This document shows positions 1 through 64,000 of a stretch of DNA of 64,000 nt, one piece after another. The notes beneath the pieces were generated by a model that did not search any database, was not told where the DNA came from, and worked only from the letters and a program-made list of their open reading frames with translations. The DNA comes from Cryobacterium sp. CG_9.6 (GTDB lineage: Bacteria > Actinomycetota > Actinomycetes > Actinomycetales > Microbacteriaceae), in contig NZ_JARXUZ010000001.1 in the NCBI RefSeq assembly GCF_029893365.1, positions 682,001 through 746,000 on the forward strand. The letters are read 5' to 3'. Position 1 is the first letter of the stretch. Each line of letters starts with the position of its first letter. The translations under genes were made by a program, and so were the position numbers.

Positions 1-776
1 CAATTCGCTGCACGGAGGACGAAGTTGACTATTTCTTCGACCTCGTTGCGCACGTATTCCCAACCGTACCGGTCGACCGGTCCAACATCGTCTTCCGCTT
101 CGCCGGTGTTCGTCCGCTGCCCCGCCACGACGACGAGCAGCCCGGCTTTGTCTCCCGCGATTACCGCATCGAATCGCGCCCCCTGGAGCGCGTGTCGGCC
201 AGCGGTCGCCCGGGCACGCTGCTGAGCCTTGTCGGTGGCAAGTGGACCACGTTCCGCGCCCTCGCTGAGAACCTCAGCGACCAGGTCCTCGAGCTCATCG
301 GCATGTCACGAACCGTCTACACCGAGGGCCTCGCCATCGGTGGCGGGCGCGGCTTCCCGGCAACGGATGCCGCGCATCGCGTGTGGGTCGCCGCCCACGG
401 CGACGAGGTGGGCGCGCCCCGTGCCGCCCAGCTTCTGGCCCGCTATGGCACGCGTGCGACCGACGTGATCGAGTTCCTGTCTCTCGAAGCGGATGCCCCG
501 CTCGTGAACAATGCGGACTACTCGCGTCGTGAGATTGAATACCTCGCATCCACCGAATCCGTGGTGCGTCTGATCGATGTTCTACTCCGCCGCACGAGCA
601 TGGCCTTCGTCGGTTCCGCCACGTCCGTTTTGCTGGCAGAACTGGCCATCGTGGTGGGCAACGTCCTCGGTTGGTCGGCGGAACGTCGTACCAGCGAGGT
701 GCAGCTGGCGGAGTTCATTCTCACCGACCTGCACGGCGTGGACTTCACCACCAGCACAGTACTCAGCAACGCATAG
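1..776 (+). CDS. glpD: Glycerol-3-phosphate dehydrogenase, C-terminal part (cut by window start)
   Basis: The reading frame is open from base 3 and gives about 257 residues before a TAG stop. It oxidises glycerol 3-phosphate to dihydroxyacetone phosphate with FAD and feeds electrons to the respiratory chain at the inner face of the membrane. The visible part contains the GlpD C-terminal signature LVGGKWTTFR at about residue 79, followed by the helical C-terminal cap domain; the FAD-binding N-terminus lies outside the window. It is followed by glpF and glpK in the same direction, so the three form a glycerol utilisation block, although a perfect hairpin separates glpD from glpF. Identity rests on the KWTTFR motif and on context. 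Confidence 0.9.
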   Translation, partial: IRCTEDEVDYFFDLVAHVFPTVPVDRSNIVFRFAGVRPLPRHDDEQPGFVSRDYRIESRPLERVSASGRPGTLLSLVGGKWTTFRALAENLSDQVLELIGMSRTVYTEGLAIGGGRGFPATDAAHRVWVAAHGDEVGAPRAAQLLARYGTRATDVIEFLSLEADAPLVNNADYSRREIEYLASTESVVRLIDVLLRRTSMAFVGSATSVLLAELAIVVGNVLGWSAERRTSEVQLAEFILTDLHGVDFTTSTVLSNA

Positions 777-778
777 AA

Positions 779-813
779 CGGATGCCGCGGGCTCACTGAG
801 CCCGCGGCATCCG
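779..813 (+). terminator. Strong hairpin after glpD
   Basis: A perfect 16-bp stem (779-794 with 798-813) with a 3-nt loop begins three bases after the glpD stop. No U-tract follows, so it is an I-shaped terminator of the kind common in actinobacteria, or an mRNA-stabilising 3' end. It would separate glpD expression from glpF-glpK. Confidence 0.8.
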
Positions 814-869
814 CCCCGAACGTGGGCCAAACTGCACGAATGTGCACGAAGATACCCGCCCATGAACTG

Positions 870-934
870 CCGTACACCGGTACGGTTTGAGCAGCACAGC
901 GTTTCAAGATATTGAAAATTCATCGCTGAATTTT
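870..934. promoter_or_regulatory. Cluster of three perfect inverted repeats before glpF
   Basis: Three separate palindromes lie in the glpF leader: CCGTAC-ACCG-GTACGG (870-885), TTTCAA-GATA-TTGAAA (902-917) and AAAATTCA-TCGC-TGAATTTT (915-934). All three have 4-nt spacers and the last two overlap by three bases. The stretch is AT-rich compared with its surroundings and ends just before the glpF ribosome site at 945-951. They are likely operators for a glycerol regulator or cAMP-type activator; the protein is not in the window. Confidence 0.6.
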
Positions 935-956
935 TTCTCCCCTCAGAAAGGTCAAT

Positions 957-1715
957 GTGGACAATCTCGGAGTTGTATTTTTATCGGAGGTAGTGGGAAC
1001 TGCCATCCTCGTCCTACTCGGTACAGGAGTAGTCGCCAACGTCGCTCTTGCTAAGAACAAGGGCTTTGGCGGCGGATTCCTCATGGTGACCTTCGGCTGG
1101 GGCTTCGCAGTCTTCGCCGGCGTCATCGCCGCGTATAACTCGGGCGCTCACCTGAACCCGGCAGTGACCCTCGGGCTTGTCTCCGCAGGGGTAACCGAGT
1201 TCGGCTCGGGCGTACCGGTCAACACCGTTTCGGTGCTCACCTATATCGGTGCGCAGATGGTCGGTGCCTTCCTCGGTGCCGTTGTCTGCTGGTTGGCCTA
1301 CAAGCAGCACTTTGATCAGGAGCCGGAAGCGGCCAACAAGCTCGGTGTCTTCTCGACTGGGCCGGCCATCCGCTCGTACGGCTGGAACCTGGTCACCGAG
1401 ATCATCGGCACCTTCGTTCTGGTGTTCATCGTGATCGCCTTCGGCCGTAACGGGGAAGCGGGCGGCCTCGCGGCCCTCGGTGCCCTCCCGGTTGCCATCC
1501 TTGTTATCGTGATCGGTACCTCACTCGGTGGGCCCACCGGCTACGCCATCAACCCGGCACGTGACCTCGGTCCGCGCATCGCGCACTTCCTCCTGCCCAT
1601 CAAGGGCAAGGGGTCGTCCGACTGGGCATATTCCTGGGTCCCTGTTGTCGGGCCCATCATCGGTGGTGTGCTCGCCGGACTCGCATCCGCGAGCCTGCTT
1701 CCGGTCCTGATGTAG
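957..1715 (+). CDS. glpF: Glycerol facilitator (aquaglyceroporin)
   Basis: A 252-residue integral membrane channel of the MIP family that lets glycerol diffuse into the cell. The two half-helix NPA motifs are visible as HLNPAV (N at 67) and INPARD (N at 199), and the Asp after the second NPA-Arg is the residue typical of glycerol-permeable members rather than water-only channels. Six hydrophobic segments fit the family. The GTG start is preceded by AGAAAGG six bases upstream; an ATG two bases earlier is out of frame. glpK follows after 51 bases, so phosphorylation traps the imported glycerol. Regulation is probably through the palindromes upstream. Confidence 0.93.
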   Translation: MDNLGVVFLSEVVGTAILVLLGTGVVANVALAKNKGFGGGFLMVTFGWGFAVFAGVIAAYNSGAHLNPAVTLGLVSAGVTEFGSGVPVNTVSVLTYIGAQMVGAFLGAVVCWLAYKQHFDQEPEAANKLGVFSTGPAIRSYGWNLVTEIIGTFVLVFIVIAFGRNGEAGGLAALGALPVAILVIVIGTSLGGPTGYAINPARDLGPRIAHFLLPIKGKGSSDWAYSWVPVVGPIIGGVLAGLASASLLPVLM

Positions 1716-1766
1716 TCACACCTTCACCCTTCTCGTTTCAGCACGCTCTCAACAAAGGAGTTAAGA

Positions 1767-3281
1767 ATGACCAAGTACGTACTCGCTATTGACCAGGGCA
1801 CCACAAGCTCACGAGCTATTATCTTCGACAAGTCCGGTTCGATCATCTCGACCGGTCAGCTTGAGCACGAGCAGATCTTCCCGAAAGCCGGCTGGGTCGA
1901 GCACGACCCCAAGGAGATCTGGGATAACACTCGTGAAGCCATCGGCCAGGCACTGTCCAAGGCCAACATCACCCGTCACGACATCGAAGCCGTGGGCATC
2001 ACCAACCAGCGTGAAACCGCCGTGGTGTGGGACAAGAACACGGGTGTGCCCGTGTATAACGCCATCGTCTGGCAGGACACCCGCACCCAGCCCATCGTTG
2101 ACCGCCTCGCAGCCGATGGTGGCGTCGAACGGTTCAAGCCGAAGGTCGGCCTGCCGCTGGCCACCTACTTCTCCGGTACCAAGATCGTCTGGATTCTCGA
2201 GAACGTTGAGGGTGCACGGGCGAAAGCGGATGCCGGCGACCTCCTCTTCGGCACCACGGACTCGTGGGTCCTCTGGAACCTCACCGGCGGCACGGAGGGC
2301 GGCGTGCACGCCACCGACGTCACCAACGCGAGCCGCACCATGTTCATGGACCTTGAGACCCTCCAGTGGGACGACGAGATCCTGGCCGCGTTCGATGTGC
2401 CCAAGTCGATGCTTCCCGAGATCAAGTCCTCCTCGGAGGTCTACGGCATTGCCAGCGACAACAGCCTGCTGCGGGAGGTGCCGATCGCCGGAATCCTGGG
2501 CGACCAGCAAGCCGCCACATTCGGGCAGGCAGCGTTTGACCAGGGTGAGGCCAAGAACACCTACGGCACCGGTAACTTCCTGATTTTCAACACCGGTACC
2601 GAAATCGTGCACTCCAAGAACGGCCTGCTCACCACCGTGGGCTACAAGCTCGGCGATGCGCCGGTGCACTACGCCCTCGAGGGTTCGATCGCTGTGACCG
2701 GTTCATTGGTGCAGTGGATGCGTGACAACCTCGGCATGATCAAGAATGCCGCCGAGATCGAAGACCTGGCCAAGACCGTCGATGACAACGGTGGAGCCTA
2801 CTTCGTGCCGGCCTTCTCGGGACTCTTTGCGCCGTACTGGCGCTCGGATGCTCGTGGTGCCCTCGTGGGTCTCACCCGCTATGTGAACAAGGGCCACATC
2901 GCCCGTGCCGCGCTGGAAGCAATCGCCTACCAGACCCGTGAGGTTCTCGACGCGGTGAACGCTGACTCCGGGGTGCCGCTGACCGAGCTCAAGGTCGACG
3001 GCGGAGCCACGGCCAACGACCTGCTCATGCAGTTCCAGGCCGACATCATCGGCGTCCCGGTGGTTCGGCCTGTGGTCGCCGAGACCACCGCTCTCGGTGC
3101 CGCCTACGCGGCTGGCCTCGCGGTGGGCTTCTGGAGTGGTCTGGACGACCTTCGTGCCAACTGGCAGGAAGATTCCCGCTGGGAGCCGTCGATGGACAAG
3201 GACGAGGCTGAGCGCCTGCTCCGCAACTGGAAGAAGGCCGTCACGAAGACCCTCGACTGGGTTGACGAAGACGTGCGCTAA
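1767..3281 (+). CDS. glpK: Glycerol kinase
   Basis: A 504-residue FGGY-family kinase that phosphorylates glycerol at the expense of ATP in the cytoplasm. The N-terminal phosphate-binding loop DQGTTSSR starts at residue 9, and the C-terminal ATPase half carries the [10 protein letters not shown] segment typical of FGGY kinases. Length matches the bacterial enzyme (about 500). The ATG start has AAAGGAG seven bases upstream. It follows glpF closely and is followed by a terminator hairpin, so the operon ends here. With glpD and glpF it completes conversion of external glycerol to dihydroxyacetone phosphate. Confidence 0.96.
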
Positions 3282-3309
3282 CTGGCATCTGTTTCACCCC
3301 GCCTCACCC

Positions 3310-3344
3310 AAAGCCCGGCGGCCGCTCAGCGGTCGCCGGGCTTT
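3310..3344 (+). terminator. Terminator of the glpF-glpK operon
   Basis: A 15-bp stem with a single G-U-type mismatch and a short loop: AAAGCCCGGCGGCCG (3310-3324) pairs with CGGTCGCCGGGCTTT (3330-3344). The closing T residues give a weak U-tract. It lies 29 bases after the glpK stop. Confidence 0.85.
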
Positions 3345-3376
3345 GCGCGTTCCGGCGCACATTCTCCATCTTCCCC

Positions 3377-3472
3377 GTTGCTACTTCCGGAGATCCGCGG
3401 CTAATCCTGCCTGTGCCCCCGGACCAGTCCTGCTGCGGTCTCGCGGGCGCGGGGATCTCCTGAAGTAGCAAC
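3377..3472. repeat. Island 1 palindromic repeat, copy A
   Basis: A 96-bp element with terminal inverted repeats: GTTGCTACTTCCGGAGATCC at the left end matches the reverse complement of the right end at 19 of 20 positions. The centre is GC-rich and not conserved with copies B or E. The 25 bases that include its right end and 12 bases beyond (3460-3484) recur exactly at copy B (3749-3773). No coding potential is evident. It lies between the glpK terminator and the nuclease gene. Confidence 0.8.
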
Positions 3473-3484
3473 CGGAGCGTCTGG

Positions 3485-3665
3485 ACACTGTGGCGGATGG
3501 CTGAGTTCAGGGTCTGGGCTCTGCGGCCTGATCACTGGGCCTTCGTGGCTGGGTCCTAGGTTTCCGTACGGTGGGGCCGGGGCCTGGGGGTTTCGGAAGC
3601 GGGTATCGAGCCGGGTGGCAACCGGTGGCATCCGCTCGACCGGCTGGGCGTCGGGTGCTGCTCGT
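3485..3665. other. Non-coding spacer between repeats A and B
   Basis: A G-rich stretch with no convincing open frame or structured element. A long open frame crosses it on the plus strand, but it also crosses repeat B and matches no family before position 3889. Confidence 0.5.
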
Positions 3666-3761
3666 GTCCCTACTTCAGGAGATCCACTGTTCCGGGGGCT
3701 TTTTCACCCGGATCAGTGCGGGGGTCACGACCGAGGAGTATCGATTTCCTGAAGTAGCAAC
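3666..3761. repeat. Island 1 palindromic repeat, copy B
   Basis: A second 96-bp copy with ends GTCCCTACTTCAGGAGATCC and the inverse CCTGAAGTAGCAAC. The left tip has drifted at two positions. It ends 127 bases before the nuclease gene start. Same length as copy A, with a different interior. Confidence 0.75.
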
Positions 3762-3888
3762 CGGAGCGTCTGGTACCCGACTGCGGAGGGCATGGCAGAG
3801 TCCCTCCACGGGAGCGGATGCCTGGGAGGTGTCCACAGTTACGGCCTCCTGCGACACACATCGAGGTGCGGCCGGCCACAGTATTCGC

Positions 3889-4779
3889 ATGACGTGGACC
3901 GAGTACTTCGCCGGCGCAAATCGCACAATTATCGAAACGGCAGAACTGCGGGCCGCGGGAGCAACCTGCCGACTACTCAGAACTGCAGTCACCGAGGGGT
4001 CGCTGATACGGGTGCGCCGCGGGTACTACGCGCTTCCCGCAACCAGCCCGCGCGTCATCGAGGCCGTGCGCGTAGGTGGTCGGCTTGGGTGCATTTCAGC
4101 GATAGCGGATGCCGGCGGCTTTGCCTTCGAGGGCCAGTACACCCACATTCACGTCGGCCCCGGGGCATCTCGGCTGCGGGCACCCCAGAACCGTCTTCAG
4201 CGCCTCACAGAGGAGACTCGCAACGGAGTTGAACTCCACTGGGACGAACTGCGACACCCGTCGGACGGCAACGAATTCAGCATCGGGCTGCCGGACGCGC
4301 TCATTCAGATCTTTCGCTGTCAGCAGCCGAGACTTGCTTTGGCCACCGTCGACAATGTCCTGCACCTGCGGTTGCTCCCTTGGGATGCTGTGGCGGGCAT
4401 ATTCGCCGCATTGCCGGCGGACCTGCAGTATCTTCAATCCCGCATTGACGCACGCACCGAGTCGGGTCAGGAAACTGTGCTGCGGTGGATCGTTCTGGAG
4501 GCGGGCATCGAGTGCGAGATTCAGGTCACCATCGAACCTGTGGGACGCGTCGACCTGCTGATTGCCGGCTTCCTCGTCGTCGAGGCAGATAGTCGCTCGT
4601 TCCACGATGGCTGGGACCGTCATTCCGCAGATCGCACTCGAGACTGTGATCTGGCCGCCCTCGGCTACGTGACCTATCGTGCGCTCTACAAGGACATTAT
4701 GTACCACCCCGAGCGGGTGATCGCGGCGATTATGGGCCTCTTGGCCACGCACGAGCACTTCCGCACCGTCATCGTGTGA
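3889..4779 (+). CDS. AbiEi-like N-terminus with PD-(D/E)XK (DUF559/Vsr-like) C-terminus, nuclease candidate
   Basis: A 296-residue protein. The first ~80 residues look like the winged-helix region of AbiEi-type regulators (a segment ending in RVRRGYYAL). The C-terminal ~100 residues fit the DUF559/Vsr-like PD-(D/E)XK fold: VDLLIAG, then VVEADSRSFH, then DRTRDCDLAALGY and a terminal YRALYKDI segment, placing the expected acidic metal ligands at D of VDLL and E/D of VEAD. The Lys of the classical motif is replaced by Ser-Arg, so nuclease activity is uncertain. The frame is open further upstream to 3571, but that part overlaps repeat B and matches nothing, so the ATG at 3889 is preferred. Two hairpin repeats lie on each side. 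Substrate and role are unknown; annotation pipelines usually call such genes type IV toxin-antitoxin AbiEi family. Confidence 0.72.
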   Translation: MTWTEYFAGANRTIIETAELRAAGATCRLLRTAVTEGSLIRVRRGYYALPATSPRVIEAVRVGGRLGCISAIADAGGFAFEGQYTHIHVGPGASRLRAPQNRLQRLTEETRNGVELHWDELRHPSDGNEFSIGLPDALIQIFRCQQPRLALATVDNVLHLRLLPWDAVAGIFAALPADLQYLQSRIDARTESGQETVLRWIVLEAGIECEIQVTIEPVGRVDLLIAGFLVVEADSRSFHDGWDRHSADRTRDCDLAALGYVTYRALYKDIMYHPERVIAAIMGLLATHEHFRTVIV

Positions 4780-4831
4780 GGCGGCACCTGGTCGGCCGGC
4801 GGCCGAGGCGGGTGGTCGGGTAAGCAAGGCT

Positions 4832-4928
4832 GTTGCTACTTCAGGAGATCCGGGCTGGGCAGGCCAAGTAGCCCACGGAGTAGTGCGGCAGTGGCGGGCG
4901 CCGCCGGTGTTTCTCCTGAATTAGCAAC
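4832..4928. repeat. Island 1 palindromic repeat, copy C
   Basis: A 97-bp element with ends GTTGCTACTTCAGGAGATCC and CTCCTGAATTAGCAAC. It is nearly identical over its whole length to copy D, 172 bases downstream, and the similarity extends about 20 bases to the left (GGTGGTCGGGT), so C and D are a recent direct duplication. It begins 52 bases after the nuclease stop codon. Confidence 0.8.
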
Positions 4929-5003
4929 CGGGCCGCCGTGCAAGGGTTCGCTGCCTGACCTGGATGGTGTGCGGCCGTGGGTGGGTGGTCGGGTGAGCCG
5001 GGT

Positions 5004-5100
5004 GTCGCTACTTCAGGAGATCCGGGCTGGGCGGGCCAGCTAGCCCGCGGAGTAGTGCGGCAGTGGCGGGCGCCGCCGGCGTTTCTCCTGAAGCAGCAAC
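5004..5100. repeat. Island 1 palindromic repeat, copy D
   Basis: A 97-bp element nearly identical to copy C, with ends GTCGCTACTTCAGGAGATCC and CTCCTGAAGCAGCAAC. It ends 31 bases from the stop codon of the converging HAD gene and could serve as a transcription barrier between the two. Confidence 0.8.
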
Positions 5101-5131
5101 GGGGGCCTGCTCCAAGAGGCCGGGCCGCAGG

Positions 5132-5866
5132 CTACGGGGCCAGCGTCGCGGCGAGGGGCGCGAGGCCCTCCAAGCGGATGACGCCCAGGCGTGCGGCGTC
5201 CGCGGCGTCACTCTCGGACACGGATGCCCCGCGCCGGTCGAGCCAGACCGCAGTGAGTCCGGCTTCCGCAGCCCCGATCGCGTCCGTGTGGATGCGGTCT
5301 CCCACATACACGGTGGCGTCCGGGCTGACTCCGAACAGTGAGCACGCGTGCTGGAAGATGCGCGGGTCCGGCTTCGCGTAACCAAGTTCCCCGGACGCAA
5401 CGACCTGTTCCACCCGGTTGCTGAGGCCAATGCCGCGCACCTTCGCGCTCTGGAACGTCAGATCCCCGTTCGTGATCAGCCCAACGCGCACACCGGGGAT
5501 GCGGGCTGCAAGCTCGTCCAAGCAGGGAAGAGAATCGGCGTGCAGCCGCCAGCTCTCGCGGTAATGCAGAAAGTAACCCTCGAACCATGCGCTCGCCTCC
5601 GAGGCAGAGAGCGTCACGCCATAGGCCGCGGCGAAGTCGCGCGCCCGTTCCCGGCGCTGCCCGTGAAAGTCGAGCGACCCGGCCAGATAGGAATGATAGT
5701 GCTGCTCCTCCAGGCTTCGCCACAGCGTCTGCGCCCCCACCGGATCCGCCGCGGTAAAGGCTCCACCCACGACGGCGAGATGCCGCACAATTCCATCCTC
5801 CACCGCCTCGAGATGAGCAAAGAGGGTGTCGTCGAGGTCGAATAAAACGAGTCGAATCGTAGTCAT
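5132..5866 (-). CDS. HAD-superfamily phosphatase
   Basis: A 244-residue cytoplasmic hydrolase with all four HAD motifs: FDLDDTLF near residue 9 (nucleophile Asp), LITNG near 129, the Lys of YAKPDPRIF near 162 and VGDRIHTD near 186. The helical cap between motifs I and II has the size seen in YjjG/pyrimidine 5'-nucleotidase-like members, so a nucleotide or sugar phosphate is the likely substrate; the exact one cannot be read from sequence. The ATG is preceded by GAGGA five bases upstream. trpS lies in the same direction, downstream-first order being HAD after trpS with a 49-base gap, so co-transcription is possible. Confidence 0.85.
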   Translation of the reverse strand: MTTIRLVLFDLDDTLFAHLEAVEDGIVRHLAVVGGAFTAADPVGAQTLWRSLEEQHYHSYLAGSLDFHGQRRERARDFAAAYGVTLSASEASAWFEGYFLHYRESWRLHADSLPCLDELAARIPGVRVGLITNGDLTFQSAKVRGIGLSNRVEQVVASGELGYAKPDPRIFQHACSLFGVSPDATVYVGDRIHTDAIGAAEAGLTAVWLDRRGASVSESDAADAARLGVIRLEGLAPLAATLAP

Positions 5867-5915
5867 ACGTCCTCATAAACAGAAACATAAAGAGCGGATG
5901 CCGACGCGAGCATAA

Positions 5916-6920
5916 TCATCGGGGCTGCAAAAAGCCGACACGGTCATAGACGGTGGCCAGCGTCTCGTTGGCAACCTCGGCGGCATGCGCCGCGTTCACG
6001 GCGAGCAGCCGGTCGAGCTCAGCCGGGTCGTCAAGCAGCTCCTGCACGCGCGCCCGAATCGGATCGAACGTGGACGTGACCACCTCGGCGAGTCCCTTCT
6101 TGAGATCGCCGTACCCGCGCCCGGCGTATTCGTCTTCGAGGGACTGAACAGACCGCTCGGCGAGCACCGAGTAAATCGTGAGGAGATTGGCCACACCGGG
6201 CTTGTTCTCGCGGTCGAAAACCACGCCGCCGTCAGTGTCGGTGACCGCGCGCATGATCTTTTTGCGGGTCACTGCGGAATCCTCCAACAACCAGATCACG
6301 CCAGCGTGAGACTCCGCCGACTTCGACATCTTCGACAGCGGGTTTTGCAGGTCATAGATCTTGGCCGTCTCCTTCTGGATGGCGACCTCCGGAATGGTAA
6401 AGGTGTCCCCGAACCGGGCGTTGAAGCGCGCGGCGAGGTCCCGCGTCAACTCCACATGCTGGCGCTGGTCCTCACCCACGGGAACCAGGGACGTCTGGTA
6501 GAGCAGAATGTCGGCGGCCATCAGCGTGGGGTAGGCAAACAGACCCACCGTGGTGGCATCGGCACCGTGCCGGGCTGACTTGTCCTTGAACTGCGTCATG
6601 CGACTGGCCTCGCCATAACCGGTGATGGTATTCAGCACCCAGGCCAGTTGGGCGTGCGCGGCCACATGCGACTGCACGTACAGCGTCGAGGCGGCGGGAT
6701 CGATGCCCGCAGCGATGTATTGGGCCGCCGTTCGACGCGTGTTTTCACGCAGGGCCGTCGGGTCCTGAGCCACCGTGATGGCGTGCAGATCCACGATGGA
6801 GAAAAAGGCATCGTGGGTTTGCTGCAGCGACTTCCACGGCAGGAGGGCGCCGATGTAGTTGCCGATCTGCAGTGATTCGGCCGAGGGCTGCATGCCCGAG
6901 TACAGGCGAGTTTTGGTCAT
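5916..6920 (-). CDS. trpS: Tryptophanyl-tRNA synthetase
   Basis: A 334-residue class I aminoacyl-tRNA synthetase that charges tRNA-Trp with tryptophan. The HIGH-equivalent is QIGNYIG at residues 18-24 inside the family start [14 protein letters not shown], and the KMSKS loop is intact (SKMSKSAES, near residue 198). The bacterial TrpRS segments EDQRQH and the long GYGDLKK region near the C-terminus are present. Length is normal. The leader is only 44 bases from the xth stop, and no T-box or leader peptide was seen, so special regulation is not indicated. Confidence 0.96.
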
Positions 6921-6964
6921 GGTTCAAATCTCCAGAAGCAGAATAGTCAGAGGAAAGCGGATGC

Positions 6965-7804
6965 TCAAATGAAGTAGTCGACAACCACGGCGGAGTGGTC
7001 GGACCAGCGCTGGTCGTAGGCGGCTGCCCGATCGACGGCGTAATTTGTGACGGATGCCGCCAGCGCGGGGCTCGCGAGGTGATAGTCCAGACGCCATCCG
7101 GTGTCGGTGTCGAAGGCCTGTCCGCGCTGGGACCACCACGTGTAGGGCCCCTCAACCTCACCGGCCCACTTGCGTCCCACGTCTACCCAGCCCAGTCCGG
7201 CGCCCTCGTTGTAGTCCGCGGTGCCCTCGGAACCCAGGATGCGGTCGAAGTACTCGCGCTCCTCCGGCAGAAAACCGGCGTGCTTCTTGTTTCCGCGCCA
7301 GTTTTTGATGTCGAGAGTGCGGTGGCCCACGTTCAGGTCGCCGAGAACGACGGCGAGGTCACTGTGAGCGGTGAGTTCGGGCATCCTCTTGAGCATGGCG
7401 TCGAGGAATTTGTACTTCTCCACCTGCTTCGGAGTGTCCGTTTCTCCCGAGTGCACGTAGGTGCTCACCACGGTGATGAGGCGACCGTTAACCTCATAGT
7501 CGGCCTCGAGCCAGCGGCCGGCGCTATCAAAGTCGGACGCACCCAGCTCAACTCGGTGAATTGTGGCCGCCGTGCGGCTGGCCAGGGCAACGCCGGCGCG
7601 CCCTTTGGCCGTGGCGGCATCGTGCAGAATGTTCCACTCGGGGCCGAGCAGGCCCGTGAGGTCGTCGATGGATGCCCGCACCTCCTGGATGGCCAGAATA
7701 TCCACGTCACGTGCCGCGAGCCAGTCGCCCATGCCCTTGCGGTACGCGGCACGCACTCCGTTGGTGTTGATGCTGGCAATACGGAGGGGCGTGGCAGAAG
7801 ACAT
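6965..7804 (-). CDS. xth: Exodeoxyribonuclease III (AP endonuclease)
   Basis: A 279-residue member of the exonuclease-endonuclease-phosphatase family that cuts DNA at abasic sites and degrades 3' ends during base excision repair. Family landmarks are ASINTNGVRAA at the N-terminus (metal and phosphate binding Asn), IQEVRA (metal-binding Glu), LGDLNVGHRTLDI (catalytic Asp/Asn) and a C-terminal SDHSAVVVDY (catalytic Asp-His). Spacing to trpS downstream is 44 bases. The start ATG lies six bases after a TAGAAT -10 box whose first three bases are the stop codon of the upstream YihY gene, which suggests a leaderless transcript. Confidence 0.94.
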   Translation of the reverse strand: MSSATPLRIASINTNGVRAAYRKGMGDWLAARDVDILAIQEVRASIDDLTGLLGPEWNILHDAATAKGRAGVALASRTAATIHRVELGASDFDSAGRWLEADYEVNGRLITVVSTYVHSGETDTPKQVEKYKFLDAMLKRMPELTAHSDLAVVLGDLNVGHRTLDIKNWRGNKKHAGFLPEEREYFDRILGSEGTADYNEGAGLGWVDVGRKWAGEVEGPYTWWSQRGQAFDTDTGWRLDYHLASPALAASVTNYAVDRAAAYDQRWSDHSAVVVDYFI

Positions 7805-7816
7805 AGGCCAATTCTA
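7805..7816 (-). promoter_or_regulatory. Probable leaderless promoter of xth
   Basis: TAGAAT at 7811-7816 (minus strand) followed by six bases and the ATG of xth. The TAG also serves as the stop codon of the upstream membrane protein gene. Confidence 0.55.
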
Positions 7817-8875
7817 CCGAGGGGCGTGCGGCGGCAGGTTCGTCACGGCTTTGCGGGCCGCTCGCACCCGGCGCGTGGCGCCCAGGCGCGCCCACCACGG
7901 ATGCCGGGCCCAGGCCTCGCGGGCGAGGACAAGTTCGCGCTCTGCGTTGTCACGCTGTTTCTGTTCCTCTGCCGCGGACCTGATGGCGGCTTTCTGGTCG
8001 GCGCTGAGGGACTGGGGCGGGATTCCGGCATCTATCATGCCCACCGCAATCCAGGAGGCGGCGAGGAGTATGACGGTACTCACGAGGTTGAACCAGATGA
8101 GCAGTCCGATGATCACGGCAAATGTAGCCAGTAGCGGGTTCTTGGTCGCTCCGCCGAGAAGCGCCCCGCCGAGGATTTTGATCACGCCGAGCGCGACGCC
8201 GCCGAGGATCGAGCCGATCACGAGGCGCCGCGGCGGGATGCGCACATGGGAGAGCACCCGGAACAGGCCGGCCAGGGTGAGGCTGTCGATCGCGAGAACG
8301 AGCAGAATTCCACTGACGCGGGCGCTGGCCTGATACCAGATCGACTCCTGACTGATGCCGAACAGACCGAACACGCTGTCGAGGGCGCTTGTGCTGGCGA
8401 GGGATACCACGGCCGACAGCACGAGCGCGAGGCCAAAGGCGAGCCCGAGCCCGAGCTCGCGCAGCTTGAGCAGGAGGAAAAAAGTGGTTTGCGGAGGCAT
8501 TCCAAAGATGCGGCGCACAGCACGGGACGTGGTGGATAGCCAGCCGAGGGCAGTGAGGAGCAACCCGGCGAGGGCGATAGCACCCGTCCATTTCAGGGTG
8601 CCGGAGGGGGACAGTGAATCCGGGTTGATCACCCCGTCCGTCCCGATCAGCCCCGGTACGGACTGATTGATCGTGGCGTACAACTGCGCCGTGAGCTCGG
8701 GGGTGTTCGTGAGAAACAGCCCAGCAAGGGAGAACCCGACCCAGACCGCCGCAAATACGGCGAAAATTGCCTGGTAGGTCATGCCGCCGGCCATGATCGG
8801 GCCGCTTCGGTCGGTGAAGTGTGTAAACACCCGAACGGGCCGCAGGGCAGTGACTCTGGTGATGAGCGGTTTCAC
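7814..8875 (-). CDS. YihY/BrkB-family inner membrane protein
   Basis: A 353-residue multi-pass membrane protein. It has about six hydrophobic segments between residues 30 and 300, the family pattern of a conserved N-terminal stretch (MAGGMTYQAIFA) and a long charged cytoplasmic tail rich in Arg, Ala and Glu after residue 290. The family was once called ribonuclease BN in error; its molecular function is not settled, although transporter roles have been proposed. It precedes xth by nine bases and is probably co-transcribed with it. Start chosen at the first ATG, where the hydrophobic domain begins soon after. Confidence 0.85.
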   Translation of the reverse strand: MKPLITRVTALRPVRVFTHFTDRSGPIMAGGMTYQAIFAVFAAVWVGFSLAGLFLTNTPELTAQLYATINQSVPGLIGTDGVINPDSLSPSGTLKWTGAIALAGLLLTALGWLSTTSRAVRRIFGMPPQTTFFLLLKLRELGLGLAFGLALVLSAVVSLASTSALDSVFGLFGISQESIWYQASARVSGILLVLAIDSLTLAGLFRVLSHVRIPPRRLVIGSILGGVALGVIKILGGALLGGATKNPLLATFAVIIGLLIWFNLVSTVILLAASWIAVGMIDAGIPPQSLSADQKAAIRSAAEEQKQRDNAERELVLAREAWARHPWWARLGATRRVRAARKAVTNLPPHAPR

Positions 8876-8992
8876 CCGCCCAGCATATCCAGATCATCCG
8901 CCGTCTGCGACGCACACGGCGTGGTCCCCACTCGGGGCCAACTCGTCGTCCAGTCTTGCGAGCGCAGCGCTGGTCTGTCACGCTTCAGTATC

Positions 8993-9014
8993 GGCGGGCC
9001 GGAGCGGGCCCGCC
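8993..9014 (-). terminator. GC-rich hairpin downstream of sdhB
   Basis: GGCGGGCC (8993-9000) pairs perfectly with GGCCCGCC (9007-9014) around a 6-nt loop. It may back up the larger hairpin nearby in ending sdhCDAB transcription. Confidence 0.4.
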
Positions 9015-9022
9015 CGACTCTC

Positions 9023-9064
9023 AGGAGCCGATGATGCTGACCCGAATCGGCCTCATCGGCTCCT
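9023..9064. terminator. 12-bp perfect inverted repeat after sdhB
   Basis: AGGAGCCGATGA (9023-9034) and TCATCGGCTCCT (9053-9064) pair perfectly with an 18-nt loop. It lies in the 291-base gap between sdhB (ends 9167, minus strand) and the YihY gene start at 8875. It is best read as the sdh operon terminator; no U-tract follows. Nothing else recognisable was found in the gap. Confidence 0.5.
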
Positions 9065-9166
9065 CTGGCTCGGGGCTCAGGTCGCGCCGCCGACGCCGTG
9101 CTGGGGCCCAGATACACCACAGGCCGCCCCGCACGAGTGTGCGGAACGGCCAGAGGGCGTTACGTG

Positions 9167-9925
9167 CTAAACCGAACCGCGCAGAATTGCCTGCTTGACC
9201 TCAGCGATGGCCTGAGTCACCTGAATGCCACGGGGGCATGCTTCGGTGCAGTTGAAGGTCGTGCGGCAACGCCACACGCCCTCCTGGTCGTTGAGGATAT
9301 CGAGGCGCACAGCGGCGTTGTCGTCGCGCGAGTCGAAGATGAAGCGGTGGGCGTTCACGATGGCGGCGGGGCCGAAGTACTGACCATCCGTCCAGAACAC
9401 CGGGCAGCTCGACGTGCATGCCGCGCAGAGAATACATTTTGTCGTGTCGTCAAAGCGCGCACGCTGAGCGACGGTCTGAATGCGTTCCTTGCCATCCTTG
9501 GGCGCACTCAGCGACACGAGGAAGGGCTGCACCGCCTTGAACGAGTCGAAGAACGGCTCCATGTCCACGATGAGGTCCTTCTCGAGCGGAAGGCCCTTGA
9601 TGGCCTCGATGTACACCGGCTTGGTGATGTCGAGGTCCTTGATCAGGGTCTTGCAGGCGAGCCGGTTGCGACCGTTGATGCGCATAGCATCGGAGCCGCA
9701 AATACCGTGGGCACAGCTGCGGCGGAAGCTCAGTGAACCGTCCAGCTCCCATTTGATCTTGTGTAGTCCGTCGAGCACCCGGTCGGACGGGTACATCTCA
9801 ACGTCGAAGTCTTCCCAGTGCGGCTCTTCATCGACCTCGGGGTTGAACCGACGAATGTTGAAGGTCACGGTGAAGGACTGCATCGCCTCGGGGACGGTAG
9901 GCCTGTCCAGGGTTGACATGCTCAT
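9167..9925 (-). CDS. sdhB: Succinate dehydrogenase iron-sulfur subunit
   Basis: A 252-residue subunit carrying the three Fe-S clusters that pass electrons from the SdhA flavin to quinone. The 2Fe-2S ligands are in SCAHGICGSD (near residue 70) with a later Cys in RLACKT; the 4Fe-4S and 3Fe-4S ligands are in CILCAACTSSCP and CRTTFNCTEACPRGI in the C-terminal half. It is the last gene of sdhCDAB. Its ATG overlaps the sdhA stop by one base (TAATG), so translation is coupled. Confidence 0.96.
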   Translation of the reverse strand: MSMSTLDRPTVPEAMQSFTVTFNIRRFNPEVDEEPHWEDFDVEMYPSDRVLDGLHKIKWELDGSLSFRRSCAHGICGSDAMRINGRNRLACKTLIKDLDITKPVYIEAIKGLPLEKDLIVDMEPFFDSFKAVQPFLVSLSAPKDGKERIQTVAQRARFDDTTKCILCAACTSSCPVFWTDGQYFGPAAIVNAHRFIFDSRDDNAAVRLDILNDQEGVWRCRTTFNCTEACPRGIQVTQAIAEVKQAILRGSV

Positions 9926-11742
9926 TAGTACTTCCTCTCCATCGGCTGGTAACGGGTGATAACAACAGGTTTCCAGCCAAGTGCAATGTGGTCACCGGCA
10001 TCCGCTGACTGCGGGTCGCCTGTGAGGTACGCCATGGTGTGCTTCAGGTAGTTGACATCGTCACGGGTGGGGAAGTCGTCGCGCTGGTGTCCGCCACGGC
10101 TTTCCTTGCGGTTACGAGCCGAGTACACGACAACCTCGGCGAGGTCCAGCAGGAAGCCCAGTTCTACGGCTTCGAGCAGGTCGGTGTTGAAGCGACGACC
10201 CTTGTCCTGCACGCCAATGTTCTTGTAACGCTCGCGCAGCATGTGGATGGTCTCGGTGACCTCGGTGAGGGACTCCTCGGTACGGAACACCTGAGCCTTC
10301 TTGTCCATCTCCTCCTGCAGAATCTTGCGCAGAACGGAGATGCGCTCGGTGCCGGTTGACGAGCGGATGCCCTCCACCATGTCGCGCACATACTTGGCCG
10401 GGTCGGCGGGCAGCGGCGTGAACTCCGCGGTCTTCACGTACTCGACGGCGTTGTTTCCGGCGCGCTTGCCGAATACGTTGATGTCGAGCAGAGAGTTGGT
10501 ACCGAGACGGTTGGACCCGTGTACCGACACGCAGGCGCACTCGCCAGCGGCGTAGAGCCCGGGAACGACGGTTTCGCCGTTGCGCCAGACTTCGGCCTTC
10601 ACGTTGGTGGGGATGCCACCCATGGCGTAGTGGGCGGTGGGCATGACGGGCACCGGGTCGGTGACCGGGTCGACGCCGAGGTACGTGCGGGCAAACTCGG
10701 TGATGTCGGGGAGCTTGGTTTCGAGCAGCTCCTTACCGAGGTGCGTGCAGTCGAGGTAGAGATAGTCCTTCTCCGGACCGGCACCGCGACCCTCCGCAAC
10801 CTCCTTGAGCATGCAGCGCGAGATGATGTCACGCGGAGCGAGGTCCTTGATGGTGGGGGCGTAGCGTTCCATGAAACGCTCTCCCGAGGCGTTACGAAGG
10901 ATTGCTCCCTCACCACGTGCTCCCTCGGTGAGCAGGATGCCGAGGCCGGCCAGGCCGGTCGGGTGGAACTGGAAGAACTCCATGTCTTCGAGGGGCAGGC
11001 CCTTGCGCCAGACAATGCCGACGCCGTCACCGGTGAGGGTGTGAGCGTTGGAGGTGGTTTTGTAAATCTTGCCGAATCCACCGGTGGCGAAGATGAATGC
11101 CTTGCCCTGGAACACGTGCAGCTCGCCGCTGGACAGGTCCATGGCTACAACAGCAGAGGGCTGTTCGACGCCATCGACCTCGGTCATGACCAGGTCGAGC
11201 ACGTAGTACTCGTTGAAGAAGTTGATGCCACGCTTGACGCAGTTCTGATACAGCGTCTGCAGAATCATGTGACCGGTGCGGTCGGCGGCGTAGCAGGCGC
11301 GGCGCACGGGGCTCTTGCCGTGGTCGCGAGTATGGCCACCGAAGCGACGCTGGTCAATCTTGCCTTCGGGGGTGCGGTTGAAGGGGAGACCCATGTTTTC
11401 GAGGTCCATCACCGCGTCAATGGCTTCCTTAGCCAGAATCTCGGCGGCGTCCTGATCTACCAGGTAGTCGCCACCCTTGATCGTGTCAAAGGTGTGCCAC
11501 TCCCAGTTGTCTTCCTCCACGTTGGCGAGGGCAGCAGCCATACCGCCCTGCGCCGCTCCGGTGTGGGAGCGAGTGGGGTAGAGCTTGGAGATGACGGCGG
11601 TGTTGGCGTGGGGGCCGGCCTCGATGGCGGCACGCATGCCGGCACCACCTGCTCCCACGATGACGATATCGAACTGGTGGTAGTGAACGCCATCAACGAC
11701 GGTGGACACTGTGGGCGCGGAGGAAGATGCGGGCGATGTCAT
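9925..11742 (-). CDS. sdhA: Succinate dehydrogenase flavoprotein subunit
   Basis: A 605-residue catalytic subunit that oxidises succinate to fumarate in the TCA cycle. The FAD dinucleotide fold is [15 protein letters not shown] near residue 30; the covalent flavin His lies in SHTGAAQGG near residue 61; the active-site region HPTGLAGLG and the [11 protein letters not shown] segment are intact. It sits at the cytoplasmic face bound to SdhB and anchored by SdhC and SdhD. It follows sdhD by 17 bases. Full length for the family. Confidence 0.97.
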
Positions 11743-11759
11743 TTTTTAGGTTGCAGCTC

Positions 11760-12212
11760 CTAGAGGGCCGAGCAGAAAGAAGGCAGGAGGTCGGCAGGCG
11801 AGCCGGCCGGGCAGGGATCGAACGTGAAGACCACGAGCGTGCCTAGCACGATCAGGATGACCACGGCGGCGAGGATGGCGTACTTGAGAATTCCGCGGCT
11901 GACGTTGCTCGTCGCGTAGTCATTGACCAGCGTGCGCATACCGTTACCACCGTGGATGAGGGCCAGCCACAGCATGGTGACGTCCCAGACCTGCCAGAAC
12001 GGGTTTGCCAGCTTGCCGGCAACGAACGCGAAGTTCAGGGCATTGACGCCCTCGCCAATCATCAGGTTGACAAAAAGGTGGCCAAAAATCAGCACGACCA
12101 AGAGCACGCCGGAGACGCGCATGTAGATCCAACCCCATTTTTCGAGGTTTACGCCACTCTTTTTTGTGCTGCGCGTGTACGGGCTTCGGGGGGCATCGAT
12201 GGTAGTAGTCAT
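11760..12212 (-). CDS. sdhD: Succinate dehydrogenase hydrophobic membrane anchor subunit
   Basis: A 150-residue protein with three transmembrane segments. The family pattern YMRVSGVLLVVLIFGHLF gives a candidate haem ligand His near residue 45, and HGGNGMRTLVNDY matches the second conserved loop. Together with SdhC it forms the cytochrome b556 anchor and quinone site. A clear AGGGGA ribosome site precedes the ATG. It starts 11 bases after sdhC. The C-terminus (last ~20 residues, Cys- and Pro-containing) is not conserved in the family as I know it. Confidence 0.9.
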   Translation of the reverse strand: MTTTIDAPRSPYTRSTKKSGVNLEKWGWIYMRVSGVLLVVLIFGHLFVNLMIGEGVNALNFAFVAGKLANPFWQVWDVTMLWLALIHGGNGMRTLVNDYATSNVSRGILKYAILAAVVILIVLGTLVVFTFDPCPAGSPADLLPSFCSAL

Positions 12213-12223
12213 AGTCGTTTCCC

Positions 12224-12643
12224 CTAGTGTTCGCTGAACACGTTGATGAGGTGACGCGGAGCGAAACCGAGCATCGTGATCACCCAGAGGCCGATCACCA
12301 CGTAGAACATGACCTTCTGGTACTTGGCGTTCCAGAAGTCGATGAGGATGATGCGCAGACCATTGAAGGCGTGGAATACGATGGCGCCCACGAGGGCTAT
12401 CTCACCGAGCCCCATGATGGGCGTCTGATACTGCGAAATCACCGCGTTGTAGGCTTCCGGGCTTAACCGGATCAATGCCGTGTCGAGAATGTGGACCAGC
12501 AAGAAGAAGAAGATCGCCACACCGGTAACGCGGTGTAAGACCCATGACCACATTCCTGCGTTGCCCCGGTACAAAGTGCCTGCCGGGCGACGTGATGTCG
12601 TCTTCTGCTGAGATGTCAGGGTTCCTGCCGACGGATTTGGCAT
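12224..12643 (-). CDS. sdhC: Succinate dehydrogenase cytochrome b556 subunit
   Basis: A 139-residue three-helix anchor protein that binds haem b. The signature W-S-W-x-x-HRVTG (near residue 37) and a later HAFNGLR loop are present; the HILD His near residue 52 is a further candidate ligand. An in-frame TTG two codons upstream is possible, but the ATG at 12643 is preceded by AGGGAGGG at good spacing and is preferred. First gene of sdhCDAB; the promoter and a leader hairpin lie upstream. Confidence 0.92.
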   Translation of the reverse strand: MPNPSAGTLTSQQKTTSRRPAGTLYRGNAGMWSWVLHRVTGVAIFFFLLVHILDTALIRLSPEAYNAVISQYQTPIMGLGEIALVGAIVFHAFNGLRIILIDFWNAKYQKVMFYVVIGLWVITMLGFAPRHLINVFSEH

Positions 12644-12676
12644 GAACAACCCTCCCTGGCTGAATAGTGATGTGCC

Positions 12677-12720
12677 TCAAGCGAGACCGTTCGCGCTTGA
12701 TGACCTTGAACATCATTCTA
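12677..12720 (-). promoter_or_regulatory. sdhCDAB promoter -10 box and leader hairpin
   Basis: On the minus strand TAGAAT at 12715-12720 is a good -10 box with a weak TTTTGG-like -35. Transcription would start near 12708 and give a leader of about 65 bases. That leader contains a 7-bp inverted repeat TCAAGCG/CGCTTGA (12677-12683 and 12694-12700), a possible control structure. Confidence 0.5.
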
Positions 12721-12755
12721 GCCACGTGTGAACGGCCCCAAAACCCGCCGCAGGA

Positions 12756-13910
12756 TCAGCGCTGTAAGGAGAGAGGTATGCAGGTCAGCGCGCGAACGGC
12801 CGCGCGTTCGTCAAGGACCCCCTCGTAGTGACCGAGAAGCTCGTCACAGACTGTTGTCCAGGACCGCCCGAGAACCGTTCGTCGTCCGGCCTCGCCCATT
12901 CGGTTGCGCAGCGCCGGGTCCCGCACCAACCGCTGCACCTGCCGGCGCAGGTCGCGCTCATCGTCGGCAATAAAGAGGTACCCGTTCTCGCCATGAGTAA
13001 CAAGATCGAGGGGTCCGCCGGCGTCGGGCGCAATGACGGGGATTCCGGCTGCATTCGCCTCCTGCAAGGTCTGCCCGAAGGTCTCTTCCGTTCCGGCGTG
13101 CACAAATATGTCAAAGCTGGCATAGGCCTGGGCGAGCTCGGCTCCGTGCAGTCGGCCGAGCCACGTGACCGGCATTCCGGCGAGTGCACGGGCGATCTGT
13201 GGCTCCGACGGGCCGTCCCCCACGAGAGCCACACTGATGCCCCCCAATCCTCGTAGAGCACGCAAGCGCTCCACTTGCTTTTCGGGTGCCATGCGTCCCA
13301 CGTACCCCACAATGACCTCATTATTGGGGGCAATTCTTTTCCGGAGATCGGTGACCGCGGCCGAGTTCTTGAGATTGGGGTGAAAGCCCACCAGATCCAC
13401 CCCGCGTCGCCAAAGGGCGAGGTGTGGAACGTGCAGACGGCTCAGGTCGGTCATCGAGGAGCTGGACGGAACCAGGGTGCGGGCGGCTCCCTCGTGCACC
13501 CACTTCACGTAGCGCCAGGCGAGAGCAGTGGCCTGCCCGAGCCGATTACGTGCGGCGTAACCGGCGACATCTGTTTGAAAAATGGCGACAGCGGGAATGT
13601 CCAGCCGGTTTGCGGCCGCAATACCCTGAGCACCCAGAAGGAAGGGACTCGCCGCGTGCACCACATCGGGACGAAAGTGAGCCAGCAAGCGTTGCACCTG
13701 CGGGCTCGGAAGCCCCACCGGGAACTGCCGGTAGGCGATGGCGGGCACGGTGTAGACCGGAAACCCCGCGTACTCCGACGGCGCACCGGCTGGGGCAATA
13801 AGGATTGCGTCGTGACCGGTGCGTGCCAGGTGTGCCAAGACCTTGCAGACGCTGGTCGTGACTCCGCTGATGGTGGGAAGGAAACTTTCAGTGATGAGGG
13901 CTACCCGCAT
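12756..13910 (-). CDS. GT4-family glycosyltransferase, mannosyltransferase-like
   Basis: A 384-residue GT-B fold enzyme. The N-terminal domain begins ITESFLPTISGVTTSV, typical of actinobacterial MgtA/PimB-like alpha-mannosyltransferases; the C-terminal domain has GRMAPEKQVERL and the GT4 E-x7-E motif in EETFGQTLQEA followed by GIPVIAP. It probably moves mannose from GDP-mannose onto a lipid or glycan acceptor at the inner face of the membrane. The divergent neighbour manC makes GDP-mannose, which supports the donor assignment. It is upstream of sdhC on the same strand but separated by a promoter region. Confidence 0.82.
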   Translation of the reverse strand: MRVALITESFLPTISGVTTSVCKVLAHLARTGHDAILIAPAGAPSEYAGFPVYTVPAIAYRQFPVGLPSPQVQRLLAHFRPDVVHAASPFLLGAQGIAAANRLDIPAVAIFQTDVAGYAARNRLGQATALAWRYVKWVHEGAARTLVPSSSSMTDLSRLHVPHLALWRRGVDLVGFHPNLKNSAAVTDLRKRIAPNNEVIVGYVGRMAPEKQVERLRALRGLGGISVALVGDGPSEPQIARALAGMPVTWLGRLHGAELAQAYASFDIFVHAGTEETFGQTLQEANAAGIPVIAPDAGGPLDLVTHGENGYLFIADDERDLRRQVQRLVRDPALRNRMGEAGRRTVLGRSWTTVCDELLGHYEGVLDERAAVRALTCIPLSLQR

Positions 13911-13998
13911 GTTTCGACGCTAAAGCCTGGGGGTCGACCTCGCGTGGATGCGAGGTGAATGCCGGGTGAACGGGTGCCGACGCGCACGGGCCGGGCGG

Positions 13999-14010
13999 TA
14001 GTCTGGCCCC
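13999..14010 (+). promoter_or_regulatory. Probable leaderless promoter of manC
   Basis: TAGTCT at 13999-14004, then six bases, then the manC ATG at 14011. No ribosome site fits in the gap, so the mRNA probably begins at or next to the start codon. Confidence 0.5.
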
Positions 14011-15132
14011 ATGCCTCAGCTCCCGGATGCCCTCGACCGTTTCTACAGCGTGATTCCGGCCGGTGGGATCGGGTCGCGTCTCTGGCCGCTGTCACGGGCC
14101 GACGCGCCTAAATTTCTGCACGACCTCACCGGGTCCGGTCAGACGCTCCTGCGGGATACCTGGGATCGGTTGGCTCCTCTCGCCGGAAACCAGCGCATCA
14201 TGGTGGTCACTGGGCGCGCGCATCGTGCTGCCGTGGAACGGCAGCTGCCCGAACTGCGCGACCCGAACGTTGTGCTCGAGAGTGAGCCACGCGACTCCAC
14301 GGCGGCTATCGGCCTCGCCGCTGCGATTCTGGAGCACCGCGAACCGGGTGTGATCATCGGCTCGTTCCCCGCCGACCACGTCATTACCGGAGAATCGCTC
14401 TTTCGCTCCGCGGTCACGGAAGCGGTGGCTGCAGCCGATGCCGGCTACATCGTCACCATCGGGATTCGTCCCACCGAGCCATCCATCGGGTTTGGCTATA
14501 TCAAGAGCGATGGCGCTCTGGAGATCCCGGGAGCTGAGAACGCACTGTCGGTGGACTCCTTCGTGGAGAAGCCTGATCCCGAGGTGGCCGAGCGCTACCT
14601 TGCCGAGGGCACTTATTTATGGAACGCGGGTATGTTCATCGCTCGCGCCGACCGCCTGCTTGAAGAAATCGGGGCGAGCGAACCCGCGCTGCTCGCTGGG
14701 CTGCGCGAGCTCGCCGAGGCCTGGGATACTCCGCAGCGCGGTGCGGTCGTTGATCGTGTCTGGCCAAGCCTGAAAAAGATCGCGATTGACTACTCCGTTG
14801 CCGAGCCGGCGGCGGCAGCAGGCAAGCTCGTCGTGATTCCCGGACAGTTCGGATGGGATGACGTGGGCGATTTCGCATCCATTGCCAAACTGCATTCCGG
14901 AGGGCGCAAAGCGAACCTGGCGATTCTCGGCGAGGGAGCCCGTGTGCTCGCCGATTCGAGTAGTGGAATCGTGGTCAGTCACACCGGTCGCATGATCGCT
15001 CTCATCGGTGTGGAAGACATCGTGGTGATCGATACCCCCGACGCCCTGCTCGTGACCACGAGCGCAAATGCCCAGAAGGTGAAGGCTGTCGTCGACGCGC
15101 TCAAGCTCTCTGGGAGCAGCGATGTGCTCTAG
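14011..15132 (+). CDS. manC: Mannose-1-phosphate guanylyltransferase
   Basis: A 373-residue nucleotidyltransferase that makes GDP-mannose from mannose 1-phosphate and GTP. The N-terminal signature is PAGGIGSRLWPLSRADAPK (residues 17-35 or so), with FVEKPD near 189 and WNAGMFI near 209. It lacks the C-terminal isomerase domain of bifunctional ManC-type proteins, which fits the actinobacterial short form. Divergent from the GT4 gene with a 100-base gap; the pair supplies and uses mannose for glycolipids or glycans. Confidence 0.92.
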   Translation: MPQLPDALDRFYSVIPAGGIGSRLWPLSRADAPKFLHDLTGSGQTLLRDTWDRLAPLAGNQRIMVVTGRAHRAAVERQLPELRDPNVVLESEPRDSTAAIGLAAAILEHREPGVIIGSFPADHVITGESLFRSAVTEAVAAADAGYIVTIGIRPTEPSIGFGYIKSDGALEIPGAENALSVDSFVEKPDPEVAERYLAEGTYLWNAGMFIARADRLLEEIGASEPALLAGLRELAEAWDTPQRGAVVDRVWPSLKKIAIDYSVAEPAAAAGKLVVIPGQFGWDDVGDFASIAKLHSGGRKANLAILGEGARVLADSSSGIVVSHTGRMIALIGVEDIVVIDTPDALLVTTSANAQKVKAVVDALKLSGSSDVL

Positions 15133-15147
15133 AACGGTCGTTGCGGT

Positions 15148-15226
15148 GCTCAGATGAGCAAAAAGACACCCTGAACGTCGCGGATTCATAACCATTCGGT
15201 CTGCGCGCCACTTTGCTCATCTGAGC
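15148..15226. promoter_or_regulatory. Paired operator-like sites before the nucleoside-binding lipoprotein gene
   Basis: GCTCAGATGAGCAAA (15148-15162) and its exact reverse complement (15212-15226) face each other across 49 bases. Each arm is itself a small palindrome, GCTCA-N2-TGAGC. The right copy overlaps a plausible -35 region ahead of a TAACGT -10 at 15241-15246 and the gene start at 15298. Two identical sites 67 bases centre to centre suit a repressor that bridges them. The same structure could also work as the manC 3' end. Confidence 0.55.
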
Positions 15227-15297
15227 GACGAAACATTCTGTAACGTAGGTCTCCACGGCCCGAGCGAACCCCGCAGGGCAGCACCCTGGAGGTCATT

Positions 15298-16401
15298 TTG
15301 ACAATCACGACCCGCAAGGCCGCCCTCGGCGGACTTGCCATGTTCGGCGTTATCGCCCTGCTGGCCGCCTGTGCGCCAGCCCCCACCGAGACCGATTCGG
15401 GCTCAGGCGCTGCGGCGTCAGACTTCGTTCCGTGCATCGTCTCCGACTTCGGTGGATTCAACGATAAGTCCTTCAACCAGTCCAGCTTTGAGGGCATCAC
15501 GGCCGCTTCGGAGGAACTCGGTGTCGAGTTCAACCAGGCCGAGTCCACCACGGCCGACCAGTACTCCGGCAACGTGAGCAGCATGGTTGACCAGGGCTGC
15601 AACTTCATCCTCACCGTGGGCTTCGCACTCGCCAACGCAACACGCGATGCCGCTCAGGCGAACCCCGACGTTCAGTTCGCGATCATTGACTCCGCGCTGT
15701 CCAACGATGACTTCAGCCCGCTGACCCTCGACAACGTCAAGCCGGTGCTGTACGACACGGCCCAGGCTGCCTACCTCGCGGGCTACCTCGCCGCGGGCAC
15801 CACCAAGACCGGCACCGTGGGAACCTACGGCGGACTGCAGTTCCCGTCCGTCACCATCTTCATGGACGGCTTTGCCGATGGCATCGCGTACTACAACGAG
15901 CAGAACGGCACCTCTGTTCAGCTCCTCGGCTGGGACAAGGCCGCGCAGACCGGAACCTTCGCCGGAAGCTTCGACGACATCAGCGCTGGCAAGACCATCA
16001 GCCAGAGCCTGATCGACCAGGGCGCCGACATCATTCTTCCCGTTGCCGGACCGCTCTTCCAGGGCACCGCACAGGCCATCACGGAGTCCGGCAAGGACGT
16101 CTCCATCGTGGGCGTTGACAGCGACCTCTTCGAGACCACCCCCGAGTTCGGCTCGCTCTACCTCACCTCGGTGATGAAGCAGATGGCAGAAGCCACCAAG
16201 CAGATCATCGTCGACGCCGCCGGCGGAACCTTCTCCTCCGAGGCCTACGTGGGCACGCTCGAGAACGAGGGTGTCCTGCTGGCACCGCTGCACGACTTCG
16301 AGTCCAAGGTGGACCCGGCGCTCGTCACCGAGATTGAGGCCCTGCAGGCATCGATCATTGCCGGCGACATTGTTGTGACCTCGGACGCAACCCCGAAGTA
16401 G
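15298..16401 (+). CDS. BMP/PnrA-family nucleoside-binding lipoprotein
   Basis: A 367-residue lipoprotein, the extracellular binding component of the ABC importer encoded next. The signal sequence ends in the lipobox LLAAC with the lipid-modified Cys near residue 24. The mature part has the basic membrane protein signature SDFGGFNDKSFNQSSFEG and VGVDSDLFE near residue 275. The start is TTG, supported by GGAGG five bases upstream. A strong terminator separates it from the ATPase gene, allowing excess binding protein. The family binds purine nucleosides in characterised members; downstream cdd and deoA support nucleosides here. Confidence 0.92.
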   Translation: MTITTRKAALGGLAMFGVIALLAACAPAPTETDSGSGAAASDFVPCIVSDFGGFNDKSFNQSSFEGITAASEELGVEFNQAESTTADQYSGNVSSMVDQGCNFILTVGFALANATRDAAQANPDVQFAIIDSALSNDDFSPLTLDNVKPVLYDTAQAAYLAGYLAAGTTKTGTVGTYGGLQFPSVTIFMDGFADGIAYYNEQNGTSVQLLGWDKAAQTGTFAGSFDDISAGKTISQSLIDQGADIILPVAGPLFQGTAQAITESGKDVSIVGVDSDLFETTPEFGSLYLTSVMKQMAEATKQIIVDAAGGTFSSEAYVGTLENEGVLLAPLHDFESKVDPALVTEIEALQASIIAGDIVVTSDATPK

Positions 16402-16448
16402 CGTCGCCGCATGGCCGCAGCATATGCACGACCGCATTGATGCGAAAC

Positions 16449-16483
16449 CGGGGAGGTCAGCTGAGCTGGCCTCCCCGATTTTT
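16449..16483 (+). terminator. Rho-independent terminator after the lipoprotein gene
   Basis: CGGGGAGGTCAG (16449-16460) pairs with CTGGCCTCCCCG (16466-16477) with one G-T-type mismatch and a 5-nt loop, followed by a T-run (ATTTTTG). It is the clearest U-tailed terminator in the window. Confidence 0.9.
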
Positions 16484-16520
16484 GTTCGCTCCACCTGACC
16501 GGTTCTCGCGGGCCGCTCAA

Positions 16521-16534
16521 TAGAATTGGGAAAT
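16521..16534 (+). promoter_or_regulatory. Probable leaderless promoter of the nucleoside ABC operon
   Basis: TAGAAT at 16521-16526, eight bases before the ATG at 16535. It follows the terminator directly, so the ATPase-permease-salvage operon can be started independently of the lipoprotein gene. Confidence 0.55.
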
Positions 16535-18100
16535 ATGAAGCTCGAACTTCGTGGCATCACCAAACGTTTCGGTGCGCTGATCGCCAACGACACCATTAAT
16601 CTTGTCATTGAGCCTGGGGAGATTCACGCGCTCCTTGGTGAAAACGGCGCCGGTAAGTCCACGCTCATGAACGTGCTCTACGGCCTGTACCGGGCGGAGG
16701 AGGGCGAGATTCTTCTCGACGACACCGTTGTTCACTTCGCAGGTCCCGGAGACGCGATGAATGCCGGTATCGGCATGGTTCACCAACACTTCATGCTCAT
16801 TCCGGTGTTCACCGTGGCGGAGAACGTGATGCTCGGTAACGAGCAGACGAAGTCTGGTGGGCGCCTCGACCTTCCGGCGGCGCGTGCGCGCGTTCGTGAG
16901 ATCTCCGATCGTTTCGGGTTCGACATCGACCCGGATGCCCTCGTGGAAGACCTCCCCGTGGGCGTGCAGCAGCGGGTGGAAATCATCAAGGCGCTCTCGC
17001 GCGACGCGAAGGTGCTCGTCTTTGATGAGCCCACCGCCGTGCTCACCCCGCAGGAAACCGATGAGCTCATGGTGATCATGCGCCAGCTCAAAGCCGCCGG
17101 AACCTCCATTGTGTTTATTACGCACAAACTGCGGGAAGTGCGCGAGGTTGCCGACCGCATCACCGTCATCCGCTTGGGCAAGGTTGTGGGCGAAGCATCA
17201 CCCACTGCGAGCAACGAAGAACTCGCCACGCTGATGGTGGGCCGCGCCGTGGACCTCACCGTGGACAAGGCCCCGGCAACACCCGGACAGCCGGCACTCG
17301 TGGTCACCAACCTCACGGTGATTGATCCGCGTGGCCAGGTTGTTGTCGATGGTGTCAGCTTCTCCGTCGCTCAGGGAGAGATCCTCGCCATCGCGGGCGT
17401 GCAGGGCAACGGCCAGACAGAACTCACCGAGGCCCTGATGGGACTTCAGCCGCGCGTCACGGGGGAGATCACCCTGGATGGTGAGTCGCTGCGCGGGCAC
17501 TCGGTGCGCAAGGTGCTCGATGCCGGAGTGGGCTTTGTGCCGGAAGACCGCAATGAGGACGGCCTCGTCGGGGCGTTCACCATCGCGGAAAACCTGATGC
17601 TGGACCGCTCCAACGCCGAACCGTTCGTGAAGCGCTTCAACGTTCAGCGTGACTACCTGAAGACATTCGCCGAGGAGAAGGTGAAAGAGTTTGACGTGCG
17701 ATCGCAGGGGATCGACACCCCGGTCGGGCGTCTCTCCGGTGGCAACCAGCAGAAGGTGGTTCTGGCGCGCGAACTCAGCCGCCCGCTGCGCCTTTTCGTG
17801 GCGGCTCAGCCTACCCGTGGGCTCGATGTCGGTTCCATCGAGTTCGTGCACGAACGCATTGTGGCCACCCGCGATGCCGGTACCCCGGTGATCGTTATTT
17901 CCACCGAGCTCGACGAGGTCGCCGCCCTCGCTGACCGCATCATGGTGATGTATAGCGGGCACATCGTGGGCATCGTTCCCGGTGACACGCCTCGCAGCGT
18001 GCTCGGACTTATGATGGCCGGCGAAGTCCCCACCGACGCAGTAGCTGCGCCAACCGATGACAGCACGCCCACAGACAGTACCGAAGGAGCTGCCGCATGA
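16535..18100 (+). CDS. Nucleoside ABC transporter ATP-binding protein (two ATPase domains)
   Basis: A 521-residue fusion of two ABC ATPase domains, as in sugar and nucleoside importers of the RbsA/YufO type. Domain 1 has Walker A GENGAGKST near residue 36 and Walker B VLVFDEPTAVLTP; domain 2 has a degenerate Walker A (GVQGNGQTE) and the ABC signature LSGGNQQK, with QPTRGLDVGS after it, a usual asymmetry in this family. A TTG three codons upstream is an alternative start. The last four bases overlap the permease gene (ATGA). The C-terminal tail is a Thr/Ala-rich linker. Confidence 0.92.
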   Translation: MKLELRGITKRFGALIANDTINLVIEPGEIHALLGENGAGKSTLMNVLYGLYRAEEGEILLDDTVVHFAGPGDAMNAGIGMVHQHFMLIPVFTVAENVMLGNEQTKSGGRLDLPAARARVREISDRFGFDIDPDALVEDLPVGVQQRVEIIKALSRDAKVLVFDEPTAVLTPQETDELMVIMRQLKAAGTSIVFITHKLREVREVADRITVIRLGKVVGEASPTASNEELATLMVGRAVDLTVDKAPATPGQPALVVTNLTVIDPRGQVVVDGVSFSVAQGEILAIAGVQGNGQTELTEALMGLQPRVTGEITLDGESLRGHSVRKVLDAGVGFVPEDRNEDGLVGAFTIAENLMLDRSNAEPFVKRFNVQRDYLKTFAEEKVKEFDVRSQGIDTPVGRLSGGNQQKVVLARELSRPLRLFVAAQPTRGLDVGSIEFVHERIVATRDAGTPVIVISTELDEVAALADRIMVMYSGHIVGIVPGDTPRSVLGLMMAGEVPTDAVAAPTDDSTPTDSTEGAAA

Positions 18101-19383
18101 GCGACAGTCAGATTCCCGTGACCCCACCCGTCACGCCCGCCGCCCCCACCGATCCGAAGAAAGTCGGCGACGAACAGCCGGGTCGCTGGCACTCGGTCTT
18201 TCGCGAGATCACGACGGGAAGCGCCCTCATCTCGGTGCTCTCCGTGCTGCTTGCGCTGCTCGTGGGTGCCGTCATGATCGCATTCACGAACCCCGGAGTG
18301 CAGGACTCGGCCGGGTATTTCTTCAGCCGTCCCGGGGACATGCTCGGCGCCATCTGGCAGTCGGTATCCGGTGCGTACTCCGCCCTCTTCCAGGGCTCGA
18401 TCTATAACTTCCGTCGCGACACTTTCGCCGCCGGTATCAAGCCGCTCACGGAAACCCTCACCTTCGCGACACCACTCATTGCAGCCGGACTCGGTGTCGC
18501 ACTCGGTTTCCGCGTGGGAATGTTCAACATTGGTGGCCGCGGGCAGATGCTCATCGCTGCCGCGCTTGGTGGTTGGGTTGCGTTTGCGCTCGACCTGCCC
18601 TATGGAATTCACCTGATTGCGGCCCTCGTAGCGGGTATTCTCGGCGGCGCCCTGTGGGCCGGAATCGTGGGTCTGCTGAAGGCTCGCACCGGTGCGCACG
18701 AGGTGATCACCACCATCATGCTCAACTACGTGGCGTTCTACCTGGTGAGCTATCTGCTGCGCGACGGTTTCCTCAAGACCCCCGGGTCGAACAACCCGCA
18801 GAGCCCGGCAAGCAAACCCACGGCCATCTTCCCTGACCTACTGGGGCCGAGCTACAACCTCCACCTCGGGTTCCTGCTCGTGATTGCCGCCACCATCTTC
18901 ACGTGGTGGCTCCTGTCCCGCTCCAACCTGGGTTTTCAGTTTCGCGCCGTGGGAGAGAACCCGAATGCGGCACGTGTGGCCGGCATCCGGGTGGAACGCG
19001 TTTATGTGTACGCGATGCTCATTTCCGGTGGTCTGGTGGGACTCGCCGGAATCAACCAGGTGCTGGGTACGACCACGAGCGGCTTCGGCGCCACCGTGGA
19101 CTCCAGCATCGGTTTCGACGCCATTACGGTAGCGCTCCTCGGGCGTTCCAAGCCGTGGGGTGTGTTCGCCGCTGGAATTCTGTTCGGCGCGTTCAAGGCC
19201 GGTAGCTTCTCGATGCAGGCCGCCGAGGGTGTGCCCGTTGACATTATCGTCGTCGTTCAGGCCCTCATCGTTCTCTTCATCGCTGCCCCACCGCTCGTGC
19301 GGGCCATCTTCCACCTCCCGACGCCCGGCGCATCTTCGCGCAAGCTTCGCCTGAACGTTACCCAGGAGGTGACGGCCAAATGA
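18097..19383 (+). CDS. Nucleoside ABC transporter permease 1
   Basis: A 428-residue membrane protein of the BPD_transp_2 (LivH/RbsC-like) family with about ten hydrophobic segments after a 45-residue Pro-rich cytoplasmic N-terminus. Conserved family stretches are FRVGMFNIGGRGQM and EVITTIMLNYVAFYL, the latter in the coupling region to the ATPase. It pairs with the next gene to form the heteromeric channel (YufP/YufQ type). Overlaps ATPase and second permease genes by four bases at each end, so the three are translationally coupled. Confidence 0.9.
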   Translation: MSDSQIPVTPPVTPAAPTDPKKVGDEQPGRWHSVFREITTGSALISVLSVLLALLVGAVMIAFTNPGVQDSAGYFFSRPGDMLGAIWQSVSGAYSALFQGSIYNFRRDTFAAGIKPLTETLTFATPLIAAGLGVALGFRVGMFNIGGRGQMLIAAALGGWVAFALDLPYGIHLIAALVAGILGGALWAGIVGLLKARTGAHEVITTIMLNYVAFYLVSYLLRDGFLKTPGSNNPQSPASKPTAIFPDLLGPSYNLHLGFLLVIAATIFTWWLLSRSNLGFQFRAVGENPNAARVAGIRVERVYVYAMLISGGLVGLAGINQVLGTTTSGFGATVDSSIGFDAITVALLGRSKPWGVFAAGILFGAFKAGSFSMQAAEGVPVDIIVVVQALIVLFIAAPPLVRAIFHLPTPGASSRKLRLNVTQEVTAK

Positions 19384-20678
19384 GCACCATCGCACCCGTT
19401 ATTCACCCCACCCAGCCCTTTGAACCACGATCGGGCGCGGCTGCCGGAGCGATCCGCAGCTGGAAAGCACCCATCGCGCTCGGAATCTTCACACTGCTGA
19501 GCTTCCTTTTACTGGTGGTATTTGGCCGCGATGGCGTGAGTACGATGCGCCTGTCCACCGGAGCCGACCTCATTCAGCTTCCCGACGTGGAGCTGCCCAC
19601 CCGCGCAACCGGCGTGATCATCACCGTGCTGCTGCTCGCCATCACTCTGATCAGCACGTGGCTCGTGTACAAGCGCACCAAGGTTCCCGTCTGGCTCATC
19701 AGCATCTTCGCGGTGCTCGTGCTCATTGGTTTCCTCGCGTGGGCCTCGGCCGGGAGTGCCATTCCGGTGCCCGGTCTGTTGTTCGGATCGATCAGTCTCG
19801 CGGTTCCGCTCATCTTTGGTGCGCTCGGTGGTGTCATCTCCGAGCGTGTCGGCGTGGTCAACATTGCCATTGAGGGTCAGCTGCTTGCGGGAGCCTTCAC
19901 GTCCGCACTCGTGGCCTCCATCACCAACCAGCCCCTGCTGGGTCTGCTCGCGGCCATGGTCGCCGGAATGGTGGTCTCGTTCGTGCTCGCTGCGTTCTCT
20001 ATCAAGTACTTTGTCGACCAGGTCATTGTGGGTGTTGTCCTCAACGTGCTCGTGAGCGGGCTCACCGGCTTCCTGTACACGCAGCTGCTCGCCCCCAATT
20101 CGGCGACGCTGAACCAGCCGCCCAAGTTCGAGCGCATCAACATCCCGTTCCTGAGTGAGATTCCCATCATCGGCCCGGTGCTCTTTCGCCAGACCCTCAT
20201 TGTTTACCTCATGTATGTCGCCGTGATCGCGGTGTACTTCGCCATTTTCCACACCAAGTGGGGCCTGCGTCTGCGGGCCGTGGGGGAGCATCCGCAAGCT
20301 GCCGACACTGTGGGCATCAACGTGGCTCGCACCCGTTTTCTCAACGTGTCGCTGGCCGGTGCCATCGTGGGTCTGGGCGGTGCATACTTCACCCTCGGCT
20401 CGGTGGGTGCGTTCGGTAAGGAGATGACGGCCGGTGCCGGATTCATCGCTCTAGCCGCAGTGATCTTCGGCCGGTGGGACCCGATTCGAGCCACCCTCGC
20501 GGCGCTGCTCTTCGGTTTCGCGAGCAACCTGCAGAGCGTGCTGAGCATCATCGGCTCACCGGTCCCGAGTGAGTTCATGCTCATGCTTCCGTACCTCGTG
20601 ACGATTTTTGCCGTGGCGGGTTTGGTCGGCAAATCGCGGGGACCGGCGGCATCCGGCAAACCGTACATCAAGTCATGA
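19380..20678 (+). CDS. Nucleoside ABC transporter permease 2
   Basis: A 432-residue second permease of the same family, with hydrophobic segments spread over the full length. Its conserved stretch is GVISERVGVVNIAIEGQLL near residue 145, the equivalent of the N-I-G/E-G-Q motif in permease 1. An additional periplasmic loop after the first membrane helix (residues 50-75) has no assigned role. The ATGA overlap continues into cdd, so transport and salvage enzymes are one transcription unit. Confidence 0.9.
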   Translation: MSTIAPVIHPTQPFEPRSGAAAGAIRSWKAPIALGIFTLLSFLLLVVFGRDGVSTMRLSTGADLIQLPDVELPTRATGVIITVLLLAITLISTWLVYKRTKVPVWLISIFAVLVLIGFLAWASAGSAIPVPGLLFGSISLAVPLIFGALGGVISERVGVVNIAIEGQLLAGAFTSALVASITNQPLLGLLAAMVAGMVVSFVLAAFSIKYFVDQVIVGVVLNVLVSGLTGFLYTQLLAPNSATLNQPPKFERINIPFLSEIPIIGPVLFRQTLIVYLMYVAVIAVYFAIFHTKWGLRLRAVGEHPQAADTVGINVARTRFLNVSLAGAIVGLGGAYFTLGSVGAFGKEMTAGAGFIALAAVIFGRWDPIRATLAALLFGFASNLQSVLSIIGSPVPSEFMLMLPYLVTIFAVAGLVGKSRGPAASGKPYIKS

Positions 20679-21127
20679 GTGCCCTAACACCCGACTGGGC
20701 GCTGCTGCGCCAGGCGGCAACCGAGGCCATGAGCCACGCCTACGTGCCCTACTCCAAGTTTCCGGTGGGTGCCGCGGCACTCGTCGATGACGGGCGAGTG
20801 ATCAGCGGATGCAACGTGGAGAATGCGTCATACGGCCTCACCCTGTGCGCCGAGTGCGCGCTGGTATCGAGCCTGCACATGACCGGTGGCGGGCAGCTCG
20901 TCGCCTTCACCTGCGTGGATGGCAACGGCAACTCACTCATGCCGTGTGGACGCTGCCGCCAGCTGCTGTATGAACATTCCGCAACCGGCATGCTTCTTGA
21001 GACCGTATCCGGCATCCGCACCATCGACGAGGTTCTGCCGGATGCCTTCGGGCCCCGGCAGCTCGCCGAGTACCGCACATCGACAGGTGCTGCAGACACA
21101 GCAGCACATTCAGGAGCAGCATCATGA
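20675..21127 (+). CDS. cdd: Cytidine deaminase
   Basis: A 150-residue zinc enzyme converting cytidine and deoxycytidine to uridine forms. The catalytic signature is NVENASYGLTLCAE (zinc Cys and proton-shuttle Glu, near residues 49-62) followed by PCGRCRQ near 90, giving three zinc Cys ligands of the tetrameric class. The C-terminal 20 residues after LAEYR are an unconserved Ala/Thr-rich tail. ATGA overlaps link it to the permease and to deoA. Confidence 0.94.
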   Translation: MSALTPDWALLRQAATEAMSHAYVPYSKFPVGAAALVDDGRVISGCNVENASYGLTLCAECALVSSLHMTGGGQLVAFTCVDGNGNSLMPCGRCRQLLYEHSATGMLLETVSGIRTIDEVLPDAFGPRQLAEYRTSTGAADTAAHSGAAS

Positions 21128-22428
21128 GCACCATCATCGAAGCTTTCGACGCCGTCGATTTGATTCATGCAAAGCGGGACAAGGGCGAACTGACAACCGC
21201 CCAGATCTACTGGCTGATTGACGCCTATACTCGCGGCTACGTTGGAGATGAGCAGATGGCCGCCATGACGATGGCCATTTTCCTCAACGGCATGAGCCGC
21301 AACGAGATTCGCGCGCTCACCATGGCCATGCTCAACAGTGGGGAGCGGATGAGCTTCGAGGGCCTCGGCAAGCCCACAACCGACAAGCACTCCACGGGAG
21401 GTGTGGGCGACAAGATCACCCTGCCCCTGATGCCGCTCGTGGCCGTCTTCGGCGCGGCGGTACCGCAGCTCTCCGGCCGCGGCCTCGGCCACACCGGTGG
21501 CACGCTTGACAAGCTCGAGTCCATTCCCGGCTGGCGCGCCAACCTCAGCAACGAGGAGATGTTCACCCAGCTGAAGGATCATGGCGGAGTGGTCTGTGCG
21601 GCGGGGAGCGGCCTCGCGCCGGCCGACGGGAAGCTCTATTCCCTGCGGGATATCACCGGAACCGTCGAGGCAATCCCGCTCATTGCTTCCTCGATCATGA
21701 GCAAGAAAATCGCCGAGGGAACAAAAGCTCTCGTTCTCGACGTGAAGTTTGGCTCCGGAGCGTTCCTCAAGGACATTGAGCGCTCACGTGAACTCGCGCG
21801 CACCATGGTGGAGCTGGGCGAGGATGCGGGAGTGGCAACATCCGCTCTGCTCACCAACATGAACGTGCCGCTCGGTTTCGCCATTGGCAACGCCAACGAG
21901 GTGCGCGAATCGGTGGACGTACTCGCTGGCGGCGGCCCCGCCGACGTTGTTGAACTCACGGTGGCGCTCGCCCGCGAGATGCTGAATCAGGCGGGAATCA
22001 CCGACGTGGATGTGGAGGCGGCACTGCACGACGGCCGCGCCATGGACAAGTGGCGCGACGTGATTCGTGCCCAGGGCGGTGACCCGGATGCCGCGCTGCC
22101 GGTCGCGCGGGAAACCCACGTCGTGCTCGCGGATCGCGACGGCATCCTCGTGGAGCAGCAGGCGCTGCCGTTTGGTATCGGTGCATGGCGTCTCGGTGCC
22201 GGTCGTGCGCGCAAACAGGACCCGGTTCAGCACGCCGCCGGAATTGACCTGCACGCGAAGCCTGGCGACACGGTGCGGCGCGGCCAGCCGCTCTTCACCC
22301 TCAGCGCCGACGAGCCTGAGCGGTTTGCTCGGGCACTCGAGGCTGTGGAGGGCGCCTGGCGTATCGGAGACGTGGGCGAGCCCGTGCTTGATGGCGGCCC
22401 ACTGATCGCTGAGCGCATCACCCGCTGA
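21124..22428 (+). CDS. deoA: Thymidine (pyrimidine nucleoside) phosphorylase
   Basis: A 434-residue enzyme that splits thymidine or deoxyuridine with phosphate into base and deoxyribose 1-phosphate. Landmarks are the phosphate-binding KHSTGGVGDK (near residues 83-92), SGRGLGHTGGTLDKLE near 117 and the KFGSGAF stretch near 208; the C-terminal barrel-sandwich domain with GDTVRRGQPLF is present. It ends the co-translated operon; a stable hairpin follows 14 bases after the stop. Confidence 0.95.
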   Translation: MSTIIEAFDAVDLIHAKRDKGELTTAQIYWLIDAYTRGYVGDEQMAAMTMAIFLNGMSRNEIRALTMAMLNSGERMSFEGLGKPTTDKHSTGGVGDKITLPLMPLVAVFGAAVPQLSGRGLGHTGGTLDKLESIPGWRANLSNEEMFTQLKDHGGVVCAAGSGLAPADGKLYSLRDITGTVEAIPLIASSIMSKKIAEGTKALVLDVKFGSGAFLKDIERSRELARTMVELGEDAGVATSALLTNMNVPLGFAIGNANEVRESVDVLAGGGPADVVELTVALAREMLNQAGITDVDVEAALHDGRAMDKWRDVIRAQGGDPDAALPVARETHVVLADRDGILVEQQALPFGIGAWRLGAGRARKQDPVQHAAGIDLHAKPGDTVRRGQPLFTLSADEPERFARALEAVEGAWRIGDVGEPVLDGGPLIAERITR

Positions 22429-22441
22429 CCCCGGCCTCGTA

Positions 22442-22468
22442 GCCCCCGTGACGTGCCGTCGCGGGGGC
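22442..22468 (+). terminator. Terminator of the nucleoside operon
   Basis: GCCCCCGTGACG (22442-22453) pairs with CGTCGCGGGGGC (22457-22468) with one G-T-type mismatch and a 3-nt loop. Its right arm runs into the first unit of the hairpin array. Confidence 0.75.
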
Positions 22469-23236
22469 GAACGGTGTCGCCTCGTGCGCGACGTGCCATC
22501 TTCTGCCCCGTGGCGCTGCGCCATGGGGCCGATGGTGTCACTTCGCGCGTGACACGCCATCTTGTGCCCCTTAGCGCTGGCGACCTGACATCTTGTGCCC
22601 CATGGCGCTGCTCCATGGGGCCGATGGTGTCACTTCGCGTGTGACACGCCATCTTGTGCCCCTTGGCGCTGGCTGGCCGCCATGCCACGCATCTTGGCTG
22701 CCCCTTATTATTTCTTCCGTGGGTGCAAGGTGTCACTTCATGGGTGACTCGTGAGCTTGGGCCTCTTCGCGCTTGTGACTCGCCAACATCTGCCCCTTGG
22801 TGTGCGATTATGGGGCAGATGTTGTCACCTCGTGGCGCTGGTAGCCCATCATCTTGAGCCCCCGCCTCGTGGGGCAGATGTTGTCACCTCGCGTGTGACG
22901 TGCCATCTTGCGCCCCTTCGCGTAGCTTCATGGGGCAAATGTTGTCACCTCGCGTGTGACACGCCAGCTTCTGCCCCTGGCGGCCGTTACCCGCGAGCAT
23001 CTGCCCCTTGGTGCCCGCCCCGTGGGGCAAATGTCGTCACCTCGCGTGTGATGTGCCATCTTGCGCCCCTTCGCGCAGCTTCATGGGGCAGATGTTGTCA
23101 CCTCGGGGGTGACTCGCGTGCATCTGCCCCTTGGTGCCCCGCCCATGGGGCAAATGTTGTCACCTCGCGTGTAACACGCCAGCATCTGCCCCTTGGTGCC
23201 CGCCCATGGGGCAGATGTTGTCACCTCGTGGCCGAC
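22463..23236. repeat. Island 2 array of about 11 interrupted hairpin units
   Basis: Non-coding array. A typical unit runs GGGGCAGATG, TTGTCACC, TCGCG, GTGTGACACGCCAG, CATCTGCCCC: an outer 10-bp stem enclosing an inner GTCAC/GTGAC stem, about 46 bases long, with a TTGGTGCCCGCCCAT-like linker. Clear GGGGCARATGT(T/C)GTCAC starts occur at 22812, 22871, 22932, 23023, 23085, 23147 and 23208, at roughly 60-base spacing (one gap of 91 holds an extra half unit). Older variants with GGGGCCGATGGTGTCAC begin at 22525 and 22617, and more degenerate ones at 22463 and about 22720. The last unit has lost its right half. There are no unique spacers, so this is not a CRISPR array. It fills the gap between deoA and the nuclease gene. 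Confidence 0.85.
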
Positions 23237-23291
23237 GTGCCACTTTTCACCCGCGCTGCAGGCGAAAACCTCAGGCCCCGTCGCACCGGGG

Positions 23292-24194
23292 CTAGGGGAA
23301 CCAGCCTCTTGAACGCAGGGCCTCATCGACTGCGGTGCGCACCCACTCGCGCGACGATCCCTTGCGCACGGTGACGACGAGCCAGCCCGCAGCCCGAACA
23401 TCGTAGAGACGCTCGGCATCCCGGTTGAACTGTACGTCGTCGAGGCGGTGCTGTTCCCCGTCATATTCCACAAGAACCCTGTACTTGATATAGACAAGAT
23501 CCCCTCGGACACGCGGTTTCCCCACGGGCAGCGACAGGTACACATTGGATTCCGGCTCAGGAAAGCCGCAGTCCAGCAAGAAGAGCCGCAAGTGCGTCTC
23601 CCGGCGAGACTCCACGCGTGGCCTCACAAGCGCAGCAGCCTCACGCAGGCCGCGGGCACCTCGCTGGCCGGCGTGCTCCGCCACCGCGTCGGCGAGAGCG
23701 GATGCGTCGGCGAGCGCAAACTCTGCCCGCAGCAGGTGGTCACCGGCCGCGACCAGGTCGTCCCGCCCAAGAACAGCTGCCAGTTGGCACCAGGTGGCTA
23801 TGGGGTCCAGCACGGGCATCCCGGCCAGCAGGCGCACGCGTGGCCGAATCTCGGTGCAGTGACCGATGATCCCACGCGTTCGGATGGCGCGGAGGGGGGT
23901 CACGACCGAAACGTGAAGGCGCCTATCCGATTGGAGGCTTATGGGCAGGGGCATACCGTGGAGAAGGGCGGCCGTGGCGTGACTGAAGAAAGCGTCTGCC
24001 GGCATCCGCTGTTGAAAGGCTTGGCAGCGATCCTCCGCGGTGTCCGGGCCTCCCGCAGCGATACATATGCCCCAAAACGGATGCTCGACATCGCTCGATC
24101 GCCGACGTTTGGCCGAAATTCCCGCGGCGTGCGCCTGCGCAGCGGTGAATGCGCCGTGTGTAAAGCCAGGGGGAAGAGGAGTCCGGGGATGCAT
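23292..24194 (-). CDS. DUF559-family PD-(D/E)XK endonuclease-like protein
   Basis: A 300-residue protein of unknown role. The N-terminal half resembles the wing-helix/AbiEi-like region seen with these proteins in Micrococcales (FTAAQAHAAGIS start, FFSHATAALLHGMPLP near residue 95). The C-terminal ~110 residues fit the DUF559/Vsr-like fold: RGDLVYIKYRVLVEYDGEQH (D, then E-x-D; residues near 232-250) and a basic RDAERLYDVRAAGWLVVTV segment. Here the acidic core VEYDG is the classic form, so it is more likely to be catalytic than the island 1 protein. It lies on the opposite strand to deoA and add and is flanked by hairpin repeats on both sides. Substrate unknown. Confidence 0.75.
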   Translation of the reverse strand: MHPRTPLPPGFTHGAFTAAQAHAAGISAKRRRSSDVEHPFWGICIAAGGPDTAEDRCQAFQQRMPADAFFSHATAALLHGMPLPISLQSDRRLHVSVVTPLRAIRTRGIIGHCTEIRPRVRLLAGMPVLDPIATWCQLAAVLGRDDLVAAGDHLLRAEFALADASALADAVAEHAGQRGARGLREAAALVRPRVESRRETHLRLFLLDCGFPEPESNVYLSLPVGKPRVRGDLVYIKYRVLVEYDGEQHRLDDVQFNRDAERLYDVRAAGWLVVTVRKGSSREWVRTAVDEALRSRGWFP

Positions 24195-24304
24195 GGTGTG
24201 AGCGTGCCACTAACGAGCACGGGTGTCAGTGTTATCCACAGGCTGGGATGAGCACGCCCTGCTCGAGTAGCCAACTTCAGCCCCATGCGCGCTGCCCCTG
24301 CACG

Positions 24305-24383
24305 GTCACCTGACAACTTGCGCCTCTTGGAGTGCAGGGAAGGGGCGCAAGTTGGTGGGTGACGAAATCCATGGGGCAGAATG
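24305..24383. repeat. Diverged hairpin repeat upstream of the island 2 nuclease gene
   Basis: Left arm GTCACC-tga-CAACTTGCGCC (24305-24324) pairs with GGCGCAAGTTG-gtg-GGTGAC (24344-24363), the same inner/outer stem design as the array units, with a different stem sequence. It is followed by a half unit starting ATGGGGCAGAATGT at 24371. The rest of the 319-base gap before add holds the consensus-like TTATCCACA at 24232 and the add promoter; nothing else was recognised. Confidence 0.6.
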
Positions 24384-24501
24384 TGGCGTGTCGAAGGAAG
24401 GCAGGCGCAACGGCAGCGGCAGTCACAGCGACAGCACGCGGAAACGGGCAGACGTGCAGCGCGCCCTCAGTAAACATGGAGCCTCTGGGCGCACCTGCCG
24501 G

Positions 24502-24513
24502 TAGATTAGAAGT
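24502..24513 (+). promoter_or_regulatory. Probable leaderless promoter of add
   Basis: TAGATT at 24502-24507 followed by six bases and the GTG start at 24514. Confidence 0.5.
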
Positions 24514-25635
24514 GTGAATACGACTCCAGAAGAATTCCTGATGCCCGGCGGCGGCGTGAGCATTAACGCCCTGCCCAAGATCTCGCTGCACGACCACCTC
24601 GATGGTGGCCTGCGCCCGCAGACCATCATCGAATTGGCTGAGGCTATTGGGCTAGATTTGCCCAAAACGGATGCCGAGAGCCTCCAGGCCTGGTTCTACG
24701 ATCAGTCCAGTGCTGGATCCCTCGTGGAGTACCTCAAGACTTTCGATGTGACCTGCGCAGTGATGCAGACGCGCGACGGACTCTTTCGCGTGGCCAAGGA
24801 ATACGTGGAGGACCTTGCCCAGGACGGCGTCATTTATGGCGAGGTGCGCTGGGCGCCCGAGCAGCACCTTGCCGGCGGCCTCACTCTCGACGAAGCTGTC
24901 GAAGCGGTTCAGGACGGCCTCGAGGCTGGGATTGAGCTTGTTGAGGCTCAGGGGAAAAGCATCCGCACGGGTCAGCTGATCACGGCCATGCGCCATGCCG
25001 ACCGCAGCCTCGAAATCGCCCAGCTGGCCGTGAAGTACCGCTATGACGGCGTTGTTGGCTTCGATATTGCGGGCGCCGAAGCGGGTTTTCCCGCGAGCAA
25101 TCACCGGGCCGCGTTCGACCTCCTCGCACGGGAATTCATGCCCACGACGGTGCACGCCGGTGAAGCCGACGGGCTGGACAGCATCCGTAGCGCACTGTTT
25201 GACGGTCGCGCACTGCGACTTGGCCACGGTGTGCGCCTCGCCGAAGATGTGACGATCGAGCGTCAGGATGACGACAACACCTTCGTCACCCTGGGCCCCG
25301 TTGCCCAGTGGGTGCGCGACCGCGAGGTGACGCTCGAGGTGAGCCCCTCCTCCAACCTGCAGACCGGCGCCATTGCGGCCTGGGGCGACGACCTGCTCGA
25401 CCACCCCTTCGACCTGCTTTACCAGCTCGGTTTCAAGGTCACCGTCAACACTGACAACCGGCTCATGAGCGACACAACGCTGTCGCAGGAGCTCGCGCTT
25501 TTGAGTGACGCGTTTGGTTACGATCTTGACGACCTTGAGGTTTTCCAGCTGAACGCGGCCGCCGCGTCGTTCCTGCCGCTCGAGGATCGCGAAGAGCTCA
25601 CGAACGCCATCATCGCGGGCTTCGCCAACGCCTGA
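24514..25635 (+). CDS. add: Adenosine deaminase
   Basis: A 373-residue zinc enzyme that turns adenosine and deoxyadenosine into inosine forms. Zinc and catalytic residues are visible in LHDHLDGGLRP (His-x-His, near residues 25-34), HAGEADG (His and Glu, near 215), LGHGVRL (near 238) and the C-terminal TVNTDNRLMSD (Asp pair). Length and motif order are those of the AMP-deaminase superfamily enzyme. The product inosine is a substrate of the purine nucleoside phosphorylase encoded about 3 kb downstream. Start GTG chosen because a -10 box lies at leaderless distance; an ATG ten codons on is an alternative. Confidence 0.94.
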   Translation: MNTTPEEFLMPGGGVSINALPKISLHDHLDGGLRPQTIIELAEAIGLDLPKTDAESLQAWFYDQSSAGSLVEYLKTFDVTCAVMQTRDGLFRVAKEYVEDLAQDGVIYGEVRWAPEQHLAGGLTLDEAVEAVQDGLEAGIELVEAQGKSIRTGQLITAMRHADRSLEIAQLAVKYRYDGVVGFDIAGAEAGFPASNHRAAFDLLAREFMPTTVHAGEADGLDSIRSALFDGRALRLGHGVRLAEDVTIERQDDDNTFVTLGPVAQWVRDREVTLEVSPSSNLQTGAIAAWGDDLLDHPFDLLYQLGFKVTVNTDNRLMSDTTLSQELALLSDAFGYDLDDLEVFQLNAAAASFLPLEDREELTNAIIAGFANA

Positions 25636-25666
25636 TCACTATCCCTCGCAACTTATGAAGGACTCC

Positions 25667-26119
25667 ATGTCGCTGCCGCCACTCCCACTCGAAGCCATCA
25701 CTATCGGCGCACAGGTCGGTGATTGGCGCGCAGCGGTTACGGCTGCGGGTGCCGCGCTGGAGCTCTCCGGCGCGACGACCGCCGGCTATACCGCGCGCAT
25801 GATCAGGGTCATCGACGAGTTCGGGGCGTACATCGTGATCGCTCCGGGTTTGGCGCTGGCTCACGCCCGTCCGGGTGCCGACGTGCTCGCCGACGGCCTC
25901 AGCGTCGTCACGCTCGCCGAACCGGTGAATTTCGGTCACCCCAACAACGATCCCGTGAGCGTGATTGTGGGACTCGCCGTGTCGAACAGCGAGGACCACC
26001 TCCGCTCCGTGGCCGCGCTCGCGAATGTCTTCAACGACGCCCGGGTTATTCCGGCCCTCGCCGCGGCTACGGATGCGGAGTTTGTGCGCTCCGTGTTCCG
26101 CCAGACGGAGTCCTCGTGA
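25667..26119 (+). CDS. PTS sugar transporter subunit IIA (fructose/mannitol-ascorbate type)
   Basis: A 150-residue phosphocarrier. The phosphorylated His is in LALAHARPG near residue 69, followed by VNFGHPNNDPVSVIVGLA, the pattern of UlaC/SgaA-like IIA proteins. The ATG at 25667 has AAGGA upstream at a short spacing; an ATG four codons earlier has none. It overlaps the IIB gene by four bases (GTGA). No membrane IIC gene is present in the window, so the pair is either served by a IIC elsewhere or acts as a regulatory phosphorelay. Position after add suggests a nucleoside- or pentose-derived substrate, but that is only inference. Confidence 0.82.
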   Translation: MSLPPLPLEAITIGAQVGDWRAAVTAAGAALELSGATTAGYTARMIRVIDEFGAYIVIAPGLALAHARPGADVLADGLSVVTLAEPVNFGHPNNDPVSVIVGLAVSNSEDHLRSVAALANVFNDARVIPALAAATDAEFVRSVFRQTESS

Positions 26120-26391
26120 AGATCGTCGTGATGTGCGGTGTGGGCGTGGGGACGTCGGCCATCCTCAAGGTGAACGCCGAGCGTGCCCTGGAGCGGCTCG
26201 ACATCGAGGCCAGTGTTGTGGCAACGGATGCCGCGGGCGTGCATGCCGCAGCGGCCGACGCTCAGGTCATCCTCACCTCGTCGGAGCTGGTCGGCGTGAT
26301 CGGAAAGACCAACGCCGACGTGATCGTGATCAACAACTACTTCGATGTGGACGAGCTCACATCCAAACTCAACGTGGCGCTCGGTTCCTAG
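26116..26391 (+). CDS. PTS sugar transporter subunit IIB (ascorbate/galactitol type)
   Basis: A 91-residue protein that starts with GTG inside the last codons of the IIA gene. The phosphorylated Cys lies in VVMCGVGVGTSA near residue 7, the P-loop-like pattern of the UlaB/GatB IIB family, and the rest alternates alpha/beta with VIVINNYFD near the end. It receives phosphate from the IIA His and would normally pass it to sugar carried by a IIC channel. Too short for the usual gene-length filters, but coupling to IIA and the full-length domain make it convincing. Confidence 0.85.
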   Translation: MKIVVMCGVGVGTSAILKVNAERALERLDIEASVVATDAAGVHAAAADAQVILTSSELVGVIGKTNADVIVINNYFDVDELTSKLNVALGS

Positions 26392-26410
26392 CCGAGCGCA
26401 CCCGTAGCGC

Positions 26411-26448
26411 CAAAACGCACCCTCCCAGGCCGGGGAGGGTGCGTTTTG
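26411..26448. terminator. Bidirectional terminator between PTS IIB and the phosphomutase
   Basis: A perfect 16-bp stem, CAAAACGCACCCTCCC (26411-26426) with its complement at 26433-26448, 6-nt loop. The AAAA/TTTT blocks at the stem base serve both converging genes. Confidence 0.9.
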
Positions 26449-26476
26449 CGCCACTGCCAGAGTGACTGGCCCGACG

Positions 26477-28609
26477 CTACGCGATCAGGTCGCGCATTCC
26501 CTGGTCGAGGGCGGCGAGAGCCGCGCGTGCGGCCGCCTTGCGTTCGCTGACGGTACCCGTGGAGCTGTGCGTGTCGAGGTACACCTTGAGTTTGGGCTCG
26601 GTCCCGCTCGGGCGCACCATCACGCGGGAACCGTCGGTGAGACGGATGCGCAGCACGTCGCTCGGAGGCAAGTCGCCGAGGCCCCAGCGAAAGTCATCAA
26701 TCTGGTCCACGGCAACATGGCCAATGAATTCCGGCGGTGTCTGGCGCAGCCGGGTCATGACGAGGGCGATCGTGGACAGGTCGCTCACCCGCACCGAGAT
26801 CTGACCGGAGGCGAAGTGGCCGAACTTTTCGCTGAACTGGTCGAGGTAGTTCTCGAGCGTGAGGCCCTCCGCCTTCAGGTCGCTCACGAGCGAGAGCAGG
26901 AAGACGGCGGCGGAGATGCCGTCCTTGTCGCGCACGGTCACCGGATTCACGAGGTAGCCCAGGGCCTCTTCGTACCCGAAGATGAGCCCCGGTGCCCGCG
27001 AGACCCACTTGAAACCCGTGAGGGTGTCGGCGAAGTCGAGACCGTAGGCATCCGCTACGGCCCGAAGCGCCGGGGAGGACACGATGGAGCAGGCGAGTGT
27101 TCCCACGGGCGGGGTGTTACCGGCGGCGCGGGCGGCGAGCGAGGCGGCGCGCCAGCCGAGGATCATGCCCACCTCGTTGCCGCTGAGACGGCGGTAACCG
27201 CTTGCCTCGGCGGCGTCCGGAATGGCGACCGCGAGCCGGTCCGCATCGGGGTCGTTGGCAATAATGAGCTCGGCGTCAACTTCACGCGCGGTCTCGTACG
27301 ATAAATCCATCGCCCCGGGTTCCTCGGGGTTGGGGAAGGCTACGGTGGGGAAGGCCGCGTCGGGAGCGACCTGAGCGTCGACGAGCGTAGGAAGGTCAAA
27401 GCCCGCCTGCTCGAGAACGCGGCGGGTGGTGTCCCACCCCACACCGTGCAGCGCGGTGTAGACGGAGTTCACCTGAGCGCGCGGGGCGTGTGCGATGCTC
27501 GCGGTGGCACTCACGTAGGCGCGCACCACGTCCTCATCGGCCGTCTCGTAGGAGGCCCGAGGCAGCTCGGGAACCAGTTCGTCGGCGGCAACGCGCAGAA
27601 TCTGGGCGGCGATGAGCTTATCGTCGGGGGAGACAATCTGGGCACCGTTATTGTCGCCACCCAGATATACCTTGTAGCCGTTGTCATTCGGCGGATTGTG
27701 CGACGCCGTCACCATGACGCCGGCGCTCGCGTCGAGGTGACGCACTGCGAAGGCCACCAGGGGGGTGGGGAGCAGGCGCGGGAGCAGAATGGCACGCACG
27801 CCGACGCCGGCCATGATGGCGGCGGTATCGGTGGCGAAGATCTGGGAATTCTTGCGGCCGTCATAGCCGATCACGACAGACGGCGTGATGCCCGGCTTGG
27901 CGTGGCTCAGCAGGTAGCTGGCCAGACCGGACGCGGCCTGCGACACCAGCACACGGTTCATGCGGTTGGAACCGGCCGAAATTTCACCGCGCAGCCCGGC
28001 CGTGCCGAACTCCAGGCGCGTGTCGAAACGGTCATGCAGCGACGCGATCGCGGCGACGTCGCCGTCGCCGGCCGCGTTGATCAGGCCACGCAGCTGGGCT
28101 TGCGTCTCGGAATCCGGGTCCTGGCTGAGCCAGGCACGCGCCTTGGCGATCACGGCGCTGGTGGGGTCGCTGTTCTCGGAACCTGCGCGGGTGATCAGCG
28201 GTGCAGCGGTGGCTGCCCGTGTCGGGTCGCCACCGATCGTGTCCATGGCGGTGGTGGGGGCCTCGTCAAGATCCGCGTGGGTGAGGGCGGTCGCTGACGG
28301 TGAGTCAGACGGATGCGTCTCGCCGGCCAGCTCAGGCACCGTGCTGATCACGAGGGTGGGCGTGGAATCGTCCTCGCCCTCGGCGTCGGCGTCGGCGTCG
28401 GCGGAGTCGGTTCCGGCGCCAGACAGCGCGAGCCACGGGTTTGGTGAGGCGCTCGCTTCCGGGGCGGGCACCGCGGAATCCGCAGCGGACTCGGTCGGAG
28501 CGGCAGCGTCGTCGGCCCGGGCGGAGTGGCGACCGTTCACGCGGGTCGCCGGCTTCTCGGTGTTCTCGCTGTCGTCGGGCTCGGCGGGCGCTACGTTGTT
28601 CGCGCTCAT
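26477..28609 (-). CDS. Phosphoglucomutase/phosphomannomutase with long acidic N-terminal extension
   Basis: A 710-residue protein. From about residue 150 it is a standard alpha-D-phosphohexomutase (PMM/PGM type, about 555 residues): FGTAGLRGEISAG near 201, active-site Ser in VMVTASHNPPNDNGYK near 305, metal loop NDPDADRLAVA near 455 and the phosphate-binding loop RPSGTEPKLKVY near 665. Residues 1-145 are low-complexity, rich in Ala, Asp, Glu, Ser and Pro, with an ADADADAEGEDD run. The start is supported by a 4-base overlap (ATGA) with the purine nucleoside phosphorylase gene, so the extension looks real. Its partner suggests ribose- or deoxyribose-1-phosphate interconversion as well as hexose phosphates. 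Confidence 0.88.
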   Translation of the reverse strand: MSANNVAPAEPDDSENTEKPATRVNGRHSARADDAAAPTESAADSAVPAPEASASPNPWLALSGAGTDSADADADAEGEDDSTPTLVISTVPELAGETHPSDSPSATALTHADLDEAPTTAMDTIGGDPTRAATAAPLITRAGSENSDPTSAVIAKARAWLSQDPDSETQAQLRGLINAAGDGDVAAIASLHDRFDTRLEFGTAGLRGEISAGSNRMNRVLVSQAASGLASYLLSHAKPGITPSVVIGYDGRKNSQIFATDTAAIMAGVGVRAILLPRLLPTPLVAFAVRHLDASAGVMVTASHNPPNDNGYKVYLGGDNNGAQIVSPDDKLIAAQILRVAADELVPELPRASYETADEDVVRAYVSATASIAHAPRAQVNSVYTALHGVGWDTTRRVLEQAGFDLPTLVDAQVAPDAAFPTVAFPNPEEPGAMDLSYETAREVDAELIIANDPDADRLAVAIPDAAEASGYRRLSGNEVGMILGWRAASLAARAAGNTPPVGTLACSIVSSPALRAVADAYGLDFADTLTGFKWVSRAPGLIFGYEEALGYLVNPVTVRDKDGISAAVFLLSLVSDLKAEGLTLENYLDQFSEKFGHFASGQISVRVSDLSTIALVMTRLRQTPPEFIGHVAVDQIDDFRWGLGDLPPSDVLRIRLTDGSRVMVRPSGTEPKLKVYLDTHSSTGTVSERKAAARAALAALDQGMRDLIA
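28380..28403. repeat. Hexanucleotide tandem repeat in the mutase extension
   Basis: Four exact TCGGCG copies on the plus strand, encoding alternating Ala-Asp in the acidic N-terminus. Gain or loss of a unit keeps the frame. Confidence 0.8.
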
Positions 28610-29439
28610 AGTGCGGCCACGATCTTGGCGAGGAGGGCGCTGATCACGGGTTCGGCAAGCTGGCCGGCCTCGATGACCTCACCGTGGCTCAGCGGAGTCT
28701 TTTGAATACCCGCGGCCAGGTTGGTGATGAGCGAGAGCCCGAGCACCTCCATTCCGGCCTGACGGGCGGCAATGGCCTCGAGGGCCGTCGACATACCCAC
28801 GATGTGTCCACCAATGGCCTTGGCCATCTGTACCTCGGCCGGGGTTTCGTAGTGCGGCCCCCGGAACTGGCAGTACACACCCTCGTCGAGTGTGGGGTCA
28901 ATCGAGCGCGCCACATCGCGCAGACGCGCGGAGTAGAGGTCGGTCAAATCGATGAAAGTGGCGCCTTCGAGCGGCGAATCAGCGGTGAGGTTGATGTGGT
29001 CGCTGATCAGCACTGGCGTGCCGGGGGTCCAGGTCTCGCGAATTCCGCCGGCGCCGTTCGTGAGGATCATGGTCTTTACGCCCGTGGCGGCAGCGGTGCG
29101 CACGCTGTGCACCACGCGGCGCACACCGTGACCTTCGTAGTAGTGGGTGCGGGCGCCGATGACGAGCGCGCGCTTGCCGTTCGGCAGCAGCACCGAGCGC
29201 AGGGTGCCCACGTGACCGGCCAGGGCTGGTGCACTGAAGCCGGTGATCTCCTGGGCGGGGATGGTGTGCGTGGTCTCACCGATCAAATCGGCGGCCTTGC
29301 CCCAGCCGCTGCCGAGGGTGAGAGCAACGTCGTGCTGCGCCACGCCCGTGATGTCGGCAATCTGCTGCGCTGCGCTGCGTGCGACGTCGAACGGGTCTGT
29401 TTCTGGCGCGTCTAACAGGTTTAGGTCGGTCTTGAACAT
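28606..29439 (-). CDS. punA: Purine nucleoside phosphorylase
   Basis: A 277-residue trimeric-type (PNP/MTAP family) enzyme that splits inosine and guanosine with phosphate. Landmarks are LGSGWG near residue 43 (phosphate binding), GHVGTLR near 75, YYEGH near 99, the base-site stretch ILTNGAGGI near 125, QFRGPHYETPAE near 190 and GMSTALEA near 214. It is the first gene of a two-gene unit with the mutase. The start codon lies six bases after a TAGAGT -10 box. Confidence 0.94.
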   Translation of the reverse strand: MFKTDLNLLDAPETDPFDVARSAAQQIADITGVAQHDVALTLGSGWGKAADLIGETTHTIPAQEITGFSAPALAGHVGTLRSVLLPNGKRALVIGARTHYYEGHGVRRVVHSVRTAAATGVKTMILTNGAGGIRETWTPGTPVLISDHINLTADSPLEGATFIDLTDLYSARLRDVARSIDPTLDEGVYCQFRGPHYETPAEVQMAKAIGGHIVGMSTALEAIAARQAGMEVLGLSLITNLAAGIQKTPLSHGEVIEAGQLAEPVISALLAKIVAAL

Positions 29440-29451
29440 TCCCCTACTCTA
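29440..29451 (-). promoter_or_regulatory. Probable leaderless promoter of punA
   Basis: On the minus strand TAGAGT (29446-29451) is followed by AGGGGA and the ATG. The AGGGGA is also purine-rich but abuts the start, too close for a normal ribosome site. Confidence 0.5.
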
Positions 29452-29523
29452 AGCGACCCACGATATCGACGCAGATCCGGGGCGCCCACTGACGCCCCAC
29501 GGCTGCCGTTCCCAGCGTACGAG

Positions 29524-29562
29524 CGGATGCCGGGCATCCGGCGGTTTGCCGGAGGCCTCCGG
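29524..29562. other. Two palindromes in the punA-lpdA divergent region
   Basis: CGGATGC-CGG-GCATCCG (29524-29540) and the perfect palindrome CCGGAGGCCTCCGG (29549-29562) lie between the two divergent genes, the second 19 bases before the chosen lpdA start. They are candidate regulator sites. Confidence 0.4.
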
Positions 29563-29581
29563 AATTGAGAGAATGGGGGAC

Positions 29582-31018
29582 ATGGCCTATGAGTTCGAAC
29601 GCAAGCAGAGCATTGTTGTACTCGGCGGAGGGCCTGGCGGATACGAAGCGGCACTGGCCGGTGCTCAGCAGGGCGCCGAGGTCACTCTGGTGGAAAGCGT
29701 TGGCGTGGGCGGCTCGGCCGTGATCACCGACGTTGTGCCCTCCAAATCCCTCATCGCTACGGCCGAGGCCTCCAACTCCATCGGTGAGGCCACGGACCTC
29801 GGTGTGCAGTTCTTCGTGCGGGGGGAGACGGGCAAGCCGCTGCGCCCCGAGGTGGCGATCAACCTCGCCACGGTGAACAAGCGACTGCTCACCCTCGCCA
29901 GGCAGCAGTCCGAAGACATGAAGGCCACGCTCATTCGTGCCGGCGTCACCTTTGTGCAGGGACACGGGCGCCTCGACGGCACCTCCGGCGTGATCGTTGC
30001 CACCAGTGCCGACAGCACGGCGGCTGACTTTGACCGCATTGATGCCGACACGATCGTCGTCTCGGTGGGCGCGAGCCCGCGTATCTTGTCCTCCGCGCTG
30101 CCCGACGGGGAACACATCCTCACCTGGACGCAGCTGTACAACCTGAAGGCTGTTCCCGAGCACCTCATCGTGGTGGGATCCGGTGTGACGGGGGCCGAAT
30201 TCGCATCCGCTTACCGAGCGCTCGGCGCCAAGGTGACGCTCATTTCGAGCCGCGATCAGGTGCTGCCCGGTGAGGACGCCGACGCGGCCAACGTGATTGA
30301 AAACGTGTTCAAGCGCAACGGCATGATCGTGATGTCCAAGTCGCGCGCGGCATCCGTTGTGCGCGAGGGCGAGGGTGTTCTGGCCACCCTGGAGGACGGT
30401 CGCGAGGTTCGCGGTAGCCACTGCCTGATTGCCGTCGGTTCGGTTCCCAACACGAGGAACATCGGCCTCGAAGAGGCTGGCGTTCAGCTGACCGCCAGCG
30501 GTCATGTTCAGGTGAACCGCGTGGCGCGCACGTCGATCCCCAACATCTACGCGGCGGGCGACTGCACCACGGAGCTACCCCTCGCCTCCGTGGCGTCCAT
30601 GATGGGCCGCACCGCCGTCTTCCACGCCATGGGCGACACGGTCAACCCCATCGAAATTCGCAACGTGGCCGCGAACATCTTCACCCAGCCCGAGATCGCT
30701 ACCGTGGGGTGGACCCAGAAGCAGATCGAGGACGGCCTGACCCAGGGTGACGTCTACAAGCTCCCGTTGTCCTCGAACCCACGCGCCAAGATGATGGGCA
30801 TCAAGGACGGCTTCGTCAAGCTCATTGCGCGCACCGGCAGTGGCACGGTCATCGGCGGCGTCATCGTGGCGCCCCGGGCCAGCGAGCTCATCTTTCCGCT
30901 CGCACTGGCCGTCGAGCACCGCCTCACCGTTGACGAGGTGGCCCGGGCGTTCCCCGTGTACCCCTCGCTCACCGGTTCCATCACCGATGCTGCCCGGGCC
31001 ATGCACGTGGTGCTCTAG
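29582..31018 (+). CDS. lpdA: NAD(P)H-quinone dehydrogenase, LpdA type
   Basis: A 478-residue flavoprotein of the pyridine nucleotide-disulfide oxidoreductase fold. FAD-binding GGGPGGYEAA lies near residue 15, the NAD(P)-binding GSGVTGAEFA near 200 and the second FAD motif IYAAGDCT near 320. The CxxxxC redox pair of true dihydrolipoamide dehydrogenases is missing (SAVITDVVPSK in its place), and the C-terminal His-Glu catalytic pair is replaced by YPSLTGS. That is the pattern of mycobacterial Rv3303c, reported as a quinone reductase, not a lipoamide enzyme. ATG at 29573 is an equally possible start. Confidence 0.9.
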   Translation: MAYEFERKQSIVVLGGGPGGYEAALAGAQQGAEVTLVESVGVGGSAVITDVVPSKSLIATAEASNSIGEATDLGVQFFVRGETGKPLRPEVAINLATVNKRLLTLARQQSEDMKATLIRAGVTFVQGHGRLDGTSGVIVATSADSTAADFDRIDADTIVVSVGASPRILSSALPDGEHILTWTQLYNLKAVPEHLIVVGSGVTGAEFASAYRALGAKVTLISSRDQVLPGEDADAANVIENVFKRNGMIVMSKSRAASVVREGEGVLATLEDGREVRGSHCLIAVGSVPNTRNIGLEEAGVQLTASGHVQVNRVARTSIPNIYAAGDCTTELPLASVASMMGRTAVFHAMGDTVNPIEIRNVAANIFTQPEIATVGWTQKQIEDGLTQGDVYKLPLSSNPRAKMMGIKDGFVKLIARTGSGTVIGGVIVAPRASELIFPLALAVEHRLTVDEVARAFPVYPSLTGSITDAARAMHVVL

Positions 31019-31023
31019 CCGCA

Positions 31024-31077
31024 CGACACACACAGAACGCGCCTACCCGAAGCTGGGCGGGCGCGTTTTGTGTGTCG
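31024..31077. terminator. Hairpin between converging lpdA and accA
   Basis: Arm 31024-31043 (CGACACACA...AACGCGCC) pairs with 31060-31077 (GGCGCG...TGTGTCG) with a 2-nt bulge and a 16-nt loop. It can end transcription from both sides. Confidence 0.7.
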
Positions 31078-31126
31078 CAACGGGCAGCGGATGCGCCGAA
31101 GCGCGTCTCCGGCATCGCCCCCGTGA

Positions 31127-32917
31127 TTACGCGGCGTGCGTGATCAGACGGGCGTCTTCCACCGTGAGGAGAAGCGCTCCCGACGAGACCGTGGTGCCCA
31201 CGACGGCGGTCAGGTTTCCCACGACGCCATCACGGTGAGCGGTGAGCGGCTGCTCCATTTTCATGGCCTCGAGCACCAGAAGCAGGTCACCCTTCACGAC
31301 CAGGTCACCCTCCGCAACGAGCAGTTTCACGATCGTGGCCTGCATCGGTGCCTTCACGGCGTCACCGGTGTCGCTCGACACGGTGCTGGAACCGCCACGG
31401 CGACGGGGCGCCGGACCGGTTGAGTTATCGCCGGCACCGCCGGGCAGCAGTCGAGTGGGGAGGCTCACCTCGATGCGGCGTCCCTCCACCTCCACGACAA
31501 CGTTGTGGCGCTTTTTTGTGGGAGTGGCATCTTCGAGCGTTCCGGTCCAGGGTTCGATGGTGTTGTCGAATTCCGTCTCGATCCAGCGGGTGAACACCGA
31601 GAACGGCTCACCGTTCTCGGGAGCGAACGCCGGGTCACGCACCACGGCGCGGTGAAACGGCAGCACGGTGGGAAGGCCCGTGATCTCGAACTCGTCGAGG
31701 GCTCGGCGCGAACGCTCGAGGGCTTCTTCCCGGGTGGCACCGGTCACGATGAGTTTGGCGAGCAGCGAATCGAAAGACCCGCTGATCACGTCGCCGGACT
31801 GAACACCGGTATCGACGCGCACACCGGGGCCGCCGGCGGGCTTGAACTGGTGAACAGGACCGGGGGAGGGGAAGAACCCGCGTCCGGGATCTTCACCGTT
31901 GATGCGGAACTCAAAGGAATGGCCCACAGCCACCGGGTCGGCGTAGTCGAGGATGCCGCCGGCCGCGATGCGGAACTGCTCGCGCACGAGGTCAATGCCG
32001 GTGATCTCTTCGGACACCGTGTGCTCAACCTGTAGGCGCGTGTTGACCTCGAGGAACGACACCGTTCCGTCTTGGCCGATGAGGAACTCGCAGGTTCCGG
32101 CGCCCACGTAGCCCACCTCAGCGAGGATCGCCTTGGAGGCACGATACAGCTCAGTGGTCTGCTCGGCGGTGAGGAACGGTGCGGGCGCCTCCTCGACCAA
32201 CTTCTGGTGCCGGCGCTGCAGTGAGCAGTCGCGGGTGGAGACGACAACCACGTTGCCGTGCATGTCGGCCAGACACTGGGTTTCCACGTGCCGGGGATTG
32301 TCGAGGTATTTTTCTACGAAGCACTCGCCGCGGCCGAACGCGGTGATGGCCTCCCGGGTGGCGGAGTCAAAGAGTTCGGCCACCTCCGCGCGTTCGCGGG
32401 CAACCTTGAGGCCGCGTCCGCCACCACCAAACGCTGCCTTGATGGCCACGGGAAGACCGTGTACGTCGACAAAGGCGAGCACCTCCGCCGCGTCCACCAC
32501 GGGGTTCAGCGTTCCGGGGGCCATCGGTGCGCCTACTTTTTCGGCAATGTGTCGAGCCGACACCTTGTCGCCGAGCTGGTCGATGGCGTCGGGCGACGGC
32601 CCAATCCAGGTGAGTCCGGCGCCGATCACGGCGCGAGCGAAGTCTGCGTTCTCGGCCAAAAAGCCGTAACCGGGGTGAACGGCATCCGCGCCGGAGCGTC
32701 GGGCGATGGAGAGGATCTTGTCAATGACGAGGTACGTTTCCGCACCGGTGGTGCCATCGAGCCCGTAGGCCTCGTCGGCGAGGCGCGCGTGCAGGGCATC
32801 GCGATCCTGGTCGGCATAGACGGCGACAGAGAGGATTCCGCTGTCTTTGGCAGCGCGGATCACCCTGACAGCGATCTCGCCCCGGTTGGCGATGAGGACC
32901 TTCGTTATGAGTGACAC
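31127..32917 (-). CDS. accA: Acyl-CoA carboxylase alpha subunit (biotin carboxylase plus BCCP)
   Basis: A protein of about 596 residues that carboxylates its own biotin with ATP and bicarbonate. The biotin carboxylase domain has [10 protein letters not shown] at the N-terminus, the ATP-grasp glycine loop [11 protein letters not shown] near 163, CSLQRRHQK near 232 and [14 protein letters not shown] near 283. The C-terminal 75 residues are a biotinyl domain with EAMKMEQPL, whose Lys carries biotin. The GTG start is preferred because a TAAGCT -10 box lies eight bases ahead; a TTG three codons upstream is possible. It works with AccD and AccE encoded 6 kb away to make malonyl- or methylmalonyl-CoA. 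Confidence 0.93.
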
Positions 32918-33036
32918 AAGTCCCAAGCTTATGGGTACGCGCGCGTGGCCTTTTAGCCGACCCCCACAAAAAGAGATGCCAAATCACTGCGGATGCCTAC
33001 AACAGGTAGCCGATCACAGCCGAAAAGTTGCTCGGA

Positions 33037-33708
33037 TCAGAGCGCGCCGCGCCGGTTCCAGAGGTCGGGCCAGTGATGACCCAGCCCGGCGACGAGTCGG
33101 CGGAGCGTGGGGAGTGAGAGCCCCACGACCGTTGAGGGGTCGCCCACGATGCGGGTGATGAACGGCGCGCCGAGGCTGTCAATGGTGAAGGCGCCGGCCA
33201 CGAACAGCGGCTCGCCCGTTCCTATATAAGCGTCGAGTTCGGCATCCGTGATGTCATCGGCAAAGCTCACCTCCGCCACAGCAACCGCGCCCACGGCCCG
33301 GCCCGGCACGCCGTTGATGACCTCAATCAGCCAGTGTCCGGAGTAGAGCATGCCCGTGCGGCCGCGCTGCAGCTGCCAACGCTCGTGCGCCGTGGCCACG
33401 GTGTGCGGCTTGCCGTAAATCACGCCGTCGAGCACAAAGACCGAGTCGCCGCCCAGAATCAGCGAGGGAGCGGATGCCTCGGTGCTCACGCTCGACGACG
33501 CCGCGTACTGGGCCGCAGCCGCCTCGGCCTTGGCACGCGCAAGCAGCTCGACAACCTCATGAGGCGACAGCGGGGCATCCGCCCCGGCATTCGCCGCGGC
33601 GGTCACGGCCTCCTCATCCACATCGGGGGAGATGAGGGCCGGCTCGATTCCCGCCGCCCGTAGAAGGGCGAGTCGAGCGGGGGAGGTGGACGCCAAAATC
33701 AGGTGCAT
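33037..33708 (-). CDS. maf: Maf-family nucleotide pyrophosphatase
   Basis: A 223-residue protein of the Maf/HAM1-like family that hydrolyses non-canonical or UTP/TTP-type nucleotides. The N-terminal LASTSPARLALLRAAGI, DPDVDEEA-like VDEEAV near residue 30, LGGDSVFVLDG near 85 and GEPLFVAGAFTIDSLGAPF near 158 match the family. In actinobacteria it is typically beside the acyl-CoA carboxylase genes, as here. An insertion around residues 65-80 (SSSVSTEAS) is not conserved. It converges with nothing and lies 119 bases upstream of accA on the same strand. Confidence 0.9.
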   Translation of the reverse strand: MHLILASTSPARLALLRAAGIEPALISPDVDEEAVTAAANAGADAPLSPHEVVELLARAKAEAAAAQYAASSSVSTEASAPSLILGGDSVFVLDGVIYGKPHTVATAHERWQLQRGRTGMLYSGHWLIEVINGVPGRAVGAVAVAEVSFADDITDAELDAYIGTGEPLFVAGAFTIDSLGAPFITRIVGDPSTVVGLSLPTLRRLVAGLGHHWPDLWNRRGAL

Positions 33709-33797
33709 GGTTTACTTTCTCACCGATATGGGCACAACCCGCACCGGGCTTCGTCGAGAAGGCCTCAATACGGGGGGCGATGTGGGATTATCGAAGG

Positions 33798-35114
33798 ATG
33801 GGCATCAGTAATCACACGCAGTCGAACACCAACAGCACGGCCGAATCACCGGTGGGAACCGAGATCGAACTCGACATCACCAACGTCGCTCACGGCGGAA
33901 TCTTCGTGGCCCGCCACGAGGGTCGCGTGGTGTTCGTCAGCGACACTCTTCCCGGCGAACGTGTGCGTGCCCGCCTCACCGAGGCCAACCACAAAAGTTT
34001 CTGGCGCGCCGAGACCGTTGCAGTCATCACCGAGGCGCCCGAGCGCCAGCCGCACGTGTGGGCAGCCGCGGCCATCGACCGTGCCCCCGAGGATCGCGCG
34101 GGCGGTGCGGAGTTGGGCCACATCGAACTGAGTTTCCAGCGCGAGCTCAAGCGCCGTGTGCTGGCCGACGCCCTGCAGCGGATGGCCGGCATCGAGAGTC
34201 CCGTGACGGTTGAGTCCGTCCAGGCCGGCCCGAACGCGAGCCCCGGAGACTTCATGGACGGCACGGGATGGCGCACGCGCATCAGCCTGCACGTGGACGA
34301 GCACGGCACGGTTGGCCCCTATGCCGCCCGCTCGCACCGCGTGATCCCCGTGAACGACCTCCCGCTGGCCGAGCACGCCATTGAAGAGATCGCGCCGCTC
34401 GACACCCTTTTTCACAACGCTGCCACGGTGAACCTCGTGGCACCGTCTGAGGGTCCCGTGCGGGTGCTCGTGGCCGAGAAGGACACGTTCGGCAAGCCGC
34501 GCCCAGCCGAGCGCAGCGTGATTCGCGAGCGTGTGGGCGATCGCGAGTTCGAGCTTGACGTCTCCGGCTTCTGGCAGGTGCACTCTCGCGCCGCCGAGAC
34601 GCTGTTCGCCGCCGTGCAGGATTCCATCGATCCGGAACTGTTCGACCCTCGCGCTACGAACCTCGACCTCTACGGCGGTGTCGGTCTGCTCGCCGCGGCC
34701 GTGGGGGACCGCTTCGGCAGCGCCGTGCGCATCACCTCGGTGGAGAGCGATCCCGAGGCCGTGAACTTTGCGGCCACCAACCTGAAGGAATGGGTGGGGG
34801 CGACCGCGGAAACCGACCGAGTCGACCGTTACCTGCAGCGTGTTCTTCGCGAAGCGGATGCCGCCCAGCGCGCCCGCCTGCAGGCCGCCACCGTGGTGCT
34901 CGATCCGCCCCGGTCCGGAGCCGGCAAGGTGGTCATCGACCAGTTGGGTGCGCTGTCGCCGGCTCAGATCATCTATGTGGCCTGTGACCCGGTGGCTCTG
35001 GCCCGCGACGTGGCGCTGCTGGCCGGCTTCGGTTACGAGCTGAAAAATCTGCGTGCTTTTGACCTCTTCCCCAACACTCACCATGTTGAAGCCGTCGCCG
35101 TGCTCACGAAATAG
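33798..35114 (+). CDS. TRAM-domain class I SAM-dependent RNA methyltransferase
   Basis: A protein of about 438 residues in the RumA/TrmA family that makes 5-methyluridine in RNA. The first ~70 residues form the TRAM RNA-binding domain (HGGIFVARHEGRVVFV, LPGERVRA). The methyltransferase domain has SAM-binding DLYGGVGLLAAAVGD near 290, VVLDPPRSGAG near 367, the catalytic Cys in YVACDPVALARD near 395 and the terminal HHVEAVAVL Glu. The Fe-S cluster Cys residues of RumA are absent, as is usual in actinobacterial members. The ATG at 33798 is chosen; a start six codons upstream has no support. Confidence 0.9.
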   Translation: MGISNHTQSNTNSTAESPVGTEIELDITNVAHGGIFVARHEGRVVFVSDTLPGERVRARLTEANHKSFWRAETVAVITEAPERQPHVWAAAAIDRAPEDRAGGAELGHIELSFQRELKRRVLADALQRMAGIESPVTVESVQAGPNASPGDFMDGTGWRTRISLHVDEHGTVGPYAARSHRVIPVNDLPLAEHAIEEIAPLDTLFHNAATVNLVAPSEGPVRVLVAEKDTFGKPRPAERSVIRERVGDREFELDVSGFWQVHSRAAETLFAAVQDSIDPELFDPRATNLDLYGGVGLLAAAVGDRFGSAVRITSVESDPEAVNFAATNLKEWVGATAETDRVDRYLQRVLREADAAQRARLQAATVVLDPPRSGAGKVVIDQLGALSPAQIIYVACDPVALARDVALLAGFGYELKNLRAFDLFPNTHHVEAVAVLTK

Positions 35115-35150
35115 CTATCGTTGACCTGAAGACCAAGGAAAGCAGAAATT

Positions 35151-35852
35151 GTGACACAGCACCTACCCGAGACTCTCGCATCCGCTGACAAGCCGATTCG
35201 CGTCGCCATCGTTGATGATCACGAATCGGTGAGATTGGGTCTGCAGGGTGCCTGTGAAAACGCGGGTTACACCGTAGTGTTCACCGCGGCAACCGTGTGG
35301 GACCTGATTGCGGGACTCGATGGCCGGGTGTGCGACGTGATTGTTCTTGACCTTGCTCTCGGGGATGGCTCGGTGGTGACCGACAACGTGAAGCTGGCGC
35401 AGAGCACGGGTTCGGCTGTGCTCGTGCACAGCATCGCCGACCGAGTGGCATCCGTTCGTGAAGCGCTCGCCGCGGGGGCTGCCGGGGTCATTCCCAAGTC
35501 GTCGCCCACCACGAGTGTGATGGCCGCCGTGGCCGCTGTGGCGCATGGTGACGTGCTCAACAACCTCGAATGGGCCACCGCGATTGACGCCGACCGCGAC
35601 TTTGCCAAGGCCCAGCTCGGCCGCCGGGAACGGGACGTGCTGCACCTGTACGCCTCGGGGCTACCGCTGAAGATGGTTGCCCTGCAGCTGGGTATCGCCC
35701 ATTCCACCGCCCGGGAATACCTCGACCGCATTCGAGTGAAATATGTGGAGGTGGGTCGTCCGGCCCCCACCAAGGTGGATCTGCTGCGCCGCGCGGTGGA
35801 GGACGGCATTTTGCCGGGTCTGGACGTCGAGGCCGGGGACAGCCGTGTCTAA
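35151..35852 (+). CDS. NarL/FixJ-family response regulator
   Basis: A 233-residue DNA-binding regulator. The receiver domain (residues 18-135) has the acid pair VDDHES near 23 and the phospho-acceptor Asp in VIVLDLALGD near 66, with a conserved Lys in IPKSSP near 116. The C-terminal helix-turn-helix is LuxR/GerE-type (LGRRERDVLHLYASGLPLKMVALQLGIAHSTAREYLDRI). The GTG start has AGGAAAG upstream. The adjacent kinase gene starts eight bases before this one ends, so they are co-translated and likely form a two-component pair. Confidence 0.9.
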   Translation: MTQHLPETLASADKPIRVAIVDDHESVRLGLQGACENAGYTVVFTAATVWDLIAGLDGRVCDVIVLDLALGDGSVVTDNVKLAQSTGSAVLVHSIADRVASVREALAAGAAGVIPKSSPTTSVMAAVAAVAHGDVLNNLEWATAIDADRDFAKAQLGRRERDVLHLYASGLPLKMVALQLGIAHSTAREYLDRIRVKYVEVGRPAPTKVDLLRRAVEDGILPGLDVEAGDSRV

Positions 35853-37260
35853 ACATGCGGCGCACGCCGCAAGCCCGAGCACGGTCAGTGGGCGCTCCCG
35901 CGAGCGTCGCGCTATGACCAGCACCGTTCTCGGGGCCTCAGCCCGCCCCCGCAACTCGCTCAGCCGGGCGCAAATCGAAACCGTGCTCTCCCGCTCCGTG
36001 GCTGCGATTTCGGTAATCTTTGCCCTGCAGAGCGTGCCTGCGGTGCTGCACCAGTACGAGGAACATCCCACGGTTGGCACCGCCATCATGGCGGTCGCCC
36101 TCGGCCTCGCCATTGCCGGTGTGCTCGTGGCAACGCTGGTGAAGAGGTGCGTGAGCTGGTGCACCGGCACCGTGGCCGTGTTCTACCTCATGGCGATCGC
36201 GGCGTGGCCGTTCGTCATTGAGCACACTCCGGTAGACGTGAGTGATAAGCCCTGGCTCTGGTACCTCTGCACCGTGGCAACCTCGTGCGCAGCAATTGGT
36301 TTCAGCCCGCGCTGGGCCGCCGTGTACACCGTTGTCGCACCGGTTGCCTACGGGATTGTGCGAATGCAGGATTCGGGCGGTGGAGCGGATCTGCTGCTCG
36401 CGTCCCTCGACGTGATGTACGCGGTTATTCTCGGCCAGGTGGTGCTCATCCTGATCACCATGCTGCGCAGCGCCACCAGCAACGTCGACCTGGCCCAGAG
36501 CAACGCCCTCGCGCAGTACACCTCCTCGGTGCGTCAGCACGCCACCGACGTGGAACGCGTTGAGGTGGACTCCATCGTGCACGACAGCGTGCTGGCCACG
36601 CTCCTCGCGGCTGCGGGCTCACGCACGGCGAAGGGTGCGGAGCTCGCCGCCATCATGGCCGCCAATGCCATCGCGCGTCTGCGAGAGGCCAGCGAGGCCC
36701 GCCCCGACGACGTGGCCAGGCTGCCGGTGACGCGGCTTGGCACCCGTCTTCGGCACGAGGCCGCGGCATCCGCTGCCCCGTTCACGTTCATTGACCACAG
36801 TGATGCGTCGGTCACCGTGCCGGAACAGGTGAGCGAGGCCCTGTTCGCGGCGGCCGTTCAGGCCATGGTCAACAGTGTGCAACACGCCGGGCGAGCGGAT
36901 GCCTCGGTGTCGCGTGCCCTCACCCTCACCGCCTCTCCCGATGACGGCTGCCGCATTGAAATCGCCGATTCCGGTGTGGGTTTTGACGCTAGCGCCGTCC
37001 CGGAAGAACGACTCGGGTTGCGGGTATCGATTCAGGAACGTGTCACGAGCGTGGGCGGGTTCGTCTGCGTGCGCACGAGCGTGGGGAAGGGAACGATCAT
37101 CACTCTGCGCTGGCCGCGCCCGGCCGACCAAGCGCCACTGGAGACGGTGGAGGGCGACGGTATCTCGTCAATCGATGTGAGCGAGGGTACCCCGGTCATC
37201 GTCGATGGGGACCCACGCAGCGAGCCTGCTGCGCAAGCGGTACCGGGAGCTCTCGCGTGA
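35845..37260 (+). CDS. Sensor histidine kinase (HisKA_3-type)
   Basis: A 471-residue membrane kinase. Five to six hydrophobic segments fill residues 45-215, with no large external domain, so the signal may be sensed in the membrane. The dimerisation helix has VDSIVHDSVLATLLAAA with the likely phospho-His near 241, and the ATP-binding domain has an N-box (AAVQAMVNSVQHAG near 335) and G1 box (DSGVGFDAS near 374). These are normal for kinases pairing with NarL-type regulators. GTG start preferred, with GGGGA upstream and overlap with the regulator gene; an ATG 23 codons later is an alternative. Confidence 0.88.
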   Translation: MSKHAAHAASPSTVSGRSRERRAMTSTVLGASARPRNSLSRAQIETVLSRSVAAISVIFALQSVPAVLHQYEEHPTVGTAIMAVALGLAIAGVLVATLVKRCVSWCTGTVAVFYLMAIAAWPFVIEHTPVDVSDKPWLWYLCTVATSCAAIGFSPRWAAVYTVVAPVAYGIVRMQDSGGGADLLLASLDVMYAVILGQVVLILITMLRSATSNVDLAQSNALAQYTSSVRQHATDVERVEVDSIVHDSVLATLLAAAGSRTAKGAELAAIMAANAIARLREASEARPDDVARLPVTRLGTRLRHEAAASAAPFTFIDHSDASVTVPEQVSEALFAAAVQAMVNSVQHAGRADASVSRALTLTASPDDGCRIEIADSGVGFDASAVPEERLGLRVSIQERVTSVGGFVCVRTSVGKGTIITLRWPRPADQAPLETVEGDGISSIDVSEGTPVIVDGDPRSEPAAQAVPGALA

Positions 37261-38291
37261 TGAATCATGCGCGTCCGCTGATTCTGGGGCTGGCCGCGCT
37301 CTTTTCTGGCTATCACATCCTTCTCGGTATCTATTCGCTCAACCTGCCCCGCTCCGCCGGTCCGATCGTGGCGGCGATGCTGGTTTATGGCATTGCGAGC
37401 GTGGCGAGCCTCTGGCCCACCAGCCCTACCCGCATGTCGCTCGGCCTCGCGTTCTTCAACGTGGCCGTGTGCGGAGCGCTGCCGCTGGTTGTGGGGAGCC
37501 AGCTGAATGGTTCCTTCAACAACGGCTACGCCACCTGGTACGTGGCTGCCGTGGGAACCCTGCTCACCATCACGGCCACCCGCAAGCGTCCAGCGCTCGC
37601 TTTCATCGGTGCGGGGTTTCTGGTTGTTCACACCCTGTGGTGGGCCGGTGTGGGGGCCCTCGGCTCGATGGGTGTCATCGGAAGCGTCGTCTGGGTGGCG
37701 GCCGCTGCCCTCCTCTCCCGAGCCCTGGCCAAGGCCGCCCGCGACGCCCAGCAGTTCTCCCGGGCCGAGCGACAGGCGGCCCGCTGGCAGGCTGCCCAGG
37801 AGGCACACCTCTACGAGCGACAGGTGCGCCTCACCCACACGAACCGGCTGGCCCTCGCTATGCTGCACGACATCGTGGAGCAGGGCGGTGAGCTCGACGC
37901 TGCGCAGCGTCAGGAGTGCCGCTACCTGGAGGGCGCGATCCGGGATGAGATTCGCGGACGCCGACTCCTGAACGACGCCGTCCGCGATCAGGTGATGCTC
38001 GCCCGACGTCGCGGAGCAATTGTGACTCTCCTCGACGAGGGGGCCATGGATGATGTCATTGACGAGCAACTGGAGCGGGTGCTCAACACGCTCGCCGCAG
38101 CCATTGCGGGCACCACGGCCGACAAGATCATCGTGCGCACCGCAGCAGATGGCTCCGACACGGCCGTCACGGTCGTGGGTCTGCGCAGCCCGAACCCCAC
38201 AACCGTCTCGTTTGGGCACGACGACACCGGTGACGAGGTTGAGCTGTGGCTGGAGATTCCCCGGGAGCTCCAGGTACCTCAGCGGCTCTAA
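37257..38291 (+). CDS. Membrane protein with degenerate kinase-like C-terminus
   Basis: A 344-residue protein translated from the end of the kinase gene (GTGA overlap; ATG at 37260 also possible). Residues 5-155 hold about five to six hydrophobic segments. The C-terminal half resembles a histidine kinase: LAMLHDIVEQ gives a His in the dimerisation position and IRDEIRGRRLL is kinase-like. The N-box and glycine-rich ATP-lid motifs are missing, so it probably does not bind ATP. It may be a partner or modulator of the preceding kinase, or a sensor half that needs it. It ends the operon; a hairpin follows. Confidence 0.72.
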   Translation: MMNHARPLILGLAALFSGYHILLGIYSLNLPRSAGPIVAAMLVYGIASVASLWPTSPTRMSLGLAFFNVAVCGALPLVVGSQLNGSFNNGYATWYVAAVGTLLTITATRKRPALAFIGAGFLVVHTLWWAGVGALGSMGVIGSVVWVAAAALLSRALAKAARDAQQFSRAERQAARWQAAQEAHLYERQVRLTHTNRLALAMLHDIVEQGGELDAAQRQECRYLEGAIRDEIRGRRLLNDAVRDQVMLARRRGAIVTLLDEGAMDDVIDEQLERVLNTLAAAIAGTTADKIIVRTAADGSDTAVTVVGLRSPNPTTVSFGHDDTGDEVELWLEIPRELQVPQRL

Positions 38292-38327
38292 GTACAGGCT
38301 CGCAGCACACCAGAGGCCCCATGCGAA

Positions 38328-38351
38328 AGGGACCAGCCGAGGCTGGTCCCT
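38328..38351 (+). terminator. Terminator of the two-component operon
   Basis: AGGGACCAGC (38328-38337) pairs with GCTGGTCCCT (38342-38351) around CGAG. It lies 37 bases after the last stop codon. Confidence 0.8.
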
Positions 38352-38404
38352 GTCAACATTTCGAGCGTAGGTGACAACCCGAATGCCACCGTACCCGCCC
38401 CCAC

Positions 38405-38494
38405 ATTCTCGCCTCAATACCCTAGTCGGCGAGAATCTGGTGGTGTAACTCTGTGAGCAACACCGAGCACTTACCATTGTGAACTCTTTCACAA
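38405..38494. other. Two further inverted repeats between the kinase operon and accE
   Basis: ATTCTCGCC/GGCGAGAAT (38405-38413 and 38428-38436) and TTGTGAA-CTCT-TTCACAA (38477-38494). Both are perfect. Since the flanking genes converge here, the first may end accE-accD transcription; the second resembles an operator. No gene was found in this 238-base gap. Confidence 0.4.
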
Positions 38495-38529
38495 GAAAGC
38501 ACAGTCGGCATTTAGGGGGACACGCGCAT

Positions 38530-38805
38530 TTAGCCGGAAAAACTCCGCCAGCTGCCCGGCCCAGGGGTGATCGGCGAACGAACGGAGCGCTGGTTTCGCT
38601 GCCAGGCGCTCTGGCCGTGGCCCGGTGCGGAGCGCCGTTCATCCGACTCCTCGCGCAGCAGACCACGAAGAATAGCGATCACGGCGGAGGCCTCGGTGTC
38701 GCTGACGCCCGGAGTGAGGAAGATAACGTCGGACGGGTCAAATTCCGCGCGGGCGGGCGGTGCGACAGCCGCCGGAGGCGGGGTGTGCGTCTGAGTGTCT
38801 GTCAT
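38530..38805 (-). CDS. accE: Acyl-CoA carboxylase epsilon subunit
   Basis: A 91-residue small subunit of actinobacterial acyl-CoA carboxylases. It has a Pro-rich disordered N-terminus, a central helical VSDTEASAVIAILRGLL (binding helix) and the C-terminal SAWQRNQRS ... PGSWRSF pattern, which matches the conserved end SAW..R.....GAWR of the family. It begins six bases after accD and stabilises the alpha-beta complex. Short and poorly conserved, but position and the C-terminal motif are diagnostic. Confidence 0.85.
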   Translation of the reverse strand: MTDTQTHTPPPAAVAPPARAEFDPSDVIFLTPGVSDTEASAVIAILRGLLREESDERRSAPGHGQSAWQRNQRSVRSPITPGPGSWRSFSG

Positions 38806-38811
38806 GGTGCC

Positions 38812-40416
<1,605 letters not shown>

Positions 40417-40428
40417 CGTTTTACTCTA
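40417..40428 (-). promoter_or_regulatory. Probable leaderless promoter of accD
   Basis: On the minus strand TAGAGT (40423-40428), then AAAACG, then the GTG start. Confidence 0.5.
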
Positions 40429-40505
40429 CCGGCCAGCCCCCATCGGGGCGCGTTGACGATTCTCCACAAAGAACCGCTGTTTCGCTGGTTGGTTCCCCTG
40501 CCCCC

Positions 40506-40590
40506 GTCGCTAATTCAGGAGATTGGGCTCCTTTACGCCGCGACACGCGTGTCTGTGGGCCGTTGGGGGAGAATATCCTGAACTAGCGAC
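40506..40590. repeat. Solo copy E of the island 1 palindromic repeat
   Basis: An 85-bp element with ends GTCGCTAATTCAGGAGATT and the inverse CCTGAACTAGCGAC. Relative to copies A and C both tips changed together (GTTGC/GCAAC to GTCGC/GCGAC), so base pairing is kept. It sits in the accD-birA divergent gap, 49 bases before birA, with no nuclease gene nearby. Confidence 0.75.
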
Positions 40591-40639
40591 GTAGCGAGGC
40601 CGAACCTGGGCCTCCGCTCGCCACAATCAAGGAGTGCGT

Positions 40640-41515
40640 ATGGAGTTTCCGCTCAGCCAACCGGTCGTTGCCCGCTTCGAGTTCGTTACCGAGGCCGGTT
40701 CCACCAACGACGTTCTCGTGCAGCACGCAACGGGAGCGGATGCCTCCGCTTGGCCCGACCTGTCGGTTGTCGTTACCGACAACCAGACTCAGGGCCGGGG
40801 CCGACTGGGCCGTACCTGGCTCGCGCCCACCGGCAAGTCCCTCGCCATTTCGGTGCTGCTGCGCCCGGAGCTCCCCGGCGGCGTGCCGCTTCCGTCGCAT
40901 CGGCTGGGCTGGTTTCCTCTTCTGGCCGGCGCCGCCATGACACAGGCCGTGCGCGACAGCATTCCCGCACACCACACCGTCGCGGGGCGGGCCACCGCGG
41001 CCACCACAGCCCCCGCGACGGATCCCGAGAACCAGCCGCCCACTCACGAGGTCACCCTGAAGTGGCCTAATGACGTGCTGATCGACGGCTACAAGGTGTC
41101 CGGGGTGCTCAGCGAGCTGCTCCCGGATGCCCGCGGCATGGTCATCGGCACCGGCGTGAACCTCTCGCTCTCCGAGCACGACCTGCCCACGCTCACCTCC
41201 ACCTCCCTGCTTCTGGTCACCGGCACCGCACCGGTTACGGACGAGGTTTTGGCCCGCTACCTCACCCGGTTCACGGCGCTCTATGCGGCGCTCCTGGCGG
41301 CCGACGGTGATCCGCAGAAAAGTGGCCTGCACGACACCGTGAACGAACTCTGCGGAACTCTCGGCGCCGTCGTTCGCGTGGAGCTGCCCGGCGGCACCGA
41401 CGTGATCGGCACGGCACAGTCCATTGACGAGGATGGCCGCCTCGTGGTGCTGAACCACGCCGATGGCGAGGTTCAGGCTGTCGCCGCCGGTGATGTCACC
41501 CACCTGAGGTATTAA
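40640..41515 (+). CDS. birA: Biotin--[acetyl-CoA-carboxylase] ligase
   Basis: A 291-residue enzyme that activates biotin with ATP and joins it to the Lys of the BCCP domain (AccA). Landmarks are GSTNDVL near residue 18, the adenylate-binding QTQGRGRLGRTW near 50 and LKWPNDVLIDGYKVSGVLSE near 140. There is no N-terminal helix-turn-helix, so it is a class I ligase without repressor function. A 20-residue Ala/Thr/Pro-rich insert precedes LKWPNDV. AAGGAG lies five bases before the ATG; a GTG two codons earlier is an alternative. Confidence 0.93.
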   Translation: MEFPLSQPVVARFEFVTEAGSTNDVLVQHATGADASAWPDLSVVVTDNQTQGRGRLGRTWLAPTGKSLAISVLLRPELPGGVPLPSHRLGWFPLLAGAAMTQAVRDSIPAHHTVAGRATAATTAPATDPENQPPTHEVTLKWPNDVLIDGYKVSGVLSELLPDARGMVIGTGVNLSLSEHDLPTLTSTSLLLVTGTAPVTDEVLARYLTRFTALYAALLAADGDPQKSGLHDTVNELCGTLGAVVRVELPGGTDVIGTAQSIDEDGRLVVLNHADGEVQAVAAGDVTHLRY

Positions 41516-41536
41516 TAGAGTGATGGGCAACGCGCG

Positions 41537-42112
41537 ATGAGTAAGAAGAAGAAAACGGACGGCGGCGACACCGGGCCGATGCCACTGTATGCCCCGGCAC
41601 CAGAGAAGGTCGTTGCGCGCATTCGTCCGCACGTTCGGGTGCTGTTCTGGCCCACCATCCTGCTGTTCGCGGTGTGCGCCGTGACCGGGTTTTACGCCGG
41701 CAACCTGCCGGAACCGTGGCAGAACACACTCCTCCTGCTGGGCGCGGCGCTCGTCATCCTCGTGGGGTGGCTACTCCCGCTCGCATTCTGGCTCACTCAC
41801 CGCTACACGGTCACCACCCGGCGCATCATCTTTCGCCGCGGCTTCTTCGTGCGCACCCGGCAAGAACTCGTGCACAGCCGCGGCTACGAGGTGACGGTGC
41901 GCCAGACCTGGTTGCAATCGTTGTGGCGATCAGGCACGGTGAGCATTAATACCGGCCTGAAGCATCCGCTTGTGATCAGTGATATTCCGAATGCCGAACT
42001 CGTGCAGCAGGTGCTCAACGACCTCATGCACGAGTCGCGCAGCATGATCGGCACCAGTCGGCAGGAGCAGTGGGCGCTCTCGCCCGAAACAAGCGGTTGG
42101 GGCCGCTCCTAG
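41537..42112 (+). CDS. PH-domain membrane protein
   Basis: A 191-residue protein with a Lys-rich N-terminus, two transmembrane helices (about residues 32-80) and a bacterial PH-like domain: YTVTTRRIIFRRGFFVRTRQELVHSRGYEVTVRQ. Such proteins are usually adjacent to birA in Micrococcales; their function is not established. Starts 21 bases after birA in the same direction, so probably co-transcribed. Confidence 0.82.
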   Translation: MSKKKKTDGGDTGPMPLYAPAPEKVVARIRPHVRVLFWPTILLFAVCAVTGFYAGNLPEPWQNTLLLLGAALVILVGWLLPLAFWLTHRYTVTTRRIIFRRGFFVRTRQELVHSRGYEVTVRQTWLQSLWRSGTVSINTGLKHPLVISDIPNAELVQQVLNDLMHESRSMIGTSRQEQWALSPETSGWGRS

Positions 42113-42125
42113 TTCACGGCGGGGG

Positions 42126-42695
42126 TTAGCGGCGTTCGGATTCCTGCAGCCGAATGGCGCGCAGTTCCAACGCCTCCAGCTCGAGGAGTGTGGGTTCGGA
42201 TGCCTGCAGGTCGGCCTCCACCTCGGCGGCGGCAGCGCGGCGGGTGGGTGAAAAGACCCAGTAGCGGTAGAGCACAAAACGAAAGATGGAGCCGAGGGCG
42301 AGCCCAATGACGTTGGACGAGATGTTGTCGGCGAGGACACTCGTATAGCCGAGCACGTAGTGGCTCACCCACAGGCAGGCGATGCCGATTCCCATGCCCA
42401 CGAGGCTGACGGCTAAGAATTCGAGGCCCTCGCGCACGGCACGGCTCTGGCGGTGCTGACCGAAGGTCCAGTACCGGTTGCCAACCCAGTTGGTCGCAAT
42501 GGCGAGCGAGGTGGAGACGATCTTGGCGTAAATGGGACCGGCAGACACGTTCTCCGGTGTGAAGACGGTGGTGCGCAGCAGCAGGAAAACGGTCATGTCA
42601 ACGGCAAAACCCACCAGACCGACCGCGCCAAACTTGCCGACCTGGGTTGCGAGGCTCAGGAGGCGGCTACGGTTGATCGTGACTGTCACACTCAT
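42126..42695 (-). CDS. GtrA-family membrane protein
   Basis: A 189-residue protein with four transmembrane segments between residues 15 and 145 and the family pattern KFGAVGLVGFAVDMTVFLLL, NWVGNRYWTFG and FRFVLYRYWVF. GtrA-type proteins help move lipid-linked sugars for cell-surface glycan modification. The C-terminal ~45 residues are a charged Ala/Glu/Arg tail. It diverges from purK; the converging gene upstream ends 13 bases away. Confidence 0.85.
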   Translation of the reverse strand: MSVTVTINRSRLLSLATQVGKFGAVGLVGFAVDMTVFLLLRTTVFTPENVSAGPIYAKIVSTSLAIATNWVGNRYWTFGQHRQSRAVREGLEFLAVSLVGMGIGIACLWVSHYVLGYTSVLADNISSNVIGLALGSIFRFVLYRYWVFSPTRRAAAAEVEADLQASEPTLLELEALELRAIRLQESERR

Positions 42696-42817
42696 CCATC
42701 CGTCGATCGTACAATTGCCACCGGCGTACGGGCAGATCGCAGTCTATGACCAGCGTGAATGCACAACCTGAGAATTGCCCCGTTTGGATGAACGTCTGTG
42801 AAGAAAATGGTGAACAC

Positions 42818-43954
42818 ATGGCTTTGACCGTTGGTGTTATTGGCGGTGGCCAGCTGGCCCGAATGATGATTCCCGCTGCCGTGGCGCTCGGAATCGACCT
42901 GCGGGTGCTCGCCGAGCAGGAACGGATGTCGGCCGAGCTCGCCGCAACCGCCGTGGGCGACTACCGCGACCTCGATACTGTTCTGGCGTTTGCCGAGACC
43001 GTGGATGTGATCACGTTCGACCACGAGCATGTGCCACAGGAGATTCTGCGCGAGCTGGTGCGCCGCGGGATCGAGGTGCATCCGGGCCCTGACGCGCTGC
43101 TCTACGCGCAGGACAAGCTGCTGATGCGGGCGCGGCTCACCGAGCTGGGACTGCCGGTTCCCGACTGGGCGGCCGTGGAGAACGCCGAGCAGCTCGGGGC
43201 GTTTCTGGCCGCGCACGGCGGTCGCGCGGTCGTGAAGACCGCCCGCGGTGGCTACGACGGCAAGGGCGTGCGGGTGGTGTCGCACGAGCGAGAAGCCGAC
43301 GATTGGTTCACGGCGCTCGCCGAAGACGCCAACGGCGGCGCTCTGCTCGTGGAAGAACTCGTGGAGTTTCGCCGCGAACTCGCCCAGGTGGTGGCGCGCC
43401 GTCCCTCCGGCGAGATCGCTCTCTGGCCGGTGGTGGAAACGGTGCAGCGCGGGGGAGTGTGCGCCGAAGTCACCGCGCCCGCGCCCGGTTCGGTCGGGCG
43501 TCTCTCCGACGTTGCCGCCGACATCGCCATTGCCGTGGCTGAGGGCATCGGGGTTACGGGCGTGCTCGCCGTCGAGCTGTTTGAGACAACGGATGATCGT
43601 TTGCTCGTGAATGAGCTGGCCATGCGTCCGCATAACAGCGGTCACTGGTCCATCGACGGATCCACCACGAGCCAGTTCGAGCAGCACCTGCGCGCGGTGC
43701 TGGATCTTCCGCTGGGTGCGACCGGAACACGAGACACCTGGTCGGTCATGGTCAATGTGTTCGGGGGACCAGCCGAGGGCACGATGGGTGACCGGTATTC
43801 GGTGGCGATGGTGGAGCATCCGCTTGCGAAGGTACACAACTACGGCAAGGCCAGCCGGCCCGGTCGAAAGGTGGGACACGTGACCGTGGGCGGCGACGAT
43901 CTCGACGACGTGATGTACCACGCGCGCGCCACTGCGGCATTTTTGCAGGACTGA
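42818..43954 (+). CDS. purK: N5-carboxyaminoimidazole ribonucleotide synthase
   Basis: A protein of about 378 residues of the ATP-grasp superfamily that carboxylates AIR in purine synthesis. The N-terminal [13 protein letters not shown] (residues 5-17), [20 protein letters not shown] and [17 protein letters not shown] are family hallmarks. In-frame ATGs at 42746 and 42788 add up to 24 unconserved residues; the start at 42818 gives the usual N-terminus. purE follows after 17 bases and supplies the next step. Confidence 0.92.
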
Positions 43955-43958
43955 GCCA

Positions 43959-43971
43959 TAGGATCGACTCC
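43959..43971 (+). promoter_or_regulatory. Probable leaderless promoter of purE
   Basis: TAGGAT at 43959-43964 and seven bases to the GTG start at 43972. Confidence 0.4.
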
Positions 43972-44517
43972 GTGCTAGACAACTCCGCGTCAGACGCGCC
44001 CACGCCAGCTGATCCTGCCGTTTCGGAGACCCCGCTCGTGGGAGTGGTCATGGGCTCGGACTCGGATTTCACCGTGATGAGCGCTGCGGTGCAGGTGCTG
44101 CGTGACTTCGGTGTGGCGTGTGAGGTGCAGGTGGTGTCGGCTCATCGCACACCGCACGAGATGATCGCCTACGGGGAGACCGCGCACGAGCGTGGCCTGC
44201 GCGTGATCATTGCCGGAGCCGGTGGGGCGGCGCATCTGCCCGGAATGCTGGCCGCGGTGACGACGCTGCCCGTAGTGGGCGTTCCCGTGCCGCTTGGCCT
44301 GCTCGACGGCATGGACTCGCTGTTGTCGATTGTGCAGATGCCGGCCGGCGTGCCCGTGGCAACGGTGTCGATTGGAGGCGCACGCAACGCCGGGTTGCTG
44401 GCCGTGAAGATTCTGGCCACCGTCGACGACACGCTGCGGGTGAAGCTGGAAGAGTTCATGGGCAGCCTGCACGAGCAGGCCAAGCAAAAGAACCGCGACT
44501 TGCAGGCGCGCCTATGA
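43972..44517 (+). CDS. purE: 5-(carboxyamino)imidazole ribonucleotide mutase
   Basis: A 181-residue class I PurE that moves the carboxylate from N5 to C4. The signature [14 protein letters not shown] starts near residue 24, followed by [11 protein letters not shown] and [14 protein letters not shown], with the catalytic His in SAHRTP. A Ser/Asp/Pro-rich 20-residue lead before the domain is not conserved. It overlaps the LCP gene by four bases (ATGA). Confidence 0.94.
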
Positions 44518-45875
44518 GCCAGATAACCAACCCCATTCGCTACCCGGACGTTGGATCGACGCACACCATGACCAAGCGAGCCTGGTGGCTCGTGGCGCTG
44601 AATGTGGCACTGCCCGGCTCGGTGCAGGTGCTGGCCGGTAATCGCCGGCTGGGGCGGTTCGGTCTGGGAGCCACACTCACGTTTATCGCGCTCGCCGCGG
44701 TGACGGTTGCCGCGTACGTGCTGTGGCCGGAGGTGGTCCTCACCGTCTTCACCAATAACGTTGGACTCTGGGCGGCGGCGCTTGCGCTGGCGTTCTACGG
44801 CGTGGTGTGGCTGATGCTCACCCTCGACACGCTCCGACTCGTGCGATTGGTGCGCGCCGCACCGGGGGCGCGGCCGGTCATTGCCGTGCTGACGACCGCC
44901 GTCATGCTTTTTGTGGTGGGGGGCGCCGGGTATGGCGCCTACGTTGCCACCACCGCGAGCGGTTTTCTGTCCGACGTGTTCGTGGCCGGACCCACGGAGC
45001 CGCCCGTCAATGGCCGGTACAACGTGCTGCTGATGGGCGGCGACGCCGGAGCCGACCGCAACGGGCTGCGCCCCGACAGCATCTCGGTGGTGAGCGTCGA
45101 TGCCACGACCGGCCAGGCCACCACCATCAGCTTGCCCCGCAACCTTCAGGATGCACCGTTCTCCGACGGCTCGGCGCTCGGTGCACTGTATCCCGAGGGG
45201 TACGGGGCCATCGACGGCTGTGACACGGATGCCTGTCAGCTCAACTCCGTGTTCACGGAGGCCGAGCTCAAACGCGCCTTCCTGTACCCCGACGCCACGG
45301 CGCAGGGACGCAGCCCCGGAATTCAGGCCACCATCGAGGCGGCTCAGGGCATCACCGGACTGACGATTCAGTACTTTGTGCTGATCGACATGCAGGGGTT
45401 CTCCGACCTGATCGATGCGCTGGGTGGCATCGACATCACCGTGCAGAACCGGGTTCCGGTGCACACCGACGACACGTTCACGAAGGTGCTTTTCTGGTTC
45501 GAGCCCGGCCCGCAGCACATGGATGGCTACCACGCGCTCTGGTTCGCCCGCTCGCGGCACGGAACCAGCGACTACGACCGCATGCAGCGCCAGACGCAGA
45601 TGCAGGAAGCACTGCTCGCGCAGGCGAACCCGGCGAATGTGCTCACCAAGTTTCAGGCCGTGGCTGAGGCTGGCACGCAGGTGGTGAAAACCGATGTCCC
45701 GCAGGGCATGTTGGGCTACTTTGTAAATCTGGCGTCGAAGACGAAGACGTTCCCGGTGACGGCGGTGCCGCTCATTCCGGAAAACGGGGTCGACCCGGAG
45801 AACCCCGACTACGCGGCGATCAAGGTGCTCATCGATGCGGCTCTGGCGCCTGCTACGGCGGCTCCGTCGCAGTAG
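44514..45875 (+). CDS. LCP-family (LytR-CpsA-Psr) cell-wall polymer ligase
   Basis: A 453-residue membrane enzyme. Three to four hydrophobic segments in residues 20-160 lead to an external LCP domain: [27 protein letters not shown] near 175, SLPRNL with its Arg near 212, [23 protein letters not shown] near 290 and [20 protein letters not shown] near 345. The Arg and Asp residues fit the pyrophosphate-binding site. The family joins lipid-linked polymers such as teichoic acid or arabinogalactan-like chains to peptidoglycan. It leads into the polysaccharide locus, so it may anchor the rhamnose-containing polymer. Confidence 0.9.
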
Positions 45876-45910
45876 TCACTGCTACCGGGGGGTCTCGACA
45901 CGCGCCCTGG

Positions 45911-45970
45911 CGGGCACTGCTCGACCAGCGGACGTGCGGGCGGGCACTGCTCGACCAGCGGAAGTGCGGG
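45911..45970. repeat. Two tandem 30-bp repeats
   Basis: CGGGCACTGCTCGACCAGCG plus ten bases is repeated once with a single change (45911-45940, 45941-45970). The neighbouring GGTCTCGACACGCGCC is similar to a dispersed intergenic word I know from many Microbacteriaceae, so this looks like a drifted copy of that repeat. It lies between converging LCP and glycosyltransferase genes. Confidence 0.75.
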
Positions 45971-45974
45971 CGGG

Positions 45975-47117
45975 CTAGAGGTCGGCGTGCAGCTGCCAGA
46001 CGCGCTCGGCTGAGTCCCGCCACGAGAAGGCGCGGGAGCGGTCGCTGCCAAAGATACGCAGGCGCTGATTCAGCTCGGTGTCGCCCAGCACACGCGACAG
46101 TGCTGCGGCCAAGCGCTCGGAGTAACCGTCGGCATCCGCTCTCTCCACCACCACACCAGCGTCGCCGGCGGCTTCCACCAGCGCGGGCGCGTCGGAGTGC
46201 ACAACCGGCGTGCCCAGGTGGAAGGCCTCAATGATGGGCAGCGCGAAGCCTTCTTCGAGGCTCGGGTAGGCGAACACGGAGGCTCGCGCGATGACGATGG
46301 CGAGGTCTTCGTCGCTCAGCCCCGACATGGCGCGCACTCGGCCCGGCTCGAGACCGGCCTCTTCGGCTACCGAGGCGATATTGAGCTCGCCCCACGTGTC
46401 CGGTCCGATCACGATCAGTGGCAGGTCCGGCGCGCCGGGGAGTCCCATCGCGGTGATGAGCGCGGTGATGCCCTTGCGGGGGTCGAGCGTGCCTGTGGCG
46501 GCAATGTATTCCTCCGGCAGCCCGAGAGCGGCCACGCGGCCCGACACCAGCGAGTCGGTGGGCAGCATCAGACCGCTGCCCACGGCGCCGCCAATGACGC
46601 GTATGCGGTCTCCGAAGTCCATGATCTCGGCCAGCTGCTGCGCAACCGCGTGGCTCGGCACCACCACGGCGTCCGCGTGCTTGCGTGCGCGCTTCACCAT
46701 GGCCTTCGTCCAGCCCACGGTCGTGGGCGTGAGCGATTCCGGATGCGTCCACGCGAGTACGTCGTGAATAGTCAGGGCAATCTGTGTGCCGTCGCTCTGC
46801 CGGTCGTGGCGGCGAAGCGGTGCCAGCAGGCTCGGCGCGTGAATCATGCCTGTTCCCGTGGACGCCGTGACACCGAGGCTCCACGCCACAGCAAGCTCGC
46901 GCCGGGCCAGCGTCGTTTTCGTCAGTGACACCAGGCCCGGTAATGCGGCGTCAATCGCCTCGTACTGGTCGGGCGGAGACGAGGAGACAATGCCCTCGAC
47001 CTCACACCCGGCCGGTGCCGTGGCAATGAGCGCACGGGTGAGTTCCTCGGTGTAGCGGCCCACGCCGCCGGGAACAGGCGCCACCATTTGATCAACGACA
47101 ACACGGAGGGTGATCAT
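45975..47117 (-). CDS. GT4-family glycosyltransferase
   Basis: A 380-residue GT-B enzyme. VVVDQMVAPVPGGVGRYTEEL at the N-terminus is the loop that begins after strand 1 in GT4 enzymes acting on lipid-linked sugars; the C-terminal half has AATGTLDPRKGI near residue 208 and the E-x7-E element in PSLEEGFALPIIEAF near 306. The frame is open for another 137 codons upstream, but this reads as a shadow of rmlD; the ATG at 47117 overlaps the rmlD stop by four bases (ATGA). Likely rhamnosyl- or mannosyl-transfer. Confidence 0.86.
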   Translation of the reverse strand: MITLRVVVDQMVAPVPGGVGRYTEELTRALIATAPAGCEVEGIVSSSPPDQYEAIDAALPGLVSLTKTTLARRELAVAWSLGVTASTGTGMIHAPSLLAPLRRHDRQSDGTQIALTIHDVLAWTHPESLTPTTVGWTKAMVKRARKHADAVVVPSHAVAQQLAEIMDFGDRIRVIGGAVGSGLMLPTDSLVSGRVAALGLPEEYIAATGTLDPRKGITALITAMGLPGAPDLPLIVIGPDTWGELNIASVAEEAGLEPGRVRAMSGLSDEDLAIVIARASVFAYPSLEEGFALPIIEAFHLGTPVVHSDAPALVEAAGDAGVVVERADADGYSERLAAALSRVLGDTELNQRLRIFGSDRSRAFSWRDSAERVWQLHADL

Positions 47118-47965
47118 TCGTTTGTGAATGCTCCCTCGGCGGCGGCCGCGGTGAGGGCCTCCTGCCAGGGGCGCATGGGCTCGAGGCCGGCGGCACGCCA
47201 GGCGTCGTGACCGAGAACCGAGTACGCGGGGCGGGGGGCTGGGCGCACAAAGCCGGCCGCATCCGTGGGGAGCACGCGTTCCGGGTCCAGGCCTGCCGAC
47301 ACGAAGACGGCTCGAGCGAAGTCGAACCAGCTGGTCTTGCCGGCGTTGGTGCCGTGATAAATGCCGGCCGGGGCATCCGCGTCGAGAAGGTAGACAATTT
47401 GGGCCGCGAGGTCGCTGGTCCAGGTGGGCTGGCCAAACTGGTCGTTGACCACGCTCACCGTGTCGTGCGTGGCGGCCAGGCGCAGCATGGTTTTGGCGAA
47501 GTTGGGACCATGCTGGCCGTAGAGCCACGCGGTGCGCACAATGTAGGACGCCGGAGCGTTGTGTGCGAGCACAAACTCCTCGCCGGCGGCCTTGGTGCGA
47601 CCGTAGGCGCTGATCGGGTCACGGGGGGTGTTCTCGGCGTAGGGCGTGGTGGCGCTGCCGTTGAACACGTAGTCGGTGGACACCTGAACCATGCGAACAC
47701 CGGCAACGGATGCCGCGATCGCCAAATTCTTGGCACCCACGGCGTTCACGGCATACGCGGCGTCTTCGTGTGTTTCGGCGTCGTCCACCTTCGTGTACGC
47801 CGCAGCGTTGATCACCACGTCTTGACCCTCAACCGCGGCCGTCACGGCGTCAAGGTCGGTCACGTCGAGGTTTTCGCGGGCCAGCGCGGTCACTGTGTGG
47901 CCGGCCAGCGCCGTCTGTAGGTCGCGGCCGAGCATGCCCGATGCGCCGGTGATCAAATACTTCAT
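47114..47965 (-). CDS. rmlD: dTDP-4-dehydrorhamnose reductase
   Basis: A 283-residue short-chain dehydrogenase fold that performs the last step to dTDP-L-rhamnose. GASGMLGRDL near residue 8 binds NADPH, VINAAAYTKVDDAE near 52 is the RmlD signature, and STDYVFNG with the YGRTKAAGE catalytic Tyr-x-x-x-Lys near 125 completes the active site. It precedes the GT4 gene, sharing four bases, and follows rmlB at 74 bases. Confidence 0.94.
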   Translation of the reverse strand: MKYLITGASGMLGRDLQTALAGHTVTALARENLDVTDLDAVTAAVEGQDVVINAAAYTKVDDAETHEDAAYAVNAVGAKNLAIAASVAGVRMVQVSTDYVFNGSATTPYAENTPRDPISAYGRTKAAGEEFVLAHNAPASYIVRTAWLYGQHGPNFAKTMLRLAATHDTVSVVNDQFGQPTWTSDLAAQIVYLLDADAPAGIYHGTNAGKTSWFDFARAVFVSAGLDPERVLPTDAAGFVRPAPRPAYSVLGHDAWRAAGLEPMRPWQEALTAAAAEGAFTNE

Positions 47966-48039
47966 GAAGCTCCTCTAAACAGTGAAAATTTCGTTCCACC
48001 CCATGCGAAAGTACCGTGAAAGCGGAGTCAGCGGTGAGG

Positions 48040-49026
48040 CTAGTTGAGTGCGGCGCGGGCCTTGAGCGGCTCCCACCAGCTGCGGTTGTCGCGGTACCAC
48101 TGCACCACGTCGGCGAGGCCCTGTTCAAAGGGGACCTCGGGCGCGTAGCCCAGCTCGGCCTGGATCTTGGAGATGTCCACCGAGTAGCGCAGGTCGTGGC
48201 CGAGGCGGTCGGCGACGCGGTCCACGTACGACCAGTCCTTGCCGGTGGAGTCGAGCAGCATCTGCGTGAGCTCTTTGTTGGTGAGCTCGGTGCCGCCACC
48301 AATGTTGTAGATCTCGCCGGCGCGGCCGTTCACGAGCACCATGGCAATGGCGCGGGTGTGGTCGTCAACGTGCAGCCAGTCGCGAATGTTGTTGCCCTCG
48401 CCGTAGAGGGGAACGTGCAGGTCGTCGATCAGGTTGCTGACGAACAGCGGGATGACCTTTTCGGGAAAGTGGTACGGGCCGTAGTTGTTCGAGCAGCGCG
48501 TGATCGACACGTTGAGGCCGTGGGTGCGGTGGTAGCTGCGCGCAAGCAGGTCGCTGCCGGCCTTCGACGCGGAGTAGGGGGAGTTCGGCTCAAGGGCGCG
48601 CTCTTCGTTCCACGAGCCCTCGGCGATGGAGCCGTAGACCTCGTCTGTGGACACGTGCACGAAACGCTTGAGGTTGTTGCGCAGGGCAGCATCGAGCAGC
48701 TGCTGCGTGCCGAGCACGTTGGTCTCCACAAAGATGGAGGCGTCGCGCACGCTCCGGTCAACGTGCGATTCGGCGGCAAAGTGCACCACGGCGTCGATGC
48801 CCGGGAACAGGGTGTCGAGCAGAGCGCCGTCGCGAATGTCACCGTGTACAAAGCTGTAGCGCGGGGAGTCGGCAATCGGAGCCAGGTTCTCGAGGTTGCC
48901 CGAGTAGGTGAGAGCGTCGAGCACCACAACTTCGGCGCCTTCGAGGCCCGGGTATTTGTCTTCGATGGTTCGACGCACAAAGTTCGAGCCGATGAAACCG
49001 GCGCCGCCGGTGACGAGAATCTTCAT
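48040..49026 (-). CDS. rmlB: dTDP-glucose 4,6-dehydratase
   Basis: A 328-residue extended SDR enzyme. GGAGFIGSNFVR near residue 7 binds NAD; HFAAESHVDRS near 82, the STDEVYG strand near 127 and catalytic YSASKAGSD near 152 with ITRCSNNYGPYHFPEKVIP near 174 are the RmlB landmarks. It makes dTDP-4-keto-6-deoxyglucose for RmlC and RmlD. A TAGAAT -10 box at 49066-49071 lies upstream on the minus strand. Confidence 0.95.
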   Translation of the reverse strand: MKILVTGGAGFIGSNFVRRTIEDKYPGLEGAEVVVLDALTYSGNLENLAPIADSPRYSFVHGDIRDGALLDTLFPGIDAVVHFAAESHVDRSVRDASIFVETNVLGTQQLLDAALRNNLKRFVHVSTDEVYGSIAEGSWNEERALEPNSPYSASKAGSDLLARSYHRTHGLNVSITRCSNNYGPYHFPEKVIPLFVSNLIDDLHVPLYGEGNNIRDWLHVDDHTRAIAMVLVNGRAGEIYNIGGGTELTNKELTQMLLDSTGKDWSYVDRVADRLGHDLRYSVDISKIQAELGYAPEVPFEQGLADVVQWYRDNRSWWEPLKARAALN

Positions 49027-49065
49027 ATAGGGGTAACCGTTCCGTTCGCTTCAATGGCCTCCGCG

Positions 49066-49099
49066 ATTCTACCGGAAGCCGATTGGTAGACTTCCCAAC
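49066..49099. promoter_or_regulatory. Divergent rmlB/rmlC promoter region
   Basis: Minus strand TAGAAT (49066-49071) for rmlB gives a leader of about 33 bases. Plus strand TAGACT (49087-49092) lies seven bases before the rmlC GTG, so rmlC is probably leaderless. The two halves of the rhamnose pathway are fired back to back from 73 bases. Confidence 0.6.
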
Positions 49100-49708
49100 G
49101 TGCAGATTCGCGAACTCTCCATCCCAGACTCCTATGAGATCACCCCGAAGCAGTTCGGAGACGACCGGGGAGTCTTCCTCGAGTGGTACCGATTCGACAA
49201 ACTGGAGGCCGTGATCGGGCATCCACTCAGCCTCGCTCAGGCCAACACGTCAGTGTCGAAGCGTGGATCCGTGCGAGGCATCCACTTCGCCGACATCCCG
49301 CCGAGCCAGGCCAAATATGTCACAGCTGTGCACGGCGCCGTGCTCGACTACATCGTTGACATTCGCGTGGGTTCGCCCACGTACGGCCAGTGGGACAGCG
49401 TCCTCCTTGACGACACCGATCGCCGTGCTGTCTACATCTCTGAAGGTATTGGGCACTGCTTTGTGGCGCTCACCGAGAACGCCACGGTGAGCTACCTCGT
49501 GAACAGCACGTTCAGCCCCGGACGCGAGCACGGCATCAACCCGCTGGACCCGGAAATTGGTCTGGTCTTCCCGCCCGAAGCTGGTGAGTTGCTCCTGTCT
49601 CCGAAGGACACCGAGGCGCCCGGGCTGGCCGCTGCTGCAGCCGCCGGGATCCTGCCCACCTGGGACGCTGCCCGGGCCTACTACGACTCACTGAATGACA
49701 GGAAATAA
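49100..49708 (+). CDS. rmlC: dTDP-4-dehydrorhamnose 3,5-epimerase
   Basis: A 202-residue cupin enzyme. The family pattern is visible as FLEWYRFDKLEA, QANTSVSKRGSVRGIHFADIPPSQAKYV (catalytic His in RGIHF near 63) and GIGHCFVALTENATVSYLV. It turns the keto sugar from RmlB into the L-form. GTG start at leaderless distance from TAGACT. rmlA follows after four bases. Confidence 0.94.
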   Translation: MQIRELSIPDSYEITPKQFGDDRGVFLEWYRFDKLEAVIGHPLSLAQANTSVSKRGSVRGIHFADIPPSQAKYVTAVHGAVLDYIVDIRVGSPTYGQWDSVLLDDTDRRAVYISEGIGHCFVALTENATVSYLVNSTFSPGREHGINPLDPEIGLVFPPEAGELLLSPKDTEAPGLAAAAAAGILPTWDAARAYYDSLNDRK

Positions 49709-49712
49709 ATAA

Positions 49713-50576
49713 ATGCGCGGAATCATTCTCGCTGGCGGGTCGGGCACGCGCCTGTGGCCCATCACCAAGGGCATCTCAAAGCAGCTCATGCCCATTTACG
49801 ACAAGCCCATGATCTACTACCCCTTGTCGACGTTGATGATGGCGGATATCAAAGAGATTCTCATCATCACGACCCCCGAGTACAACGAGCAGTTTCGTGC
49901 GCTGCTGGGCGACGGTTCAGACCTCGGTATCCGAATTGAGTACGCTGTGCAGCCGTCTCCCGACGGGCTCGCGCAGGCCTTCATTATCGGCGAGGAATTC
50001 ATTGGAGATGAGAGCGTTGCTCTCGTGCTCGGCGACAATATTTTCCACGGTGCGGGCCTTGGGTCTGCGCTTCGGGGAAATGCCGAGATCGAGGGTGCGC
50101 GCATCTTCGCGTACCACGTCAGTAATCCCACAGCGTACGGCGTTGTCGAGTTCGACGAGTCGATGACGGCTATCTCCATCGAAGAGAAGCCAGCAAAGCC
50201 GAAAAGCAACTACGCGGTTCCCGGACTCTATTTCTACGACAACTCCGTGGTCGCGATCGCCAAGACAATCGAGCCGAGCGCCCGCGGGGAACTTGAAATC
50301 AGCACGGTCAATGAGCGATACCTCGAACAGGGCACCCTGCACGTTCAGGTTCTCGACCGGGGAACAGCGTGGCTGGATACCGGAACGTTCGAGTCGATGA
50401 TGCAGGCATCCGAGTATGTGCGCGTTATTGAGGACCGTCAGGGCTTCAAAGTGGGGTGCATCGAGGAGATCGCCTGGCGTGCCGGCTGGATCACGAACGC
50501 GCAACTGTCGGAGTTGGCGGCACCGCTGCTAAAGAGTGGCTACGGACGGTACCTGGCAAGTTTGTTGCCGGCCTGA
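49713..50576 (+). CDS. rmlA: Glucose-1-phosphate thymidylyltransferase
   Basis: A 287-residue nucleotidyltransferase that opens the pathway by making dTDP-glucose. [20 protein letters not shown] near residue 6 is the activation motif; [20 protein letters not shown] near 77, VLGDNIFHG near 108, EEKP near 158 and [13 protein letters not shown] near 213 are family-specific. Length is normal. With rmlB, rmlC and rmlD this gives a complete dTDP-L-rhamnose set within 3.5 kb. Confidence 0.96.
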
Positions 50577-50648
50577 GAGATCCGTGCTCTGGATCGTATT
50601 TCAATCCGTCCGACGTATTCGAACGTGGTTAGGTGAAGAGTCGACTGA

Positions 50649-50679
50649 TTGGCTCTTCAAGATGGTCCCCAGTTATGAT
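50649..50679 (+). promoter_or_regulatory. Possible promoter of the variable polysaccharide genes
   Basis: TTGGCT (50649-50654) and TATGAT (50674-50679) with 19-base spacing, ahead of the pyruvyltransferase gene. A 7-bp inverted repeat TGAAGAG/CTCTTCA (50634-50640, 50653-50659) overlaps the -35. The 148-base gap is markedly richer in A and T than rmlA. Confidence 0.45.
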
Positions 50680-50724
50680 GACGGTGATCATTTTTTGGTG
50701 TGATCGAGAGAAGAGCGCAGTCAT

Positions 50725-51897
50725 TTGTCAGAAATCAGCGGCGGCCCCAATGTTCTCTTAGTTGGTGCTTACGAGAGAGACAACTTCGGTGATTTGCTTT
50801 TCTTTCAGCTCACTCGGGAGTATCTTTCGGATTTTCGAGTTACTGCGGGTTCAATAATCGGTGCGGATATGACTGGACTGCTGGGGACCATGGTCCACCC
50901 CCACAACAGTCTTCTTGCCCGCGAGCGGTGGGATGCCATTTGGGTCGTTGGTGGAGAGGTGGGAGGCGTCTCTGCAGAAAACGCGCTGACCATGTCGCTC
51001 AATGACTCCGAGGGGGGTGTGTTTGACCGCGTTTCCGCAATCGGACGCGACGCTATCCTCTCGTTCTTGGCTGACTCATCCGCAATCGCACCGGCTTACT
51101 TCCCGCAGTTGTCGCGGTTCTCCTTGAATCGTGACACGCCGCTGATCATTAATTCGGTTGGCTTGGCAACAATGCAACCGCAGGGAGCATCCGATAGCGA
51201 CGATCTCGCCATCTCCGCGCTCCGTGGAGCTACTGCCTTACATGTTCGGGACCCAGCTTCTGCGGCATTCGCGGCAGATGCCGGCTTGAAGGCGACGCTC
51301 GGACCAGACATGGTTCACGCAATCTCGATCCTCCACCCCGAACTTGGAAACGGTTCGGATCCGGAGAAAGATCCATACTTCCTCTTCCAGGCCAACGCGA
51401 ACCTGATTGGTGCGTACGGCGCTGAGGCAATCGCTCAGTCTTTGGTTGATATTTCGGAAACCACGGGGTGGCGGCCTGTTTTATTCTTGGCGGGAGTTGC
51501 GCGACACCATGACCGCTCAGATCAGTACGACGAAGTCATTCGGGCTATTCATCAGACAGCACCTTCCCTGCATGCCATGGTAATTTCTACTCGAAATCCA
51601 TTAGAACTGGCAGGTTGGATTGCGAGATCTCAACTCTGGATCGGATCATCACTGCATGGGCGAATCATTGCAGGGTCTTTCGCTAAGCCGCGGGTTAGTC
51701 TTGAAAATCGGAAAGTGGAGACTTACGCGTCGAAATGGGACGTCGAGTTCCCAACCAAGGTGGGGATAAGTTCAATGACAGATTCCGTGTCGGTCGCCAT
51801 AAGCAAAGCTCAGATTGATCAGAATGTACGTGACTCTGTTCAGCTTTCCCATATCGCCCACGACGCGACTCAGAACCTAGTCAGGACTTTTTTATGA
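50725..51897 (+). CDS. Polysaccharide pyruvyltransferase family protein
   Basis: A 390-residue protein of the CsaB/WcaK/AmsJ family. The N-terminal VLLVGAYERDNFGDLLFFQL near residue 10, VHVRDPASAAF-like LHVRDPAS near 173, and the C-terminal LWIGSSLHGRIIAGSFAKPRVSL near 300 fit the group that transfers pyruvate from PEP to glycan residues, or a glycosyltransferase with the same fold. The TTG start is inferred from upstream purine-rich GAAGAG and absence of an earlier start. It is the first gene of the lower-GC part of the cluster. Confidence 0.78.
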   Translation: MSEISGGPNVLLVGAYERDNFGDLLFFQLTREYLSDFRVTAGSIIGADMTGLLGTMVHPHNSLLARERWDAIWVVGGEVGGVSAENALTMSLNDSEGGVFDRVSAIGRDAILSFLADSSAIAPAYFPQLSRFSLNRDTPLIINSVGLATMQPQGASDSDDLAISALRGATALHVRDPASAAFAADAGLKATLGPDMVHAISILHPELGNGSDPEKDPYFLFQANANLIGAYGAEAIAQSLVDISETTGWRPVLFLAGVARHHDRSDQYDEVIRAIHQTAPSLHAMVISTRNPLELAGWIARSQLWIGSSLHGRIIAGSFAKPRVSLENRKVETYASKWDVEFPTKVGISSMTDSVSVAISKAQIDQNVRDSVQLSHIAHDATQNLVRTFL

Positions 51898-52202
51898 GTG
51901 GCGAGCCCCGCAATGTCGCTGTGGCCATCGAAGAACTTCATCGACGTGCAGTCTTCTTTGAGGTCATTTCCTCCTACGAGGACCAGCACAATGCCGCGTT
52001 GGCAAGAGTCGCTGGACTGACTATGGAGTTAGAAACTGCCCTCAGCAACCAAAATCTTCTTCGTGAACAACTTCTGGTCCAGCAGGCCGAAATCAGCAAG
52101 TTGTGCGTACGAATAGATGGGATGGAGCACAGTACGTCCTGGAGGGCCACTGAACCTCTTAGACGAATTAGCAGGTTCGTTCGAGGCTCATCTACCGCTT
52201 AG
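51894..52202 (+). CDS. Small coiled-coil protein with SxSWRxTxPLR-type tail
   Basis: A 102-residue protein joined to the pyruvyltransferase gene by an ATGA overlap. Residues 30-80 form a heptad-like coiled coil (ETALSNQNLLREQLLVQQAE), and the end HSTSWRATEPLRRISRFV matches a short tail seen after coiled coils at the ends of many bacterial glycosyltransferases. No enzymatic domain is present. It may be a detached scaffold or membrane-association segment for a glycosyltransferase. Its last 11 bases overlap the converging GT2 gene. Confidence 0.62.
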   Translation: MSGEPRNVAVAIEELHRRAVFFEVISSYEDQHNAALARVAGLTMELETALSNQNLLREQLLVQQAEISKLCVRIDGMEHSTSWRATEPLRRISRFVRGSSTA

Positions 52203-53094
52203 TGTTCCGGGTACCTTCGAGGTGAGAACGGAGCCCCAGTCCGACGCCCAAGGCAACTCGCAGGGGCCAGCGAGCCCAGCCAGAATACTTCTTGGATAGA
52301 AATTTGACAGCGCTGTCGTGATGGGCCCGAATCATCTGTCCTGCATTCTCTTGCGTAGAATGAGCACCGGTATGTACGACGACCGCAGCTGGTTCGTAGA
52401 CATTTCGCAGCCCAAGTTTTCCAATCCGATAACCCAAGTCCACGTCTTCAAAGTACATAAAATAGGACTCGTCGAATCCTTGAAGTTCGAGAAACACCGT
52501 TCGACGGATAAGTAGGCAAGCGCCCGAAAGCCACCCTGCATCCCGCTGGAGGGGCATTGCGGGGGTTTCGCTACGATACCGCCGCGTCCATGGATTACTC
52601 GGCCACAGGTTTGAGAACAACGCGTGCCCAACTCCGGAACGCAAAGACGGAATCGTGCGTGCCGAGGGATACGTGTCTCCGTTTGACGACAGGATACGTG
52701 GTCCGACTGCGGCCACTAGCGAATCAGATTGAGCTGTTGCAAGAAGAGCATCAATGGCGCCCGGACTCAGTGTGACGTCCGGATTGCTAATCAGAATCCA
52801 GTCGATTTCGGGCGATAGCAACTCAACAGCAGCGTTGATTGCATGCCCGTAGCCAAGGTTAGAAGGAAGCGGCAAATACCGAGCGCCGAATTCTCGTGCC
52901 AAACGCTGTACCTCGTCCAGGGAAACGGAGGGTTTATTGTCGGCCACCACGATTTCAAGGGTCCTTGTGGACGCTTCGACCAGGGTGGACAGAAATGGCC
53001 CAAGAACATCCCCCGATCCGAAGCTGACGGTCACCACACCGATGTGATGGGAAATGGTTTGATTTCCGGGAATTGTGATCTCTGGATCCAACAT
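52192..53094 (-). CDS. GT2-family glycosyltransferase (rhamnosyltransferase-like)
   Basis: A 300-residue GT-A enzyme of the WbbL type. IGVVTVSFGSGDVLGPFL near residue 17, VVADNKPS near 48, NLGYGHAINAAVELL near 79 and DWILISNPDVTLSP near 98 (nucleotide and metal DxD equivalent) are followed by FMYFEDVDLGYRIGKLG near 231. These are the signatures of enzymes that add L-rhamnose to glycan primers. The frame is open upstream to 53199, but the ATG at 53094 has an AAGAAGA site and gives the normal N-terminus. It is the only gene on the minus strand in this part of the cluster. Confidence 0.86.
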   Translation of the reverse strand: MLDPEITIPGNQTISHHIGVVTVSFGSGDVLGPFLSTLVEASTRTLEIVVADNKPSVSLDEVQRLAREFGARYLPLPSNLGYGHAINAAVELLSPEIDWILISNPDVTLSPGAIDALLATAQSDSLVAAVGPRILSSNGDTYPSARTIPSLRSGVGHALFSNLWPSNPWTRRYRSETPAMPLQRDAGWLSGACLLIRRTVFLELQGFDESYFMYFEDVDLGYRIGKLGLRNVYEPAAVVVHTGAHSTQENAGQMIRAHHDSAVKFLSKKYSGWARWPLRVALGVGLGLRSHLEGTRNTKR

Positions 53095-53254
53095 TGTCTT
53101 CTTACGGTAAATGAATTCCAAGGTTAGTTCACTTTCGCGGTGTTGTTCGTCTCTATGGCATGAGCCGACTTCCGTGGCAGAGTCGGTTGCTAGACTCAAT
53201 CACCGTGGTTAGAAACATTCAGACTAAGCGGACGATTGATCTAGAGGGCAACTT

Positions 53255-54550
53255 TTGAGCATGTTACATAGGAGCTTTCGCATCATTCGTGACCAAGGAC
53301 TGCGAGCGTTCGTTGGAAAAGTTGTTCATTCCGTACTGAGGCCGATACGTATCCTCCGGGCCGGAGGCCCGAGGTCTTTTCTCGCCCGCAGCGTCAAGAA
53401 GGCGAGCGCGATATTGATTCGGAACGCCCCCGTGATGCTCGTTGCAAACGACGACGCTGCCCGTGTCGATTGGACGCAGAAGCCCGATTGGCTCGACAAA
53501 ATGATTTCTGTCGATGGCGGTCCCATTGAGATTGGGTGGATTATGTCGCCCCCGGGTGCCGAGAGTGGTGGACATCAGAATCTGTTTCGTTTCATAGACA
53601 TCGCAGAGAAAGCCGGGCATCGGTGTGCGATTTATCTGTATACGACGGGGTCGCAGGACGTGAGCATCCCAGATATTCGGTCAATGCTGAGACAGTCATC
53701 CGCATATCCGGAAGTGGCGGCGTCAATCGAAATATATGACAAGGAACGCGGGGTGCATGGAAATACTCAAGCACTGTTCGCGACGGGCTGGGAAACTGCC
53801 TACCCAGCGTTCCTAGACAAAACACTCGCACGGCGCCTGTACTTCGTCCAAGACTATGAAGCCAGCTTCTATCCACTGGGCAGTGAATCTCTTCTGGCCG
53901 GCAACACGTATCACTTTGGTTTTCACGGGATCACGGCTGGAGGGTGGCTCTCAGAGAAACTGTCTGCGGAATACGGTATGAAGACAGATCACTTCGACTT
54001 CGCCGTTGACAAGTCGCATTACAGTGTGACGAATTTTGACCGCCGCAACGAAGTCTTCTTCTACGCACGCCCCGTCACGCCTCGTCGTGCCTTCGAATTT
54101 GGGCTCCTAGCACTGGCGGAATTCGCGCGTCTTAAGCCCGATGTGAAAATAAACCTAGCGGGCTGGGATGTATCCAACTGGGTGATCCCCTTCGAATACA
54201 CGAATTTATCCAGTCTCGACATCTCGGAACTGAATGCTGTTTACAATCGGTGCGCGGCGGGACTCGTCATGTCTTTGTCAAACATGTCGCTTTTGCCGCT
54301 TGAACTGCTGTCTAGTGGCGTGACGCCAATCGTGAACGATGGTCCCAATAATCGCCTGGTATCCGACAATTCATTCATCGAGTACGTCCCGGCCTCGCCT
54401 CAGGCAATCGCTCGGAAGATGGCGGAAGTCTTCGACCACCCTGATGCCGTGGCTAGATCAATTGAAATGTCCCAGTCTGTTGCCGAGATAAACTGGTCCG
54501 ACTCGGGGTCTCAATTCTTGGGTGCTCTTCAAGGGGCCATGCGTGGCTAA
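53255..54550 (+). CDS. WsaF-like glycosyltransferase
   Basis: A 431-residue GT4-like enzyme. A basic 75-residue N-terminus is followed by WIMSPPGAESGGHQNLFRFI near 95 and RLYFVQDYEASFYPLGSESL near 190, which match WsaF-family rhamnosyltransferases of rhamnan and S-layer glycan synthesis. The C-terminal domain has SNMSLLPLELLSSGVTPIVND near 345 in place of the classical GT4 E-x7-E. TTG start with AGAGGG six bases upstream; an ATG two codons later is possible. It overlaps the epimerase gene by eight bases. Confidence 0.8.
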   Translation: MSMLHRSFRIIRDQGLRAFVGKVVHSVLRPIRILRAGGPRSFLARSVKKASAILIRNAPVMLVANDDAARVDWTQKPDWLDKMISVDGGPIEIGWIMSPPGAESGGHQNLFRFIDIAEKAGHRCAIYLYTTGSQDVSIPDIRSMLRQSSAYPEVAASIEIYDKERGVHGNTQALFATGWETAYPAFLDKTLARRLYFVQDYEASFYPLGSESLLAGNTYHFGFHGITAGGWLSEKLSAEYGMKTDHFDFAVDKSHYSVTNFDRRNEVFFYARPVTPRRAFEFGLLALAEFARLKPDVKINLAGWDVSNWVIPFEYTNLSSLDISELNAVYNRCAAGLVMSLSNMSLLPLELLSSGVTPIVNDGPNNRLVSDNSFIEYVPASPQAIARKMAEVFDHPDAVARSIEMSQSVAEINWSDSGSQFLGALQGAMRG

Positions 54551-55472
54551 AGTTGTCGTCATCGGGGCTAACGGCTTCATTGGATCTCACCTCGTTGACG
54601 GCTTGGTGGGTGCGGGGCACGAGGTTACGGCGTTCGATCGCTTTAGCACGGCCCGTCCAACGTTCAGTGCCCTCGGAGTTACAGTAATTCAAGGTGAGTT
54701 TCTCAGTAGGGCAGATTTGGAAAGTGCTGTCCGTGGGCAAGATTACGTCTTTCATTTTCTATCCACGACAAGTCCCGCTACGGCAGAGGCCGACCCCACC
54801 CTCGATATTCGCACAAACGTTGCGCAGACGGTTGAGTTGCTCGAGGCGTGCGTTGCGGCGGGGGTAAAGAAGTTTTACTATGCTTCAACCGGCGGTGCTA
54901 TCTACGGTCCCCAAGATAAGGCTGAATATTCGGAGATGGACCGTGCGTTGCCGATCTCTCCTTACGGGATCGGCAAGCTCTCGATCGAACATTACCTGCA
55001 CTATTTTCGCAAGAAACACGGACTGGATTCCACATCGCTTCGGATTTCTAATCCCTACGGGACGCGGCAGAAGCCCAATAGAAAGCAGGGACTTATTCCG
55101 ATTGCCCTCCGGCAAATCGTCCTAGGCCAACCCGTCATTCGGCTTGGTAGCGGTTCTATGGTGCGCGATTATGTTTATGTAGAAGATCTCGTTCGGATGG
55201 TCATACCCATGGTCGGTGTGGACTCGCAATTCGACCTGTACAACCTGGGGAGTGGTGAGGGGCACTCGGTGGCTGGAGTCATAGAGTCTCTGCGTCGTGT
55301 CACGGGCTTGGACTTCGATGTGACCGAAAAACCCACCCCGGCGACCTTTGTTGATCGAGTTGTTCTCAACACTGGCCGCTACCGGTCGGAATTCGGTTCA
55401 GTAGAACTTACCATCCTAGACGAAGGTGTTCGTAGGACTTACCAAGAGATTAGGGGCCAGTCCAATGGCTGA
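54543..55472 (+). CDS. NAD-dependent sugar epimerase/dehydratase
   Basis: A 309-residue extended SDR protein. GANGFIGSHLVDGL near residue 9 binds the cofactor, YASTGGAIYG near 117 and the catalytic YGIGK near 145 complete the active site, and RISNPYGTRQKP near 171 is typical of UDP-glucose/UDP-GlcNAc 4-epimerase-like enzymes. The exact nucleotide sugar cannot be told. The GTG start sits inside the preceding gene with AAGGGG six bases upstream; it overlaps the following GT2 gene by eight bases. Confidence 0.85.
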   Translation: MAKVVVIGANGFIGSHLVDGLVGAGHEVTAFDRFSTARPTFSALGVTVIQGEFLSRADLESAVRGQDYVFHFLSTTSPATAEADPTLDIRTNVAQTVELLEACVAAGVKKFYYASTGGAIYGPQDKAEYSEMDRALPISPYGIGKLSIEHYLHYFRKKHGLDSTSLRISNPYGTRQKPNRKQGLIPIALRQIVLGQPVIRLGSGSMVRDYVYVEDLVRMVIPMVGVDSQFDLYNLGSGEGHSVAGVIESLRRVTGLDFDVTEKPTPATFVDRVVLNTGRYRSEFGSVELTILDEGVRRTYQEIRGQSNG

Positions 55473-56442
55473 AAAGCCGCTTGTAACAGTAGCGATCCTT
55501 ACGTATAACGGTGAAACCTATCTGGAACAGATATTGCGCGAAGTGTCTGCGCAGGTAATTGCTGGTGTCATCGAAGTTCTCGTGATTGATTCTGGTTCAA
55601 CGGACTCTACCTTGGACATAGTAGGGCGCTTTCCTCACGTGATTCTTCACGAGATCCCGAATTCAGAGTTTGGTCATGGGAAGACTCGGAATTTAGCTGC
55701 GTCACTTGGCACCGGCGAATTCATCGCTTTTTTAACTCACGATGCTATTCCGGTGTCCAGAGAGTGGCTTCGGGAGCTTCTTGCGCCGTTCGCTCTCGAT
55801 GAAAGCATTGTCGCCGTTATGGGCAAACAGATTCCAAGACGGGGCTGTTTTCCGCTGTTGAAGTATGAAATCGAGGGTGTCTTCGCGGGACTGGGACCAG
55901 ACTTTGGAACTTCCATCTTCTATAAGGATCAATTCGTTCAAAGCGAGGGTGTTCTGAACGCTGTGAGCTTCTATTCCGATGTAAATTCCGCAGCTAGACG
56001 TGACTTCCTCACTCGCACTTTGCCATATCGAGATGTTCGATATGCAGAGGACCAGCTCTTCGGTAAGGACCTGATTGAAGCAGGTTTCAAGAAGGCGTAT
56101 GCCGGCCGTGCTGCTGTCGAACACTCAAATGACCTGACGCTTGACGAGTATCGCCGCCGCATCTTCGACGAAACTGTCGGGCTCAGGCAGATTGGCTTCC
56201 GAATCCCAGTCTTGAGCGGGAAAGACCAGCGACGGCTTACCGTCCGGGGGATCGTGGGTGACTCTCTGCGAATACTTCGTGATGGGAGCTTTAGCTGGAA
56301 GCGCAAGCTTTTCTGGATTGCTCGTAACCCGATTTACCAGGCTGTCAAGTGGAAAAGCTATCGTGCGTCTACACTCATCGACCTAAATGATGTGGACGCA
56401 GTGAAGTCAGGCTCGCTCGAGCACAGTCGAAAATCGAGTTGA
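55465..56442 (+). CDS. GT2-family glycosyltransferase
   Basis: A 325-residue GT-A enzyme. VTVAILTYNGETYLEQIL near residue 7, VLVIDSGSTDSTLDI near 40, FGHGKTRNLAASLGTGEFIAFLTHDAIP near 71 (the THDA replaces the DxD) and SAARRDFL near 178 fit a rhamnosyltransferase subgroup. The C-terminal ~80 residues are basic and probably lie at the membrane. The ATG overlaps the epimerase stop by eight bases, with AGGGG upstream. Confidence 0.86.
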   Translation: MAEKPLVTVAILTYNGETYLEQILREVSAQVIAGVIEVLVIDSGSTDSTLDIVGRFPHVILHEIPNSEFGHGKTRNLAASLGTGEFIAFLTHDAIPVSREWLRELLAPFALDESIVAVMGKQIPRRGCFPLLKYEIEGVFAGLGPDFGTSIFYKDQFVQSEGVLNAVSFYSDVNSAARRDFLTRTLPYRDVRYAEDQLFGKDLIEAGFKKAYAGRAAVEHSNDLTLDEYRRRIFDETVGLRQIGFRIPVLSGKDQRRLTVRGIVGDSLRILRDGSFSWKRKLFWIARNPIYQAVKWKSYRASTLIDLNDVDAVKSGSLEHSRKSS

Positions 56443-56564
56443 GCCGGTAGACAACGACATCGCTTCGACTGGTCTTTTCGAACTTGAAAAGCCGTCCGTG
56501 AGGTCGGAATCCGAACCCACGCTCTACAGCTCGTGGTTCGGTCAGGGCTGGTGAATCATTGAAG

Positions 56565-57758
56565 TTAAACGGCGTGAACGGTCGGATCTACGGTCCAGTT
56601 GGGCCGAATCCGCAGTAGACCCGTGGAGTATTGGTCGTTCGGCATGTCGAACGCCGCAGCATTGGGCCTGCGATCTACGGTTTCCCCCGAGGGCAACGCA
56701 ATACCGACACTCACGAGATACTTCCCCGCGCCAAGCCGGACGTCCGGAAGAACAACTTGAATCGTATGACGTCCAACGCTGGTTGGCAGTGAATGTTTTA
56801 GAGCGAAGGTATCTGAAGAGTAGATCCGCATACCCAAGGTAGTTTCGATTGCTATTCCCATACCCCAACCAGGAGTCGCCTCCTGAACATCAACGGTAGC
56901 AACGACGACTACATCTACAGATCCATCTCCGATCACTGTGTGAGTTGAGACATCGGAAATCAGTAGTCGTGAGACCTGTGTCTCGGCCTCTCTCGCTAAC
57001 TGAACATCGGTCATTCTGTCAGCTTCATAACCGTCCCGCAGGACTCGAATTCCCTCTGCGGGGTCGCCGTCATGGATCATGGAACCGGACTGCATAACCA
57101 CTACACGGTCACACAAACGTCCGACTTGGTCAGACGAATGACTGACGAGGACAATCGTTCTGCCCTCGGCTTGAAACTCGGCAATCTTGTCCATGCATTT
57201 GCGCTGAAAGGGTTCGTCACCGACGGCCAATACCTCATCGACCAAGAGAAGATCTGGGTCGACATGAATTGCGACAGAAAAGGCCAAGCGCACGTACATG
57301 CCGGAACTGTAAAATTTCACTTGGGTGTCAATGAAATCCTCGATCCCAGAAAAATCTACTATCGCATCGAAATGTCGATCGGTTTCCTGTCGGCTCAGCC
57401 CTAAAATAGCGGCATTCAGATATACATTTTCACGCCCGGAAAGATCTGGATGGAACCCAGCGCCGAGCTCAAGAAGCGCAGCCATTCTCCCTCGTCGAAC
57501 GACCGAACCAGTCGTGGGCTGAATGATGCCGCCGACCACCTTGAGAAGTGTTGACTTACCGGAGCCGTTGTGTCCGACAAGACCGACAGTTGAGCCGGTG
57601 GCAATATCCAAGGAAATATCCTGGAGGGCCCAAAAGTCCTCAACGCGTTTTCGAGCACGGCCAAGGAACATGATTCGTTCCTTCAACGATTTATCCTTGT
57701 GGAGATGGAATCTTTTCGAAACGTCCTGTACTCGGACGATGCTCGGAGAGTTGCTCAT
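56565..57758 (-). CDS. wzt: Polysaccharide ABC exporter ATPase with C-terminal glycan-binding domain
   Basis: A 397-residue ATPase for export of completed lipid-linked polymers. The nucleotide domain has Walker A GHNGSGKST near residue 60, the Q-loop region, KFYSSGMYVRLAFSVA as the ABC signature near 145 and Walker B LLLVDEVLAVGD near 168. Residues 250-397 form a Wzt-type beta-sandwich that in known systems recognises the end of the glycan, here probably the rhamnose polymer. It starts six bases after the permease gene. Confidence 0.92.
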   Translation of the reverse strand: MSNSPSIVRVQDVSKRFHLHKDKSLKERIMFLGRARKRVEDFWALQDISLDIATGSTVGLVGHNGSGKSTLLKVVGGIIQPTTGSVVRRGRMAALLELGAGFHPDLSGRENVYLNAAILGLSRQETDRHFDAIVDFSGIEDFIDTQVKFYSSGMYVRLAFSVAIHVDPDLLLVDEVLAVGDEPFQRKCMDKIAEFQAEGRTIVLVSHSSDQVGRLCDRVVVMQSGSMIHDGDPAEGIRVLRDGYEADRMTDVQLAREAETQVSRLLISDVSTHTVIGDGSVDVVVVATVDVQEATPGWGMGIAIETTLGMRIYSSDTFALKHSLPTSVGRHTIQVVLPDVRLGAGKYLVSVGIALPSGETVDRRPNAAAFDMPNDQYSTGLLRIRPNWTVDPTVHAV

Positions 57759-57764
57759 GGTCAG

Positions 57765-58685
57765 TTACAGCTCCTGTGCAAAGTTGCCTTGAAGGCGTGA
57801 AAATATTCGCTGAGCAACCCATAGCAAGACGATGCTGACGCCGACCGAAACCCAGAGTCGAAGTGCCAACTCTGGCGGGAAGTTGATTTGCGTGGACTCT
57901 GTGGATCCAGCAAGCCACAGTGCCTTTTGCATTCCCAGAACGCTCAGCGTGACAGGATTCGCTAAATAGAGCTGCTCTAGCCAAGTGCCACCAATGGCGC
58001 TGTTGACAAAGCTAAACGAATATACGACGGGCGATCCCCAGAACAGCACCGTCAGGACGACTTCAATGAGGTGCTGAAGGTCTCGCAGGTAAACCGTGAC
58101 CGCCGCCAGCACCATCCCGATCGCTGATGCGAAAACAACAATGTTAGCGAGGGCGAGAGGTGCGAGCGCCAAGTCGCGTGTGAGCGGTACTTGGCCTGCA
58201 ACTATCGTTGCAGCAATCAAAATGATGAGCTGCAGACAGAAGTTGAAGAGACCGCCACCGACAGCGGCAAGTGGGAAAATCTCTCGTGGTAGATACACCT
58301 TCTTCACGAGTCCAGCATTGTTCACTATTGACATCGTTCCGCTGGAAACAATTTCCGTAAACAGACCCCAGACTGTCAAGCCAACAAAAACGAATATGGC
58401 GAAGCTAGGGATACTTCGAGCGATACCAAGAATTTGACCGATCGCGAAGTAGTAGACCAAGAGCTGAGCCAGTGGCTTGACCAGGCTCCACACAAGCCCC
58501 AACGAGCTGTCCTTATACCGTGCCTTAATTTCCCGACGGACGAGAAGACCCAAGAGCTCCCTATGTTCTAGAGTCTCTTTTATCGACGACCACGTACCTG
58601 TAACGAATCCCGTGGATTGCCCGACGGGAAGGAGTGGTTCCTGAGCGATGCGTTTCGCTCGCTCGTCGGCATGAAGACTGGACAT
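57765..58685 (-). CDS. wzm: Polysaccharide ABC-2 exporter permease
   Basis: A 306-residue membrane protein of the ABC-2/Wzm family with about six hydrophobic segments after residue 60. The cytoplasmic start region ELLGLLVRREIKARYKDSSLGLVWSL is diagnostic, and the C-terminus has the usual PVVYSFSFVNSAIGGTWLEQLYLANPVT. With Wzt it pumps undecaprenyl-linked polymer across the membrane. The promoter lies in the 133-base gap shared with the divergent lipoprotein gene, with a TAGACT-like -10 on the minus strand. Confidence 0.92.
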   Translation of the reverse strand: MSSLHADERAKRIAQEPLLPVGQSTGFVTGTWSSIKETLEHRELLGLLVRREIKARYKDSSLGLVWSLVKPLAQLLVYYFAIGQILGIARSIPSFAIFVFVGLTVWGLFTEIVSSGTMSIVNNAGLVKKVYLPREIFPLAAVGGGLFNFCLQLIILIAATIVAGQVPLTRDLALAPLALANIVVFASAIGMVLAAVTVYLRDLQHLIEVVLTVLFWGSPVVYSFSFVNSAIGGTWLEQLYLANPVTLSVLGMQKALWLAGSTESTQINFPPELALRLWVSVGVSIVLLWVAQRIFSRLQGNFAQEL

Positions 58686-58818
58686 GGATCACTCTCGATT
58701 GTGGCGGGGGACAGGAGGAGTCTAGGCGAAAATTCTGTGAGGATCCGTTTTGAGGATCTTGCCCAAAAGGGGGGTAAGCTTAGCATTCTTGTCTGGCAAT
58801 GGGATGGGTCCTTGACAC

Positions 58819-59292
58819 GTGAAACAAATAGGTCTTCGGCAGAGGCGCGGGTGGGCGTCATGGCTGCTTCTCAGCCTCACCATTGGAACGTTGGCCGCTT
58901 GTGGTGTTGATGACGGCGGATTGCGCCAGCCAACCGTCACGGCAACGCCAACGTCACCATCAGAAAAGCCGAGCGAGAGTCCCACGCCGACACCGCAAAT
59001 TGAGGCCGTGGTGTCCGTTGCCGGCATGGACGTGGATGGACAAAACGTCTCTGCTTCCGGGTACGTGTCTGGACTCATCGAAGATGGCGGCACTTGTTCG
59101 TTCGTTTTCTCCGGAGCAGATCGTGATGCGACACGGACCAGCCGTGGAATAACCAACGCCTCGACCACTTCTTGTGGGCTCATTCAGATACCTGCGAATC
59201 TCTTCATGAGAGGCGCCGTCGAGCTCGTTTTGACCTACTCTTCCGACAGCGTGACCGTTTCGTCGCAGCCAATGATTTTGGAGATCCCGTGA
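58819..59292 (+). CDS. Putative lipoprotein of unknown function
   Basis: A 157-residue protein with a twin-basic start, a hydrophobic signal segment and the lipobox TLAAC with Cys near residue 28. The mature part begins with a Thr/Pro/Ser-rich linker and continues as a small beta-rich domain (residues 65-155) with two Cys that could pair. No known family recognised. It overlaps the downstream secreted repeat protein gene by four bases (GTGA), so the two probably act together at the cell surface. Confidence 0.7.
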   Translation: MKQIGLRQRRGWASWLLLSLTIGTLAACGVDDGGLRQPTVTATPTSPSEKPSESPTPTPQIEAVVSVAGMDVDGQNVSASGYVSGLIEDGGTCSFVFSGADRDATRTSRGITNASTTSCGLIQIPANLFMRGAVELVLTYSSDSVTVSSQPMILEIP

Positions 59293-61565
59293 ATATCAAG
59301 AGGGTATTAGGGGCGATCTTGGCCGCGGTACTTGGCGCTACTCTTCTGGTGGCGGTCTCTCCGCCCCTAGAGGCAAAGGCTGCGAACTCTGCCCTGTTCG
59401 ATCCGGGCAACATCATCAGTGACGCCGTCTTCTTTGATGGAAGCGCATTGACTGCAGGCTCCGTACAGGCATTCCTTGAGGAGAGGGTCAAAACGTGTCG
59501 GAGCGGTTACACCTGCCTCAAGGACTACCGGCAGGACACTCCGTCAAAGGCTGCTGTTGCGGGAAGATGCGCAGCCTATTCTGGGCGCGTTGGAGAACGC
59601 GCCGCTGACATCATCACCAGGGTTGGCAACGCGTGCGGAATTAGCCAAAAGGCGATGCTGGTCCTTCTCGAAAAGGAACAGGGAATCGTCACAGACACTT
59701 GGCCGTCAAGCCGTCAGTACCGGAGCGCGACCGGTTATGGATGTCCAGATACTGCCGACTGTGATGCAAATTTCTATGGTTTCTTTAATCAGGTTTATGC
59801 CGCGGCGCTACAGTTTCAGTATTACGCCGCAAATCCAACCCGCTGGAACCATATTCCTGGGCGCGTGAATTCAGTCCGCTTCCATCCCAATTCGGCTTGC
59901 GGTTCCAGTTCTGTATTCATTCAGAACCAAGCAACGGCCGGCTTGTATAACTACACGCCGTACCAGCCGAACGCCGCGGCGCTATCGAATCTGTATGGAA
60001 CTGGTGACTCATGCAGCTCTTACGGAAATCGAAACTTCTGGCGACTTTTTAGCGATTGGTTCGGCGACCCCACAACGGGCACGAGCTTGCTCCGGACAAA
60101 TTCGAACGCAACGGTTTACCTGATTTCAGGTTCAAACAAATTCCCGGTGACGAGCTTGAGCGTTCTCGGATCGCTTTCTCCATTGGGCAAGCTTGGATAC
60201 GTGTCCCAGTCTTATCTGGACAACTTTAAAACGGGTGCGCCTGTTGGACGCGCGATTCGAGACAGCTCAGGAACGATCTTCTTCTTCGACGCAGGGATCA
60301 AGCTCCCATTCCCCTCGTGTGCCCTAGCTCAAGATTATGGAGCCTCGTGTGCTGTTGATGGCTACACGCAGATCACAGATCAACAAGCCAACATGTTTCA
60401 ATCCGGACCAGTGATGACGTCTGTTCTTGGCACGGTGGAGGGCAGCCGCTATTACATCAAGAGTGGAGAGAAAGCCGAGATTCTCGACGCTCAATCACAG
60501 GCTCTTGCAGGGATTTCCAGCCAGATGAACGTTCTCACCGAAAACGCGGTGGCGGCCTTGATCCTAACGAAACCCATCATTCGGGACGGTGTTTTTGCCA
60601 GATCGCGATCAACTGGAAGTTCCTTTCTGCTCGCAAATAGTCAGCGCTATGCCATCGATGCAGAATCTGAAACGGCGTTTGGCGTAACGCCTCGCATTAG
60701 CGGTTCTTTGACTTCCCCAAGCCTCCTGCGCATTCCTCTCGCGACAGCCCCCTTTGCAGGTGTCGTTCAGGCTTCCGCGTCCGTACGAACCCTCAGTAGT
60801 GACGGGTCTCGTCAGCTCACGGGCGGAGGCCTCACTGTGAGCCCGATTGCGGTCCCGCAATCACTGATTTCGACCTATGTGGCTCAGCCCTTAATTGCGC
60901 CTGGAGCATTCATAAAATCGCCCGGGGACGGGACCGTGTATGTGGTCATGCCGACGGATATTAGACCCATCAGCGGATGGGACGCACTGGAGGCGCTATC
61001 CCCGGACAGAGAGCCTGTTATCGCCACCATTCCTTCTCAGGTTATCGACGTGTTGAAGTCAGGGCCCGTGGCGCTTCGCGCTGGAACTCTTGTGCGTTCG
61101 CCCTCAAACGCAACGGTTTATTTTGTGAATGGGGTGACGAATCGAATCGCGCTGTCAGACTTTAATTTTCCAAACGAAGCAGGGTTCAAGGAGTTTAGCT
61201 ATTCGACTGAGGAACGAATTCAGGCGTATCCACTTGGCGCGGTAAACATGACTTTTGGCGTCTCGTGCGGCGTAGACACCTTCGTCTCTGCTGGCGGTGC
61301 CGTCCATGCCGTGGCACCAGACTTGAGGGCACTGTACCCCTTTGCCTTCGTTTCTATGGACTCCTTCACATGCGCTCTGATGACACAAGGCGCGAGTGCG
61401 TCAAACCTCATCCGCACACCTGACGGGTCCATCTACCACCTTGTCGCGGGGCAAAAGAGACCAATCACGTCTTCCACACGTTTGAACGAACTCCGTGTTG
61501 GGGACAACTGGTTGAACGTCCTTCCAGCCTTCGCTGCGGCGATCCCTACGGGGCCGACAGCCTAA
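59289..61565 (+). CDS. Large secreted repeat protein with lysozyme-like N-terminal region
   Basis: A 758-residue exported protein. The signal peptide spans residues 1-33 (VNIKRVLGAILAAVLG start, cut near AKAANS). Residues ~35-250 contain six or more Cys and LVLLEKEQGIVTDTWPS with FNQVYAAALQFQYY, which suggests a lysozyme/transglycosylase-like fold with Glu in LEKEQ as candidate acid; this is a guess from pattern. From about 255 to the end there are about nine repeats of 50-58 residues around G-x-L-I/V-R-x-P-x-G-T-V-Y-x-V-x-G-x-x-R-P-I. The frame is open upstream to 59172, but GTG at 59289 overlaps the lipoprotein stop and begins at the signal peptide. Its role is probably to bind or remodel wall polymer. 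Confidence 0.75.
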   Translation: MNIKRVLGAILAAVLGATLLVAVSPPLEAKAANSALFDPGNIISDAVFFDGSALTAGSVQAFLEERVKTCRSGYTCLKDYRQDTPSKAAVAGRCAAYSGRVGERAADIITRVGNACGISQKAMLVLLEKEQGIVTDTWPSSRQYRSATGYGCPDTADCDANFYGFFNQVYAAALQFQYYAANPTRWNHIPGRVNSVRFHPNSACGSSSVFIQNQATAGLYNYTPYQPNAAALSNLYGTGDSCSSYGNRNFWRLFSDWFGDPTTGTSLLRTNSNATVYLISGSNKFPVTSLSVLGSLSPLGKLGYVSQSYLDNFKTGAPVGRAIRDSSGTIFFFDAGIKLPFPSCALAQDYGASCAVDGYTQITDQQANMFQSGPVMTSVLGTVEGSRYYIKSGEKAEILDAQSQALAGISSQMNVLTENAVAALILTKPIIRDGVFARSRSTGSSFLLANSQRYAIDAESETAFGVTPRISGSLTSPSLLRIPLATAPFAGVVQASASVRTLSSDGSRQLTGGGLTVSPIAVPQSLISTYVAQPLIAPGAFIKSPGDGTVYVVMPTDIRPISGWDALEALSPDREPVIATIPSQVIDVLKSGPVALRAGTLVRSPSNATVYFVNGVTNRIALSDFNFPNEAGFKEFSYSTEERIQAYPLGAVNMTFGVSCGVDTFVSAGGAVHAVAPDLRALYPFAFVSMDSFTCALMTQGASASNLIRTPDGSIYHLVAGQKRPITSSTRLNELRVGDNWLNVLPAFAAAIPTGPTA

Positions 61566-61916
61566 GGTTTTGAGATTGGTCCCCTGAAAGGACTTCATTT
61601 CCTGGATGAATCCCCGGACTGCTTAGGGCGGAGAGCGTGCTTCGGCAAAACCGCCCGTGCCAGGCCAAAGCTGTCAGGTGCGAAGTGTGTATTTGTAAAT
61701 ATTCGCGTCAGGCGTGCGTTCTTCTGATTGGTCTGTCTGAACGGGGAGGAAATCCTCAAGGAACGGGTGGTGGTGGGGCGGAACCCAAGACGAATTGTCG
61801 GCGACTTCTGATGCGCGATGTGCTAGGTAGTCAAGCGCAAATCACGTCTGCAGTGGCGATCTTGTGACTGTTTGACCGTAATACTGGCCCCGTCACTTTG
61901 GCCAGATAGACAAAAT
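61566..61916. other. Unassigned 351-base gap
   Basis: No gene was recognised. A 76-codon plus-strand frame (61637-61867) has no ribosome site and no family likeness and was not accepted. Both flanking genes end here, so terminators are expected, but no strong hairpin was seen. Confidence 0.4.
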
Positions 61917-63521
61917 CTACGGCCGCTTACCAACCGTTCTTTCACGGAAGTCCAAGCGTGACACGGATAAGTTGGTAGTGACTTTCGGTCGCGCACCGTA
62001 TACAGCCGTGGCGGTTGACGCGAGGATTGCGGTGTACAGGAGCACCCACACAATCCAGCCGAAAGGTGGCAACCATTGGGGGTTTGTGAACATATCGACC
62101 CAGAATTGGTCTGTCCGGAGTCCCGTGACGTATCGCCGGAGGGGCCAGATGAATGCCACGAGGTGGCCAAAAGTGGCAGCTGAAAGAACGACGACGAGCA
62201 CCCGATTGATCCGCGGTGGCCACGTACGCCCGAGGGAGCGGTCAAGAGACCTTCCCGCCGTGAGCATAAAAAGGAGGAACAGTGCCAAGTTGTATCGACC
62301 TTGCCAGATGTAGCCGCTCTCAGTGACGATGAGCGCCTGGAATAATGGCGGGAGCAACAGAAGGGCCAACGCAGCGAGCAGTGCGGCGGTAGCAGCGCGA
62401 CCACGGCTGAAGGCGAGAACACTGATGACAAGGCAACCGGTCAACGTCCCCCAGACCCACAGAACGACTCCAGGTGAAGGTGTATCTAACCACCCGAAGT
62501 AGCCGATCAGACCGGTCGTGTACTCGAAGGTCTTGTCCATCGTGACCTCGAAGCCTTGGCTGAAGGTAGCACCTGCTCCGCCGAATGGCGTCGTTGAGAG
62601 GGCATCAACGGTCGAGATCCACCAAAGGGCGTATCCCGTCGCGATGGCGATGACACCGGCACCGATCCAGGTGAGCGGCTGCCGAAGCACAGCGACAAAT
62701 CGGCCGAAACGATACGAAATTATGGCAAGAACTACTGCAGCGAGCAAGAATGCGAGGGATAGCCCGCGTGCATTTGCCAAGAGTGCTGCTGCAATTGTGA
62801 ACCAGACAGTCGTACTGACGGATTGGCGCGCTCGGCCACTTTGTTCCAGCAGAAGGGCAAGATTGGCAAATACCGCGCCGGAGGCAGCAATTTCAAGAGA
62901 ATTTGGATTCACGGAAGCGTTGAGGTAGAGCACCATCGGCGTGATCGCTACGCCAGCGGCAGCGATTGACCAGCGACGACTGCTGAGTCTAGACAGAGCT
63001 TGGAACATGCTGGCCAAGAGAAGACAACTCAGTGCTGCACTGATCATTCGCATGGTGTAAAAACCAAGTTTGCCGTCGAATACGAGTGAAGGTAATCCCG
63101 TGATCGCGTAGTACACGGGGTTGTAATAAGCGGCGCTTGTCGATACTGAGGTCGGGTTCGTCACGTCGACTAAGTTGATCGCCGCACAGCTGGGTGCAAC
63201 ATCGGCTTGAAAGGCAAAGCACGTTAACTCGTGGCTTAGCGCTACCCATTTGGGAACAACGACCTCGGGGAAAGGACTGTCTGAAGTGACGGTACCCGTG
63301 AGTTCACCACGGACGACAGCTGCGGCCTTGATGGCATGTGAGGGTTCATCTGGAACGCTCATGAGGGGCGAAGCGACAACCCAGCACCCACTGAGCGCTA
63401 GGAGCACCACAAATGCGAATAAGAAGACCCGCCACGATGCCGGGCCGCTGGCGGAAGGCTTGTTCAGGAGCAAGAGGCTACGCATCGAGAGCCCTCGGTC
63501 CGGCGAGTTGACACGAGACAT
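61917..63521 (-). CDS. DUF2142 membrane protein
   Basis: A 534-residue protein with about 11-12 hydrophobic segments. The loop after the first membrane helix, SPLMSVPDEPSHAIKAAAVVRGE near residue 50, is the DUF2142 hallmark, with an acidic pair in DEP like GT-C glycosyltransferases that use lipid-phosphate sugars outside the cell. An external modifying enzyme of surface glycans is the likely role; donor and acceptor are unknown. It is on the same strand as the GtrA gene upstream, 44 bases away, and the two are a usual donor-flippase/transferase pairing. Confidence 0.82.
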   Translation of the reverse strand: MSRVNSPDRGLSMRSLLLLNKPSASGPASWRVFLFAFVVLLALSGCWVVASPLMSVPDEPSHAIKAAAVVRGELTGTVTSDSPFPEVVVPKWVALSHELTCFAFQADVAPSCAAINLVDVTNPTSVSTSAAYYNPVYYAITGLPSLVFDGKLGFYTMRMISAALSCLLLASMFQALSRLSSRRWSIAAAGVAITPMVLYLNASVNPNSLEIAASGAVFANLALLLEQSGRARQSVSTTVWFTIAAALLANARGLSLAFLLAAVVLAIISYRFGRFVAVLRQPLTWIGAGVIAIATGYALWWISTVDALSTTPFGGAGATFSQGFEVTMDKTFEYTTGLIGYFGWLDTPSPGVVLWVWGTLTGCLVISVLAFSRGRAATAALLAALALLLLPPLFQALIVTESGYIWQGRYNLALFLLFMLTAGRSLDRSLGRTWPPRINRVLVVVLSAATFGHLVAFIWPLRRYVTGLRTDQFWVDMFTNPQWLPPFGWIVWVLLYTAILASTATAVYGARPKVTTNLSVSRLDFRERTVGKRP

Positions 63522-63565
63522 GCAGAGCCTTTCGAATGTTGAGCGTGTTTTCTAGAGGATTATCG

Positions 63566-64000
63566 TCAGGAAAGTCTGGGAGGGGCTACAGCATCAACGT
63601 CGCGGGTTCGCGCGAAAACCCAATAACGGAAAACAAAGTAGTTCCAAGCCGTTGTGACAATTGTTGCTGTGATCTTTCCGATCCCCCATCCCAAACCCGT
63701 TAGGTCTACGAGCCAGACGATGCCCACAGTGGCGAGTGTGTTGAAGGAGAGCAGGATCAGGTATTTGACAAGTGTGCGACCATGCCCTGCCCGCGATCCG
63801 AACGAGAAGGCGCGTTGGAGGGAGTAGTTGAATGCGAAAGTCAGGAGGAATGCTGATGCAGTCGCAAGCCACAATTTCCAACCCAATACCTGGTGGAAAA
63901 GCCCGAGTAACCCGATATCAATGAGAAAACTCAAAGCCCCGATTGTCAGATATCGGAAGGCGCTGTGGTGATAAAGGTCCACTAATCTTCGTCGAGTGAT
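63566..64000 (-). CDS. GtrA-family protein (start at or beyond the window end)
   Basis: At least 138 residues from the GTG at 63982, and the frame stays open through six more codons to the window end, so the true start may lie outside. Four transmembrane segments and GALSFLIDIGLLGLF, FAFNYSLQRAFSFG and NYFVFRYWVFA match the GtrA family, proposed to flip polyprenyl-phosphate sugars. It is distinct from the GtrA at 42126-42695. It would supply the donor to the adjacent DUF2142 protein. Confidence 0.85.
   Translation of the reverse strand: MTRRRLVDLYHHSAFRYLTIGALSFLIDIGLLGLFHQVLGWKLWLATASAFLLTFAFNYSLQRAFSFGSRAGHGRTLVKYLILLSFNTLATVGIVWLVDLTGLGWGIGKITATIVTTAWNYFVFRYWVFARTRDVDAVAPPRLS

Follow-up and report, generated by a model that had tools for sequence, protein, structure and literature searches.

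The p1 locus

The window, the whole 64-kb stretch of DNA analysed, carries the gene p1 between glpK, which ends at 3281, and a HAD gene on the minus strand (5132-5866). Two imperfect palindromes lie to the left of p1 and two to the right, so that the four ~96-bp elements described between glpK and the HAD gene by the first-pass annotation were recovered, at 96-97 bp. The second gene that it had placed among palindromes of another family was likewise found: p2 has a ~61-bp array past its stop codon and a hairpin before its start codon. The features of the window are as follows.

3377-3472, no strand assigned: palindrome 1, type A, 96 bp, upstream of p1
3666-3761, no strand assigned: palindrome 2, type A, 96 bp, with 127 bp from its end to the p1 start codon
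3889-4779, plus strand: gene p1, 296 aa, ATG start, an AbiEi-antitoxin-like half plus a Vsr/I-Bth0305I-like nuclease half
3889-4449, plus strand: AbiEi-like region of p1, residues 1-187, matching AbiEi antitoxin 6y8q, with an N-terminal winged helix
4456-4776, plus strand: nuclease region of p1, residues 190-296, with invariant E195, D222, E232, D234, H239 and D248
4832-4928, no strand assigned: palindrome 3, type A, 97 bp, 52 bp beyond the p1 stop codon
5004-5100, no strand assigned: palindrome 4, type A, 97 bp, in a 105-nt repeat that is 90% like that of palindrome 3
22470-23264 (left edge approximate), no strand assigned: tandem array of ~61-bp palindromic units of the second type, beyond the 3' end of p2
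23295-24194, minus strand: gene p2, 300 aa, a remote sister of p1, AbiEi-like plus DUF559/Vsr-like
24305-24363, no strand assigned: p2-type hairpin preceding the p2 start codon
40506-40590, no strand assigned: shortened lone type A copy, 85 bp, far from p1, with a degenerate copy at the same site in the relative G023

All eight ends of palindromes 1-4 fit GTTGCTACTTCAGGAGA with 0-2 mismatches. Ends of this kind (≤3 mismatches) occur 10 times in the window compared with 0.07 expected from shuffles, and the two that are not at p1 are both ends of the 40506-40590 copy. Single-stranded DNA folding gave z-scores against shuffles of -6.4, -4.4, -5.3 and -1.6 for palindromes 1-4 in order, the last value making palindrome 4 weak by this measure. 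An Rfam scan of the window at gathering thresholds returned zero matches.

The p1 protein

A structure model and fold search joined an AbiEi-antitoxin-like half (6y8q) to a Vsr/I-Bth0305I-like nuclease half, bearing out the Vsr-like fold previously proposed for p1. The acidic nuclease residues are invariant in the p1 family, and p1 is probably a DNA-cutting enzyme. REase_MTES_1575 (PF18741) matched 37 of 43 family members and DUF559 matched 33 of 43 (E up to 0.01); PADLOC AbiEi models matched the N-terminal part of both proteins (E 1.7e-6 for p1, 1.6e-7 for p2), and NCBIfam gave no match to either. Y1_Tnp had no match in p1 and the whole-genome search with PF01797 gave zero (8 of 14 control genomes were positive); p1 is therefore not a RAYT. 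The AbiEii toxin was not found in the two genes on each side of p1 at this locus (Pfam: MIP, FGGY kinase, HAD hydrolase and tRNA-synt_1b). In many genera the family gene sits at the glpK/HAD/trpS locus, and trpS lies within 2.5 kb of it in 47 of 79 named loci, a placement that speaks against the gene itself still homing.

Palindromes beside p1 homologues

Cryobacterium and its relatives are cold-loving bacteria, and 53 of 57 genomes from the genus have a p1 homologue (E up to 1e-5), as do 181 of 299 genomes in a family sample (E up to 1e-20). Palindromes were sought at 75 loci: 30 from the genus search, 20 picked from lower in its list (a run of 19 that passes over one entry, and a further locus of G023) and 26 from the family sample, minus the duplicate L156 (same gene as L111), with many weaker matches of both searches lying outside this set. 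With one inverted-repeat detector, a palindrome was present within 500 bp at 67 of the 75 loci and on both sides at 42, compared with 17 of 196 and 1 of 196 control open reading frames (ORFs) under the same detector, the controls being ORFs of ≥250 aa in 400 kb from 20 stretches of 17 genomes, all of the same genus. The enrichment over random genes, for which the first-pass annotation had proposed a test, is thus present. By identity to p1, palindromes were detected at 15/15 loci above 55%, 29/33 at 45-55%, 7/8 at 40-45%, 9/11 at 35-40% and 7/8 below 35%; given the control rate, short or one-sided hairpins in the weaker bands may be chance. The 31 most distant loci (L252-L282), scanned apart and outside the 75, had a hairpin on some side in 16 cases and few convincing pairs; L204-L251, which largely come from genomes already covered, lie outside the palindrome scan. 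The distance from the nearest upstream palindrome to the start codon has a median of 109 bp (quartiles 92-139; 51 loci), and the downstream palindrome follows the stop codon at a median of 42 bp (quartiles 8-72; 58 loci).

Subfamily-specific arms, a shared core and copy number

The palindromes are ~92-100 bp long with a central core in common, and their arms change with the protein subfamily. The type A arm of G000 (the own genome) and G023, 75% identical, is GTTGCTA[C/G]TTCAGGAGATC. Type B arms are GTGGCTAATTCAGGAAAT in G020 and G037 and GTGGCTAACTCAGGAGATC in the 57-60% identity group, the type D arm of the 46-52% group is TGCATAACTCCTGCAAATT, and the 37% group carries GTTCCGAATTCAGGAGTTG; other groups carry still other arms, and further distinct arms occur in Diaminobutyricibacter and in each of two paralogues from a single Amnibacterium genome. 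At a given locus the left and right arms match each other (median score 14), which arms of different loci do not (median 6), and arms differ in 12 pairs of paralogues from the same genome. Arm similarity correlates with protein identity (Spearman 0.63, a value reached in 0 of 2,000 permutations; shared ancestry uncorrected). The first-pass annotation had expected each subfamily to have its own palindrome and repeat type to track the protein, and both expectations agree with these data. The core behaves otherwise than the arms and has motifs common to several types: GTGTTT or its complement occurs in the central 28 bases of 27/72 A, 5/48 B and 14/128 D elements compared with 18/5,000 random windows, CTGGTCC is central in 5 A and 12 B elements (24/5,000 random windows) and GGAATTCC in 11 D elements (2/5,000).

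Copy number follows the gene in three subfamilies, with exceptions. Counted with strict patterns, and with genomes treated as independent, which they are not (shared ancestry uncorrected), type A palindromes are present in 2/2 genomes with a type A gene and 0/55 others, type B in 12/13 genomes with the gene (mean 6.9) and 11/44 without (mean 0.52), and type D in 20/22 with (mean 8.3) and 16/35 without (mean 1.66). Strict type D copies also occur in G015 (11) and G019 (5), neither of which has a close p1 homologue. Such gene-less B and D genomes, with up to 11 D copies in G015, count against a strict gene-copy rule; these copies may be relics or the product of another mover.

Type A palindromes are dispersed in the genome

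The 3.54-Mb own genome has 99 places with a GTTGCTACTTCAGGAGA-type end (≤3 mismatches) compared with 21 for a reversed control pattern, and paired ends define at least 48 palindromes, spread over 18 of the 20 stretches analysed; 44 of these copies lie away from p1. Thus, the hairpins that had been described as private to the gene are not confined to the p1 locus, and what stands of that description is that their arms are specific to a protein subfamily. The type A palindrome being a dispersed family, the arrangement at p1 by itself would prove little. The first-pass annotation had also held that the same palindromes standing beside unrelated genes, with no gene-repeat correlation, would speak against the association; 44 of 48 copies do stand beside unrelated genes, because a dispersed repeat family gives just that, and the absence of a gene-repeat correlation is rejected.

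Seven of the 48 copies are solitary; the rest are clustered, and the spacing in clusters ranges from 138 to 289 bp, most often 170-217 bp. With a crude gene caller, an overlap of more than 60 bp with a gene of >200 aa was found for none of the 48 copies, and target-site duplications were not evident by eye in their flanks. The 22 clusters lie between 10 convergent, 9 codirectional and 3 divergent gene pairs (convergent pairs in general, 28/123); the gene caller misread p1 (as an antisense ORF) and the L044 gene, and hand correction shifts individual clusters from one class to another while the numbers stay at 10, 9 and 3. Single genes unrelated to p1 also lie between palindrome clusters, namely an HTH_67 family gene (L044:4122-5192) and a methyltransferase (L045:4192-5133). 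The arrays L032 (C1 ~347.8 kb) and L039 (C1 ~788.5 kb) have ~890 bp in common at 88% identity, in inverted orientation, as a duplicated block ~440 kb apart. The long fourth copy of the L032 array was considered as an autonomous parent and rejected, its palindrome being split by a Mutator-type (PF00872, IS256-like) element with the 9-bp repeat CCGCGTGTT. This insertion (L032:4395-5783; C1:348394-349782) encodes a 428-aa PF00872 transposase, lies inside the central hairpin of the palindrome with CCGCGTGTT on both sides, and in this placement resembles IS elements that target REPs.

Turnover of copies between relatives

Comparison of G000 with G023, in which gain is indistinguishable from loss, divergence of the intergenic DNA has erased exact ends and L042 was left out, identified palindromes of G000 without a G023 counterpart at five places (679813, L034, L035, the four-copy array of L040 and the left pair of L044). 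Tandem copies are more numerous in G000 at L033, L043, L048 and the right side of L044, and the L037 site has a degenerate copy in G023. At the p1 locus itself, G000 has two palindromes on the left and two on the right, and G023 has one and two. Most sites compared between G009 and G010 are common to both, with L283:6193 of G009 lacking a G010 counterpart (five G010 sites, L294, L295, L298, L300 and L302, were left out of this comparison). Copies therefore turn over, but slowly, and no transposition event was caught in either comparison.

Beside and between two palindromes, L283:6058-7191 of G009 is ~0.87 kb longer than L293:6088-6355 of G010, as if a segment had been gained or lost. Five near-identical G023 copies were considered as proof of recent spread and dropped, four of them sharing ~0.9 kb with a multicopy IS-like sequence. 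The palindromes beside this sequence are at C1:1578678, 1669759, 2082714 and 2633375 of G023 (L305, L306, L307 and L303); the sequence occurs also without a palindrome, and the IS may target or carry palindromes.

The second gene, p2

The protein p2 is only remotely related to p1: BLASTP gave no match between the two, and profile comparison aligned 253 columns (probability 96%, E 2e-9). Its homologues are accompanied by ~61-bp palindromes at 25 of 30 loci, on both sides at 9 of 30, with 17 p2-type hairpins in 400 kb of control under the same detector settings. The ends of p2-family palindromes are often CGCGAG and the inner part is subfamily-specific. In the own genome the p2 repeats form a local array, and a search of 216 kb from elsewhere in this genome gave no copy of their core. 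We note that a relative of p2 with 36% identity (L038; C1:759175-760080) lies ~2.7 kb from two type A palindromes.

Comparison with known systems

The pairing of p1 and its palindromes works like REP-RAYT without being one. RAYT genes, as described by Nunvar and co-workers in the parts of their account drawn on here, are flanked by REPs, co-evolve with them and evolve rapidly, and REP abundance is correlated with gene presence (PMC2817692). As in REP/RAYT systems (REPtrons, BIMEs and REPINs), a resident gene is flanked by palindromes, cognate copies are dispersed intergenically, gene and repeat co-evolve, the gene evolves fast and abundance tracks the gene. However, the p1 enzyme, with its AbiEi-like part and Vsr-like nuclease, is unrelated to RAYTs, a Y1 transposase was not found in the genome, and the p1 palindromes, ~92-100 bp with a common central core, are longer than the 20-40 bp given for REPs in the sections used of PMC3733652. 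Those sections also describe TIRYTs and TIRtrons, in which tyrosine transposase genes are flanked by long inverted repeats, some forming dispersed families (PMC3733652). The p1 system likewise has a gene flanked by unrelated inverted repeats, some in dispersed families, but with a PD-(D/E)XK-type nuclease in place of an HUH tyrosine transposase.

Homing endonucleases mobilise the reading frames that encode them (PMC3943268). p1 has the Vsr-like catalytic fold and conserved acidic residues of EDxHD/Vsr-like homing endonucleases such as I-Bth0305I; unlike I-Bth0305I, its gene mostly stays at one locus while small gene-less palindromes are dispersed, and its N-terminal half is AbiEi-like. That half has the fold (6y8q) of the AbiEi antitoxin of type IV toxin-antitoxin systems, which is described in the passages used of PMC3985639 as binding inverted repeats in its own promoter, 5'-TGTTGCTTTTA-N27-TAAAAGCAACA-3'. 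In contrast to AbiEi, p1 is fused to a nuclease, AbiEii was not found in four neighbour genes, and there are dozens of dispersed sites rather than one operator. The MTES_1575 domain is portrayed as a Vsr-type REase in a large HEPN/helicase/wHTH fusion, with no repeat association mentioned in the excerpted text of that account, unlike here (PMC3710099). No description of such a nuclease-palindrome pairing was found in open-access full text among the matches listed, and an earlier description elsewhere is possible.

Proposed mechanism and rival explanations

A gene of the p1 type and its palindromes almost certainly form a cognate pair. The first-pass annotation had suggested that enzyme and repeats belong together, and this is upheld by flanking that is kept across homologues, congruence of arm and protein, correlation of copy number with the gene, intergenic dispersal, presence and absence between two species, a nuclease fold with conserved acidic residues, and the similar behaviour of the p2 family. 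The enzyme's action on the repeats was suggested to be spreading, cutting or defence, and we infer that p1 would act by arm recognition, cutting and copying through repair. The N-terminal AbiEi-like half would recognise the inverted arms (14-20 bp) of the cognate palindrome, the C-terminal Vsr/EDxHD-like nuclease would cut or nick DNA at or near such arm sites, and repair from another copy would spread the palindromes, multiply them into tandem arrays and homogenise them. On this reading, a resident gene passed on vertically would maintain the palindromes as small non-autonomous elements, in the way that RAYTs maintain REPs. Arrays, dispersal and uniform arms would all follow if cuts were repaired from another copy, and we consider this mechanism as a whole, cognate pair included, somewhat more probable than its negation.

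The p1 protein could instead be an AbiEi-like repressor with an added nuclease-fold domain, its flanking palindromes autoregulatory operators, the dispersed copies a regulon or titrating sink, and ordinary tandem duplication the source of additional copies. AbiEi represses its own promoter via inverted repeats whose outer bases, TGTTGCT...AGCAACA in the parts used of PMC3985639, resemble type A ends, a likeness that may be chance, and the nearest upstream palindrome is fairly constant in position (median 109 bp from the start codon). However, the downstream palindrome is also fairly constant (median 42 bp past the stop codon), dispersed copies lean to convergent pairs (10/22 clusters, with divergent pairs at only 3/22), invariant acidic nuclease residues would be superfluous for a pure repressor, and copies of ~92-100 bp with a common core exceed what an operator needs. 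Regulation accounts for the flanking upstream copy but is a poorer fit to the copy downstream, to the lean towards convergent pairs and to the invariance of the nuclease residues, and we regard it as unlikely. A defensive role, in which the nuclease restricts incoming DNA or is a toxin and chromosomal palindromes serve as decoys, antidotes or self marks, is more doubtful still. Vsr-like nucleases are encountered in restriction contexts, the N-terminal part of both p1 and p2 is matched by PADLOC AbiEi models, and AbiE is a known abortive-infection system in the text consulted (PMC3985639); yet the PADLOC matches are confined to the DNA-binding part, AbiEii was not found among the four neighbour genes scanned, and in many genera the gene is found at glpK/trpS rather than in a defence island.

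That the palindromes are MITEs of an unrelated transposase, with the gene among them by chance, was our first thought, and this bystander reading was dropped after the orthologue scan. IS elements inside or beside some copies (L032 and G023) fit such hitchhiking, and the transposase search relevant to it covered Y1_Tnp only. Nevertheless, the association holds over a wide identity range with arms differing each time and between paralogues of the same genome, and copy number follows the cognate gene, so that hitchhiking appears very improbable. Least credible of all is co-inheritance of gene and palindromes at one locus with parallel divergence and no functional link, despite the presence of the gene at the glpK/HAD/trpS locus in many genera: functionless intergenic DNA is not expected to keep palindromic symmetry over such divergence, dispersed copies carry the same arms as local ones, paralogues elsewhere have their own flanking palindromes, and only 17/196 control ORFs have a palindrome within 500 bp.

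Meaning of the pairing

The cognate pair of nuclease and palindrome is set apart from REP-RAYT as a new kind because the enzyme is from another superfamily; if any pair of enzyme and cognate repeat counts as one kind, it would be a variant of the REP-RAYT kind. We tentatively propose, as a possibility rather than the expected outcome, a repeat class separate from REP/RAYT, in which an AbiEi-type reader and a site-specific Vsr-like nuclease spread palindromes by cut-and-repair (a homing that lacks a homing gene), the arms are re-invented by every nuclease lineage while the common central hairpin is kept, and at least two remote families (p1 and p2) exist in the Microbacteriaceae. If this is true, partnerships between enzymes and repeats arose more than once, RAYTs and TIRYTs being the tyrosine-transposase cases in the literature consulted. 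A group of DUF559/AbiEi-like proteins, listed in profile libraries as unknown or as antitoxins, would gain a suggested function, and the question of how such repeats spread would become directly testable. The p1 family would also supply naturally varied enzyme/site pairs, differing in specificity, for work on the evolution of DNA recognition.
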